Positions 1 through 64,000 of a stretch of 64,000 nucleotides of DNA are shown piece after piece. The stretch comes from Globomyces pollinis-pini (lineage: Eukaryota; Chytridiomycota; Chytridiomycetes; Rhizophydiales; Globomycetaceae). The notes beneath the pieces are model-generated. The model was not told the origin of the DNA. It made no database searches and saw nothing but the letters and a program-made list of their open reading frames with translations. Positions within the stretch are counted from its first letter, which is position 1, and every line of letters starts with the position of its first letter. The stretch spans positions 1 to 64,000 of the forward strand of contig MU621143.1 in NCBI GenBank assembly GCA_025399215.1. Reading direction: 5' to 3'. The position numbers and the translations under genes were made by a program.

Positions 1-264
1 CCAATTAGTAGCTATACACTTACTGAAGAACAACAATTTTCAAATCCACAACTGAGTCCTGTTGCAGAACCACACTGTTGGCCTGGATCAATGAACTGGG
101 AGTATATGGAACTAGCTAATAGCAAGACAATTCCAGTAATCATATTTCTTTGTAATGCTTTTTTACTTGCAGCTCATATTGCTTTTATAACGGAATACGT
201 GTCCAGATTAGAATTTTTTAGCTTGTGTGTGGCACTAAAGTTTCATCCCGGGCGGTGTGGGTAA
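1..264 (+). CDS. possible 3' end of a gene entering from the left
   Basis: Frame 1 is open from the first base to a stop at 262-264 (87 codons), so it could be the tail of a gene that begins outside the window. An alternative is an intron at 144-180 (gtaatc...cttgcag, 37 nt), which would end the protein a few residues later. The unspliced reading contains a hydrophobic run (roughly residues 45-65) that could be a membrane segment, but that stretch is largely the putative intron. I recognise no family, and the reading may be chance. Confidence 0.25.
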   Translation, partial: PISSYTLTEEQQFSNPQLSPVAEPHCWPGSMNWEYMELANSKTIPVIIFLCNAFLLAAHIAFITEYVSRLEFFSLCVALKFHPGRCG

Positions 265-954
265 CACTGGTGACCAAGTGATTTAACCTAAAGAGAAAGA
301 ATTCTGGAGATTTAATGCAAGTATTGCAACAGTGCTTAAAGAGAAGTAGGTTGCACTTAATTGGTGAACAAAAAAATGCATTCGATTGGGTTTAAATTCG
401 TTGGTTCAGACACTTTTCCAGTTTGGTTAGTTTCGAATGGTGTAGTACAACAAATATTGGTGATTGGAATATTGGAATGACTCATTCTATCGTTTACAAA
501 CAATTTGTCATTTTCTATGGAAATACCGTCTTAACACAAGAATTTGTTAACAAAATAATTACACTTTGATGAAATCATCACACCTTTCAATGTTAAAGTG
601 AATTTCAATTTCAAATTGATAGCGGTGGAAACCACTATTAATTTATTGTTGTGGAGATGGTTTTGTGTTCTTTGCGATTGTATTGATTATACAGCGCTCA
701 AATTCAGATTTTGTACTCCATCTGCTTGTGAAGAAGAGATACTTGCTACAAGACCCAAAACAACAAAAAATGGGTAGATGCAGCCGAAATCTCAATCATT
801 TGTATTTGAGATTGCTCTTCTGGTTCGTAGAGGATTGTTTCCTCAGCTTCTCGTCCGCAAAGGTTGAATTACTAACGCGAAATCTCATATCATTGGTACG
901 TTTTACTATTAATACAAAAGTATATTTTCAATAAGATTATATTTGGTTAAAAGA
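265..954. other. no supported gene
   Basis: About 690 bp without a gene I can support. A plus-strand open frame at 665-934 has no recognisable domain and no partner exon, and I see no tRNA-like or repeat structure. The region could hold untranslated sequence of the gene to the left or a small, heavily split gene. Confidence 0.4.
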
Positions 955-1553
955 TCAAGCATATCTACGTGAAAACAAGTTTGCAAACAAAGTCGATTTC
1001 TTTTTAGTAACTGTTGAAGTTGTCTCAATATCCTTATCTGCAGTCGCGACTTTATCCGCATCATCTGTTGAAGATGATGGAAGTTCATCTTGAATAGTCT
1101 TTTCAGAGAAAGTTTTTGCAATAGATTCTTTCTCTCTTGGATCAGTCATTACCAATACATCACCAGCCTTTTCAGTATTGATGGCTTTAAGGTTCATGGT
1201 AAGTAGTCGATCCAACATAGACTCTGCTTCACTTCGATCTTTTGCTTGGATTCCCTTCAAACAGGTGTATGAGCATATTTTGATCAAGTTCTTATGAAGT
1301 CTTTTAATCTTTTCAACATCTTGACCTTCTTGAATCAGATCTTTCAGATTCTGTTCATATTCCGGCATTTCATTACCAATACGTAATAATTCTTTTTGCT
1401 GATCTTGTAAAATGATATCTTTTTGCTTGTTCATTTTCAAAAGAATTCTAAATGGTAAACAATAAGAGTAATTTACTCATTTTCAGACTCGAGGTTGCTT
1501 ATAATCGTCAATAGATGTTCTAGCTTGTCTTGATCTACTTCCTCGACTGACAT
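955..1553 (-). CDS. small charged coiled-coil protein, unknown function
   Basis: Two exons give 189 aa. The start (MSVEEVDQDK, ATG at 1553) is joined across a 29-nt GT-AG intron just upstream of 1440, and the spliced frame is continuous (NLESENEILLKMNKQ across the junction). The first ~85 residues are rich in Leu, Glu and Lys in heptad-like spacing and look like a coiled coil; the C-terminal ~60 residues are Ser/Thr/Asp-rich and probably disordered. No membrane segment or signal peptide is visible. It lies 119 bp beyond the stop of TRAPPC13 on the same strand. I do not recognise the family and assign no function; the split but continuous frame supports a real gene. Confidence 0.6.
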
Positions 1554-1672
1554 TTTGTGAAAATTTTCTCTTGTTTAATTAACCGTGTTTACTACCTATG
1601 AGCAAGTTTATTACACGCATTGCTGATATATTGACCTCACTATCTAGAGTGTTTAAAGGCATTTTATTAAAG

Positions 1673-3028
1673 TTAGTTTGAAACCACTCGAATACTAGTA
1701 AGATTATCAATTTCCAGAGTTGTTCCTGATATTTTCTCTGAAACAATTAATCCTGATATTTTATGAAGTCCTGATACGAGAGAGATAAAGTTCAGTTCAA
1801 AATCATGCCATTGTTGTCCATCAACAGGACCAACATCATAGTCGTTTATATTTGACAATACCACTTGATTCATCTTTGTTTTATTTCCTGTAATGGATAG
1901 CCGTTGTCTTTCACCTGGTAAGTTATTCCTAATTCGGAGTTGTAATTTGAATGGTTTTTCAACAAATGCAAGGTTAGGTTGATCCAACACAATAAGTTCA
2001 TAAGGTGGGATTGAAGGTACTTTTCGAACTAACTGTGCTGTTTGTAAATGCCCTGGTTGCCCCAAAGTACTTGACCAGAAAATTTCTAGTCTACCCAAAT
2101 TTGCCACCAACCTTGAATTACTGCTATTCGCTTCATCTTTACAAACTAGTTGATACAAATATTGTAAAGTATCTTGAGATTGCAAGGTTTTTTCAAATTC
2201 AGTATTCAAATCAATAGTTTGAAAGATATCATTACATTCAAATTTGATTGCATTCAAGCAAAGTGGTACTGTTGCTAGATTTTGGATTTGAATTTCCAGA
2301 CAAATCTTCCCATCTGCTAAAGTATTTACCTATGCAAGAGTTAGTAAATGTTTTTATAGTTTATGGTGAAGAGAACTATAAAAATAAGTATAAATACCTT
2401 TGTTTTTACAGCCAAAGGATTCAAGACTTGAAATTTAAAGAACTTTCTGAAGAACTTGCGTTTCTCTGGATCATTTGCAGCAATCACAGTAGGTGAATAG
2501 TGAACCGAACAAACCAAAATATGAATACCTAATTCTTTGATATCTAAAATAATAAATTCAATGATATTTTAACCATGATGCAAAACAAATTCAGTCGATT
2601 GACGGGGTAAAAGAGAGACTTGTTCAAGTTGATTTTGAACATTCACTTTATCACTGGAATTTGAAGGAGTGGTTCCAATAGTATCGGCTAAAGTAAATCT
2701 CTGAGATGTTGTTTGTAGTTCAGCTTTAAAAGATACATCTGATACTGCAGTTGGACTAAAACAAGCAGTAAGATTGATTAACGGTATACCTATCATTATT
2801 TACACATAGATATGAATCGAAAGTCTCCCCCAAGTATATATTACCAAAGGAAGCTGGGACGGCTAACAAATCACTGATACCTAATTCTTTCAAAAAATCC
2901 ACTGAAGTGTCAGATTCGATAGGAATTAAGGGATTAATTGAAGGATCAACGATTTCCGAGGTGATTTGAAATGTCGGTTTACTCAGTCGAAGCACTTTTA
3001 GGTTGAGTAGATGTTGATTGGTTGACAT
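1673..3028 (-). CDS. TRAPPC13: TRAPP complex subunit 13 homologue
   Basis: Four exons joined by introns of 34, 30 and 68 nt give 407 aa, close to the size of animal TRAPPC13. The protein follows the family from end to end: [13 protein letters not shown] at the N terminus, [43 protein letters not shown], and [19 protein letters not shown] in the C-terminal half. TRAPPC13 is an accessory subunit of the TRAPP tethering complex acting in Golgi and autophagy traffic (family knowledge). The start at 3028 (MSTNQ) was preferred over an in-frame Met at 3067 because homologues begin near it. The gene was lost in baker's yeast, so its presence fits a lineage with an ancestral gene set. Confidence 0.9.
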
Positions 3029-3318
3029 TTTGTAAAGTTGAAAATTGCATATTGAAATCCAGTTCAATTCAATACAAATAGAGAAGATTTCTTATTAATA
3101 ACTAGGATATTTATTGATTCATTTCACTGTACATTTCATTAATGAAATGGTCATTTGGGTGATTAACTTTAGGCAATTATCTTGGTGACATGTTACTGTC
3201 TTTCATTTCATTCATCACATTCATTTAATTTCGGAATGTGTGTCATCAATGTCATCCATTTCACACCAATCAACAAAACCATTTAAAAAAACCCCAAAAT
3301 ACCAAAACCAACCTCAAA

Positions 3319-4335
3319 ATGAAAGAATTCGTGTCCTTCACATCTATCGGTCAATCCAACAATCTCATCCAATCTGTTACGGAAACTGTACGTTACATCG
3401 GTCGGGATGAAAACAACAAACCAATTTTGGATTTGAAAAAACCATTACCAAAATTGAAATTCACTGGTACCGTCAAATTGCATGGTACAAATGCTGGTGT
3501 ACTCTGGAATGAAATTGATGGACTTTGGTGTCAAAGTAGAAACAAAATCTTGACTGTTGAAGATGATAATATGGGATTTGCCAAGTTTGTTGATTCAAAC
3601 AAAAAAGTATTGGAAACGTTAATCAAAATGATTCCAAAGAAATCTGACGATACTGTATGTGTATATGGTGAATGGTGTGGTGGAAATATTCAAGCAAATG
3701 TGGCCTTACAGAAACTACCAAGAATGTTTGTTGTATTTTCTATTCAAGTCGTCAAAGGGGAAACTAGGGAATGGTTAACCACGGATATAATTCAATTGTT
3801 TGAATCTAAAGAAAACCAAATTTATAATACAATGATGTTTTCAAATTGGCAAATGGAAATTGATATGGGTAACTTCAAAGGAGTACAAAATCAATTGATC
3901 GAAATGACGGAAGAAGTTGAACGAGAATGTCCTGTTGGAAAATATTTTGGAGTATCTGGAGTTGGTGAAGGAATTGTTTGGATGACTTATGACGACCCAT
4001 TTGCTGGATCTTGCTTCAAAGTGAAAGGAAAGAAACATTCAGTTTCAAAAGTTAAAGTACTAGCTCCAATTGATCATGAAAAACTAGAATCTATTAAAGC
4101 TTTTGTTGATTACGCCGTCACCGAAAATCGTTTAAATCAAGGTATCGAGTATGTGTTTAGAATGAATAATGAAGAACCTACTATACAAAAAGTGGGTGCA
4201 TTTCTAAAATGGGTTCTTGGCGATATCATCAAAGAAGAGATTGAATCAATGAAAGCTAGTGGATTCACTCCAAAAGATGTCAACTCATCCTTGGTTGCTG
4301 CTATCAAGGAATGGTTTATTCAGAAATATACCTAA
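3319..4335 (+). CDS. Rnl2-like ATP-dependent RNA ligase
   Basis: Intronless, 338 aa. Nucleotidyltransferase motifs appear in order: motif I TVKLHGTNAG with the AMP-accepting lysine at residue 53 (K-x-H-G-T-N as in T4 Rnl2), motif III VYGEWCGG, motif IIIa FVVFSI, motif IV EGIVW, and motif V FKVKGKKHS with two lysines. The enzyme should seal RNA 3'-OH/5'-phosphate ends through an enzyme-AMP intermediate; the biological substrate is unknown. The frame is open from an ATG at 3238, but the Met at 3319 is preferred: it is preceded by an A/C-rich leader and starts just before conserved sequence. It is one of only two supported genes here without an intron, which raises the possibility of recent transfer from a virus or bacterium. 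Confidence 0.85.
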   Translation: MKEFVSFTSIGQSNNLIQSVTETVRYIGRDENNKPILDLKKPLPKLKFTGTVKLHGTNAGVLWNEIDGLWCQSRNKILTVEDDNMGFAKFVDSNKKVLETLIKMIPKKSDDTVCVYGEWCGGNIQANVALQKLPRMFVVFSIQVVKGETREWLTTDIIQLFESKENQIYNTMMFSNWQMEIDMGNFKGVQNQLIEMTEEVERECPVGKYFGVSGVGEGIVWMTYDDPFAGSCFKVKGKKHSVSKVKVLAPIDHEKLESIKAFVDYAVTENRLNQGIEYVFRMNNEEPTIQKVGAFLKWVLGDIIKEEIESMKASGFTPKDVNSSLVAAIKEWFIQKYT

Positions 4336-4730
4336 TATCTGGATATTGGAAAATATACGAAGCATGCTATTGAATTCGTAATGGACTCTTTACAAACACC
4401 TCATATGAACTTTAAAGGTTTATTAAAAATAAATGATGTCCAATTGATTCATTTCTCTTACTCTAATTGAATTTAAAAACAAAATACCTGATTGGTTAAG
4501 GATTCTGAAATACTTTTAGTTGTTTGAAAGTAACGTATTGAACAAATGTAAAACCACATACAGGACCTCATTTATATATCTAAACGGAATCAGTATTTTC
4601 ATTTCTTCAGAGAGAATAACTCAGTTATGTTATAAGATCTAATATTGATAGACAACTCAAGTTGGACACTTCTTTGGCAATCAAAAAATCAATTTAACAG
4701 TAAAAAAACAACAGTTTATAAAAATAATCG
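4336..4730. other. convergent spacer, nothing recognised
   Basis: 395 bp between the converging stops of the RNA ligase and the AKR-LRR gene. It is AT-rich with no open frame, repeat or RNA gene that I can support; it presumably holds both 3' untranslated regions. Confidence 0.5.
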
Positions 4731-7162
4731 TTACATGTTATTTCTATAAATACTATAGATATGTTGAACATATTGATGTTGAATCAAATTCTTGAGTTCT
4801 TGATCATCATGAGTGATTCTAGTATGTCCCCATTTATACAATTGTTGATAACAATACAAAGTAAAGTTTGGTCGCGTTTTTGCAACAGATAATAAAACAT
4901 CACAATCTAATTTACTAATCCCAGAATTTTCCGCTCGAAGGACTTTTAAATTTTCATGACATCCCAATAATTTCAATAATGGTTCAATATTGTCAAAATG
5001 ATTGAATTTTTCTCCTAAATCCAAGGTACTGAGATAAAACCCAATATCAAGGATTTGTAGTGTAGGGATTTCCAAACAAGTATCAACAATTAACGATAGA
5101 CCATGAGACGTTAAACGATTCGATCCAGCATGTAGAAGTGTAAGTATCTTACTATGTGACAATGCTTGTAAAATATCTTCCATCCCTTCATCTCCAAGTG
5201 GATTCATATCAATATATATACGTTCTAAAGTATCCAAATGCCTAGTCAGTAGCTTGGCTACCGATGCCGAACTCTTCTTTGTTAACCCATTTCCGGTTAA
5301 ATATAAAATAACAAGTGATGAAACTCCACCTCGCGAGGCTTCTTCCATTCGACGCATTCCTTCATCCAATAAACCAGTATTGTGTAAATCCAGGACCTTG
5401 ATTGATGTATTTGTCTTCAACATTCGACCAATCGCTTCTCCACCATCTGGTCCTAGAGGATTTCGCTTCAACCAAAGAGCATCACAAACGGTATTGAACT
5501 GTAATACATCAGCCATACGATTCATGATTGATCCATCGATACAATTACCAGCAAGGTACCAGGTGATTATACCATATTCATCTTTCATTAAATCCACCAT
5601 TTGTTGGATTCCTTCTTCTCGACTTTCTTCGGTTGCATAAGCAGCACCTTTCCCAGTCAAATTGGATATTTTATCAAACGCAACATTATTACCCATTAAA
5701 AAATGTTTAATAGCCCCAGTTTTAGCAGCACATTTCACCGATTGACATAAATTTCCCATATAAACTGGTCCAACAACTTGCTTACACATATCAAGATGCC
5801 CTCCAGATAATAATGCACCACGATCAAATTGGACATCTTTGGTGGGTGTCCATTTAAGACTTTCAATCCAACTAAAAAAAGGTTCCAGATCCTCCAATAG
5901 TGGTATATCAACTGGCATCGGTACTGGATTCACAATCAAATCACTGATCTCACCATCATCAACAACAGGTCTGGTGCTGGTTGATTTACATGTACGAATT
6001 TTACCAGTTTTGTTTTCATACATTTTAATACGAATAGTTTTCAGTAAATGTTTTAATCTCGAACAACAAGATTGAATATTGGGGTTTTGCCATTTCAACT
6101 TGACACTTTCACGATCAGAAGTCATATCTTTGATGGTAGCCTTGTCCAAATCCGTTCCAAAATATTCAACAGCGACTCTAGTAAACAAATAGAGACCATC
6201 AGAACGACCTTTTAGACGATCAAGATATATTCCATTAATATAAGGAATCTGTTCGACATTATTCAATATAGATTCGTGATCATTTTTTAATGCATCAGTC
6301 AATATTGTGATATCATTATCGGTCAAGTCAAGAACAAATAACGTAGGATCCGATTGTTGATTTAAAGTAAGTGGTTCGGAAAGCCAATCTAAATTTTTGA
6401 AAGGATATTGTTTAAATTTTTCAAATTGATCCCAAAATAATAGATCCATATTTAAAGGATGTGAGATATAATGTATCAAATTATCAAGATGATTTGAATT
6501 TGTTGAAGATATACAAATATCAACATCAAATTGAGCAACCCAAGATATTAATACATTAGCAGCATCTTCCTTTGTTTGATGTCCTAAAGAAAGTTTGGTA
6601 GCAATTTCATCCAACTTTTTACCACCAGTTAATACACTATGTGCTTCAAAAGTAATATTCTTTGATTTACAATAATGAATCAAAGCTAGTGTTGTATCTA
6701 AATCTTCCAAAAGTGGATGTAATTCAGCTTGAACAAACGAAGGTTTTATCTTGACTAATTGATATAATTGTTGTAATTGTCGAACACTAACATTACATAT
6801 ACCCAAATATTGAATCATTCCCTTTTCCACATAACTTTCTAATACTTTCCACATATCGTAAGACATAAATGAAGGTAATGGATTATGTAATAAAACTCTC
6901 CAGATCACACCATGTTTGGAATATAACGTTTCAATATAATTCTCCAACATTTTTGTTGGCATATAAACATGAATTTTAGTTCCAACTTGAGATGCATTTT
7001 TAAATACATCATCATCATTTTTGTACATCATTGCAGTATCAAAAGTAGATATTCCTAATGATCTTTTAATTTACCTTCTCATTTACCTTTCTCTACTGCA
7101 ATTTTCATTGCTGTTTGTAGTTGAGCTTCTTTCAATTTGTAGGTTCCAAAAATTAATTTCAT
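4731..7162 (-). CDS. aldo/keto reductase fused to leucine-rich repeats
   Basis: Two exons separated by a 32-nt intron give 799 aa. Residues 1-245 are an aldo/keto reductase: IFGTYKL at the start, the catalytic tetrad Asp31 and Tyr36 (FDTAMMYKND), Lys52 (VGTKIHVY) and His82 (VLLHNPLP), then LGICNVS, AELHPLL and ISSTNSNHL. About 150 residues of linker follow, then RNI/RanGAP-type leucine-rich repeats from roughly residue 420 to 760, for example WLKRNPLGPDGGEAIGRML and IKVLDLHNTGL. The oxidoreductase part looks catalytically intact; its substrate and the partner of the repeats are unknown. The first exon (25 codons, ATG at 7162) completes the barrel and carries the family's N-terminal strand, so this start is well supported. 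Confidence 0.85.
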
Positions 7163-7432
7163 TTTCTGGTATCTTCAATCAGGGTCCAATCGTCTATTTT
7201 TTATAGGGTGTTCAGCCCCGACGCCTCATGTGATTCATTCGATTGGAATGAAAGTAAAGGATGCAAATTCAATTGAATGAATACAATCATTGAGATTTGG
7301 TAAATATCAATCAATGAGAATCAAATATCACGTACAAAAGTAATCATTAAAATCATTCGTGTATGGCTAGATCTGGTATTGATTCAAAAAAATAAAAATC
7401 GTTTTGTAGATAGATTATATACTAAAACCAAA

Positions 7433-10400
7433 CTATTGAAAACTTTTACTTCGATCCAATAAACCAGAAAATCCTTTCTCTTTTGATGTTGAACCAACAG
7501 ACTTTCGTTTCTTTACAGGTCCTTCAAAATTCAATTTAGGTTGACTCTCAATTTCTTGATTCTAATAATGAATTTTAAAAAAAAAACTTACACTAGTACC
7601 ACCAATACGAAAAGCAGAATGACTTTTACTGATTGTATCAGATGTATCAATTGAATATCTAACATCAAAAAGATTGTTGAAATTACGTTTTAGATTCTTC
7701 TACCACTAGGATAGATTGTTTGGTCAACATTCGTAAGGAATGATCAACAGTTTCCGATTTGGATCGATTGAGTTTACGTTCAATCATAGAGTTTAGGATT
7801 TCATCTCCACAGTTGGTAGGAATGGAAAATAGTGAAGATGTTTCCGATTGAGTTTGTGATAATGGGATTTCAGTCAAGTTGGAATCCGTTCTGGTATACT
7901 TTCGTTTGGATTTTGGTACTTTGACTTTGGTTTGAATATTGTCTTCATCTTCATGTCCGGATGATAAAAACCCACTAGTTTCGATTTTTTCAATAAAACA
8001 TTCTGCAAATGCTTGAGTCATTGGATTAGAAGCTGTCCATTTAGTATTCAAATAATTACCTAATGCATCTAAAGTGCTTTGATCTTCGTCAACCACTCGT
8101 TTTTTGGACCCAACGAACCCCATTTGTTGTCGTATTCTTCGCAGAATAGCTTCACCTTCTTCATCCGAATCATAAAGATCAAGTCCCTTTCCACTTTCAT
8201 CCCTTCCAGCTTTACGTTTTCGCTAAAACATGTTACTCAACATACATTTACCAAGGCCCCTGATGTGACATCATTAATCAACGCATTCACGTCGATGGCA
8301 TCTTGATCAGCCAATTGTTGACTATAAATTAAACTACACTAGATCATACTGATGAAGTTCCATTAAAGCCTGTAAATCCAAATCTTCATCGTTGGCATCA
8401 TTGACCATAGCAGCATCATATCGATCTTCTCCTTTATCATCTCCATCAAGTCCTCCATAATTCATAAACTCATCTTCTTCAACTTCAGCTTCCGTTTCAA
8501 CAAACTTGGATCCTTTTGTTTGAGGTTTGACAGGTTTGGCAACTGGCAATGCCCAAGGTAATTGGAATATCGTTTTCGCTGGTGTACTTTCCAACTCAAT
8601 TTCCGGTTCAACCACTGATTCCGTATCTTGATCTTCTTCTTCCGATGTTTGTTCTTGTTCATTCTCGCTTTCAGTATCGTCAATCAAGTCTAGAATACAA
8701 CGAGCTTGAGGTTCAAAAGATTCGCCCTTGTTTTTTAATCCCATTTCCTGTTCGACAGGTATAGATTCATCAACAATTTCTGCATTGACAACATTTTCTA
8801 GTTCCATTTCCTGGTTTGCAGATATAGATTCATCAACATTGGCACCATGTTCTAATCCCATTTCCTTATTTACTGATACAGATGCTTCATGGGTGCAAGT
8901 TCCATTTCCCAACACTTCTTCCGGAACACTATCAAAGGTACCCGATAAAAGTGACAGTACCGTATCAGATCTATCTATACTATAAGACTTTTGCGTATTC
9001 GAGTGTCCACGAGGTAAAATCGGGAAAATACTTTGACTATCATTGGTACTTGCAAAAGAATCGGCTCTAGTAAGTTTTTCATCACTAATACTATCAGGTT
9101 GTGTTGGAGGGAATTCACCAGATAATAATGGCAATAGTTGGGATGGATGAGAAGAAGCGGTTGATTCTTGAACAGCTGGTAGTGATTGAGAATCAGGAAA
9201 GGTGGAATCGAAACCACCAGATAGTAGTGGCAGTACCTGACTATCTTCCACACTCAAACTAACAAGGTTATTTGAAGAAAATTGGTTGGATGTAAATTCG
9301 GATTTGTTTTGGGTGTTTTGTGAAAGACTCTGTGAAAACAATTTATCTTTGGATGGAGATTCTTGCGATTCAGTATGTTTCATTTCACTCGTGTTTGATT
9401 CTCGATTACGTTTCAATTCTTGTTGAAGGGCATATGAAAACTTTACATTAATGATGTATACTAATTACTTGTGGGGTATCATTATTCTTTTGTGTTGCTT
9501 GAGTATTATCAAATATACTAAGGAATGAGCTAAGAATACTTACTCCTCATCGTCAATGGAATATTCGAGATGAATTAAATGTGGGGTTTCACGCTCTTCA
9601 TCAATTGATAGGCTTGCTTGCTCTGATACTTCGGTAGCCATTTCATTCTGGTCATTGGCTAGTGGTTGCGGATTGGTACCGTCCTCTATAGTTTGAGGGA
9701 TTGTGATTGATTCATCGACTTGCTTTGTAGCAGCATCCAAAGTGGGTTCGTAATTTGTATCTTGAACCATTATAGAATTATCAATTAATTCTTCGTCTTC
9801 TTGTTTCTCAAGAGCTTTTTGGGCCAATTCCAATGCTCTTGCCTTTTTTCTTTCCAATCTCTTCTTTTTTAACTCTTCCAATTCAAGTCGTTTTAGTTCA
9901 ATTTCGGCCAATCTTCGCTCTTCTGATTGTTTCTTTGCTAATTCAAGCATTTGTCTATTTCGTTCCATTTTCATGGTGAGAGAGTTTGGTTGAGTATCAA
10001 AAAATGGAATCTTTGGCTTTGTAGATTTGGTAATGATTTGAATTTCTTCAATATCTGAATCCGAATCAGATTTTGAATATTTTTTTGTTCCTCGTTCAAT
10101 TGGTACTAAATGTTGTATCTTTGGTACCATTTTAGGGATTATAATTTCTTGAGATTCAGGTACAATCAAAACTTCTGTATCTTTTTCTGTTGGAGTCATA
10201 TTATCTATACTTTTATCGGTATTGGAATGATTGAATTCGATTTTATCTGAATTTAGATTGATAGGATCATCATTCTTTGAACGATCTACGACTCGTTGAA
10301 GAGCTTGAACATATTTTTCTAATGAATCATCTCTTTTAATACCTTTCTTTGCCAAGAAGTTTTTAATATTTACATCACTCTTTTTTTGAGGTAATTGTAA

Positions 10401-10722
10401 TTGTAATTCTAATAATTTAATGTAATGAAATGAATACCTCTTAAAGCTCTTTGAGCAGCCAAAGTTATTTGAATTCTATCTTTTTTTGATGGTTTAGTAG
10501 GTTTCTAATGATTAAAGATTTAACAATTACATTTATGATAGGAATATCATAATCTGAGGAATCATTTTCATTATTGAATAAATTTAAATTTGAATTAATT
10601 GATTGATTTTCGAATAAATTTGGAATTACTTTTACTTTATCATGATCATTCAGTTGTATATCATCTTCATCTGAGCTATAAATAATTTTATTTTTCATGA
10701 TGAATAGTTTAAATTCGGACAA
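7433..10722 (-). CDS. MRC1: Mrc1/claspin replication checkpoint mediator
   Basis: Nine exons (eight introns of 26-30 nt) give 1,021 aa, or 1,013 aa from the second Met at 10698. The protein is acidic and mostly disordered, with a charged helix near residue 260 and the family's central signature FVETEAEVEEDEFMNYGGLD followed by DANDEDLDLQALME. The C-terminal part has GLDLYDSDEEGEAILRRIRQ, as in fungal Mrc1 and animal claspin. Many Ser/Thr-Gln and Ser-Pro sites suit a Mec1/ATR target. Mrc1 travels with the replication fork and passes the stalled-fork signal to the effector kinase (family knowledge). Odd: four copies of an LLSGxF-like motif and three copies of a QEMxLE..VDESI repeat in the middle. 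Confidence 0.8.
8699..9245 (-). repeat. coding repeats inside Mrc1/claspin
   Basis: Two sets of imperfect protein repeats lie next to each other. At about 8920-9245 there are four copies of a short hydrophobic motif (VLPLLSGGF, LLPLLSGEF, FPILPRGHS, VLSLLSGTF) spaced 23-36 residues apart. At about 8699-8870 there are three copies of an acidic unit around QEM(G/E)L and VDESI, about 22-28 residues apart. Confidence 0.75.
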
Positions 10723-11210
10723 ATGAAATTATAAACTGTTTTTTCTTTTTGTTTATTAATAAAAATCTTGATTAAAACAACTTGTATTAGTATCTAATAT
10801 TCTAATAGTAATAGAAATTAAAGTGGAGATTTAAATCAAAAACAAAAAACAAAAAAAAATATAAAAAAAAACAAACTGTAAACTAGTTACTCTCTTGTTA
10901 CTCTCTTGTAATTAATTTTGTAATTCAAAAATAATTAAATGAATTTGCATCAAATTATAATGAAATTCCCCCACTTGATTTTTTAGTGTCACTTTGTACC
11001 ACCACAAATGTAAAGGCGGAATAAACTAAAAAGCATCATAAAAAACTATTAGTAATAGTAAAAACTATCACTACATTAATATCTAGTTGATTTAAATATT
11101 ATATGTAATTGTAATATCTAGTTGATTTCAATATTTTGTACTATTTTTTATTAAAAGAGATTTGGGAGCTAGTTAATACATATAGTATTAATCAAAACAA
11201 AAAAAGTATT
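10723..11210. other. AT-rich spacer with a short direct repeat
   Basis: 488 bp between the Mrc1 start and the RLP24 stop, extremely A/T-rich with A-runs near 10840-10870. A direct repeat of about 24 bp (taatatctagttgattt + aatatt, one mismatch) occurs at 11078-11100 and 11112-11135. No open frame or RNA gene is supported. It must contain the Mrc1 promoter. Confidence 0.5.
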
Positions 11211-11814
11211 TTATACAAGTTCCATATCCGTTCGGTTGGTTTTCTCTCCCATTTTGTGTTCCATAATTTTTTGTTTAATCTCATCTCCTTCAACCAATTC
11301 AATATTCTTTTGTAAAGCTTTGATGTTTTCTTGTAATTCCCGTTCTTTCTTTCCAGCCATTCTAATAAAATAAGTTTCAATATCATTCAATTACCTATTC
11401 TTGAAATGAACACGTTCTCGTTTAGCCTTGATTTCTTGTACTCGTTTGATTGCTTTGAGAGTGGTGGCCATGAGATCTCTATCATAACGGATCGGAATGT
11501 TTCGTCGTTTCTCAAATTCCAAAGTAGCATCCTAGAATAGTGAGAGATGAATGAATTACCACAACCATTTCCTTGCCTGCAGCTCTTCGGAAAGCCTTGG
11601 TCCACTTGACTTTTCTTGGATTTCGTTTTAATTTGAAGTTTTTGTGGCATTTAGACCGACACTAGAATAAGAAAAACAATGATTACAAATCGGAACGTTT
11701 TAGAGTCATTACGAACAAACATGACTCCATGACCAGGATAGCAAGTTGATGAGCAAAAATAACACTTTTCCAATCTCTGTATTTGTTATTAATATCGTTG
11801 TATTTGGTTACCAT
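11211..11814 (-). CDS. RLP24: ribosome biogenesis protein RLP24
   Basis: Five exons with introns of 35, 25, 28 and 33 nt give 160 aa. The spliced protein starts [18 protein letters not shown] and continues [20 protein letters not shown], giving the C-x2-C ... C-x3-C zinc site of the L24e family, then [19 protein letters not shown], which distinguishes RLP24/RSL24D1 from the ribosomal protein. RLP24 is a placeholder for L24e on nuclear pre-60S particles, removed in the cytoplasm by the AAA ATPase Drg1 (family knowledge). The ATG at 11814 is the entire first coding exon: the intron begins on the next base. It is divergent from the myosin gene. Confidence 0.9.
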
Positions 11815-12132
11815 TGTAGATGGGGATGTATGACTAGGAGTGTATTATTTAAAAAAAAAAAAAAAAAAAAAATATTGAAAGGATGACAATAATCAACCAT
11901 GTGGCGTTCAACAACTCCCTATGTTATGAATGAACTCTGAAAGAAACAGATCGAATACAAAAAAATTCTATTAATCAATACTATAGATCACATCTATTTC
12001 AAATCAAATTCTGTCCAAAGAGTGAAGCTTTTATTTAATTGTTTTTGATGACGCGTTTTGAACAAAACAAACAATATGCTGATCGCGAGTTTTCAAATTT
12101 TTATCCACTCCTAAAGACTTTTTATTTTCATA
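11815..12132. promoter_or_regulatory. divergent promoter region RLP24 / myosin II
   Basis: 318 bp between the two divergent start codons. It contains an unbroken run of 22 A at 11851-11872, which probably disfavours nucleosomes, and one ACGCGT hexamer at 12051-12056. No open frame is supported. The promoter role follows from position only. Confidence 0.5.
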
Positions 12133-15100
12133 ATGGCAAGTCATTTACTGTCTAGGATTGTTGCAAATGCATTTAATGATACGTTAGCTCAAGCTCATTG
12201 GGCTGAAAAGAAATGGGTTTGGGTTGCTGATAAAAAAGAAGGTTATCTGCAAGCCTCCATTTCAAAAGAAAACGGAGATGAAGTCGTCATTTTATTAGAT
12301 GATAATACTGTATTGATTTCTTTCTTTCATTATTAGACTCGTACTGTAAATATCAATGACACGGAGAAAATGAACCCTCCAAAATTCGACCGTGTAGAAG
12401 ATATGGCTGAATTAACTCATTTAAATGAAGCATCTGTTGTTCATAACTTAAAATTGAGATATCTCTCTAACCTTATTTATGTAAGTTACACCAACACACA
12501 AATTGTTTCCTATATTTCTCATTTCACAAAAAAAAATACTTATGACTAACTATCTTAGACTTATTCTGGTTTATTCTGTGTGACTGTAAATCCTTACAAG
12601 AAGCTTCCTATTTATTCTGATGACATCATTAGAGCATACAAGGGAAAGAAACGATCCGAAATGCCACCACACGTTTACTGTGTCGTTGACCAAGCCTACA
12701 ATGATATGATCAACACTAAAGAAAATCAATCCATCTTAATTACGTAAGAAAATCTATTGTTTTTATGTTGCTAGTGGTGAATCTGGTGCTGGAAAGACTG
12801 AAAACACCAAAAAGGTTATTCAATACCTTGCTTCCTCTACCAATACATCAAATAAGTTGGGTCAGCTTGAGAACCAAATCTTGCAAGCTAACCCGGTTTT
12901 GGAAGCTTTTGGTAACGCTCAGACAATTCGTAACAACAACTCTTCCCGTTTTGTAAATTGATTTATTTTGATCATAATTATAGGGTAAATTCATTCGTAT
13001 TGAATTTGCTTCTTCTGGAATGATTGCTGGTGCAAATATTGAAAGATATTTATTGGAAAAATCTAGAGTGACTCATCAAACACCAAAAGAACGTAACTAT
13101 CATATCTTCTATCAATTACTCAAGGGTGCTACCAAAGACATTAAAGGTATAGGTATTGAATTGTTTATTTCTTTAGATAGTTTACTATTGGATGGTACTG
13201 CATCAGATTATCGTTTCACCAAAAATTCAAACAAAAATATTGATGGAGTTGATGATGCTGTTGATTTCAAAGCACTTTGTGTACGAATTGAAAATGATTT
13301 AATTGAATAGGAATCTCTTGGAATTATGGGTATTGACGGTACTGGACAATTGAGTTTGTTTAGAGTCATTGCTGGTATTTTACATCTCGGTAATTTGACA
13401 CTCGAGGCCGATCGAGAAGATAATGCCAACATCACTTCTCAATCCCAACAAGCCGTTCAAAAAGTTTGTCATGTCCTTGGAGTTTCCGTAACAGAATTTA
13501 CTCGAGCTTTACTCAAACCTCGTATCCGAGCAGGTCGAGATTGGGTGACACAAGCTAGAAACTGTGAACAAGTCTATTACTCTATTGAAGCATTAGCTCG
13601 ATCACTTTATGAACGTATGTTTGGTGATCTATTAGATCGTATCAACCAAACTCTTTACACCACTACTCAAAAAACTTCCTTTATTGGTGTTTTAGATATT
13701 GCTGGTTTTGAAATTTTCGAAAAGAATAGTTTTGAACAATTATGTATCAATTACACCAATGAAAAACTCCAACAATTCTTTAACCACCATATGTTTATCT
13801 TGGAACAAGAAGAATATAAACGAGAAGGCATTGAATGGAAATTTATTGATTTTGGATTGGATTTACTTCCAACCATTGAATTGATTGAAAAGACTTCGGT
13901 AATGCTTTGTTTTTGATTTATGTGTAGCCTATTGGTATTTTATCATTATTGGATGAAGAATGTGTGATGCCTAAAGCAACTGATAAAACGTTTATTGATA
14001 AATTAAATGGTTTATGGAAAGGAAAGAGTCCAAAATATGAAACTCCACGATTTAATGCTGGATTTATTTTACAACATTATGCTGGTAAAGTTGAATATAC
14101 TGTTGCTGGATGGTTGGATAAGAATAAAGATCCGTTGAATGAAAATGTGACCAAATTGTTGGCCAAATCTTCTGAAAAATATCTTTGTTTGTTATTCCAA
14201 GATAGTTTGGATGAAGGTGATGATGGAAATCGTGGTGGTGGTGGTCGAAGAGGTGCTTTCCGAACTGTTGGACAAAAACACAAGGAAGGTTTGACTTCAT
14301 TAATGAATCAACTTTATTCTACTGCTCCTCACTTTGTCCGTTGTATCATTCCAAATGAAGAAAAGAAACCTGGAAAAATTGATATCAATTTGGTGTTGGA
14401 TCAATTACGTTGTAATGGTGTACTTGAAGGTATTCGTATTTGTCGTGCTGGGTTCCCAAACAGACTTGTCTTTGAAGATTTCAAATCTCGTTATGAAGTT
14501 CTAGCGTACGGCTTATTACCAAAAGGTTATGTTGAAGGTCGAAAGGCCACACAAATTTTATTGGAACATCTTAATGTTGACAAGAATCAATATCGAATTG
14601 GGTCTTCAAAGGTTTTCTTTAGAGCCGGTGTACTTGCAGATTTAGAAAACCTACGTGATGTTCAATTAGCTAAATACGTTGTTCGTATCCAAGCCATCAT
14701 GAGAGGTTACTTGTGTAGAAAACTTTACAAACGTAAAATTGAACAATTTCGTGCTATTCGAATTATCCAGAAAAATGCTAGAGTCTATGTTTTACTTCGT
14801 GAATGGTCTTGGTGGAAACTATATACAAAAGTTAAACCATTACTCAATGTGACTCGAACGGATGAAGAATTGAAGAAACGTGAGGCTTTATTGAAAGAAT
14901 GGGAAGATAAAGCTAGAAAAGAAGCTGAAGAACGACAAAAGATTGAACAATTACGAGTTGCTTTAGAAATTGAAAATAAACGAATTGAAGAATTACTTGC
15001 TCAAGAAAAGAATGCAGCAATTGATCAAGCGGAAATTCTTGCACGTACTCAAAAACGGGAAGTTGATCTTAATGATCAAATTAAGGATATCATCAAAGAG

Positions 15101-18100
15101 CTTGAAGAACGAGAAGCAAGCAATGAATCTTTACTCTCTACCAAGAAGAAACTTGAATCTGATATTCAAATTTTGAAAGATCAAACTGTCAATGATGCCA
15201 ATTCCTTGGATCGACTAGAAAAAGAAAAGGCATCAAAGGATCAACGATTAAAAGAACTAGAAGAAGAACTTCGTCTCGAACATGAAAGAGTATTAAAATT
15301 GGAAACCGATAAGAAAACAATCGAAAATCAATTAAACAATTTGGAACATGAATTATCTGTATCTACTGATTCACAAAGTGAACTTGCAAAATATAAAGCT
15401 AAATTGACTGCTCAATTACAAGAAGTTGAATCAAAGTATGAACAAGAACAAAATGATCGACAAAAATTGGATCTCAAGAAAAACTCTCTTGAACAAGATT
15501 TGAACAAAGCATTGAATACAATTGCTGAATTGGAACGTGTCAAGAGTGATTTAGAATTGACTATCAAAAAGCGGGAAACCGAATTAGCAAGTTTAAATGA
15601 AAACTTGGCACAACAAGGGACTGAAAAAGATGGTATTGAACGTCAAAGACGAGAATTGGCTATTAAACTTCAATCCTTGCAAGATGAGCTTGATAATGAG
15701 AAATCAGAGCGTGAAAAGATTACCAAATTGAAGAAGAAAGCAGATCAAGAAGTGGATGACTTGCGTAATATTATGCAAGAAAAGGGCAATGAAGAATCTA
15801 AACAAGGAGAATTACGTCGTTTACGTGACCAAGAAGTATCTGATTTGAAAATGCAACTCAATACCACTCAAGAAGCTCTTGAAGATACTCGCAAGAAAGC
15901 CAATCTCAATGCTGAAAAACTCAATGTTGAAATTGAAAATGTTCGTCAAGAAGTCACCCAAGCTGCAAAAGTAAAGTTGGGTCTTGAACAACAACTTGCT
16001 GAACTAAAAGAAAACTTTGAAAAAACTGAAGATGCTCGTGGTCGATTAGAACGAGCCAAACGTTTGACCGAGACTGAATTAGAATCGGTTAAAAATCGTG
16101 TCAATGAACTAGATACTACTTTATCTGAATCCAAATCTCAACGAGATTTGCTTGAAAAGCAAGTCAATAGTTTATCGTCGAGATTGGAAGCTTTGGAAGC
16201 AGACAATTTGAGATTAGAGCGCGAAAAGCAGACCATTCAACGTCAAAGTGATTCGATCAAAGAAGAACTTGATAGTGAAATCCAAAAGAAAAACTCAATT
16301 GATGGACAAAGAAAGAGATTATCAGTTGAAGTGGCAGATCTTCAAGCACGCCTTGAAGAGGAAGAAGCCGCTAAATTGGATCTCAATAACAAATTAGCAA
16401 GTAGAACAGCTGAATTGGAAACTTTCAAAGAAAAGTACAGTAAGGATGTCATTGCTCGCACTGCGGAATTGGAAGAAGCCAAGAGAAAAGTTGACAAAGA
16501 TCTTATTGATGTCAATGCGAAAGTTGAAGAAATGGAACGTACCACTGCTAACTTGGAAAGAACTCGAACACGTCTTAGTACCGAAATTGAAGATTTGAAG
16601 TTGGAAATTGATCGTGAACACAATAGTGCAAGAAATTCTGATCGTTTACTCAAACAAGTTGAAGCTCAAATGAACACCACTAATTTGAATCTTGAAAATG
16701 AACGTAGATTGCGTGAAGTAGCTGATTCTGCTGCTCGAAAACTTCAAGGAACCATTGATTCTATGCAATTAACTTTGGATGAAAAGATTAGTCAGATTGG
16801 AAGTCTTCAAAAGAGCAAAAATGATATGGATGCTGAATTAAAGTCACTTATTAATGAAATCGGTGATGGTGGTAAAAATGTTCATGAACTTGAACGTCAA
16901 AAGCGTAAACTGGAATCCAGAATTGAAGAATTGACTCTCCAAGTTGAAGCTGATGAAACTGCTTTACGCCAAGCAGAAGAATCAAAGAAGAGTCTTGAAA
17001 ACCAATTCGCTGAATTCCGTAAAAAGTCTGAAGGTGATATTTTGGCCAAAGAATCTATTATGGAAGAAACCAGAAGAATGTTGATGAAGGAAGTGAATTC
17101 ATTGGGAGAGCAGTTAGATGAAGCTAATAATCAAAAATCGGATCTATTGAAAGCAAAAAAGAAACTGGAGGAGCAAGTTGAAGAACTCTCTTCCAGAGCA
17201 GAAAATTCAGCAAAAGGTCAATCTGATTTACAAAAGATTAAAAGCAAAAATGAAGCTGTTGTTCGAGAATTACAAAATCGTTTAGAAGATGAAGTTCGAA
17301 ACCGTACAAACCTTCAAGAACTAGCCCAACGTCATGAAAAGAAAGCTAATACTCTTCAATCTGAAATCGAACGTTTAGAAGTTCAAGTAGATGCTACCGA
17401 ACGTACCAAAAAACAATTGGAAAAGAAGTTGGAGGAATTAGACCGAGAATTAAATACTGGAGATGATAGTCGGGCTGCATTGTTGGACTTGAAACGAAAA
17501 TTGCTTAATGAAAACGAATCACTCAAGACACGCCTTGAAGAAGCCGAAGACGCAAAAGAGGCTTTAATTGCTTCAAAGAATGTAGCACCAGACACTGGGT
17601 TACGAGGTGCCGCTATTTTGGAATATGAAGAAAAGGTATCAAAACTTGAAGAGTCACGTCGAGCACTTTTGGCTGCCCAACGAATTTCAGTTCAAGAGTT
17701 GGATGAAAAAACATTACAGTTGGCAACGAGTGAAAAAGTTCGAAAACAATTGCAAATAGATTTAGATGATGTTCGAAGTCGATTAGAATCTGAGTCAGTT
17801 GCAAAAGGAGAAGAAAGTGCTAACCGTCGTAAATTGTCAGCAGAGTTGCGAGATCTTCAACTTCGTTATGATGTTGAAGTTGCCAAAGTTGCTGAATTGA
17901 CTGATGCATTAACACTCTTTAAAGCAAGGGCCGAACAAGCATCTGAAAAGCTTGAAGCTGCAGAATTGGGTCGAGTTAAAGCTGAAAAGAATGAATCTTT
18001 ACTCAAGGGAGCTATCAAAGAAGCAGATGAAAAGGTTCAAGAGGGATTGAAAGCAAAACGTGCCGCAGAAGATCACGTCAAAGCTTTGGAAGAACAAATT

Positions 18101-19340
18101 ATTGACTTGCAAGATAAACTTGAAGACAATTCACATGAATTGGGCGATTTACATGTAGCAAAACGTAAATTACAAGAAGAACTTGCTCAAATTAATGAGC
18201 GTAACCGTGCAGACATTGCTGAACGTGAACAATTTGAAGAATTGGGACGAAAGAAGTACCAGAAGGAGATTAAATCTTTGATGGAGGAATTAGAAACGGA
18301 AAAATTAAAGTGTATCAGTATGAAAGAGCATCTACGTGATTTTGAAACCGAAATTGAATCTCTCAATATCAAAATTGATTCCGAATTACGATCATCTGTG
18401 CTATGGAAGAAGGAAAAAGAGAAGTTGGAACTAAAGTTGGAAGATCTTACCAGGGCCCAACTAGATTTCACCGCCAGAAACGAGCAATTAGCTAGCACTA
18501 TCAGTGCAAATGCCTCTGAAATTCGTGATCTCAGATCTCATATTGACGATCGTGATGCTCAAATCCAACAATTTGAAAAACAAAAACGTAGTTATGAACA
18601 ACGATTACAACAATTGGATGATGAATACAATAACTCTTTACGCGATCGTAACAACATGAACAAGAGCGTAATGAACTTGGACCAAGAAGCTCAAAACTTG
18701 AGAAGTTTGGTTGAAGATTCAGAGAAACAAGTTAAAGATGCAGAAGACCGTGTCAGAAGAGCAGAACAACATGCTCAAGAAGTGCAAGCCGAGCTCAGCA
18801 AGGAAAGAAATGTAAACATTGAATTAGACAAGTGCAAGCTTGTTTTAGAAAAGTCTCTCAAGGAATTGACCGGAAGATTGTTTGAACTTGAAAGCATTAA
18901 TTTGGCTCGTGATTCTAATACTACCAAACGACTTGAATCTCGTATTGAAGAATTATCGAATCAATTAGATGCAGAGCAGAAGGAAAAGAACGAAGCTCTC
19001 AAGAATTCCCGTAAAACGGAGCGTGTTATTCGTGAATTGCAATTCCAAGTCAGTGAACGTGACAAATTCAAAGCTCGCTTTGATGAAGAGCAAGACAAGA
19101 TGGAACAGAAACTGAAAAAAATGAAATTGCAACTTGATGAATTGGTAATTTTCTATCCTGAGCTGACTTTTAGGAACTCTCTGAAAGCAATTTACAGTTA
19201 GCAAAACGACGTGCCGAGCGAGACGCCCAAGAGTATCGTGAAAAATGCCAAAAGTAAAGAACATTTATCTTTTAACTATTAGATACGAAAAAGAAGTGGA
19301 TAAATTAAAAGGTCGTATGGATCGTGGTATTGCTGGCTAG
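12133..19340 (+). CDS. conventional myosin II heavy chain
   Basis: Ten exons (nine introns, eight of 27-31 nt and one of 78 nt) give 2,297 aa. The SH3-like N terminus ([13 protein letters not shown]) is followed by the motor: [18 protein letters not shown] (P-loop, with an intron just before the first Gly), [15 protein letters not shown] (switch I), [10 protein letters not shown] (switch II), a Gly/Arg-rich loop 2 and [13 protein letters not shown]. Two IQ-type motifs near residue 764 ([12 protein letters not shown], then [10 protein letters not shown]) bind light chains. The remaining ~1,460 residues are heptad coiled coil with a single proline (VAPDTG, about residue 1,734). It should assemble into bipolar filaments that drive cytokinesis and cortex contraction. 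The total is longer than usual for the class (about 1,950-2,120 aa). Confidence 0.95.
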
Positions 19341-19537
19341 AATTTGAATAAATTCCAGATGCACAGATTGATTTAATGTTTGTATGACTGATTATCTATA
19401 TTGTAGCATAATCGAGTAATGAGAAAATGAGCTTCAAATAATAAAAGCCTAAACGGGTGCACTTTATTAATTATAGAATTTTCGGGAAGGAGATGGGCCA
19501 AACAACAAAGTACGAATTTCTGGAAGCATCTATGACA

Positions 19538-20429
19538 TTAAGTATTTAAAAGTACATTTTCTTGTAGCAAATCCAATCGTGATTCAAGAGTGTTAGAACA
19601 CAAAATATTCCAATTTGGAGTTCCCAACACGACACCTCCATAACTGTTGTTAATTTCAACCTTATACCTTTCTTTAGGCAAAGGATTAGCCTTGTCAACT
19701 TCAATAGTGCAATCAATACCACTTGCTTGTTTGAAAATTTGGACTGCATCCTTAATTGCACTTTCTGCTAAGTTGTAATCTTGTTCACGGACTTTAACGA
19801 GAACATTTTTTTCCATTAAACGATACATTCCCTAAAAATTATTAATATTCATTCAATAGATCTTCAGATGGTGCAGTTTAGGTTTGATGTTGTGACTCAA
19901 GCCATAATTTAAGACAAATATAGTAGATATAGTACCTGAAGAAGAAGATTCTTCAACAATTCTTGATATTTTCCTGAATCTTTTGTTAGAGAGTTCAATT
20001 GCAATTTTGTCTGCGCGAATAAATCATTCAAAACTTGTTGCCGTTGGGCCAAGACTTGTAGTCTATTTTTGTTGATCAAATGGGATGCAGAGCTGCCGAT
20101 AGATTATTAACTAAGAAATTACCTTAGATTAGTACATTTATGAAATTACATTTTACGTTGAACATCAGCTTGTTTAAGTTTTTTTTGAAAGAAAGCTTCA
20201 ATAGCGACAGTTTCAGCTCTAACTAGCTTTCCCTTTTCGATGTTGAATTCTTCATCGGCCTTTATCTTAGTTTCCCTTGCTTTTTCCAGGGCCTCTTGTT
20301 TGATGAAGGCGACCTAAAGTATCAAGATAAAGTGATTTGCAATACCTAAACAATCATCAGTTTGATGATATTTCTAACCATTTTGTTCATTTCCTGAGCT
20401 ACTTCTGAATCATTCAATCTGCCAGCCAT
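19538..20429 (-). CDS. VMA4: V-type H+-ATPase subunit E
   Basis: 221 aa after splicing, close to the usual ~226. It starts MAGRLNDSEVAQEMNKMVAF, continues with the family helix (IKQEALEKARETKIKADEEF, then LINKNRLQVLAQRQQVLNDL) and ends with the conserved C-terminal domain (YNSYGGVVLGT-like NNSYGGVVLGTPNWNILCSN). Subunit E forms the peripheral stator of the vacuolar proton pump together with G (family knowledge). Of its three intron sites, two (20314-20378 and 20093-20149) are double introns joined AG|GT without an exon between; the third is a single 104-nt intron. Its stop faces the myosin stop, and it is divergent from COG7 (69 bp between start codons). Confidence 0.93.
20093..20149 (-). other. 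back-to-back double intron in VMA4 (site B)
   Basis: A 57-nt removed segment consists of a 27-nt GT-AG intron (20149-20123) directly abutting a 30-nt GT-AG intron (20122-20093). Both begin gtaatttc. Removing all 57 nt restores the family sequence QRK-I-SASHLINKNR. Confidence 0.85.
20314..20378 (-). other. back-to-back double intron in VMA4 (site A)
   Basis: A 65-nt removed segment divides into a 33-nt GT-AG intron (20378-20346) and a 32-nt GT-AG intron (20345-20314) with no base between them. Splicing the whole joins MNKM to VAFIKQE as in the family. Confidence 0.85.
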
Positions 20430-20498
20430 CTTGAGTAAAAAAACAAGAAATCATTAAAAACCATTAAAAATATTTAACAATAAGAAATTCAAGATTTA

Positions 20499-22892
20499 AT
20501 GACAGAGAAAGAGAATGTAACGAAACCTAGTATAAAAGGTATCAAATCATCAGATGAGAGTCTGCAAAACGAATTAGAATTGTTATTAGATTCAATCATG
20601 AAAGAGGAATCTGTTGAATCCCTGGCTACAAGAAAGAGTAACCTTCTTAACTAATCATAGTCGATGCTATCAATAATTTAACTGTCAATTATGAACTTCT
20701 TAAGTTGGAAAAATCAATTCAACTTCAACATCTAACAACTTCTGCAATTAATAGAATGCCAAATATATTGGCTGATATGAAAAAACTTCAATTAAAAATA
20801 AACGATATTCACTCTCTAGTAGCTTCCACCAAAGTCTCATTAAATGAAAAACATTCCAATGACAATGTTTTTGAATCTTTAGGTTAATTTCTATTAAACT
20901 AATATGTTAGGTATTCATATCTGTAATGATACTTATAATAGTACAATTGGACAGGGTAGCTTCTCGAATGAAAGCAACGAGATCTTGCTTAAAAGATGCT
21001 GATAATTGGTCAACAGTATCCGCTGAAATGGAAGTATTCATATATATTTATTAAAAGAAAGGCACTATTTGTCGCAAAAGATTATACAAAGGTTGCTCAA
21101 AGGTTGGAAGAAGCTGATAAATCATTGTCAATTTTATCCAATGTGAATGATTTGAATGATAGAAAAGAACTTTTACAATCATTATCTGATCAATTTATTA
21201 CGCTGTTGAAATCAGATTTAATGGAGGCAATGTCCACAAACAACCTCACGGATGTAAAGTCTCTTCTTTCTCATTTAAACACCATCCACAAATCAGATGA
21301 GATTACAAACATTTACTTCGATTCCCTTAAATCAACTTTGTCTGAAAAGTGGAAAGTCTCACAATCGGCTAAAGACTTGCTTATAGATCTCAAAAATTAT
21401 CTAACAGACTTATTGACACTTTTCAACAATGAAAAAAATCGCTGTCAAACTATTTTCGGAAAAGATAGTAATTTACAATTTAATCTGGTACTAAAAAGGC
21501 TATTGCAATCATTGGAACCTAACTTGACCAATCTTTTGTCCTTGATAGATAAATCTGGAAATGAAGCTAGTATAGTTATTTTCGTTCAAGTATTATAGTT
21601 ATCCATTAATCGTTAGTTTTATCAAATTGTATTGGCATTTGGGTCACAATTTGAAAAAGAATACCCTGTAGAGCAATCTAATGCTAAATGGAGCACAGAG
21701 TTATTTCAACCATTCATTTATTATCAGGTTTGATTTTCATTAATTAACAGAATTGATTAGAAAAAATATGACGTTTATGAAAGAAAATGTTTAAAATCCA
21801 AATCAAAACTGTTTACATCAGATTCACAGAAATTATTAATGTCTTCCATTAGTACTGCTGAGTTGGCATTGAATCGATTTATACAATTCACATTCTGCTT
21901 GCCAAAAAGTGATATCGCCAATCTACTTGACGAATTTTTTTCTGATGTCATTCACAATTTCAAAAATAGAAATGGTATTATAAAGAGTGACGTAGATTAT
22001 CTTGATCAGACGGAGCTGACTGAATCTGACCTAAAATTATTTCAAAATTGCATTGATGGCTTGAAGCAAGCGGTTAGCTTTCGACAGCAGGTAAATCTTT
22101 TGCTTTAACGCGAAGTTGGAAGAGTTTTGGGCGAAAGTTGATGAAGGTTTGAATAGCCCTCTTGCAAAAGGATCAATAATGGCAAAGTCGCCCCCAGAAA
22201 TATGTCAAACGAGTGTATCTAGTCTCTCTTCCTTGAAAGGGTTTGCTCACAAAGTTGGCGAGAAACATTCTTCTATCCAGCAATCATTTGACTTGGTCTA
22301 TAAGAATCAAGAGCAAGTACTACATTCAATATTGGTACCAGTTACCTCCATTTTAGATAAATTTACATCAATGATTGAATGGAGTTCAACAAATGGAGAG
22401 TCACAAAACGTCCCACAATTCAGCCTTTCTCCCCTACCATACATCACTTGCATTGGAGAATATCTTTTGACATTGCCTCAATATTTTGACTCTTATTCAC
22501 AAGAAGAGTTTCTGAAAGTGTTTGTAAACGAGTTGCCATTGCTTACAAAGGATGATAAGGAACAGTCTAACGATGATGACTCGTCTTTAGATTCAGAAGA
22601 AGTCGAAGACAGTATCAACATTTGGATTACATCAGCTGTACGAATCACTGAAGACTATTATGTCAAGCAAATCCTCAAGCTGACCACTATGACTGAACAA
22701 GGACGTATGCAACTTATTGCTGATATAACATATTTAAAAAATGTTATGGCAGCAATCGAAATTGATCCTACTGAGCCATTTTCATTTGTTCTAACTGGGT
22801 TAGAATTAACCATTGAAGAGTTGACAGAATTTATGGAGAAACATGATCACACTGTTTTGAAGACTATCATGTCATTGCGAGTGAAGAAATAA
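20499..22892 (+). CDS. COG7: conserved oligomeric Golgi complex subunit 7
   Basis: Six intron sites (one of them double) give 732 aa. The N-terminal half matches COG7: LQHLTTSAINRMPNILAD (family: ALQNMP...), then VQLDRVASRMKATRSCLKDA, DNWSTVSAEMEALF and AKDYTKVAQRLEEADKSL. The remainder is alpha-helical and divergent (DLLPLLTKDDKEQ-like acidic loop near residue 600). COG7 is part of lobe B of the COG tether that retains Golgi glycosylation enzymes (family knowledge). The start at 20499 opens a frame that runs through a 23-nt intron into the conserved helix. It is followed on the same strand, 97 bp on, by phosphomannose isomerase, another glycosylation gene. Confidence 0.8.
20883..20941 (+). 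other. back-to-back double intron in COG7
   Basis: The 59 nt between NVFESL and VQLDRVASRM divide into a 28-nt GT-AG intron (20883-20910) and a 31-nt GT-AG intron (20911-20941) with no exon base between them. Confidence 0.85.
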
Positions 22893-22989
22893 TATAATGA
22901 ATGATTTTATAAACCACGTATACGTACATCCCAACTTTATCTTTACAGTCGTTTAGAAGTTTGGGTGTTGAATTTTTTGTATATTAAAA

Positions 22990-24332
22990 ATGCACGAAAT
23001 CGTTGGAAAGATTCAGAATTACGATTGGGGAAAACTGGGGAAAGATTCAAAAGCTGCTCAACTAGCTTCTTATAACGGAACGATAATTGAAGCTGATAAA
23101 CCATATGCAGAGCTTTGGATGGGGTAATTGACCTTAAAACTGCTTTTTATACCATCAAATCAATTCCTTAAAGATTGTGACTCACTCTTTATAGAACACA
23201 TCCTAATGGTCCTTCAATGTTAAAGAAATCTAACACACCCTTGAAATCAATCGTAAATGCTCAAACAGTTTCCGAATCTATCTACAAGCAATACCAAGAT
23301 TTACCATTTCTATTAAAGATTCTATCCATCAGAAAAGCATTGTCAATTCAAGCACATCCGGATAAAAAGTTGGCTTCAAAATTACATGCCGAATTTCCAA
23401 ACATTTACAAGGATAGCAACCATAAACCGGAAATGGTAATTTTTACAGTGCTGACTATAGGCCGTTGCGTTAACTGATTTCCAAGCATTTATTGGATTTC
23501 GACCTTTGAATGAAATCGCAACTCATCTTATAGATTATCCAGAATTTAGTGGTTTATTAGGTAATGCATTAGCTACCGAATCCATTCAACTCTTTCAATC
23601 TAAATTTCAATCCAATTTGTCAACAGATATTGAAAACAATAAAAATCAATTGAAATTGGTTTTTGAAAAATTACAGAATACTGGACAGGAAGAATTGAAT
23701 ACGAGTATTGAAGCTTTGATGTTACGTATCCAGGACTCTTCTAGTCCATTGGATATGTTGTTAAAACGGTTACAAATCCAATTTCCAAACGATGTTGGGA
23801 TTTATTGTGCTTTACTACTGAACTTTGTAAATCTCAAACCAGGTCAAGCCATCTTTCTCGCTGCCAATGAACCACATGCTTACTTGTCCGGAGGTCTGAA
23901 TATATTTGTTTATCAGTAGATTTAGTGGAATGTATGGCTGCTAGTGATAATGTGGTACGATCAGGTTTGACTCCAAAATTCAAGGATGTTAAAACTTTGG
24001 TGGAAATGTTGACTTACAACTATGGACCAGCAGAATCAAATATCTTGAATGGAGATCAGTATGCGCCCAATACAAAAGAGTACAATCCACCTATTGATGA
24101 ATTTTCGATTTTGCAAACTACGTTATCGAATAATGCTGTGGAAAACTTACCGGCTATTGCTGGCCCTAGTATCATTATCGTTACCAATGGCCAAGGTTCT
24201 ATCCAAGTTGGTCAAGACACTCTGCCTGCCAAAACTGGATCGATTTTCTTTATTGAAGCCGATGCACCATTACAAATGATTGGTACTGGTGAACAAGATT
24301 TTATTGTCTATCGAGCATTTTGTGCCCTCTAA
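22990..24332 (+). CDS. PMI40: mannose-6-phosphate isomerase, type I
   Basis: Four exons (introns 71, 25 and 26 nt) give 406 aa, near the family's usual length. It interconverts fructose-6-phosphate and mannose-6-phosphate, supplying GDP-mannose for glycosylation and cell wall. Visible signatures are QNYDWGKLG at the N terminus, AELWMGTHPNGPS, the zinc-binding QAHPDKKLA and NHKPEM, GFRPLNEI, and NEPHAYLSGDLVECMAASDN near residue 290. The last junction matters: reading through 23907 would end the protein at VYQ; splicing restores the family sequence. The start at 22990 (MHEIVGKIQNYDWG) is the only upstream Met and matches homologues. Confidence 0.95.
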
Positions 24333-24429
24333 TATAATTTCTTTTTTGAATTCATCATTGTTTATTTGTTTAATGGATTCTCTTCCATGATTTTGATGAA
24401 TTATAATCAATCAGATTTATCAAATTGTA

Positions 24430-25778
24430 ATGAAGAAAACGAAATCGTTATGGTATTTGATACCAATCTCGATAATCACGACGATGATGGTCATTCATTT
24501 AACATCCATTCAGATATTTAATTCACAACCATTCATACCCAAATCAGAGATCTTTCCTATCGTCATTCCAACCTATCAAGAACATTTTCATCTCAACATT
24601 CAATTTTTAGAATCCTTTGTAAAGAATGTCGATGATTTTTCTAATATTCTCATTCTATTTATAGTTTCGAATCGAAATGAAGTGAAATCATTATTGAAAC
24701 TGATTTATACTAATCCAGTATTGATTGAAGCATTTCAGATACATGAAGGTGGATTATATATTGAATCCTTATTTGACGTGATATCCAAAGTGGATGGAAT
24801 AGATTTACGAAATGAACCATTAATTTTTAATGATATTCATATACAAGAAGATAATCTATTAGAGTTGGTTCAAAAATACAAGTATCAATCCATCAAAAAA
24901 TTATATGGTATCAGGTATTTGGATACCATTATACCACATTATCAATACGCATTGATGGCAGATTCTGAATTCAAATGTATCAAGCCAAATACTTTATTTC
25001 ATAATACCGTACAAGATTATTTCTACAATTCAAAAATCAAATTATTTTATCAAGATTTTCGTCATGGTCAAATGAATCTCATTAAACAATTGGTACAAGA
25101 AATAATGGATTTCATTCATGTAAATGTACATGTATTACCAAGTGATACTACTTATATGTTACAAGATCAATCTTGGTTTGTACAACGTGATATTTATCAT
25201 GGATTTTGGAATTATCTTGAAGGTATCAATCAAACTTCTATATTACGTCGTATCTATGATAATCCTGGAAATGCTTTGTTTGGTGATTTAGGTATTCAAT
25301 ATCATTTCATATATAGCGTATCGTTATTATATTTATACAAATGATTTCCCTGGCAAGGATAGATATGAGTTTGTGGATGTAATACAACAATTTAAAACCC
25401 AAAAGGGTAATATGGTATCTTTTAATGTAAGGAGTATCTCCAGCAGCATACAACTTGATTTTAAAGGATCAATTGAAAAATGGTAAATATGGTGCTTTTG
25501 AAGAAATCTCTTGGTTCCCGAAATCATTAACCTCCCATCTTGTTGATTTCTTGAATACAAACAAAATTGCCTTTTTTCGTAATGAAGGAAATGAAGAATG
25601 TTTTCTTTATAAATTATCAAAATCAGTTGAAACGATGCGATATCAAGCATGTAGTGATGCCTATTTCCCCATTTCTGATGGGTATTGTAAAGCGCTTGAA
25701 GAAACTGAATTGCAAGCTGAACGTGACAGTCTTGCTGATCTTCATCAAGAAGAAAAGAGATTGCAAACTGCTCTGTAG
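24430..25778 (+). CDS. putative type II membrane glycosyltransferase-like protein
   Basis: Three exons with two 25-nt introns give 432 aa. A short basic N terminus (MKKTK) is followed by one hydrophobic segment (LWYLIPISIITTMMVIHL), as in Golgi type II enzymes. The lumenal part begins FPIVIPTYQEHFHLNIQF, resembling the first strand of GT-A glycosyltransferases, and has an acidic pair near a metal-site position (ALMADSEFKC). The C-terminal exons carry AYRYYIYTNDFPGKDRYEF and KYGAFEEISWFPKSL. Fold and location are inferred; donor and acceptor are unknown. Its position after COG7 and PMI on the same strand makes a glycosylation theme attractive but not proven. Confidence 0.6.
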
Positions 25779-25876
25779 AATTTATGGTAACAAGTCATGG
25801 TTCACACAGTTTATGGATTACTATATCATGAACTCTTTTACTGTTTCATAGTTTATATATTTATTGAATATCAAAA

Positions 25877-26852
25877 TCACTTCTTAAAATTTTTGGAAAG
25901 TTTCTGCAAACGCGATTGAGGAGTTGAATACTAGGATAAAATAAATAGATATACCCGTCTCAAAACTTCGAGATCAGCTTCAGCATCTGCATTGGAAACA
26001 CTAAAGGAAAGAGTGGGAACAACAGGTTTTTTTGGTCTTCGCCTGGTATCTTCCAATTTGACAATTCTAGCTGTTTTTCGGGTACCAATCGACCGTGTTG
26101 TTTCTAGGGATGCATCTGATGTTAGGTAGTTAGAATACCAGCGCCAGAGTCGAATAGTTCTTTGTCTTCTAGTAGTTTGCGTTTGCGTGATTCAAGATTT
26201 TCTAGCATTTGCTCTTGCAGGGATGAATGTTCGAGCTGATCTATTAGTAAACATAATAGGGAGTTTGTATGAAGAAGAGAACTTTTAGTAAGAGGGAATT
26301 TCAATTGCTGTAAATATATTCAATCACATTCGGGTGTTTTAAAATAAAGATACCAATGGGAAATGTTCAAAAAAGTTTGTTGGTCAGAATTGATATGAGT
26401 ATGATGAGAGAAAAGAATACCTTATAATCGTCAATGGCAGCCTTGTACTCATCCTCAAAAATCCTCTGAGCGCAGTCAAGTTGATAAGACTGAAAGATCT
26501 CAGCAGCCTTACAAGCATGTAAATAATCCAGTTCGAGCAATTCGACGGCATCATTATAAGGACGATGAGAACCCATTTGAATATCGAGTAAATCCTGTTT
26601 ATATTTAACAATTTTATCGGAATAAATGCTGTATAGTTATAAATGAAAGAATTACACTTCACGTTGTAGTAATAAGTCAATATTCATCATTTGTTCGAGT
26701 CCTAATTGTTAATATTGTATTTAACATACTAGTTTTAATCTGGTCTTTTTTATTTAAGTCTTTAAGATGAGTAAGATATTGATACCTTGATTTATAGTAG
26801 GTAAGTAGTGAATATTGACATCTGATTGACGAAGGGGTAGAATGTGATTCAT
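25877..26852 (-). CDS. Sds3/BRMS1-like Sin3-HDAC corepressor subunit
   Basis: About 234 aa in the model with introns of 84, 27, 113, 23 and 24 nt. The core resembles Sds3: REVIYSDKIVKYKQDLLDIQ, MGSHRPYNDAVELLELDYLH, DCAQRIFEDEYKAAIDDYK and LENLESRKRKLLEDKELFDS, a long coiled coil, followed by a basic tail (RSIGTRKTARIVKLEDTRRR). Sds3 dimerises and holds the Sin3-Rpd3 histone deacetylase complex together (family knowledge). The third intron is uncertain: a 42-nt stretch after it (QLKFPLTK...) may itself be intron or coding, both in frame. The start at 26852 lies in a short first exon joined over the 84-nt intron and is less certain than the rest. Confidence 0.65.
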
Positions 26853-27033
26853 TTGGTGTAAATATAATAGGGAAAGAATACAAACCACCTTAACACAATT
26901 TACGTTCATTTACAAAAAAGTTACTTTAAATAAATAATTTCTACCTAATAAACGACATGATAAATTATGCGAATGTATATTAAAATGCATTGAAATCAAT
27001 AAAAATAATTTACCTAAAAGAATTACTTGACTG

Positions 27034-28474
27034 ATGTGTATTCTACCTTCCTATCTGATATACTAGCTACTCCTACTCTCTTGGGTGTCCCTCTTAAATG
27101 GATTTCTTTAATCACTCTCATCATTCAAAATTCTGCTTTGGTTTTAGTGTATAGCTCTACTAATACTAATTTTATTTAGAATGAGATACTCTCGTACTCT
27201 ATCAGGTCCTCCTTATCTACCGGCTACTGCTGTAGTCGTAACTATTTTATCCTCACCCCTTTATAGGTATCGGAATTCATTAAATTATTCGTCTGTTTAT
27301 TAGTTCACATTCACGCTGAATCTAAAGCTCATCGGATCACCAGTAATCTACAACTTTCTCACTCAAAGCCTTTAAAATTTTAAACGATGTATTCGGTCCG
27401 GATTCTAATTGGTTACAAATGACTGTTCCTGCTCTTCTCTATTTCATTCAGAATAATTTACAATATGTCGCAGTTACTTTGTTGGATGCTGCTACTTTTC
27501 AAGTCACTTATCAATTCAAAATTATTACTACTGCCCTGTTTTCTGTTCTCTTACTGAAACGAACGCTGTCCTCTCAGAAATGGTTTGCTCTCGTCTTGTT
27601 GACTGCCGGTATTGCTATTGTGCAATTTCCTTCCGGCTCAGTTGAGAAAGATATCTCTTCTTCTGATCGCTTCTGGGGTCTATTGGCTGTTGCTGCTGCT
27701 TGTCTTCTTTCTGGTCTAGCGGGTGTTTGGTAATCACTAATGTCTTTAATTTGACAACCACTTACAGTGTTTGTGTCTTCCTACAACAATTGGTTTCACA
27801 AGCACTGAAAGTCTGGTCTTCTTGTTTTATCTCACTTTTGCATAGACTCACCCGTTTAGGTTTGAAAAGGTATTAAAGGGAACGAATAAATCTCTATTTC
27901 TACGGAACGTACAACTCTCCTTCTTCAGTGCAGTACCTGGTCTCATCTTTGGAGGTATGTCCGTATTCTTTCTCTCTATCACCCCTTCAACTTATTTTAA
28001 TGCTTTATCCATCTCAGCCAAAATCTTTAAACAAATCGCAAACCACAACGCTTTATTACAGAAATTAACCAGCAGTGTATATTGCAAATGGCAAAAGTGT
28101 AGCCGAAAACGGTTTTTTCTACGGTTACAACAAATGGACATGGGCTGCTATAACCTGTCAAGCCGTTGGTGGTCTGATTGTAGCCGTTGTTGTCAAGTAA
28201 TTACCATCATTAACCGTAGATATGCCGATAATATCCTTAAAGGATTTGCAACCTCCTTGGCTATCATCCTATCTTCCCTTGCCTCAGTCTTCATCTTTGA
28301 TTTCCAACTTTCATTCCTCTTTTGTATTGGAGCTATTATTGTCCTTTATGGTTTGTTTATTATATGTTGATGGTAGCGACACATTTGTATGGTTTGCCGG
28401 ATAAACCAGTCCGATCATTACCGGATATTCCAGAAGTAGATGATATGGATAAAAGTCAATTGTTGCCTAAATAA
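27034..28474 (+). CDS. nucleotide-sugar transporter (SLC35A/UDP-sugar type)
   Basis: Nine exons give 341 aa, typical for the Nuc_sug_transp family. The first coding exon is four bases (ATGT, 27034-27037), spliced over a 29-nt intron to give [16 protein letters not shown]. Family signatures follow: [84 protein letters not shown] and [19 protein letters not shown], with about ten hydrophobic segments. It exchanges a UDP-sugar for UMP across the Golgi membrane (family knowledge); which sugar cannot be read from sequence. Two introns, 27730-27859 (130 nt) and 27955-28075 (121 nt), are long for this genome. Confidence 0.9.
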
Positions 28475-28659
28475 ACGTACTTTATTATCTACTCGTTTAT
28501 TCAACAATAGATCTTTTGGTTATTTGAGAAGGATTCTTCCACTTGAACTCTATATCGCACTCATCATCTCAGTCCTTTGTATCCATATTCATTACTATTC
28601 TTTGTCCATCAAAAAAAGGTCAAATTTGATTTTCATTTTTTTTTTCCAATTCACTCCAA

Positions 28660-29957
28660 ATGTCACAAGTGATAAATATTCGTAGAGATGTATCCGATAA
28701 ATATTATCGATACAAAATGCCTAAAGTACCCATTCAATTAGTAACAAGTAGATCATATCAAAAATCGAAGGAAAAGGAAACGGTATCAAAACTGTCATCG
28801 TCAACATGTCGGCTGTTGCTAAAGCATTATCTAGACCCCCTTCTTACACTACTAAATTCTTTGGAAGTGAATTGGGTACTCAAACTAAATTGGATGATAA
28901 AAATGATCGTTATATTATCAATGGTGCTCATGAAGCTGAGAAATTACAGGATTTATTAGATGTGTTTATTGAAAAGTTTGTCTTGTGTGCTTCTTGTAAA
29001 AATCCTGAAACGGAATTTGTAAGTGGTAGAGTTGAATTGATATTAGGAATTTACAAAGGATGATGTGATTTTAAAGGATTGTAAGGCATGTGGTGCTCAT
29101 TTACCTGCTGACATGAGACATCGTTTAGCCACTTATATCCTGAAAAATAGACCAGAAGTGAACAAGAAAAAGTAAGTTGAATATTTATTTGATCGTAGGG
29201 ACAAGTATCGTGGTAAGGGTGATAAAGTGGGTACTACTGAGAACTCGGATGCAGAAGATGGTGATCCGATTAATGGAGAATTGGAAAAGGAGATGAATAT
29301 GTTACCCACAGCTGAGGAATTACAAAAGGATGGAGAAGATGATTGGGCTGCAGATACTTCTGAAGCTGCCGTCGCCGCTCGAATGAAAGATCTAAGTGTG
29401 TCTGATGCCATCATGAACAAATTACTTGAAAAGGAAGATGATGACCTGAAAGATCCACTTGACATTTTCGGTGATTATGTCATGTGTGAACCTGACTTGA
29501 CTAACCAAGATATCCTTGATAAAGCACTTGAATTGGAATTACGTGCTGATAAGGTTGCCACCGTTTTACCACCTATTATCTTTAACGATAAAATTGTTAC
29601 TGAAGGTCAAATTGCACAACGTGCTGAACTACTTAAACACTTTCTCATCAACGAAAAGGCACAAAAAGGATTCATTGGTGGAATGTAACTCGATGACATC
29701 TAACCATAGTGAACGTCTCGTTGGGCTTTCGTATCCTGAATTGCTACCCTACGTATCACTCATCCTCAAAGATATTTATTTTGAGGATTTGGTAGAAGAA
29801 GAGGTTGGAAATTTTATTTTATTGATGATAGGTATTGAATCATTGGGGTGAAAAGATATCGAAGAAGTATGTTGAAAAGAAGGTCAGTCAACAGATTCAT
29901 ATGTCTGCGTTACCTTTCATCAACTGGTTGAAGGAAGCTGAAGAAGAAAGTGATTAG
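28660..29957 (+). CDS. TIF5: translation initiation factor eIF5
   Basis: Six exons (introns 23-28 nt) give 388 aa. [20 protein letters not shown] at the start, [11 protein letters not shown], the zinc ribbon [14 protein letters not shown] ... [10 protein letters not shown], an acidic middle, and the W2 HEAT domain with its C-terminal aromatic/acidic signature ([29 protein letters not shown]). eIF5 is the GTPase-activating protein for eIF2 in the 43S complex; the Arg near residue 15 (INIRRD) is the catalytic arginine in homologues. The C-terminal exon was recovered only after removing two introns at 29687-29711 and 29809-29836; without them the protein would stop at FIGGM. Confidence 0.95.
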
Positions 29958-30067
29958 TTTATGTTCAAAATTCTCAAAAAACCACAATAAATGAAAAAAG
30001 TTTAAGCTATTAAATACAAACGATTTTCCTATTCGAGATTATTTTTAAACAAATGGTTTATTGTAGA

Positions 30068-31538
30068 TTAAGAAGTAAAGAATTGAACATTTTCATAAAA
30101 ACTCAACATTGGATTTTCATTTTCAATCGTTCTTGTGCCCTCCACTTGAGCATACATTTGTAAAAACTCCCCATGACTCTTTACCATTCCCACCTTTCCA
30201 TTTGTCAACCCATACAATTCATTCAACAACCCAAAATCAGTTGGAAAGAAAATATCAAACCAACCAGGTTGAACAAGATACGTTGAACATGGTACCATAG
30301 TTTTTTTATATCGAGTCTGTACAACGGGAGCATTGATTCCTGGAATGGTATCGGGAAGATATGAGAAATCCGAAATCAGTAATCGATGATTTGAGAAACA
30401 AGTATTCAGAATTTCCAATAATCGAAATGCATTTGTAGGTATGTATTCCATATCTGTCATATTACCTTTTCCAAAATTAAATTGAATATTAAATTACCTT
30501 GTAATGGATTTAAAGAATTCTTGAGTTTGTTTTTCCAAGAAAAAATTGGGTTTTGATATGTTGTACGTGCTCGTGTTTCCAAGTACCTTGATAAAAGTGG
30601 ATCTATGACTGGTTGATAGACTTGTTCATAATCCCCTGTATCATCAATCAATACCATTCCCTGTAACGGTTCAAGTGTTTGACTATCATATCGAACCAAA
30701 TCATGTGATAAATTATCCTAACGTTCATGATGAATTCATTACCAATACTTCCATAGCAATAAAGAAACATGGTTGTGGTACTGCATCTGACCAGTCGAAT
30801 ATGGATTTGTTGATGATTTGAACTTTATGATTGGTTTTTTCGGCTTGTTTATATTGACGTTTTGATAATTGATGACTGATTTCAATGATGTTATATCGAG
30901 TTTTGGTATATATCTGTGGTTCTGTCATTCGAATATAGTCAAGAATATTGGACCTATAAATGTAATGTTTAAAAATAGATGATTATATACATTAATGTTC
31001 CATTTCCAGCTCCAATCTCGTAAATGTCCAAATATTCATTCCCTTTATTGTCGGATTTGTATTGAGTTAGGATATAGTTTGCCAATGCATTCCCATACCA
31101 GGGTTGAAAGATCTCGGTTGGTGTATGCCAAATCTGTTTTGATTCTTGATTTTGTTCTTGGATTTCGTATAATGATGCTAAATGCTTCATAAAACCATCA
31201 TTGTTTTTGATTTTATTGAATTCTATTGGTTCATCTAATGTAAAGACTTGGGCCTGTTTAGAAAAGTATCCGTATGTTGGATGATAGAGTGAATGATGGA
31301 TGAACTCCCGAGTACTCATTATTGCATTTGTAACTGGTTCTGTTGACAATGCTGCTTGTTTGGCATCCAAAGGTGTATAATTTAATGTTGGCACAGGATC
31401 CAGATTATTCTTCCGTTTATGTTCTTTAATGGCCAAATTATCCCTTATATCATTAACTTGATGGTTCTAAATGTACCAGTAACTAACACTTCTATGCCCT
31501 CTTTGAATTGGTATTGTTAACCTTCTTAAATGGAACAT
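30068..31538 (-). CDS. MidA/NDUFAF7-family SAM-dependent methyltransferase
   Basis: Five exons (introns 21, 37, 25 and 32 nt) give 451 aa. The class I methyltransferase motif YEIGAGNGTL lies mid-protein, preceded by FIHHSLYHPTYGYFSK, the PF02636 (MidA, formerly DUF185) hallmark, and followed by DWSDAVPQPCFFIAMEVLDNL (family: vianEvlDa). The N terminus MFHLRRLTIPIQRGHRS is basic and amphipathic and suits mitochondrial import. NDUFAF7 dimethylates an arginine of a complex I core subunit; fungi also carry a second DUF185 paralogue, and I cannot decide which one this is. The 21-nt intron after the leader is among the shortest in the window and should be regarded as provisional. Confidence 0.75.
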
Positions 31539-31811
31539 TTGACTGAATCCAAAAAGAAAAAAATATTTCAAGTTCAGTGATATGTGTTTGAAATGGTCCA
31601 TTCAAATTGGAATTTAACGAGTAACGATTGAACGTGTATTTCACTTAATTGTTAACTCTTTGTAGTAAAATACGTAGAAATTCTATTAAACGGAAATATT
31701 TTATATATTGGGGTTTTTTTAATACTTCAAATCTGATGACGAAAATAAATTGAAGGTATCTATGTATCTATGAGTTAAAAAAGATTCAGAGCGTCTTGAT
31801 TATTTTCTATA

Positions 31812-33372
31812 CTATAAAATCCAAAGATAAAATAAAATCAGAGAATAAAAACATAGAGTGACAAATATCATTTCCATTATTTGTTTCCAAGAAAACTTTA
31901 AAAACCCAGGTAAATTGGTGAGAAATGTGTTGTTGGGAGTGAGTGGGACATTGTGTCGATTCCAATTGCGATAACTTACAATCACGTTTCCCACCAAAGA
32001 TATAACTAAAAGGCATATGTACCAGTAATAAATTGGTAATTGTTGAGGCAATGAACAAATCTCTAATGAGTATGATTTCGCATCCATCGAATAGGGTTTA
32101 GCGTGTAATGGTCGGAATGACATGACTCCAACTGCTGGATATATGTTTCCTTGAAGCCAAGAAAATGTTCCTACAGAATGCTATACGAAATATTAACCTC
32201 CTGATGAAATATTACCTCAGTGATTTCCATTCCGTCAATTCGATGCACATAAACACCTTACATTAGTGGTTTCATTTCTTACAATCATCATGGTCATCTC
32301 CAGAAATAATCAAATCTGGTTTTATAGCTCGTAATACATTGTTCGCTATGTCTGGTTGAATGAAATCTAGTAATTTAAGAACTTTGAATATCTTACTTTG
32401 GTATTGATAACCGCGTCTATTAGTTAAGGGTTTAGCTCTCCTTCGTGGGCCACATTCTGAATTTTCTGGTCTCCAAAATGGTACGTGTGTCAATAGAATT
32501 CGTCTTTCTGGTCCCACTGAATCGAGTGTGAGACTCTGTAAAAATTCGTGTGCTGTTTTATATGCTTGTGATTCAGGTCTACCTGATAGTCCAATGGTAT
32601 CCAAGGCGATTATTGAATGGTTTGCAACTGTTGTAATTGTATTTAATCTTCCAAACGTAGATAAATATCTTGAGTAAGCATATGGTATAACTTTGATTAA
32701 TGTAAACGTATTTACTAGTGTATCCAAATCCAATATCATGATTTCCAGCAACACCTTGTAATTAATTGAAGTCTATATTACCAAGAGTTAATGTTTTCTC
32801 ATTTCTTAAGCGGAATACTTTTCTAAATCGAACCAACTCTTCATAAAATCTATCATTTAAGCTATTATTAATATACTGAGCATCAGTCCATTCACGTCCT
32901 CCATCCATCAAATCTCCAACAAAAATAACTACAGATGGATTCAATGAAGATTGTAAACGGGCAAAATTCCTCTTCATGTAAATATCTGAATAAAATTCAG
33001 TTAGAGACAGTAAAATTCCCTAGAGTAAGTCCAAAAAGAACGTACCCTAGATTGTTTATATGAATATGCATCGGTTAGTTGAGGGTCCGCAATCACCAAA
33101 GCGTTAACTTGATCCTTCTTTAAATAATTAAAATTCAAGTTACATACCAATCCGACTCTTGGCCAATAACATCCCCAAATATATAAATTGATAAGCATAA
33201 TTTCAAAGAACCAAAGGTTCAAACACCAAACCAACGCAAATGGATTCCATTTCGCCAAATATTTCAAGTAACGAAGTGAAGTAATTTTCATTCTGTTTAG
33301 AATTGCTGACATGGACAATTGAAGTGTCATGATGTTATTTTGTTGCATGGTGGGAACACAGACAACAAACAA
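31812..33372 (-). CDS. Cdc1/Ted1/PGAP5-type ER metallophosphoesterase
   Basis: About 463 aa if started at 33372; a downstream Met at 33333 (MTLQLSM) is equally possible. A hydrophobic N-terminal segment (FFEIMLINLYIWGCYW) is followed by phosphoesterase motifs: VIADPQLTDAYSY, FVGDLMDGGREW, GVAGNHDIGFGY, ILLTHVPFWRP and ISGDDHDDCVYVH; a second membrane region lies at the C terminus. Relatives remove a side-chain ethanolamine phosphate from the GPI anchor in the ER exit pathway, using two metal ions (family knowledge). Introns are 25-35 nt. One of them (32367-32396, 30 nt) has no in-frame stop, so an unspliced reading would silently add ten residues. Confidence 0.85.
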
Positions 33373-33621
33373 AAAATTTCACAAGGTCAGAACAGCGTCT
33401 GTGAAATAGGACCGGTATCTACGGCCAAGTTGAATCTACGCGAATATCGTTAGGAATTGAATCTGTGATATGCTTGGCATTTATTCAATCACTCAGTCGC
33501 GAAATAAGCAAATAAATCAATACCATTAAGTGAGTGTGTGAGAGTATTTAATTAATTTATGCAACATATATTTATATACACGACCATATATTAATAAAAC
33601 TATATACAATAAGACTTGAAA

Positions 33622-36465
33622 TTAGTCACTAAAAGCATGACGTGAAAAGTAAGCAAAAACCCCTTCAAATCCACCAAATGCAACATCTCGTTGATATCGT
33701 TGAATAAACTCTTCGTGAATGCTATTATGGTCTAGTTCCATTAAAATCACTTTTTTAATAATCTGGTAATACACTTTAGCTTTCTTTACACATGATAAAA
33801 CACCATTTGATGTGATATCATTATATGTAAGGTTCCATCGTTGGATATTCCATAATTTACCCTTTGATAATCTACATCCAATCTCTGTCATAAAATTGTC
33901 TTTTAATCTTAAATAGCTTAAATCAACATTTTTCAAATATTTCAATCCTTTGAGTAAATTTAAAACATCATCTTGATTGATATTGGTGTTTGATAAATTC
34001 ACTTGAACAACTCGCGATAGGATGAACACTTTCTGAAATTCAGGAACTACTATATGATCCAACAAATTTGAAGACACATCCAAGTTTGCAAACGTGTCCG
34101 ATTTAGTTTCGTTGGTCAAATTTAAGAAGTTTTTTTGATTCAATTCACAATTGGAGATGTTGAGAGTGACTGATGTTCTACCTTTGAACCAATTTACTAC
34201 ATTGCTGAAGTAAATCATTAAATGAATTCCACTTAGATTCAAGTTCAATATTTTTGTCATTGCTATGCTTTCTGTCAAATATTTCACACACAGATTTGTA
34301 ATTGCATTAAATGAAAAGTCGAATTCTAACAGACTGGTAAAGTGATTTAAATTGTATGCTAAGTATTTGATGTATTCTGTATCATCAAAATTTTTATCCA
34401 ATATTAATCTAGACAGTTTCAATTTCTTGAGTTTCGGTGCTAGGGGCACTTTAGAATCAACAAGAGCATTTAACACTAAATTCAATCCGATTGAGGTGAT
34501 GTTGGAGTTGTTGAGGTTCAAGTCCGTAACACATAGAGTTGTTTGATTGTTTTTCAAGAAATTGGATAAATCTAATGCTCCATTAAATCCAAAATTAAAA
34601 TTGGAAAAATCTAGGATTGTAATGTAAGGAATATACAAGTCGCTTTGAATCTTATAAAAATCAAAGTTCTCCTTGTACAAATTTTGACTCGGTTTGGATT
34701 CACTTGAAAAACTAATCGATATTTCACTAAATTTTAATTTCTGGGATGTTTCTGTGCTCTCTTGCTCTTGTTGAGACTCGGGTAAGTCCAAATACTCTGC
34801 CAAACTACTAATTCCTTTCAAGTTGAAGGTATTTTCTGTTTTCATGTGCAAATGACGATTTTTGATATTGGATCGTGCATTCTTTCGAATAAAGATGTCA
34901 TCTTTCTTTGGAAAAATCATGTAAGGTGCTATCTGAGACACAATACTGAATGATTCTGGTATGATAAAGTTAATTTTTACAACTATTTTGGGAAGCGATT
35001 CACAAGCTGCTAATAGAAAGTTTGACAGACAAGAGTTGACGACACTGCAGTTCACTGTAATCAATTGAATATTGGCACATTTTTGTAAAATAAAACACCA
35101 GAATCTATAATTTAACTGTTGTGAACAATCTGTATCAAAATGTAATACTAGTTCATTGACTCTATTCCCTTCATAATTAATAATAGATTCCATCAAATGT
35201 ATAGGGAACCGAGTTGATTTTGCTGCCTTTAAAAGAAATTGACTGAGAAAGAAGTCAATTGCGACAGATTTGGATAAATTGATGATAGTTCCCTGATAAA
35301 CCATCTGATACAACCGCGAAGGAAACTCAGAAGGGAATCTATTTTTACAATTGTGCATGACCTTGAAAAACTTGTCAATCCAAACAGATCCAATACTAAT
35401 TTTATCATTCAATTTCACTTCTAGATTATCATATTTCAATACTTCATGCTCAATTTGAACCAATTCACCAATATTAAGTAACTTCAATATCTTTCTGATG
35501 ATGGAGTTGGGAAGATTTCCAAATGATCCAATCACTATCGCAAATAAACAAAACGATTGATTTACTATATATATCTTTTGCAGCTTTGGAAATACAAAAA
35601 TCAACCAATTGGGGTATATCTAGAAAGTTTGCAATTTCCAATATATGAAAGTTAATCTCTTGATCGAAATCAAAAGGAATTAACATGCTAGTATCAACAT
35701 TCTGATAAGTAAGAAATTGCCTACTAAGATAGTTTAATATAATTTCCATTATGGCATCGGGTATAGTTGGAAAAGTTAACCCATTACGATATTCTAGGTA
35801 TTGATCTATATCATTAAACAGTGTGTCAATTTACTTGATGATTGGTGTATATGTTTGATTGTACTTGATTGGTACAAAATATCAAGAGGAATTCGTACCA
35901 ATTTTGAATTGTAATTAAGGTTGATAAACAGTTTAGTAGTTAGATGTGTATTGACCAATCGATCGAGTTCTTGTTTCTGATACATCAACCAGTTTTGATT
36001 CATGATTTTATCTTCCTTTAGATTTGGCTGGTCGATTATTGTTGGCAGGTTGATCAATTCAGAATGTGTACTGGTATGTGTTGATGGAATATTTGCTAAA
36101 GGTCCAAACCCAGCAGTATGTATCCTAACCAGTGATTGATGAGACTTCAATTTGTCTATGATTTGTTGGACATCTTCATCTATCTTTTTGATTGGACTCA
36201 ATTTTGGAGAACATCGTTTTTTAGGTACATTTAAACTGGGATAATTAATCATTGATTTTTCGGATTGGGTATGAGATAAATTAAGACCCGAGTCTATATA
36301 CTTGGATGTCATCCAATGCCTTTGATTTGTAACCGATTTATTTGGTGGTTTAGTCGTTTTTCGCGGTTTTGGTGGCAATGGAACTTGTACGCGAGTCATA
36401 TTGGTTGGAAATCCTTGGTTAGGATATGGTATAATGTTGAACATGTTGTTTTGTTTTCTTTCCAT
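33622..36465 (-). CDS. Skp1/elongin-C-like + F-box-like + LRR fusion protein
   Basis: Three exons (introns 29 and 31 nt) give 927 aa in one frame. Residues 1-175 are disordered and Pro-rich (PLPPKPRKTTKPP). Residues ~175-310 have the Skp1/elongin-C fold pattern: LFINLNYNSKLVRIPLDIL, YQSSTIKHI, LTFPTIPDAIMEIILNYL, then ILEIANFLDIPQLVDFC. Directly after comes FGNLPNSIIRKILKLLNI, an F-box-like helix pair, and then ~600 residues with leucine-rich repeats (VTDLNLNNSNITSIGLNLV, NLDVSSNLLDH). Skp1 normally binds an F-box on a separate protein within a cullin ligase; here both lie on one chain. Function as a ubiquitin-ligase substrate receptor is inference. The exon junctions are inside the Skp1-like domain and right before the F-box. 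Confidence 0.75.
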
Positions 36466-36617
36466 TATCGAAATAGAAAATCGTTGACGTTGGTTATTTC
36501 ATCAATTGAGCGAATGACGTTGCATTCAGCAACAATTGAATATCAAGACCAATATATTATTCTTATGGAAACGCTAAACAATGAATATGAACTTGTATCT
36601 AGTAATGCTCTAATATA

Positions 36618-38960
36618 TTAATGATTTATTCGGATAGATTTCCCAGAGAAATCTGACAGTAATTGTAGGTGCAATCCAAATATTATTTTGCCCTGAACTT
36701 GAATAATTAAAAAGTTTTACCTTTCTCTTGTGTTTTTGAGCTAAAGTCTTTAATGGTTCACGATACCTTTGACCCTTATCATCTGTACAAATCATTTGAC
36801 AACGCTCGCAATGGTCTACAACCTAAATATAAATAACAGTCTATCAATAAAACCTTGAAAATGATATCTCCAATTTGTACAGTGCTATCGACCCAATTTT
36901 CCTCTTCGAAAGGTGTTTCCCCATCAAAAATGAAATTAGCACGAAAGGAACCTGAAGAAACATGAGATTTAGGCGATGAGTTTGGGATTTCCTCTTTTAG
37001 TACATCTAGTGAGGTGTTGGAAATTAACAAAAACTGTGATGTATTTACAAATGATGTTTGACTGCTAGTCTTGAAAGATAGTTTAGACTCCATTGATACC
37101 AACACACATGGTTGTTGTAAAAACTCTGAAAACCATTGATTAACTGATTCATCATTGGCTAACCCGGTGACCGGTTTCAGACATATCAATGAATCCATAC
37201 TATTACCATGTCGTGTAGAAGTAATAACTAATGAAGGCATTCCAGGAGCAGACACTGTTATATATCCTGTAGATAAATCAATATCTATGATTTCTATCTG
37301 TTTTAACAAGATGCAATTTTTTTGTGTTAAAACATGATTATTTGAATCAAGCAACATAAAATTTCTATCATACATCAAACCGGTTTCCGATAATGGCCAA
37401 GACTCTACTACATAGCCAGAACATGATTTAATAGGGTACACAATGATTTGAGTCAATTTTAAAGTTCTAGTTGAAGGCAATAAGTGTGCTGTATCTGTTT
37501 TTAAACATGCATTCTTTTCTTGAAAATAAGACGATAAAAACTCGATCCATTTTAAGCAATCGTGTTCTGTATTTGCCATTCCAAATGATATTCTAATCGC
37601 TCCCGTAGGTTTGCCATTCAGTAGATCATTACCATCACCACATATAAATCCATGACTCTAAAAATTAAATTCTCTAAGTTTATAGAACCTGATGCATATC
37701 TTTAATATCTTCTGATGATAGATTCAAATAAAATTGAGATGCACCTGGGTTGCAAAATCTTCCCACTCGCAAATGAATGTTCTGGAGTAAATTACAACAT
37801 ATAATCTAACCTCTATGGCAGTAAACTTTGATATTTCAGAGTATCCAATATGTGAACCATCAGAACTTTTCAAGTTAAATGTTACAATGGGACCCAATTC
37901 ATCCCATTCATTTGGATAAAACTCTACTAAATTTGCTCCGTTATCATGTTTCAAACTTGACATTTTGCTTCTGGCTAAATTTGCCAAATAGTTACAATGA
38001 TTTGATAGATTTTTCCAATCTCCAAATCGACTTTCAATATATGTGAAACCATACTCTAATGCAATTATTTGCTGAAATGGAAGAGTCCCTAATCGATTAA
38101 TATTAGATTATCCACACCATCCTCAAATTTCTCGTGAATATTTGTTCGATTTGATATGTACAATGGTGCAACGGATATAGCAGACACTGTCCCTCCACCA
38201 GTATAGTTCTTCTTCAAAATCTTTGCACAAGAATTCTTTACAATTAGGGCTCCTAATCCTGTTGGGAATCCAAATATTTTATAGAATGACAAAACGGCAT
38301 AATCTGCAGGATACTTGGACAAATCAAATGCAGAAGTAGACGAGTAAGCAGCTATATCTATTAATACTTCGGCATTTCCAGAGCCATATGTATGAAAATC
38401 ATTTATCCAAGATGGACTAAATTTCACCCCAGAAAAGTTACACTGAGCTGGATATGCGAATACCACAGGCTTGTCTTGAAATTTATACTCTCTAACTAAA
38501 CCGCTTATTTCTGATTCCGATATACATCGTGTACAAGTCTCTACTGGTGTATTTGTGAATTGTGCAACTTTTGGAGATATACCCACAACTGAAGTATGAG
38601 ATGCATCTAAATACCAAAACTGTTTGTTATTCCAATCGATAGAATCTGCCAATAGTTTTAGTGCAGCAGTAGCGTTTGAAGTGAATATAACAGAATAGTC
38701 CAAGTCATTGGTATTCAAATATCTAAGTTGAGTCAATAACCGAATTCGATTTACGATAATATTTTCCTTCTAATATGATTTATTTTTAAATTTAATAGTG
38801 GTTGAGAGTGAGGATTAGAGTAATGGTTCGTTAACAAGTCATTCGTATGACCAGTAATAATTTGTTTGGGAACTGGTACACATCCAGCATTATCTAAATA
38901 AATCTGATTCTTTAACTGAGGAAAATCGTCTTGATCCAATGGAGGAATTACTGGACTCAT
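36618..38960 (-). CDS. MOCOS: molybdenum cofactor sulfurase
   Basis: Seven exons (introns 28-32 nt) give 720 aa. The N-terminal class V aminotransferase (cysteine desulfurase) domain has IYLDNAGCVPVPKQ, FTSNATAALKLLA, YLDASHTSVVG and the PLP lysine in LSFYKIFGFPTGLGALIV near residue 218, then YTGGGTVSA. The C-terminal MOSC domain has YPIKSCSGYVVESWPL, FRANFIFDG and DHCERCQMICTD. The enzyme transfers sulfur to the Mo cofactor of xanthine dehydrogenase and aldehyde oxidase type enzymes (family knowledge). An apparent frameshift near 38100 is a 29-nt intron; splicing gives the family sequence EDGTLPF. The true C terminus (FGLHLQLLSDF...) needs the last intron to be removed. Confidence 0.93.
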
Positions 38961-39174
38961 TCAATTCAATTTTTATAAAAATATCCAAATCTGAAACTAT
39001 GTATGGTTCTTCCCTTCACGAAAAAGTGAGGTATGCAAAGTGGGTATTGAATTGTAAACCTGAAAGAGGGACATCAAACTGGTAAAGAAATAAATTTGTT
39101 AGGGGATATGGTAAAGAAGGAAGAGTATTGAATGGTAACTACAAATTATATTCAAAGTTGGATGCTGTCAGTAA

Positions 39175-41119
39175 TTAAACTTGTCTTTCATAGAACAATA
39201 TGTATGCTGAAGTGTTATTGTTCGGTTGACCACTTCCTAGACTAGTAACTTGAGAATCATTGCGTTCACACCATCCATCATCATTCCAATTCTTGGTAGT
39301 GGCTGTATAATGCCCTCCATGAACGCTACCAGAATGATTGGATATAGCAATTAAAGTATAATTTGTGTTTAACGTTTTAAGAAAATCTGATTGATATTCT
39401 TGCATATTGAGATTCAGTGGGTATGTAATGGAATGGTCAAGTTTCTTATTCGGATTATAACGAAATCTTTTCAAATCTAAGGAATTTAAATTGATTGAAT
39501 CTTACGTAGAACTAAGATTTGAGGTAGTTTAGACAATTTCAATCCTTTGGTTGCCTTCTCATATTTCTTACAAGTAGAACAATTGTAATCTGACTCTAAA
39601 TCTTCTTCCTTGAAATATTCATCCAAACAATGATTCAACATTGACAATAGACCTTCCCGTCTGCCAGTCACTGGTATAGAAAGATCCCAAACGGTATCAA
39701 ATGTGACTGATGGTGTTTTGCAACTTTTACACACTATTGTACTCTGTAATTGTCCTCCAAAAATATCTAAAAGGACACTATTTTCATACTTTTTGTACCG
39801 ATTCCATTGGATTTGGCTTTTAATCGAATCACTAAATATTAGCCAAGTAATATATAACTACCCTAAAACGTCAAGCTCAGAATCTTTGTAAGTAAATTTG
39901 GGTATCTGTTTAACTATCTTTAAGTATCAGTTACAAATACCATCATTTAAATCAAGATGCAATTCATTCAATATTGCTCTTAAACATTCTAAAATTAATC
40001 AATTGGTATAACCTTGCGCATCATGCTGACTGAATAAAACAATTAGTACAAATTGAATGTTACTCATATCCCTGAAATAGCTCGACCCTTCGTTGTATTA
40101 CATTCTTGAAGTTGGAAGGAGAAACACAAGAGTTGGCCCTGCTATTCAAAACACTTTCAATTAATTGAAAGAAAGCTATCCTGTTTACTATTTAAGGAAT
40201 GACAATACCTTTGGCAACGGTATGCTCTCGCTGAAGTCTTGAGTTCACGTTAAAAGGACCTTTTACTATACCAATGATATGTCTGATAGACATCAGGCAC
40301 TGTAGTATAGAGTTCATATAACACTATAATTAGTCAGTCAATCACATACAGTGTTTCCCAAATTGTTCAGCCCTACATAAGCATTCTTTGCTGAAAAGCT
40401 GAATATTGAAAGGTCTGGTATAGATCTTGATGCGAACGCCAATTGAATCAATTCAGGATGAAGTTGTATCTTTAGATTTGAATTAGATGCTGTACTTTTA
40501 GATGGCAATTTGACATGTGGTCTTTTTACACTATTTGCAGGTGATATATTTGTGCTTGATGTCGCCAAACTGTGCTGCGATTTGGATAATTCTGATTGTA
40601 TAGAACCACTTCTGTTTATTGTTCCCGATGCAAGTGCAGGTAATGCTGAGGATGAATTACTGTAATTATGTCCACGGAAAACAGCTTTTGTGGATATATT
40701 AGATTTGAGTGATGATTGACTGTTATTGTCTCGTGGAATTAAACTTATATTCGATGCTGAGTTATTTATATCCATATTATTTGAATATAATTTTGTACTA
40801 TTTCGAATCTCTCTATCCTCAACTGGAGGGAAATTGATATTTCTCTTTATCTTTGTCAATGAATTGATGATACTTCTCGACTCAGGTGCTGTCGATTTTC
40901 GAGTAGTCTCGCTTTTTAAAGACAGTCTTCGTATATTTCTTGCAATAATGTTTGTAGAAATAGGAGCTTTGGGAGGTTGTGGAACACTAAATGAAATTAA
41001 ACCAATGCAGATACTTACCGCGACTGAGATGGTTCGGGTTTCATTTTAAATCTCCTTGAGCTGGAGTTCCCAATTTGATTGGATGGAGTATTGGGTGGTA
41101 GTGGTGTTCTGGTCGACAT
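39175..41119 (-). CDS. ubiquitin carboxyl-terminal hydrolase (USP family)
   Basis: Nine exons (introns 21-34 nt) give 573 aa. About 240 residues of disordered Ser/Asn-rich leader precede a compact USP domain: Cys box VGLNNLGNTCYMNSILQCL (active Cys near residue 246, directly after an intron), GYDQHDAQECLRAIL, zinc-binding CKSC ... CSTCKKYE, LVLHLKRFRYNP and the His box SGSVHGGHYTATTKNW with DDGW. The catalytic Cys and His are present, so the enzyme looks active. The short domain and zinc finger resemble USP2/USP8/Doa4-like enzymes; the substrate cannot be told. The start (MSTRTPLPP, 41119) is in a short first exon, divergent from TAF7. Confidence 0.88.
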
Positions 41120-41425
41120 TGGTATCTAATGAATGCGAAGAGCGTGATGGAAAGTTGTACGCGACTGTAATTGAAACCAAAAAACGACTATTTATCATCA
41201 CACTACACCCTGATGGATCAATTGAATCATAATTCATAATTAAGATGAAAACAATTTTGATTTTAAGTGGTGAGGTTAATATCTCACTAGTCACCGTTCA
41301 CCAACCAACAACTTAGAATCATAGATCAGCAATTAATGCTTTATTGAATATGGATTATGGAGCTCGTATAATGGACTGAAGTTCAAATTCAATCGTTTTT
41401 TTCTTGACGCACAAACTACAACAGA
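41120..41425. promoter_or_regulatory. divergent promoter region USP / TAF7
   Basis: 306 bp between divergent start codons, AT-rich, no open frame supported. It must drive both genes by position. I see no clear TATA box or other named element. Confidence 0.4.
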
Positions 41426-42663
41426 ATGGTAGTCATCAAAATCAAACAACCTGTAGAACCGAAAGATGGAAAGGATAACAAAGGTGCATTCAAACTATCA
41501 TCCAAAAGTGCTGCTCAAACTGGTCCACCTAAAATCAAAGTTAAACAATTTTACGACAAAGATATTGATGAAGCACTACAAGAAGCTCCCATAGAAGAAC
41601 ATTTCATATTAAGATTACCACCTTCACTCTATCATCTGAGAGAGAAAATTAAAAAACGGGATGTTCCTGTGGATTTAAATATGGTTTTCAAAGGTTTGTC
41701 TAGGTAACGTTAACGTAAAAGATCCTAGATATGGAAAACTATCTTTAGGAAAGAAATCATATCATGCAACATTGGTTGGTAAGAAAATACCTCTATTAAT
41801 TCCATCAACTTAGATTTGCCATGTATAACAGAATCACTAAAAACAATTGACAATAAGCAGTTTTATAAAATCGCAGATGTAATTCATCCATTTATCTTAA
41901 GTTGTATTAGGTATCACAAATGGTTATTGTACATGAAGAAGGAAAGAGATATACCGGCCCAAAAGATTGTGTCTTTAATGATGGACTATCTATACCTTTA
42001 AAGGATGTCAGAAACTGTCGATTTAGAAAAAGAATGTCAAAAAAAGTAGTTGAAGATGTGGAAGCAGAAGTGGAGAGGTTACTACTGGCAGATATTGAAG
42101 CGGAAGAATTAAAATATGGTTCATTTAAAACAAAAGACTTATTATTAGAGGTTCATGAAAGAAAAGATGCCGATATGGAAGAAGATATGGAAGAAGATGA
42201 AGGATTAGACTCGGATGGCGAAGAGGGTGATGATTTTGGTATCGATCTTGATGCAGCCATTGATGAAGTCTTGGATAAAGATGATGGAACTAATACCCAA
42301 GAACAAGAGCAGGAGCAGGAGGAATCTGAAGAAGAAGAAAGTGGTGATGAAAGTGATGATGGAGAACAGAGTGATAATAATGCTGAGAATGAAAATGAGA
42401 ATGATGAAAATAACATTTTGAAGAATTCATTGAAGAATGAGATAACGCAATTAGAAAATAAGTTGAATGAAAAGAATGCACTGGCGAACAATCAAGTTAA
42501 TGCGATTATGAAGGTACAATTTTAATAATCTTAAGTATAGTCGCGTTTCAAAGGAATTGTAGATAAATTAGCAGCAGAATTGGCATTAAAAAGAGAACAG
42601 TTATCTAAATTAGAAGAAGAGATTTTGAAAGAAGATGATGGCAATGAAGATGAAGATGAATAA
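41426..42663 (+). CDS. TAF7: TFIID subunit TAF7
   Basis: Five exons (introns 28, 35, 32 and 27 nt) give 371 aa. The conserved TAFII55 domain is clear: EEHFILRLPPSLYHLREKI, VFKDPRYGKLSLG, HATLVDLPCITESLKTID, FYKIADVSQMVIVHEEG, then LKDVRNCRFRKRMSKKVV and VERLLLADIEAEE. A long acidic region (EEDEGLDSDGEEGDDFGIDL) and a C-terminal coiled coil follow. TAF7 binds TAF1 and controls its acetyltransferase and promoter DNA contact within TFIID (family knowledge). Start at 41426 is close to the conserved domain and is preceded by an in-frame spacer without other Met. Confidence 0.93.
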
Positions 42664-42843
42664 TAAACGTACTTAATACACATTAAAATCATTCGCGATC
42701 TATTCCATTTAACTAGTGAATTTATAGTCAGATAAGATACATGAGCACATGGCAATGATTCGAATTCTTCTAGAAAAATGATAAAATTTGCATGAGGAAA
42801 ATTTTAAACCTTTCGAAATCACGTTGATTGAATTCTTTTCAAA

Positions 42844-44938
42844 ATGAAATTCAGTTTCGATGTTTCCGAAGTGCTCACGAAACCAAGTATTTGAATGAAT
42901 GTACTTTAATCATCTATAGTCAGTATATTCACTGCTTCTGAATTACCTAAAACTCAACGAAAGTAACATTTTAATAATTGTTAATAATTAGATTTGATAA
43001 ATTAATGAATATTCTAGATGAATTGGGTAGAGCTAGTGGAAAAGCTCAATCTTTAAGAGGTCCAATTACAAGTCTTGTCAAATTAAAATCACATCCTGAT
43101 CAAGTAATACCATCATTAATTTGAACGTTAGCGTGTGTATATTATGAGAGAAGAGCAAATCTGTAAACCTCCACTGAAATCCCAAACGTCTAGGGATGAT
43201 CTATACATGTTTAGTGGTGCAGGAATGGCAGGATACAAAGATTTGACACAGTCTCAAAAATTTTCTATTGTGGGTATGATTAAAGTTGGTTGGAAAAGAT
43301 TGTTTGTGACGGTAATTGTATTTCATTATTTTGATTCTTTAGGATGATTTGAATCGTCAGATAGATTTGAATACATTATGTGTACTTGATTTTTATGTCG
43401 ATGAACATTTACAAAGAAAAGGTTAAAGAGAATGAAATTTAATAGGTAGGATATGGGAAGCAATTGTTTGAGCATATGTTGAAGGTAAATTTGTATGGTA
43501 TATACTTAACATCTTATACAGGTTGAGTTCATATCACCACAAAAACTAGCATACGATAGACCATCAATTAAATTTTTAAGCTTTTTACAGAAACACTACA
43601 ATCTGGTCGATTTTATTCCTCAAACCAACAATTTTGTTATCTTTAAAGAGTTTGGATTAAGATACCTAGACATTGGTAAGAATTACGAGAACAAATTACA
43701 ATTGAATTCAATTGCTAATTCATTTGATTATTTATTACTAACAAATGGTAGATAGTAGAGGACGGCCTTTAACCTCCTACCATCCAAAAGAAAAGAAACT
43801 AATTGCAATCAATCAAGAATTGTTCGCTGATAGACATAGATATCAAGAAGGTAATTCCAAACAGTTCTCAGAGTTTAAAAAATCCAATCTGACAAATAAG
43901 AGAAAAGACGTTGGCATGACTAGAATCAAATCCAAAGATTTGAGAAGAAATTCAATTACAACTTCCGATAATCTTGATTCGCGATACAATCTAAATGAAA
44001 ATGCTCAGAGTGATGATGCAGCAGATATCGGTATCGCTGTGAACGCTTCTATTATTGGCCAGGAAAATATATTAGCCTTTGACAATCAACAAGCATCTGC
44101 AACTACAAGACTATCAAGCAGAACACAACGAAGAGATTCTCAACATATTCGAAATAACGAACGACAACCACAAACAATTTCAAATGAGAAACATCTCCCT
44201 GCTTTGCCTAAAGTGGCTTCTGGTACTAATTTACATCAAATGGACACTCTTTTGACAGAAAATTCCGCGTCAAACATTCGAACAATGCATTCTCTGCCAT
44301 CCTTAAACTCAAATCCAATCGATCTCGATAAATGTTCTAATGCAACAGAGATCCCCGAAGATATAGTTGCTTCTAATCGCCATTCTATTCAACAAACAAC
44401 TATAGACAAAGCAATTGACATTGAACAGCCAAAAGAAGAGATAGAGGCAGTGATTGAGAAATTCGAAAGACAATTACCAGCTTTAGTTGTAGAGGAAGAT
44501 ATACATGAGACCATTGATGAATATCTACCTTCTCCAACGAAAATCAAACAACCACTCAAAAACAAAATCTCTAAAAAGAATTTACCACAAGACACAATTG
44601 AAGAGAACGTGGAAGAAAATGTTTGTGTTGAAATAGACCCAATCACTGATCCTATCGATTGGACACTTCATAACGTACCCATTAATTTCTCATCTTCTAA
44701 AACCATCCCCATCAAACCTATTCTAAGTTTCCACGAGGCCGAACGTCAAAACAAAGTCATGAAATTAATTGCCGAAACCCAAAATTCAAAACCTACAACC
44801 AACATTGGATATCAATATAAACCTATTGATAATTCCAAAGATTTGGGACGACATAATTTCTTACAACCTGCTGGTATTCCGTCTGGTATCAATTATCGTA
44901 ATCGTATGCATCAAAGAAAATTTGATAAAAGAAGTTAA
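42844..44938 (+). CDS. ATAT1: alpha-tubulin N-acetyltransferase with long C-terminal extension
   Basis: Eight exons (six introns of 28-37 nt plus one of 76 nt) give 610 aa. Residues ~25-215 are the MEC-17/ATAT1 acetyltransferase: FDKLMNILDELGRASGKAQS, GMIKVGWKRLFVTDDLN, LCVLDFYVDEHLQRKGYG (with the conserved Cys and Asp and the acetyl-CoA loop QRKGYGKQLF), LAYDRPSIKFLSFLQKHY and FIPQTNNFVIFKEFG. It acetylates Lys40 of alpha-tubulin inside microtubules, mainly axonemes, and is restricted to ciliated lineages (family knowledge). About 395 further residues, disordered and charged, follow across the 76-nt intron. That junction (43676-43751) is supported by frame and by the TSYHPKEKKLIAINQELF block; otherwise the protein would end at LLLTNGR. 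Confidence 0.9.
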
Positions 44939-45048
44939 AAATCGATATGATTGATTTTGTCATTAAAATCTATTATCTTGACGTCAATACCATATTAATT
45001 CAATAAATTTTATATATTTAACAAGAATCTTTAAAATATAACGCGTCG

Positions 45049-46061
45049 ATGGAGACAATGAGGTAAATTTTACTTTAAAAAAGATTGAAAGGCAATATCA
45101 AACGAATAGATTGAAAATCGTAGAATGGATGGAATAAGATATGAACGTCATGTAGATTTAAAGAAACCCCGTAAATTGGATGTGAAGGATAAAGATCGAC
45201 TATCACAAAAAGTAATTTCATTCATAATAATGATTTTTAGAATGGAACTCATTCGACTATTTACTTGATTAATGGGGATAGATATATTGGAGAGTGGAGA
45301 GATAATAAACGACATGGTATTTATAGTCAAATTAATGTGTAGGAAAGGGAACACATTATTATAAATCATCTGGTCATACTTATATGGGAGAATGGCAGAA
45401 TGATTTAAGACATGGGTAATTTTGATTGTATTTATCATCCTAGATATGGTATTTTCTCGATTCCAGAAAAAGCTCAACAAAAGACATCTAAAAAGGAATC
45501 CATGTTTTCGAAAACGGAACCTACTAAAATGGCGAATGCAGAAACTCAAAAATTACGTAAAGTGTACACGGGATTGTGGATGAATGATGTTCGACATGGC
45601 ACAGGTTTCCCAGCCAGAATAGCTCATTTGTAGGAACTTACTTTTACCCCGATTCGTCTGTCTATGAAGGAAGTTGGGTAAACGATATGAGGCAAGGATG
45701 GGGTAAAATGACCTATGCAGATGGTTCAATCTATGAAGGTGAGTGGCATCATGAAACGCGCCATGGACAAGGGACTTTGTTGTTGAAGAATGGGGATCGT
45801 TACGAAGGAATGTGGTTTGATAATGAGAAAGAGGGTCCTGGGAAATTCATTTACTTGACCAAACGACAATGTTACAAAGGAGAATGGTCCAAAGGCCAAC
45901 CACGATGTGGAACTATTCAAAATCTTAGCAACTTGGCTGGATATCCTGGTACAATTTATCCTATTCCACCTATTCAGCTTGAAGACCCACAAAAAGTATT
46001 GGATGGAGAAAAAGAGTTAATTTATCAATCTCGTGCAAAAAGACTGGTTGGAGGAGAATAA
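45049..46061 (+). CDS. MORN3: MORN-repeat protein, MORN3 homologue
   Basis: Six exons (introns 61, 29, 26, 28 and 29 nt) give 279 aa. At least six MORN repeats are visible (YIGEWRDNKRHGKGT, YMGEWQNDLRHGYG, YTGLWMNDVRHGTGTY, YEGSWVNDMRQGWGKMTYAD, YEGEWHHETRHGQGTLLL, YEGMWFDNEKEGPGKF) and the MORN3-specific tail (CGTIQNLS ... YPIPPIQLEDPQKVL). MORN3 is a cilium/sperm-flagellum protein in animals (family knowledge); its exact role in fungi is unknown. It starts 111 bp after the stop of ATAT1 on the same strand. The first intron (61 nt) was chosen because only this joining keeps the frame. Confidence 0.9.
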
Positions 46062-46189
46062 TAATAAATTGATTGATATTGATACATTTCCTCTTCCAAA
46101 CCTATAATGTCATACATTGAGGGAATTGACTAAGTGGTAGTAACTTGAAAAAAAAACACTTGATTTTGATGAACATGATTTATTTCAAT

Positions 46190-46529
46190 TTATTCATCAG
46201 CTTCAACAGTGCGTAGGTATTCCTTTCGGTTGTAATATTCATACTAAAAAAATATTAAGAAATATAATGTTTACCTTCTTATCAGCCCAAATATGAAGGT
46301 AATAGTAGAAGGCAAGTGGTGGAGCAATGAAAACAGCTTGTCTAGCAGTTCTCTTGATCCAGTTTCCAAAACCAGGAGTCAACATACCTTTGAAAGGTTT
46401 TTGTTGATAAGGACTTACGGAATATTCATAGAATCCATTCCTACTGTTAACATCATTTCATTATACATTTTTTGCATAGGCGAACCCCACCAGCTATGGT
46501 TAGTTATCATCAACGTACATATGTCCCAT
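46190..46529 (-). CDS. QCR8: cytochrome bc1 complex subunit 8
   Basis: Four tiny exons (introns 25, 23 and 31 nt) give 86 aa: MGHIWWGSPMQKI, YEYSVSPYQQKPFKGM, a membrane helix (QAVFIAPPLAFYYYLHIW) and ADKKYEYYNRKEYLR. The WWG near the N terminus, SPYQQ and the KYEYYN ending are characteristic of QCR8/UQCRQ, the small one-helix subunit next to cytochrome b in complex III. No single open frame is long enough to reveal it; it was found only by splicing. It is convergent with MORN3, 128 bp between stops. Confidence 0.9.
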
Positions 46530-46677
46530 ATTGTAAAATTGGAAAAAAATAATTTGAAAATTGTTACACCACATCAAGATTCAATAGCTTTAAAAAATGA
46601 TGGAATTTATTGATGGTGGAATTGTTTATTCCATGGGAATAGTTTATAAGGTCGTTCTATGGGAATGAAAAAGTCAT

Positions 46678-47814
46678 TCAATGGGAATGAGAAGGTATTT
46701 TAAATTGTTGCATTTCATTGATTTGAAATTCGATACACATCGTATTACGTAAATATTCAATAGGATAGTCATGTTCAGTATATTTCAATTCCATAGCTTT
46801 CAACACTTCATTCAACAAGCTTTTCAAATCTTCATTTTTCCAAACTTTAGTCCGATTTAATGCCATCAAAAATTCATTCTTTAATTCAAAAAGAAATTCT
46901 GAAGCATTTGGTTGGGTTTTGGTACTAATCGTATTCGCGTACATTTGGATAAAGTCACCAGAATGTTCTTGACTAACCATTCGACTGGGTGATAATATTT
47001 TGTCTTGATTAACTTGAAATGAATACTTTTTGAGTACATGAGCTTTCATTTTATACCAATCTTCCATTTCAAGCATTCGTCTCCACATTGCCAATCGATT
47101 CAAAATCGCCTCTGCTTCTTTAATACTATTTACTGTATATATTTTTGAAATGTTGAAAACTCGCATTGATGGTGAGAATCGTGTCCAAACCTTTTTCCAA
47201 ATATCATGTAACAAATCCAAGATTCTATATTGCAGGAAAGTGATAAAAGTGTTCAAAGAAACTCCAGATTCATGAACTGCAATATCTAATGATACTTGTG
47301 ATTCATAGATATCTTGCCATTTTTGAATTTCAACCAATGCACATTCAATCTGACCAGACAGCAATTTATTGTATTGTATGTAGCGAGGAGGTATGGATCC
47401 TATCAAGTGATAGAACCCTTCCAATGACTTCTTCATCTGAATTGGGCTGAGTGGAAAATCATTCAGACTTGGGTTTAAAATAGTTAATCTTCTTTCGTCA
47501 TGTCTTGAGTTAGTAATTAAATCTGTTTGAGTATGTTCATGAACTGTAGATTTTGGAGCAGTTGTGAGAGGGAGTCGTGGAAGGTCAATTGCAGGATCAA
47601 ACGCAATACAAGGATCTGAATCAAGTCGATACAAACCATCTGGAATTATATCCAATAAGTTTGAAAAACAAGACACTCTTTCATTATGCATTGATAGGAG
47701 AATGGGAGATGAACGAGGAGACACGAAGAGTGAGACACAGATTTGACGAAGGGACACAGTGGATTGCCATGGTCCATAGACTTCATTACGATAAACAACT
47801 TTGATGAATGGCAT
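46678..47814 (-). CDS. intronless hypothetical protein
   Basis: A single uninterrupted frame of 378 aa starting MPFIKVVYRNEVYGPWQSTV. No membrane segment or signal peptide is visible. The first ~110 residues look like a small beta-rich domain followed by a flexible segment; the rest is mostly helical, with Trp-rich helices (WKKVWTRF, LAMWRRMLEMEDWYKMK). I recognise no family. The length of the frame in such an intron-rich, AT-rich region, and the tidy 197-bp divergent spacing from RPT6, support a real gene. It is one of only two supported genes in the window without introns. Confidence 0.65.
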   Translation of the reverse strand: MPFIKVVYRNEVYGPWQSTVSLRQICVSLFVSPRSSPILLSMHNERVSCFSNLLDIIPDGLYRLDSDPCIAFDPAIDLPRLPLTTAPKSTVHEHTQTDLITNSRHDERRLTILNPSLNDFPLSPIQMKKSLEGFYHLIGSIPPRYIQYNKLLSGQIECALVEIQKWQDIYESQVSLDIAVHESGVSLNTFITFLQYRILDLLHDIWKKVWTRFSPSMRVFNISKIYTVNSIKEAEAILNRLAMWRRMLEMEDWYKMKAHVLKKYSFQVNQDKILSPSRMVSQEHSGDFIQMYANTISTKTQPNASEFLFELKNEFLMALNRTKVWKNEDLKSLLNEVLKAMELKYTEHDYPIEYLRNTMCIEFQINEMQQFKIPSHSH

Positions 47815-48011
47815 TTAAATCAGGTAACAGCAGAAGAGATTGAATGGTAGGTAGGGTGGATAATAGTCTCCATCCCCCCCCACTTCAATGAACACATCCA
47901 CTTGAATGATCAGTTATACCATCGTCCATCAATCATGAATCTCTGTCCTCTAAATCCTCTGTCTCTGATGTTCTCTTCGCGTTTTTTCACCCTGGTTTTT
48001 CTTCCTTCTTT

Positions 48012-49496
48012 ATGGCTGCAAAACAAGGAGAGGGTTTAACAACCTACTACAAAAATAAGATCGAGGTAAAAAATATTTGATGATTGATCTTAGGTATGGA
48101 TGATATGATTAATTCAATCCTAGGTAATGTACAGATGTATTGATTTTTAGCAATTAGAGGTCAAGGTATTCATCTATTCATTAATTTATTTAGGTATCAA
48201 AATCTCTTAAAACTAATTAAAAGTGCAACTCTATGACCTTGAACCTTCGACGACTGGAAGCTCAACGAAATCAGCTCAATGCAAAAGTTAGACTTTTGAG
48301 AGAAGAATTGCAACTATTACAGGAACCAGGAAGTTATGTTGGAGAAGTTGTAAAACTCATGGGCAAAAAGAAAGTATTGGTTAAAGTCAATACTGAAGGA
48401 AAATATGTGGTTGATATTCACCCTTCTATTGATATTGCTTTATTGACTCCAACCGTTAGAATTGCTTTACGACACGATTCTTATCAACTACATAAAGTTT
48501 TACCGAATAAGATTGATCCATTGGTGTCTTTGATGATGGTTGAAAAAGTACCTGATTCTACTTATGATATGATTGGTGGATTAGAAAATCAGATCAAAGA
48601 AATCAAAGAAGTCATTGAATTACCTGTTAAACATCCGGAGTTGTTTGATTCCTTGGGAATTGCGCAACCAAAAGGTTAGAATTTGTTTTACTCATTGTTG
48701 AAGGTGTTTTATTGTATGGACCACCAGGTACAGGAAAGACCTTACTTGCTCGGTTAGTTATTTTTTCTTATGTTATCTTTAGTGCTGTTGCCCATCATAC
48801 AGACTGTAGATTTATTCGTGTATCTGGATCTGAACTTGTCCAAAAATACATTGGTGAAGGTTCAAGAATGGTTAGAGAACTATTCGTAATGGCTCGTGAA
48901 CATGCACCTTCTATTATCTTTATGGATGAAATTGATTCTATCGGTTCCAGTCGAGGTATTGACCCATGTACCATTAATGTAAGGTGATGGTGGAGGTGGT
49001 AGTGGTGGTGATAGTGAAGTACAACGTACCATGTTGGAATTGTTGAATCAATTGGATGGATTCGAAGCCACACAAAGTATTAAAGTAATTATGGCAACAA
49101 ATCGTATCGATATTCTTGACGCTGCTCTTTTAAGACCTGGTATATCATCGATGACCATTAATACCATAGGTCGTATTGATCGTAAAATTGAATTCCCACC
49201 TCCAAATGAAGCAGCCCGTGCTGATATTTTAAAGATCCACTCTAGAAAGATGAATCTTACTCGTGGTATAGATTTGGTCAAGATAGCCGAAAAAATGACT
49301 GGAGCAAGTGGTGCTGAAGTCAAAGGTGTGTGTACTGAAGCAGGTATGTATGCTTTGCGTGAACGTCGTGTTCATGTCACCCAAGAGGATTTTGAAATGG
49401 CTGTATCCAAGGTATCTGTCTTTTTTAAACTTATACTGTTAGGTTTTGAAAAAAGATTCCGAGCAGAATATGTCTATCAAAAAATTATTCAAATAA
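48012..49496 (+). CDS. RPT6: 26S proteasome ATPase Rpt6
   Basis: 397 aa after splicing. It begins [20 protein letters not shown], then [20 protein letters not shown] (coiled coil), [20 protein letters not shown], Walker [33 protein letters not shown], Walker [35 protein letters not shown] and a C terminus SIKKLFK. Rpt6 is one of six ATPases that unfold substrates at the base of the proteasome (family knowledge). Two of its seven intron sites are stacks: three introns end to end at 48066-48150 and two at 48166-48223, flanking a 15-base exon (48151-48165, QLEVK). The other introns are 28-31 nt. Confidence 0.95.
48066..48150 (+). other. triple back-to-back intron in RPT6
   Basis: 85 nt between KIE and QLEVK divide without remainder into three GT-AG introns of 28 (48066-48093), 30 (48094-48123) and 27 nt (48124-48150). 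Each boundary reads AG|GT with no exon base between. Confidence 0.88.
48166..48223 (+). other. back-to-back double intron in RPT6
   Basis: 58 nt directly after the 15-base exon divide into GT-AG introns of 28 (48166-48193) and 30 nt (48194-48223) joined AG|GT. Confidence 0.85.
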
Positions 49497-49608
49497 ATCT
49501 ATCGACCAAAAACAATTGTTACTTTACAATACTAACTACTTTAATTTTAATGAAAGATTTTATTATTTCCAAAACGTGAGTCAAACCAATTGAAGAATGA
49601 AACCAAAT

Positions 49609-51849
49609 TTAGAGTCCAATCCAAGACGACTTACCACCACGATTATGTATATGTGAAGCATCAGACACCACCACTTGACCATCAATAATAGGTACCACAC
49701 ACCATTCATACCAAACCTTTCTTTGATCCGTTAATCTCCAAAAATGAAATTCAATTTTAGAATCTTTAGGTAAATAAATTGGATTCTAAGAAATAAAATG
49801 AATTGTATCACAAGTTTTACTTTAATTGGAAAATACATTGGAAACCAAGATGTCCTACGATAAACAAGTCAAGTGAATTACATTTGTGGTGAATGAGTGA
49901 TTGGATTGATACTCATGATCACATCCTTATACAAGATCGATTCAAAGTAAGCAGCAATTCCATGCTAAAACCATAAACAATATAAAAACTAATTAAATTA
50001 TTTTACCATTGTAGTGGATTGATGAATATCAAACATTGTTTTTGAATATCTTGTATTATGATGATTGAAATCTGGATGACCTAGTGGTACCATTGAAATA
50101 GGATTGGGATGAGTAAATGTCCAAACTGGTTTTGAAGTATTGATTTCATAGACATCACGAAATTTGACTACAAAACCTGTTTCTAAATATTTCACATCAT
50201 TGTATTGTTTGGCATTGTTGTACAGTCGTGTGGAAGATAATGGGGCAACGAATGCGGTATAGTTTTGTGGGATAGAAATACCAGTATCTATATAGATTAA
50301 TGATGGATGGTGAAGTGTACTTTTTAATACTTTTTGAGCTCCATCAAGACATTCAGGGGATAATTCATTATCTGATCATGTCAGTTTTTATGATTGAGAA
50401 TACCTCCGAATGAACCTAATAATTCACTGACGAGAATATCACACTGATGGTTAGGGGAATCGATTACCTTTTCAGGTGGTGTCCAAAATCTCATGTCAGT
50501 ATGTACGACTTGAACTCGATCATGCCATTCTGTGGTTTTTTTCTTTCGAAGACTTTGATGAGTAAATGATGGATTACGTGATGATGGCATTTGGATTTTT
50601 TTCAATGGCATAGACTTTAACAGGACGTTTGGATGATTGGGATGCTTTTAAGGCTCGATCAACAAGTGGACCTCTACCAGCTCCTACCACCATGATCACA
50701 GTAGGTTGTGTAGAGTTAAGAGGAGCTCGATCAATTAAAGCTCTATAGATTGCTGTTTCATACAAGTTATACTTTACTGGATCTTTTTCAAATACTTCAT
50801 ATGTTGCTGATTCTAAATTATCCATTAATGGCTATGGTATCAATGGTTACTAGAATTACTTGTAATGGAGTTTGTAAATAACTAAATGTTAATGGTACAA
50901 TTAGAATTACTCATGGTAACCAGTAGCAAATTGATCTATTATATCTGGTTCGGGTTGATTTTGAAATAAATGATCTATATATTGACGATATGAAATGAGA
51001 GTAGCACTTGGATGACGAGCATTATAATCTGAATTAGAAACGATGACTTTTGGATTTGACTAATCATCAACAAAAGAAATTAATTATACTTTAATTAATT
51101 TGAAATAGAATTGTTGATGGGATTTTGATAATGCCGGGAACCCTTTTTTGTTTTTCAAAAATACATTGGTGGGTATGATGAGATTTCGAATGGGTTCAGC
51201 TATCCAACGATCCATGATATCTTGTGATGTATTATCACCAGTTAATTCTAATGTAACACCCAATTTGGAGGAATGTTGACAAAACATTCGTATTGTATTC
51301 CAATCATTCCATCTATCTATTGGAATCCGAATTGTCAACTACACAATAATTAATCATACTTCATTTTGTTGTTGTTGTTGTTGTTGTTGTGAATAAAGAT
51401 TGATGAGTATGAGTACTTACTGTAGAATAACGTAAAGTATCTAATCGACTTGAAATCACACGAGCTAAATTATAGATGGAACCGTTTAAGGGTAACGTAA
51501 ACATGATTGATCTTAATCCAATATGAACTGCCCAATCGATTTGTTTCTTTACCAACAATTCCGATTTTTGTCGAATAATCAAATCAGATGAATCCAAATC
51601 TGTCCAAATACTAATCATTCCAAAGATTGAATGAACATGCTCTGGGTATTAGATATTTCAGTTACCAAGTTGGTGAACGAAAAGAGAATCTGATGGAAGT
51701 GATGCTGGTATTGGCGCATTATCTGTCAGAAAATGACCATTTTCCATATGCAATATGTTGGCCAGTACAAAATCATAATGGTGATCTTTGGCATTTCCTA
51801 TCAATTCATCCACTGAAGAACAGCATAGTACTTCTAATCCTACTTCCAT
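49609..51849 (-). CDS. PRMT5: type II protein arginine methyltransferase PRMT5/Skb1
   Basis: Eleven exons (introns 24-42 nt plus one of 82 nt) give 628 aa, the family's usual size. The N-terminal TIM-barrel part has [14 protein letters not shown] and [14 protein letters not shown]. The catalytic part has [18 protein letters not shown] motif [17 protein letters not shown] near residue 320, the double-E loop [19 protein letters not shown] near 402, FTHPNPIS, and a C terminus ending SSWIGL. It makes symmetric dimethylarginine on Sm proteins and histones (family knowledge). The last exon runs to a stop at 49609-49611, giving a C-terminal IGL as in homologues. Confidence 0.93.
51361..51390. repeat. 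trinucleotide repeat in a PRMT5 intron
   Basis: About seven and a half GTT units (CAA on the gene strand) at 51368-51390. It lies wholly within the 82-nt intron 51339-51420, so it does not encode polyglutamine. Confidence 0.85.
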
Positions 51850-52092
51850 TGATTAAAAAAGAAAAAAAAAGTTGAATAGCTAAAGAGCTCTGTCAAGTAT
51901 TATAATTATGATTAGATTTGAGGTTGATTGGTATAAAATTACACGGTAGCTTTAAATCAAAGTGTGGAAACTGGAAGGTTTAATCTAATCTGTACAAAGA
52001 CAAAAAGGAAAGGCATTGATTGAACGATTCAAGATCAGTAATCGAGTGAATTTTATTTTTAAAGGTTGAATTGATAGATGGTATAGTCGTCT

Positions 52093-52890
52093 CTACCATT
52101 TCATTCCATAACCAGGACCTGTAGGTTCAGAAGTCAAACTAGTTAACCCATTAATAGGTTCACAATTCTTTCTTCCAGAAACTGGTCCTGGAGTAGGAAT
52201 CTTTCCAGATTTGAATTCGTTCAAAATCTTGACAGTTGCATCTGGAGTCAAATCTTCCTAAAATAGTTAATATAAAGAAAATATTACATAATAATCATCA
52301 TTAAATGCCACTACAGGAGCATTTACACAAGCACCAGCACATTCCACTTCAACCAACGTGAATAAATTGTCTTTAGTGGTATCGCCTACATTTATTCCCA
52401 ATTCTTTTTTGAGTGTGTTGAGAATTTCGGTAGATCCACATAATTGACATGGAGTTGTAGTACATACTTGAACGAAATATTTACCGACAGGATCTCTAGA
52501 ATACCGATTAATAAGAATACCAGATACCTATTGTACATAGTATAGAAAGTAGCGACTTCATAAACTCTCATTGGTGCCATATCCAATAGTTTTGCAACGT
52601 AATTCATGACAGAGATAGAAGTGAAACCCGCTTGACGTTGACCCAAATCCAATAAAGGCATACAAGCACCTTTTTTATATTGCGAAGGATATCTATTAAT
52701 GATTTCCTTTGCTCTTTTTAAATTTTCGGTATTGAATTCGAAAGCGATATCTTGATTATTTTTACTAGTATTTTTATGCTAATATCAATTATGAATAGCA
52801 TTTGATTACCACGAATAATTTATCGGAGTGAAGTTTTGAAGAGGAAGAGAAAGTTCTTTTAAAAGAACGAATGGATTGTTTGATTGACAT
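52093..52890 (-). CDS. NDUFV2: complex I 24-kDa subunit
   Basis: Four exons (introns 31, 32 and 30 nt) give 234 aa. A basic, Ser-rich leader ([19 protein letters not shown]) suits mitochondrial import. The thioredoxin-like domain carries [32 protein letters not shown] and the [2Fe-2S] ligands CTTTPCQLC and CAGACVNAP. It ends GPGYGMKW. This is a peripheral-arm subunit near the NADH-binding flavoprotein. Its presence, with NDUFAF8 nearby, shows the organism kept complex I. Confidence 0.95.
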
Positions 52891-52954
52891 TTAAAAAATG
52901 AAAAGAAATTTTTTATAAAGATCCAAATCAGATACTTTAGAGTCATTCGTTATT

Positions 52955-53035
52955 GGTAGTAGATGGTATTTATTATTGGTAGTTGATGTTATTTATTATG
53001 GTAGTTGATGTTATTTATTATGGTAGTTGATTGTT
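52955..53035. repeat. 22-bp tandem repeat overlapping the end of ATG10
   Basis: Two identical 22-bp units (52978-52999 and 53000-53021, ggtagttgatgttattta...) flanked by an imperfect copy on the left (52955-52977) and a partial one on the right. The ATG10 stop codon (53018-53020) lies inside the third unit. Confidence 0.85.
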
Positions 53036-53585
53036 ACTAGCACAATCCTTACATAAAAGATTCAAGTGCAAGCAACTCTGAATTAAACTAAGTAACATCA
53101 CTAATTTATCCTTTCCTTCCCCTATTAAAATATTATTACTTTGACATGGGTGGAAATATAAATATGGTACCATTTTCATCGGATGTTCCTATCATTATCA
53201 TATCATAAATTACTTCTTGACTAACTATAACTCCCCTTCCTTCTACTGGAAATAATTGTTGAATATGCGCCCATGTCAATGGTGTCCCTGTTGGATCAGT
53301 TACTCGAAAGTAAAACACTGGACAATTCCAGATGTACGAGTACACTAGATCCATATCCCAAATTAATACACTATTGCTATGATTAATGAGTTCAATGCTG
53401 GGGTCAATTGGTATACCCAATTCCATCTCAGTCAATATTGTATCTGTTTTACATTCTGAAATATCAGTTTTTTGAACAATGCACTCTTGCAAGAGATGAA
53501 TATGATTAGGATGAACAGTCCAAGGATGTTTGTTACAATGGGGGAGGTTTTGAATTCCCTCTTTAAATTCTTGCAGTGTAAACAT
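53018..53585 (-). CDS. ATG10: autophagy E2-like enzyme ATG10
   Basis: Two exons with a 25-nt intron (53189-53213) give 180 aa. It starts MFTLQEFKEGIQNLPHCN, carries CPVFYFRVTDPTGTPLTWAH in the middle and, after splicing, VSQEEHPMKMVPYLYFHPCQ, the family's Q-x2-HP ... HPC motif with the catalytic cysteine. ATG10 transfers Atg12 to Atg5 (family knowledge). Without the splice the frame ends at 53136 and the cysteine is lost, so the intron decides the call. The start at 53585 matches homologues; an in-frame Met at 53618 would overlap the NDUFAF8 start. Confidence 0.88.
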
Positions 53586-53612
53586 GGACTGAAAATTCTT
53601 GACCAAATTTAA

Positions 53613-53847
53613 ATGCAAAGGATACGACCCATCAAGAAATTAGCAAAAAGTGTTGGAGAATGTTCACAATCAGTATCGATCATGTACTGATAATAGGCTA
53701 TTGCTTATGGAGCTTGTATCAATCGACACTTTGCAGATGCACAACATCAATCTTGTCAAACTGAATTCAATCAATTTAAAGCTTGTGTAGTTAAATCAGT
53801 ATCTTATTATTATATTAACAAATTCCATTTAGTTGAAATCAAAATAA
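53613..53847 (+). CDS. NDUFAF8: complex I assembly factor 8 homologue (twin-Cys protein)
   Basis: Three mini-exons (introns 24 and 34 nt) give 58 aa: MQRIRPIKKLAKSVGECSQS, AIAYGACINRHFADAQHQSC and QTEFNQFKACVVKSLKSK. The order of cysteines and AxAYGxC ... C ... EFxxFKxC matches NDUFAF8, which stabilises the assembly factor NDUFAF5 in the mitochondrial matrix (family knowledge). The last intron is chosen for length; reading through it would add about 30 hydrophobic residues. It is divergent from ATG10, with only 27 bp between the two start codons. Confidence 0.75.
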
Positions 53848-54180
53848 TATTTAGTAGACTTTTCAATATACTCTTTTCTATTATGGTATTTACATTATGA
53901 TCAAATACTTACACGTATTCGCTTGTACATGAATTACTTGTTCTTTTTGTGTACAATTATCATGAATTACTTGTTCTTTGTATGTACAAATATCATGAAT
54001 TACTTGTTGAGATTTATAAGTTATTTGAATGAATAGATTTAACCAATTCAATCATAAAACTTGACTTACCATTCAATACGATTTCATTACCAATCAATAC
54101 ATAACTTACCATTCATTACCAGTTCATTTCAATGAGTCACATTAACAGCGTTCACCATCAATTTTTTTTTCACTACTCAA
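53848..54180. other. spacer with imperfect repeats, TyrRS upstream region
   Basis: 333 bp between NDUFAF8 and TyrRS without an open frame I can support. It contains the 33-bp repeat listed separately, then imperfect copies of acttaccattca around 54063 and 54107, and a T-run near 54161. It must hold the TyrRS promoter. Confidence 0.5.
53928..54011. repeat. 33-bp tandem repeat
   Basis: Two full units of 33 bp (53928-53960 and 53961-53993, each beginning catgaattacttgttcttt) and a partial third beginning at 53994. The units differ by a few bases. Confidence 0.85.
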
Positions 54181-55912
54181 ATGTCAATGACTCCTGATGA
54201 AAAGTAACGAATTTCAATTCTGATAAAAGGTTCAATTTGATTACTAGAAATTTACAAGAATACCTAGGTGCAGATAGAATCAAATCAGTTTTACAAGAAC
54301 GTGATTTAAAAGTTTACTGGGGAACGGCTACGACTGGAAAACCACATATTGGTTACTTTGTCGCTATGGCGAAAATTGCTGATATGTTGCATGCTGGTTG
54401 TCATGTATACTTCAATCCATCTCATCTTAGGTTACCGTTTTATTTGCAGATTTACATGCTTATCTGGATAATATGAAGGCTCCTTGGTCATTATTGAAAC
54501 TAAGAGCTAAATATTATGAAAATATCATTAAAAATATGTTGATTTCTATTGGTGTCAATATTGAAAAATTAAAATTCGTATTTGGTACTTCTTATCAATT
54601 ATCAAGAGAATACACTTTGGATGTCTATCGATTATCTGCCATCACTTCGGAGCATGATGCTAAAAAGGCTGGTGGTAATGAACCATCATAGTAACTTTCA
54701 TAGCGGAGGTGGTCAAACAAGTAGAATCTCCTCAACTTTCTGGATTAGTTTATCCTTTATTACAAGCATTAGATGAAGAATATCTTGATGTAGATGCACA
54801 ATTTGGAGGAGTAGATCAGCGAAAAATCTTTACCTTTGCTGAAAAATATATGCCTCAATTGGGATATAAAAAGAGAGCTCATTTGATGAATCCAATGGTG
54901 GGTGGTTTGAGTGGTTCAAAAATGAGTGCTTCCGACCCAAACTCCAAGATCGATATTTTGGATTCAAAAGCAGATATTGAAGCCAAACTTAAAAAGGCAT
55001 TTTGTGAAGAAGGAAATGTGGATGAAAATCCTATTCTCGCGTTTTTGAAATTTGTCGTGTTTCCTGTTAAATCTGTTTCTGGAAATCATTACGAATTCAA
55101 AATTAACCGACCTGAAAAGTTTGGTGGAAACGTTTCCTATGCAAATTGGGATGATTTATGTGCTGCATTCGCTGCAAAAGATATCCATCCTGGTGATTTA
55201 AAGAAAGCTGCAGGTATGTCTTTATTCGGTGATTCATTCTTTCAGCTGAAGCATTGGACTCTTTATTAGCCCCTATTAGAGTAGCTTGGGCAAAGGATCC
55301 TGAGTTGGCTAAATTAACTTTGGCTGCTTATCCTCCACCAAAACCAAAAATTAGTTCTGACATTTCCAGATTAGGTAATTGATCCTTCTTTAATTATCAA
55401 GACCTTCGTGTTGGAAAGGTTTTAGAAGTCTCTCATCATCCTGAAAAGGAGGTATAACTGAATTACATTTCTAACGTATGCAGAATCTCTACATTGAAAA
55501 AATCGATCTTGGTGAAGAGACTGGTCCACGTACCATAGTCAGTGGATTAGTTAACTACATCTCAGTTGAAGATTTCACTGGCCGTCTGGTAGTGGTCGCA
55601 ACAAACTTGAAAGCATCAAAATTTGCAGGTGTGTTATCACAAGGAATGGTTCTTGCAGCCTCCAACAGTGACAAATCACAAGTAGAATTGTTGACACCAC
55701 CAGAAGATGCTAAAGTTGGGGAATCCATTACATTTGATGGATTTGAAAGTAAACCAGATGCAGTGTTGAATCCTAAACATAAGATATTTGAAAAGTGTGC
55801 AGTTGACTTTTCTACTACTGAAGAATGTGTTGCTACATTCAAAGGAGTGCCATTTATGACATCTGATGGATCTGTTACATGTGCAACATTACAAGGTGCC
55901 AATATCAGTTAA
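54181..55912 (+). CDS. tyrosyl-tRNA synthetase with C-terminal EMAPII domain
   Basis: Seven exons (introns 26-32 nt) give 518 aa. Catalytic domain: [18 protein letters not shown] (HIGH motif as HIGY), [51 protein letters not shown] and KMSKS variant [14 protein letters not shown]. From about residue 355 an EMAPII/Arc1-type OB fold follows: [36 protein letters not shown] and [20 protein letters not shown]. This two-domain layout is that of animal cytosolic TyrRS and some protists, whereas baker's yeast TyrRS has no EMAPII domain. The appended domain binds tRNA. The start at 54181 opens an exon of only 23 bases. Confidence 0.95.
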
Positions 55913-56070
55913 TTAATAAACATTGCACTCCAATATTCTATCTTAATATGTTTAATTTGATGATAGTGTAAAAATCAGTTGTAGATCAGTAAAGTCAGTA
56001 GTCAAAAGACAAGACAGATAAATGAAACTAGAATAGGACAATAAATCCCAATTGGAATCTTTGTGATTTG

Positions 56071-56163
56071 ATTACGTGTCCAAGTTGCAATGTTACGTAA
56101 GCAACTAGTCTGGAGGAGGCGGGATGAGGCTGATTACGTAATCGCATCTCCAGTATTTAAATA
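56071..56163 (+). promoter_or_regulatory. probable MTHFR promoter with bZIP-like palindromes and TATA-like box
   Basis: Three ACGT-core motifs stand within 72 bp: attacgtg at 56071-56078, the palindrome TTACGTAA at 56093-56100, and ATTACGTAAT at 56133-56142. A TATA-like TATTTAAATA is at 56154-56163, 41 bp before the MTHFR start codon. ACGT palindromes are typical bZIP sites (Gcn4/ATF/CREB class). Binding is inference from sequence only. Confidence 0.5.
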
Positions 56164-56203
56164 GACTCATTCTGATTGATAACAATCTTTTGAATCTCAA
56201 ATC

Positions 56204-58136
56204 ATGAAAATATCAGACAAAATTAAAAAAGCTGAAGGTAAATGATGATCGCATTTAACTGTTCTTGTAGCTGAACAAAGACCATACTGGTCCTTTGAAT
56301 ATTTCCCTCCAAAGACTGAAACGGGTGTCATGAACTTGTATGATCGTATGGAACGTATGTATGCCTTGGGTCCAGAGTTTATTGACGTGACTTGGAATGC
56401 CGGTGGAACTTCATCAGATACCACCATGGAAGTGATCATTTTTTTCTTTCTGATCTGTTAGATCTGTACCACCGCACAATCCGTTTATGGTTTAGAAACA
56501 TGTATGCATTTAACTTGTACCAATATGCCACGTGAAAAGATTGATATTGCGTTGAAGGAAGCTAAAGCTGCTGGTGTTCAGAATATCTTGGCACTTCGTG
56601 GTGATCCACCTCGTGGACAAGAAAACTGGACTTCTGTTGATACTGGGTTTTCTTACTCTACCGATCTGGTGAAATATATCCGTAAAGAATATGGCGATTA
56701 CTTTTGCATTGGTGTAGCTGGTAATGGAATTGTAATGGTTTATCGATTTAGGATACCCTGAAGGACACCCTGATAGTGAAACCAAGAGCAATGATCTACT
56801 TTTCTTGAAAGAAAAGGTAGATGCTGGTGCTGATTACATTGTTACCCAACTTTTCTATGATTGTGATTTGTACTTGGAGTGGGTTAAGGAGGTCCGAGCT
56901 TTAGGAATCGACACTCCTATTCTTCCTGGTATGATGATTATTCAAAGTTATGGTGGATTTAAACGAATGACTTCGTTATGTAAGACTACTGTACCAAAGT
57001 ATATATATGATGATTTGGAACCAATTAAGGATGATGATCAAGCTGTGAAAGATTATGGTGTGAATATGATGATTGATATGATTTCCAAGCTTCGTGAAGG
57101 TGGTGTATTGGGCTTCCATTTTTATACTCTTAACCTTGAACGGTCCACTAGACTTATTTTGGAAGGTTGTGGTTTCTTGCCACAACAAGAAGTTGTCAAA
57201 CCATTACCTTGGAGTCCTGTAAGAATTGCATGGTTGCTAATTATTAGTCTTTGGCAGTCAACCGATCAAAGGAAAATGTTCGACCTATTTTCTGGAGAAA
57301 CCGTCCAAAGAGTTATATTGCTCGCACTCAAAATTGGGATGAATTCCCTAATGGCCGTTGGGGTGATTCTCGATCTCCTGCATTTGGAGATTTAGATGGT
57401 TATGGGATCAATCTCAAATACCCAGCCGACCAATGTCTACAACTTTGGAATAAGCCTACATCAGTACGGGACGTTTCTGATATCTTTGTGGATTATATTA
57501 ACGGAAAGGTGTCATGCCTTCCTTGGTGTGATTCCCCACTTCAAGGTGAATCTGAGATCATCAAAGAACGTTTAAGTACCTTGAACAAAAATGGATTCCT
57601 TACCATTAATTCTCAACCTGCTGTTGATGGTGCTCTCTCCTCGGACAAAACTTTTGGTTGGGGACCAAAGAATGGATTTGTGTATCAAAAAGCATACCTG
57701 GAATTCTTTGTTTCTGCTCAAGCTTTGGATTTGTTGCTTGATAGAGTTTCTCAATATCCTTATATTACATTCTACGCCATCAACCGCGAGGTAAATAATT
57801 GGATCAAACATTAATTATTAGGGAGATTTGCGCACTAATACCAAAGGTGATACTCCAAATGCAGTCACCTGGGGAGTATTCCCTGGCCAAGAAATTGTTC
57901 AACCTACAGTCGTAGATGGACAAGCCTTTAATGCCTGGAAAGACGAAGCCTTTGAACTCTGGCGCCAATGGTCATCATTGTATGAAGCCGAAAGTTCATC
58001 CAAAAGTCTCTTGACTGGTATATATGATAATTGGTTTTTGGTCAATATTGTGGATAACAATTACAAGAGTCGATTTGCTATTTTTGATTTGTTGGATGAT
58101 GTCAAAGCTGAATTGACTGGGGAAGTGTTACATTAA
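56204..58136 (+). CDS. MET13: methylenetetrahydrofolate reductase
   Basis: Six exons (introns 29-33 nt) give 592 aa. The catalytic TIM barrel shows PYWSFEYFPPKTETGVMNLY, FIDVTWNAGG, SVYGLETCMHLTCTNM, ILALRGDPPRGQENW, GYPEGHPDS, GADYIVTQLFYDCD, LPGMMIIQSYGGFKRM and GFHFYTLNLERS. The C-terminal regulatory domain (RPIFWRNRPKSYIARTQNWD, PNGRWGDSRSPAFGDLDGYG, YAINREGDLRTNTKGDTPNA) binds AdoMet in eukaryotic enzymes. It reduces methylene-THF to methyl-THF for methionine synthesis. Fungi often have two paralogues (Met12 and Met13); the symbol here is a best guess between them. Confidence 0.93.
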
Positions 58137-58572
58137 ATTAGTGATTATCGTGTTAATAAACCTTTAAATGACTCTTAGATCAGTGTGCTTTTTTTTGTTT
58201 GTGATTTAAAGAAACCTGCTATTTTTTTTCAAGAATGGAATCTTGTCTTTATTCGAAGTTACTGTGTACTGGCAAGAATACTAAACTACGTGACACCAAG
58301 GGATTATTGTCAAAGACTATTATTTGATATAAATACAATATCATTTCTAAATGATGATGAGTCAAGTTAGATTCAATCACTATGGACGTTGAACGCGAAA
58401 CGAACCAAGTTTTGAGTATACTGTGATTCCAATATTCTCAACCACGCCCAATTCAGAATTCAAAATTTCCCTATTCTGAATAATTTGACCGTTCAACCCC
58501 TTAGATCGAGACCCACAAAAAAATGTGTTTTTAAAATCCCCATCTGACTTTTTTTTCATTACAACATTACAA
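58137..58572. other. spacer, nothing recognised
   Basis: 436 bp between MTHFR and the SDR gene. Several short open frames occur on both strands but none has a family match or partner exon. AT-rich; T-runs at 58190-58230. No tRNA-like structure seen. It must contain the SDR promoter. Confidence 0.5.
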
Positions 58573-59728
58573 ATGGGAAGATTAGATGGTAAAGTTGCTT
58601 TAGTTACTGGTGCTGCTTCAGGTATTGAACCATCCAAAAACTGAATTTTTTTTATATAGGTAATTAGATTAGTTGAATTTGATGATATGATAGGAATTGG
58701 TTTTGAAACTGCTGTTTTATTTGCAAAAGTTAGTTTTAAATTGAATCTTATATTTAAAGGAAGGTGCAAAAGTTGTTTGTGCAGATATCAATGAAAATGC
58801 TGGTAATTTAGCTTTACAAAAATTATTGGGTTTATTGGATCCTTCACTTAAATCTACCAATCCTGCAGTTTTTGTCAAGGTTGATGTATCAAAAGAATCG
58901 GATCTTGAAAATGCTGTCAAAGTTGCTGAATCCACTTTTGGTATTTCATTTTATTAAATAATATCTTAGGGTATTTCATTCTAAAGGTTGTTGATTGATT
59001 AGTAAATTGAATATTATCTTCAATAATGCTGGAATTATGCATCCTGATGATGATAATGCAACCAGTACTACCGAAAAAGTAATTTGTTTTGATGGTTTAA
59101 TATGAAAGGTTTGGGATTTGACCATGAACATCAATGTAAAGGGTGTTTGGTATGGATGTCGACATGGTATTCCTGCTCTTCGTCGTGCCGGTGGTGGTAG
59201 TATCATTAACAGTATGTTGATTTTTTTATTAACTGTTTAACTTTAGCTGCTTCATTTGTAATTGTTTCAATTTCATAATTATAGGTTGCAATCATGGGTG
59301 CTGCTACTCCTCAATTGGCTTGTATGCAAATTTGATTATTTAATGTTCAGATACCGCTTCTAAAGGTGCTGTTCTTGCCATGACTCGTGAATTGGCTACC
59401 ATTCATGCTAGAGAAAACATTAGAGTGAATGCTCTTTGTCCAGGTCCAATTCGCACACGTATACTAGTTCAGTTTTAATGAATTAGCATTATTAATGGAC
59501 TTTTTGAACACTGAAGAAAAGAAAAATCGTCGATTAGTTCATGTACCTATGGGTAGATTTGGTGAAGCTATTGAACAAGCATATGCTGCTTTGTTCCTTG
59601 CCTCTGATGAATCTACCTTTATTACTGGTACTGATTTCGCAGTCGATGGTGGTTTGACTGGTGCTTATGTCACCCCTGAAGGCCCTACTACCACTCACAG
59701 TGTTCACAAGAACTTTTCTGGTGTCTAA
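58573..59728 (+). CDS. short-chain dehydrogenase/reductase
   Basis: 280 aa from a gene cut by eight intron sites, two of them stacked. Rossmann motif LVTGAASGIGFETAVLFAKE, VCADINENAG, then FGKLNIIFNNAGIMHP, VWDLTMNINVKGVWYGCRHG, SIINTASFVAIMGAATPQLA and catalytic YTASKGAVLAMTRE, NIRVNALCPGPIRTPLLMDF, GTDFAVDGGLTGAYVTPEGP. Ser, Tyr and Lys of the active site are present; the Tyr codon is split by an intron (T|AT). Classical SDR with NAD(P); the substrate is unknown. Residues F-G-K-L of the NNAG region can be encoded only if a single G at 58970 is an exon on its own. Confidence 0.9.
58622..58693 (+). other. back-to-back double intron in SDR (site A)
   Basis: 72 nt inside the GAASG-IG motif divide into GT-AG introns of 38 (58622-58659) and 34 nt (58660-58693) with no base between. 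Confidence 0.82.
58941..59002 (+). other. two introns flanking a one-base exon in SDR (site B)
   Basis: Intron 58941-58969 (29 nt), exon G at 58970, intron 58971-59002 (32 nt). Both introns begin gtatttcatt. Removing the 62 nt as one intron shifts the frame and stops at once; keeping the G gives TTT GGT AAA TTG, the family's F-G-K-L. Confidence 0.75.
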
Positions 59729-59822
59729 AAATAAAGTATCTGGTTATTGAATTCCATACTGAAACTATATTGCAATTTTATATTGATGATTAACGATGAA
59801 ATGATTTACAACATCCCTTGTA

Positions 59823-61136
59823 TCATTGATTACTCAAGAAATGTGTGATTGCATCATCTAGAAACAAATTCACAGTCTCTTGATTTGTACAATCATCTTT
59901 GGTCATCATGATGAAGTTGACTATGAATAATTAAAAAAGATATCAGTTTTACTATGTTGTTGATCAAAGAATTTCATATCCGCCGAATGGTTGGAATAAA
60001 TGATATACAATTGTAATATTTTGACATATACCATCCAAGAGTGATGATTTTCTTGACTATAACGATTATGAAAGTTTTTAGTTTTACTTGATATTGATTT
60101 TATGGGCATACTAAAGAATTAATTGAAGGTTATTACATTGTTTTCATATAACCAATTATCAATGTAGACTGATTCGATATGAGGTAAATAATGACCATCT
60201 GCTGCAACATGCAATGCAGTGTTTCCTGTTGTAGGTGTAATGGTTTGTTTGATATAGCCAAGTCTTGGGATTTCAATTGGTCGGTTTAAACCTTTTGAAT
60301 TATTTTCTTGGTCATTTTGTGTTTGTGTTCTTGGATATGGTTCATTCTCTTTGTTTTCATTCATGTCTGTTCCATCATGTGGATCTTGAATGGTTTCTCT
60401 GCAAGTGTATAAATCAGTTTGATTTGATTTGTCTACACTAACAACCTTTGTAGGTTTCATTCGTTTGACTGGAGTGGTTTTAATTGTCTCCAAATCACTT
60501 GATTTGTTTTTACCAGTAGGATTTTTAGATGGTTGAGTATCTGATGAAGGATTTGAGAGGTTGGATGAAGCTCTTAGTTCGGACAACCTTTTCATATCTT
60601 CAATGACGATATCTAAAATTAGTTTAATGCACAAATACTTTTCCAACCAGCTATTAAATTTTTGGCATAGATACTCTCTTGACCTCTTTCAAGTGGTGTT
60701 TTACCTTTATCATCAAGTGCTAAAGAATTACTCCCAAAGGAGAGTAATAATGAAACGATATCATGAGTAGCCATTTCACATGCACGATGTAAAGGAGTTA
60801 TTCCTCGAAGATCCTGATATATTAGTACAAAATAAATACCGCAATATTTGGATTTGCGCCAGCATCTAATAAAAGTTGAGTAGCATAATTACGTCTGAAT
60901 CTTATTGATCTAAATATACTTGATTCACCGAATCTATCTAAAGCATCTATTTCCGAATTTTTCAAGATCAATACTTTGATGAGTTCAATTAAACCGAAAC
61001 CGGCAGCAATATGTAGAATAGTTCTATTTGTATCTGGATCTGTTATGTAAATCAAATTTGAATTTTGATTTATTTCTTGAATGATTTCATCTTCCATTCC
61101 ATCTTTCAAGTAAGAAACAATTTGTTTGAATTCCAT
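59823..61136 (-). CDS. ankyrin-repeat protein with unrecognised C-terminal domain
   Basis: Six exons (introns 26-32 nt) give 390 aa from the Met at 61136 (MEFKQIVSYLKDGM); an in-frame Met at 61184 is also possible. About four ankyrin repeats fill the first ~135 residues (NRTILHIAAGFGLIELIKVL, GESSIFRSIRFRRNYATQLL, GITPLHRACEMATHDIVSLL, KGKTPLERGQE). A disordered, basic and acidic stretch follows, and then another ankyrin-like piece (GNTALHVAADG). The last ~90 residues (HHSWMVYVKILQLYIIYSNH ... FIMMTKDDCTNQETVNLFLD) look like a folded alpha/beta piece that I cannot place. Ankyrin repeats bind protein partners; nothing more specific can be said. It is convergent with the SDR gene. Confidence 0.75.
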
Positions 61137-61263
61137 GAAAATTGTAAAGAAATTGCATTGAATTCGACAATGAATTGAATCCATTCATTACTACTATTAA
61201 GCATCAATTTTATTTAAATTGCTTTCTAATAGTATAAATTTAGATTATTTCCAGTACTATTTC

Positions 61264-61300
61264 CCATACTAATTCCAATACTAATTTCAATACTAATTCC
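61264..61300. repeat. short imperfect tandem repeat
   Basis: Three consecutive copies of about 12 bp (c/a-atactaattcca-like) at 61264-61300, in the spacer between the ankyrin gene and MED17. They may have arisen by slippage. Confidence 0.6.
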
Positions 61301-61409
61301 AACTTTTAATTTTTATTACTTGGACTATTTCACTAAACTATACTTTTTTAGTTACTTTTCGAATGGTCAATGTCTAAGAATTCAATTTTTTGGTAAAATT
61401 TAATTTTTC

Positions 61410-63293
61410 ATGACATTTTTAACATTCACTCCAAGTATACCAACGATACTAGATTACACAGATTCGGATCACATTCTAATAGAGTATCATAGAATCAATA
61501 TTAATCAATTAGAACTAACAAAATTGCTATTCTAAGATCAAAACTAGAACGTATCTTTGAATTAAAAAATATTCCAGATAAAAATGTTACCATACCGGCT
61601 ATGGATACTATAAAAGAATTCATTTAGTATTCATCGCTCTTTTTAATCTTTAGTTATGCAAGAGAAGAAATTCAATTATGTTATGATATCACTCAAAGAT
61701 TAGTCAATAGTTTAAATACTACCGATTTACCGTCTTCAGATCAACCACATCTACGTACTTCTATCATTCAAAAAAAATCAATTCCTCCTCCTAATGTTTC
61801 TTTACAGATACTAAAATACATTGAAGCAATGAAAAAAAATGTTATATCTACTAAAATATCTAATTCATATAGGATTTGAAGGAATCAGTAATGTACCTTA
61901 AAAAGCATTCCAACCAATTACAAAATTTATTGGAAAGAGAACAACGATTTTATGGTGGATTAGCATTAGAATTGTTATCAAGATCTTGGATTCTACAAGA
62001 AAGAAATTGGAATAATATTCATCGTATACTATATGTTAACTACGGTTTTCGTCATGGTAATCCTTATAAACTGTAACATTTAGATGGTTCCAACTTTAAA
62101 GATTTCGGTGAAGCTGATATTTGGCGACAATCCATTTCAATTGAAGAACCTATAAATGATATGATGCAAATACCAAATGGATCGCGTGAATTAGAGATTA
62201 TTGGAAATGAAGTTGAAGTCATTAGTTCTCATAAAAAACAATACTTTACAAGTATATCAATATCAAATTGCAATTCAAATATACCCTGGGGATTTCCTTT
62301 ATCCCAAGGTAAATATCCTAAAGACTTAAAGTATAGTTACCTCTAAATCAAAAATCATTACTGTATTGTCTAATTCAAGAACTTGTATTTTCGAAAAAGA
62401 ATTATTTAATCAAGTATTCCGTTCATATACTAATCCATTAGATTCAAAAAGAAATTACGGATAATTCTTTTTTAAAAATGAATTGCAGTTTATCAAAAAC
62501 TTCAATGTCGTTACCACTTGGTGGTCCAAACCAAATGATATTAAGTTGCTCGTTAAAAGACCAACATCCTGAAAACAAATGCGAGACAATGGAAATGGAT
62601 CATCATTCAAGCATAATACCAGATTACAATTTTGAAACCAATTTTCTTGAAATGAAATCTAGATTACTCTTATTGAAATCCTTTCAACAGAATCGAAATC
62701 AGTTTATCGATCGTCGCGCTAAAACTCCGGTTAATATTGCTGTCACCCTTATCAGCTTTATCCAACAATATGAAATTTATAAACAAATTCAATCCACTTT
62801 TGATGACATCAGTCAGTTGAATTTCGTACTTGAATCTAATATTAAAACCACATATTTAAATGGATGTAACTGGAAATGGGAATTTAGCATTCATAAACAC
62901 AAATACACATGTACACTAATAGATGGAATCATTACTAGTTTCACTTTAAAACAACCAAACAATATTCAACTTTCATTCATTATTGAGTTGAAGCGAGGAT
63001 TATTGTATCTGATAATGGAATCGTTAATGGATACCGTATATGAAGAATGTTTCTGCTTGTTTGAACCAAACCAACTGAATCGCATCAATTATCACACTAT
63101 GCAGTTAAAACATCAGCAAAGGTAATTTATTGTAGTATAACTTTGGTAAAGATTACTGAGAATTCAGATAGATGGACAATCGTCGGATGAGCTAAAGATT
63201 AGTTTTGAAGGGCTACATACTCAATCGATATTAATCAAGGATATGCATTATGGATTCTTGGCCACCATACAAATGATACTTATTAAAATATAA
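61410..63293 (+). CDS. MED17: Mediator head subunit 17 homologue
   Basis: Eight exons (introns 27-32 nt) give 560 aa in a continuous frame. Features that fit MED17/Srb4: an N-terminal helical part (RSKLERIFELKNIPDKNV), REQRFYGGLALELLSRSWIL followed by NYGFRHDGSNFKDFGEADIW (family: LRxxWxL ... YGYxxxGS), IFEKELFNQIQKEI, then SMSLPLGGPNQMILSCSLKD and a C-terminal mixed domain. MED17 is the scaffold of the Mediator head that contacts RNA polymerase II (family knowledge). The similarity is diffuse, as usual for this subunit, so the name rests on the order of several weak blocks. An intron at 62425-62452 is decisive: it joins LFNQ to IQKEITDNS. Confidence 0.65.
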
Positions 63294-63383
63294 CTCTATA
63301 CTATAAAATTTGAACGAGTATGTCATTGACAACAGAAATAGTGATTGGCAACCTAAACATTTATTTGATTATCATTCAATGAA

Positions 63384-64000
63384 CTATTTGGCTTTCTTTC
63401 CTTTCTTTTTGGTAGCTTTACTCTTTTCTTCTTCTTCGATTAATTCGTTTTGCAATCTCTCCCTTCTTTCTTCATCTGTTTCCACCAATTCGGCTTTAGG
63501 AGCCGATTTTTTAGTTTTATGAACAGGACTTTGCACAGTTTCGGTAGCATTTAATTCTTCTGCTGCCTTTTGAGCTTCTTGTTGTAATTTATTTTGAACC
63601 AATGCTGATGCTTCTTGTAAGAAAGTCTTTCCCCAATCAGGTTTATAGATATTTGATTCTTCTACAATCTAATAGTTGAATTTTTTTTCAAACATACATC
63701 TTGCATTTCAGTTTCAATATCAGCTTCTGTTGCTAATAATTTATCCCATAAAGCTTCCCCGACCACTCCATCTCTGACCATCTGTTGTAAAGATGGTTTT
63801 TCTTCACGAATACGAATGACTCTAGTAATTCCTAAACTTAATTTATGAAATTATAAAAACCTTCCATTGCTCTTTTCATCAAAGCAACAACCAACACTTT
63901 TTTACCAGATGGTATATCAGGAGAGTATTGTTCCGCCAATTCCTGATATTCCAATTTTGGTTTATTAATTGGAAAGTAAGAATCATCTACAAATGAGTTT
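63384..64000 (-). CDS. SEC66: Sec66/Sec71, ER translocon subunit (N terminus outside window)
   Basis: Partial: the gene runs off the right edge, so the N-terminal membrane segment is missing. Three visible exons joined by two ~29-nt introns read PKLEYQELAEQYSP, VLVVALMKRAMEGITRVIRI, REEKPSLQQMVRDGVVGEAL, WDKLLATEADIETEMQDIVE and YKPDWGKTFLQEASALVQ, then a highly charged tail ending KKKGKKAK. This is the order of Sec66 (family: ALMKRA, REEKP, G-W). Sec66 joins Sec62/Sec63 in post-translational import into the ER and is a fungal protein (family knowledge). Confidence 0.85.

Follow-up and report, generated by a model that had tools for sequence, protein, structure and literature searches.

Zero-length exons and recursive splicing have been studied as aids for long introns. 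The size range of recursively spliced introns has since been extended (PMC10156609), and in fungi another arrangement, the stwintron, was described, in which one intron interrupts a splice element of another and the outer intron works only once the inner one is gone (PMC5639578). For a stwintron case in Lipomyces starkeyi, removal in one step or in two steps was reported (PMC7138796). Furthermore, single AGGT sites with dual specificity are enriched in tandem-repeat genes (PMC10809524). In the chytrid genome analysed here, a junction of the recursive type joins some of the shortest introns, for example in proteasome subunit, gamma-tubulin and V-ATPase genes. Our results revealed stacks of complete mini-introns whose units abut exactly, and full removal of the units restores conserved proteins.

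The starting point was the gene for RPT6 in the window, that is, the whole 64-kb stretch of DNA that was analysed, on contig C54 of an 18.5-Mb eukaryotic assembly. The gene begins with the following features:

48012..48065, + strand: first coding exon of RPT6, 18 residues; the spliced protein is gapless against RPT6/PSMC5 chains from residue 3
48066..48093, + strand: stack A unit 1, 28 nt, GT-AG, with YTRAY; in-frame stop if it alone is retained
48094..48123, + strand: stack A unit 2, 30 nt, GT-AG, meeting units 1 and 3 at AG|GT, with YTRAY; in-frame stop if it alone is retained
48124..48150, + strand: stack A unit 3, 27 nt, GT-AG, with YTRAY; in-frame stop if it alone is retained
48151..48165, + strand: RPT6 exon of 15 nt between stacks A and B, encoding QLEVK, which is also found in the Kappamyces and Boothiomyces proteins
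48166..48193, + strand: stack B unit 1, 28 nt, GT-AG, with YTRAY; gapless protein alignment after removal
48194..48223, + strand: stack B unit 2, 30 nt, GT-AG, with YTRAY; gapless protein alignment after removal

The 85 nt at 48066-48150 consist of three GT-AG units, 28, 30 and 27 nt long, with nothing left over, and each unit of both stacks, five in total, carries the branch-like motif YTRAY. When both stacks were removed, the protein aligned without gaps with 26S regulatory subunit 8 (PSMC5/RPT6) chains and with the proteins of Kappamyces sp. and Boothiomyces; from MTLNL on, it shared 96% identity with the Entophlyctis helioformis, Boothiomyces macroporosus and Kappamyces sp. JEL0680 proteins, which identifies the source as a chytrid fungus. 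The preliminary description of the 85 nt as three abutting GT-AG introns was borne out by the exact split and the gapless protein, and the size of the units, which it had called normal for the genome, agrees with the mode of 28 nt among modelled mini-introns. The second stack (48166-48223, 28+30 nt) was absent from that description, as was the likeness between units in some stacks. The RPT6 protein used for alignment was joined by hand from gene models, and the gene finder split RPT6 into two genes both with and without zero-length exons, although the model with zero-length exons did recover the three-unit stack. Stacks are thus a trap for annotation.

Four further stacks were supported in the window:

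20314..20378, - strand: stack in the gene for V-ATPase subunit E, 33+32 nt; protein residues 5-227 gapless against subunit E chains
20093..20149, - strand: second stack in the same gene, 27+30 nt; protein residues 5-227 gapless against subunit E chains
20883..20941, + strand: stack in a COG7-like gene, 28+31 nt; gene model, with a Pfam COG7 match (residues 69-283) that spans the join
58622..58693, + strand: stack in a short-chain dehydrogenase (SDR) gene, 38+34 nt, inside TGAAS|GIG; gene model, with Pfam adh_short

The window therefore holds six supported stacks: two in RPT6, two in V-ATPase E, one in the COG7-like gene and one in the SDR gene. Six further sites besides the first had been claimed; five further stacks can be counted as supported, and a seventh stack was not found among the listed gene-model gaps of 44-125 nt in the window. 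Two other genes on the + strand of the window may be mentioned: an intronless predicted protein at 3319-4335, which we take to resemble a T4 Rnl2-type RNA ligase, and a protein at 54181-55912, presumably like tyrosyl-tRNA synthetase, with a C-terminus that we assume to resemble a tRNA-binding domain of the EMAP-II type. This domain on tyrosyl-tRNA synthetase is typical of animals, not yeast.

Longer stacks were found elsewhere in the genome. In protein alignments, the joins were gapless for 11 stacks of 2-5 units each, namely two in RPT6, one in a CLK-type kinase gene, two in gamma-tubulin, one each in a PSMA1-type, a Rad6-type E2 and a PSMB4-type gene, two in V-ATPase E and one in a NIF phosphatase gene. 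A twelfth protein-supported stack, with three units (26+26+28 nt) inside HTLE|HLIF of an M16 peptidase, has a Pfam match that spans the join. The kinase stack on contig C1 comprises five units in 138 nt (25+27+29+28+29) between HDLG and LIHTDLKPEN, and the protein is gapless against CLK2 at the join. In the gamma-tubulin gene on contig C15, four units (29+24+26+29) lie at FFYQ|ADD and two (26+26) at DSLE|GF, with 212 residues aligned and no gaps. The five units of the NIF-type phosphatase gene on contig C14 (26+26+34+27+28), of which the gene model had left 34+27 as a single piece of 61 nt, likewise leave no gap at the join when taken out of the sequence. The PSMA1-type and Rad6-type E2 genes have two units each and the PSMB4-type gene has three, all gapless at the joins. 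The total length of a stack ranges from 51 to 141 nt. Since model ends were doubtful or models were assembled by hand, the protein queries for gamma-tubulin, NIF, the SDR locus L041 (see below) and the kinase were trimmed to their conserved part.

A two-unit stack at 1666-1721 of locus L020 was not counted as protein-supported, with a one-residue gap near the join. Stack density was above that of the rest of the sample in L015 (82-1881; G000:C76), where the models placed five stacks, four of two units and one of three, within about 1.8 kb that cover three genes (one proteasome beta-type, one E2 and one other); the E2 stack alone was checked by alignment.

In size, the units are like the ordinary introns of this genome. 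Our gene finder, which was purpose-written and used a smooth intron-length prior without a peak, modelled 630 introns with lengths of 22-36 nt across 295 kb (a setting with introns of up to 300 nt and a high cost for gene starts merged genes and was dropped). YTRAY was present in 0.58 of 756 single mini-introns compared with 0.26 after shuffling, its stronger forms lying in most cases 6-10 nt from the last G, and the genome has one U2 snRNA match, which contains GTAGTA. With GT-AG borders, a branch-like motif near the 3' end and a canonical U2 snRNA in the genome, the mini-introns have the features of the U2 type. Two further observations were made on introns in general. Stopless 3n introns numbered 70 of 787 single mini-introns versus 101 of 787 when shuffled, a deficit that hints at selection by way of nonsense-mediated decay. 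Furthermore, the donor GTATGT or GTAAGT occurred in 0.167 of 60 introns of at least 60 nt and in 0.062 of 756 mini-introns, which suggests two size classes of introns.

How the stacks are removed is a matter of interpretation. We think that the units of a stack, two to five complete mini-introns of the U2 type that share one intron position and meet at AG|GT, are probably removed as separate introns of normal size. Each unit, mostly of 24-34 nt, would be spliced on its own, with zero-length exons between the units. Because the removal of any unit leaves the GT and AG of its neighbours intact, any order of removal, or the joint removal of several units, would result in one and the same mRNA. 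The ladder from 5' to 3' with the first unit removed first, as proposed in the preliminary description, would be only one possible order. Unit-by-unit removal is what we infer from the sequence, and the branch-like motifs in the non-last units appear to be the best support for separate splicing. In the 12 protein-supported stacks, YTRAY was present in 18 of 23 non-last units against a shuffled mean of 6.6, and 0 of 300 shuffles reached 18. Loci L041-L050 were excluded from the base, or unselected, tests because they had been picked from genome-wide matches partly for alike or repeated units; with them excluded, the motif was present in 10 of 13 non-last units of protein-supported stacks (3.6 when shuffled; 0/300) and in 6 of 8 first units (2.3 when shuffled; 2/300). 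Among the non-last units of all stacks, L041 excluded, 30 of 55 carried it. Speaking against separate splicing, the donor score at the base loci was lower in stacks, with 3.27 for first units and 2.87 for internal units (n=8), than the 3.72 of single mini-introns.

It is also conceivable, though in our opinion rather unlikely, that each stack is one long intron running from the first GT to the last AG and that the internal AG|GT are unused, being relics of duplication or accidents. Non-last units would then need no branch point, and the excess of YTRAY in the non-last units of protein-supported stacks speaks against this. When every model-called stack of the base loci was taken, protein-supported or not, first units showed no excess of the motif (8 of 24, against a shuffled proportion of 0.31), which is in favour of a single long intron. 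Long introns without internal AGGT do exist in the window, for example a single intron of 78 nt in a myosin-like gene (12481-12558) and one of 104 nt in V-ATPase E (19832-19935), showing that the spliceosome can also take out longer pieces at once. Of the sampled gaps of 44-125 nt, 41 had good support for the exon on either side; 9 of these split into GT-AG units of 20-38 nt while 32 did not, and long single introns are therefore commoner than stacks. The closest precedent for removal in one step comes from fission yeast, where the intron of one gene extends over four 24-bp duplicates that contain AGGT (PMC4974935). On the other side, stacks with dissimilar units, such as those of RPT6 and the kinase, still split exactly into units of normal size, an argument that is weakened because stacks which have lost internal sites count as long introns.

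Regarding the origin of the stacks, the likeness between units was compared. At the base loci, adjacent units had a likeness of 0.407 (n=32), while neighbouring separate introns of one gene had 0.354 (n=563; p=0.0018). Random pairs of single mini-introns showed a mean of 0.345, with the 95th percentile at 0.50 and the 99th at 0.55, and 0.12 of the 32 base adjacent pairs exceeded the 95th percentile. The likeness signal in the base stacks is thus modest. Higher values were seen at loci fetched partly for likeness (M16 0.80; gamma-tubulin 0.70 and 0.59; NIF 0.65 and 0.64), and also in PSMA1 (0.59) and E2 (0.56), which were not fetched for it. Values not above 0.50 were found for RPT6 (0.46, 0.38 and 0.40), the kinase (0.37-0.48) and PSMB4 (0.31 and 0.33). 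Judging from these sequences, part of the stacks likely arose by tandem duplication: a mini-intron would have been duplicated whole and in place. Since all removal paths give the same mRNA, such a duplication would be almost invisible to selection, and stacks could build up. For stacks with dissimilar units, either the duplication is old or there was a second route.

Such a route could be the insertion of a new, unrelated intron at an existing intron border, where AG|G would be the favoured site, instead of duplication of the resident intron. The dissimilar units of many stacks fit this, and so does the preference for G at the exon ends beside mini-introns (361 of 630 at -1 and 213 of 630 at +1). 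However, the mean likeness of adjacent units exceeds that of neighbouring separate introns, and the three arrays that were searched genome-wide, those of L041, M16 and gamma-tubulin, matched only themselves, with simple repeats and very common words skipped, so that no dispersed copies were found. Nor was there an excess of target-site duplication in the 8 nt on either side of 743 single mini-introns (2.408 matches versus 2.465 expected; 2.707 versus 2.710). A comparison of introns as copies of neighbouring exons, covering the first and last 8 nt, gave no excess. Insertion as the general origin of the stacks seems doubtful to us. Returning to duplication, we propose tentatively, with somewhat less than even confidence, that complete introns here behave as minisatellite units, which would grow in tandem and in place at many hundreds of sites, hidden from the proteome by order-free splicing unit by unit through zero-length exons, with stacked splicing routine in the expression of housekeeping genes.

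One locus was treated separately. In L041 (978-1139; G000:C68:15877-16038), six 27-nt GT..AG units stand at the start of an SDR gene. Units 2-6 are diverged tandem repeats with an open frame of hydrophobic 9-residue repeats that runs into the SDR protein, and the last unit contains ATG. The description of this array as a six-unit intron stack was withdrawn, given the open frame of units 2-6 joined to the protein and a join outside the alignments, and for the same open frame the locus was left out of the protein-supported counts; the all-loci likeness and motif figures still include it. It had been the longest and most conspicuously repeated of the arrays, and its loss lowers our confidence in the minisatellite proposal. 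The repeats may be coding or a 5' leader, and one sequence could be serving both as a mini-intron repeat and as a coding repeat. Another array was observed in L052 (280-740; G000:C402), with tandem repeats at periods of 40, 92 and 132 nt (98% matches for 132). These repeats contain 26-nt GT-AG units with 14 nt between them, possibly a mini-intron and a tiny exon multiplying together.

The number of stacks was compared with controls in which units were forced apart by a fixed spacer that was removed too, with frames and flanks treated alike. Ten overlapping loci (L005, L008-L010, L012, L013 and L016-L019) were left out of all counts, as were genes below a model score of 12 (8 where stated). Using gene models in 295 kb, a set that includes ten proteasome-gene loci and the window, we obtained 21 stacks at spacer 0 versus 0-4 (mean 0.75) at spacers 1-20; for chains of any length, the figures were 20 versus 0-6 (mean 1.4) at spacers 1-30. 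In the window plus twenty 10-kb stretches (264 kb), 11 stacks were found at scores >8 and 9 at scores >12, each against a mean of 1.20 and a maximum of 5, and 8 with a flat length prior, against a mean of 1.10 or 1.03 and a maximum of 4; the largest control counts in this set occurred at spacer 30, which equals one intron length. The twenty stretches outside the window (200 kb) gave 8 stacks at scores >8 (mean 0.87, maximum 4), 6 at scores >12, and 5 with a flat prior (0.87 or 0.83, maximum 3). By extrapolation from the 8 model stacks and the kinase stack in these 200 kb, there would be about 800 stacks in the 18.5-Mb genome, of which about one in nine would be expected by the spacer control.

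Genome-wide, the two-unit pattern gave 224 matches on both strands, with 100 for the reversed-pattern control. When the upstream GTAT was moved 16 nt further off, 103 matches were obtained (reversed-pattern control 123), and one base at the junction left 63 (reversed-pattern control 70). The 1-nt spacer is a weak control because ordinary exon AG|GTAT introns inflate the count at spacer 0, and the moved-site control is the trustworthy one. A genome-wide excess of AG|GT at intron-length spacing, the lack of which the preliminary description had named among two refuting outcomes, was therefore found (224 versus 103). Raw sequence without gene models offered weak support, with 60 at spacer 0 versus 19-53 at spacers 1-30. 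A raw chain count, which was noisy and showed long chains at spacer 15 too, was set aside. Among the genome-wide matches listed, 98 sequences out of 224 were compared by the end of their first unit, the longer overlapping variant C7:65445 being excluded. YTRAY was present in 0.47 of the first units ending in TAG (n=49, of which L041 supplies 4) versus 0.12 when shuffled, and in 0.16 of those not ending in TAG (n=49); first units of the latter kind in this list are largely chance matches.

Random intron-like sequences were also split. Two units were obtained from 2.6% of 20,000 58-mers, three GT-AG units of 24-34 nt from 85-mers at a frequency of 0.00037 (60,000 draws), and five units from none of 60,000 138-mers. 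That in an AT-rich genome some introns 50-90 nt long carry AG|GT at a spacing of about 28 nt accidentally is thus a very improbable explanation, already contradicted by the spacer and moved-site controls for the set as a whole and by the protein-supported stacks of 3, 4 and 5 units, although the split of random 58-mers and about one false stack per 200-300 kb in the spacer controls mean that chance may account for a few of the two-unit stacks known only from models. The earlier statement that chance was unlikely agrees with all three kinds of control.

Within one organism there are many natural cases, with one to five units, that lend themselves to testing. They bear on spliceosome assembly on 24-34 nt, on the removal of neighbouring introns in free order and on the growth of intron sequence, for whole-intron duplication would be neutral to splicing and could spread.

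Compared with known systems, the marks of introners were not seen, as neither dispersed copies (three arrays, very common words skipped) nor target-site duplications (743 single mini-introns) were found; in the parts of an introner survey cited here, the words tandem, nested and recursive were absent (PMC9860276). Among the literature matches listed, with subscription journals largely outside their scope, none described complete mini-introns in arrays or the stacking of introns in chytrids. Stwintrons are similar in that two U2 introns occupy one position in fungi and are removed consecutively (PMC7138796). However, no splice element is split in the stacks, the order would be free and more than two units are possible. 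An interrupted donor, branch or acceptor was not seen: the GT start and AG end were unbroken in all units of the 12 protein-supported stacks (10 checked letter by letter, M16 and NIF read), where the gene models allow only an abutting layout. By these features, the stacks are not stwintrons (PMC5639578; PMC7138796; PMC12403724). In exonic tandem duplication of AGGT, a tandem duplication likewise makes AG and GT borders (PMC4974935), but an exonic or exon-intron segment is duplicated there, while it would be a whole intron here where units are alike. At dual-specific sites, one AGGT is also both 3' and 5' splice site (PMC10809524), but their products differ in the number of coding repeats, as in human polyubiquitin, while a stack would give one product. 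Recursive splicing shares with the stacks a 3' splice site directly followed by a 5' splice site (AG|GT) within the intervening sequence, where upstream removal leaves a usable GT donor (PMC5126111). It has been described mainly for long animal introns, and a very long host intron is usual though not strictly required, whereas the stacks consist of complete introns of 24-34 nt with totals of 51-141 nt. The splicing logic of the stacks would be one already known, both from recursive splicing via zero-length exons (PMC5126111) and from dual-specific AGGT sites (PMC10809524).
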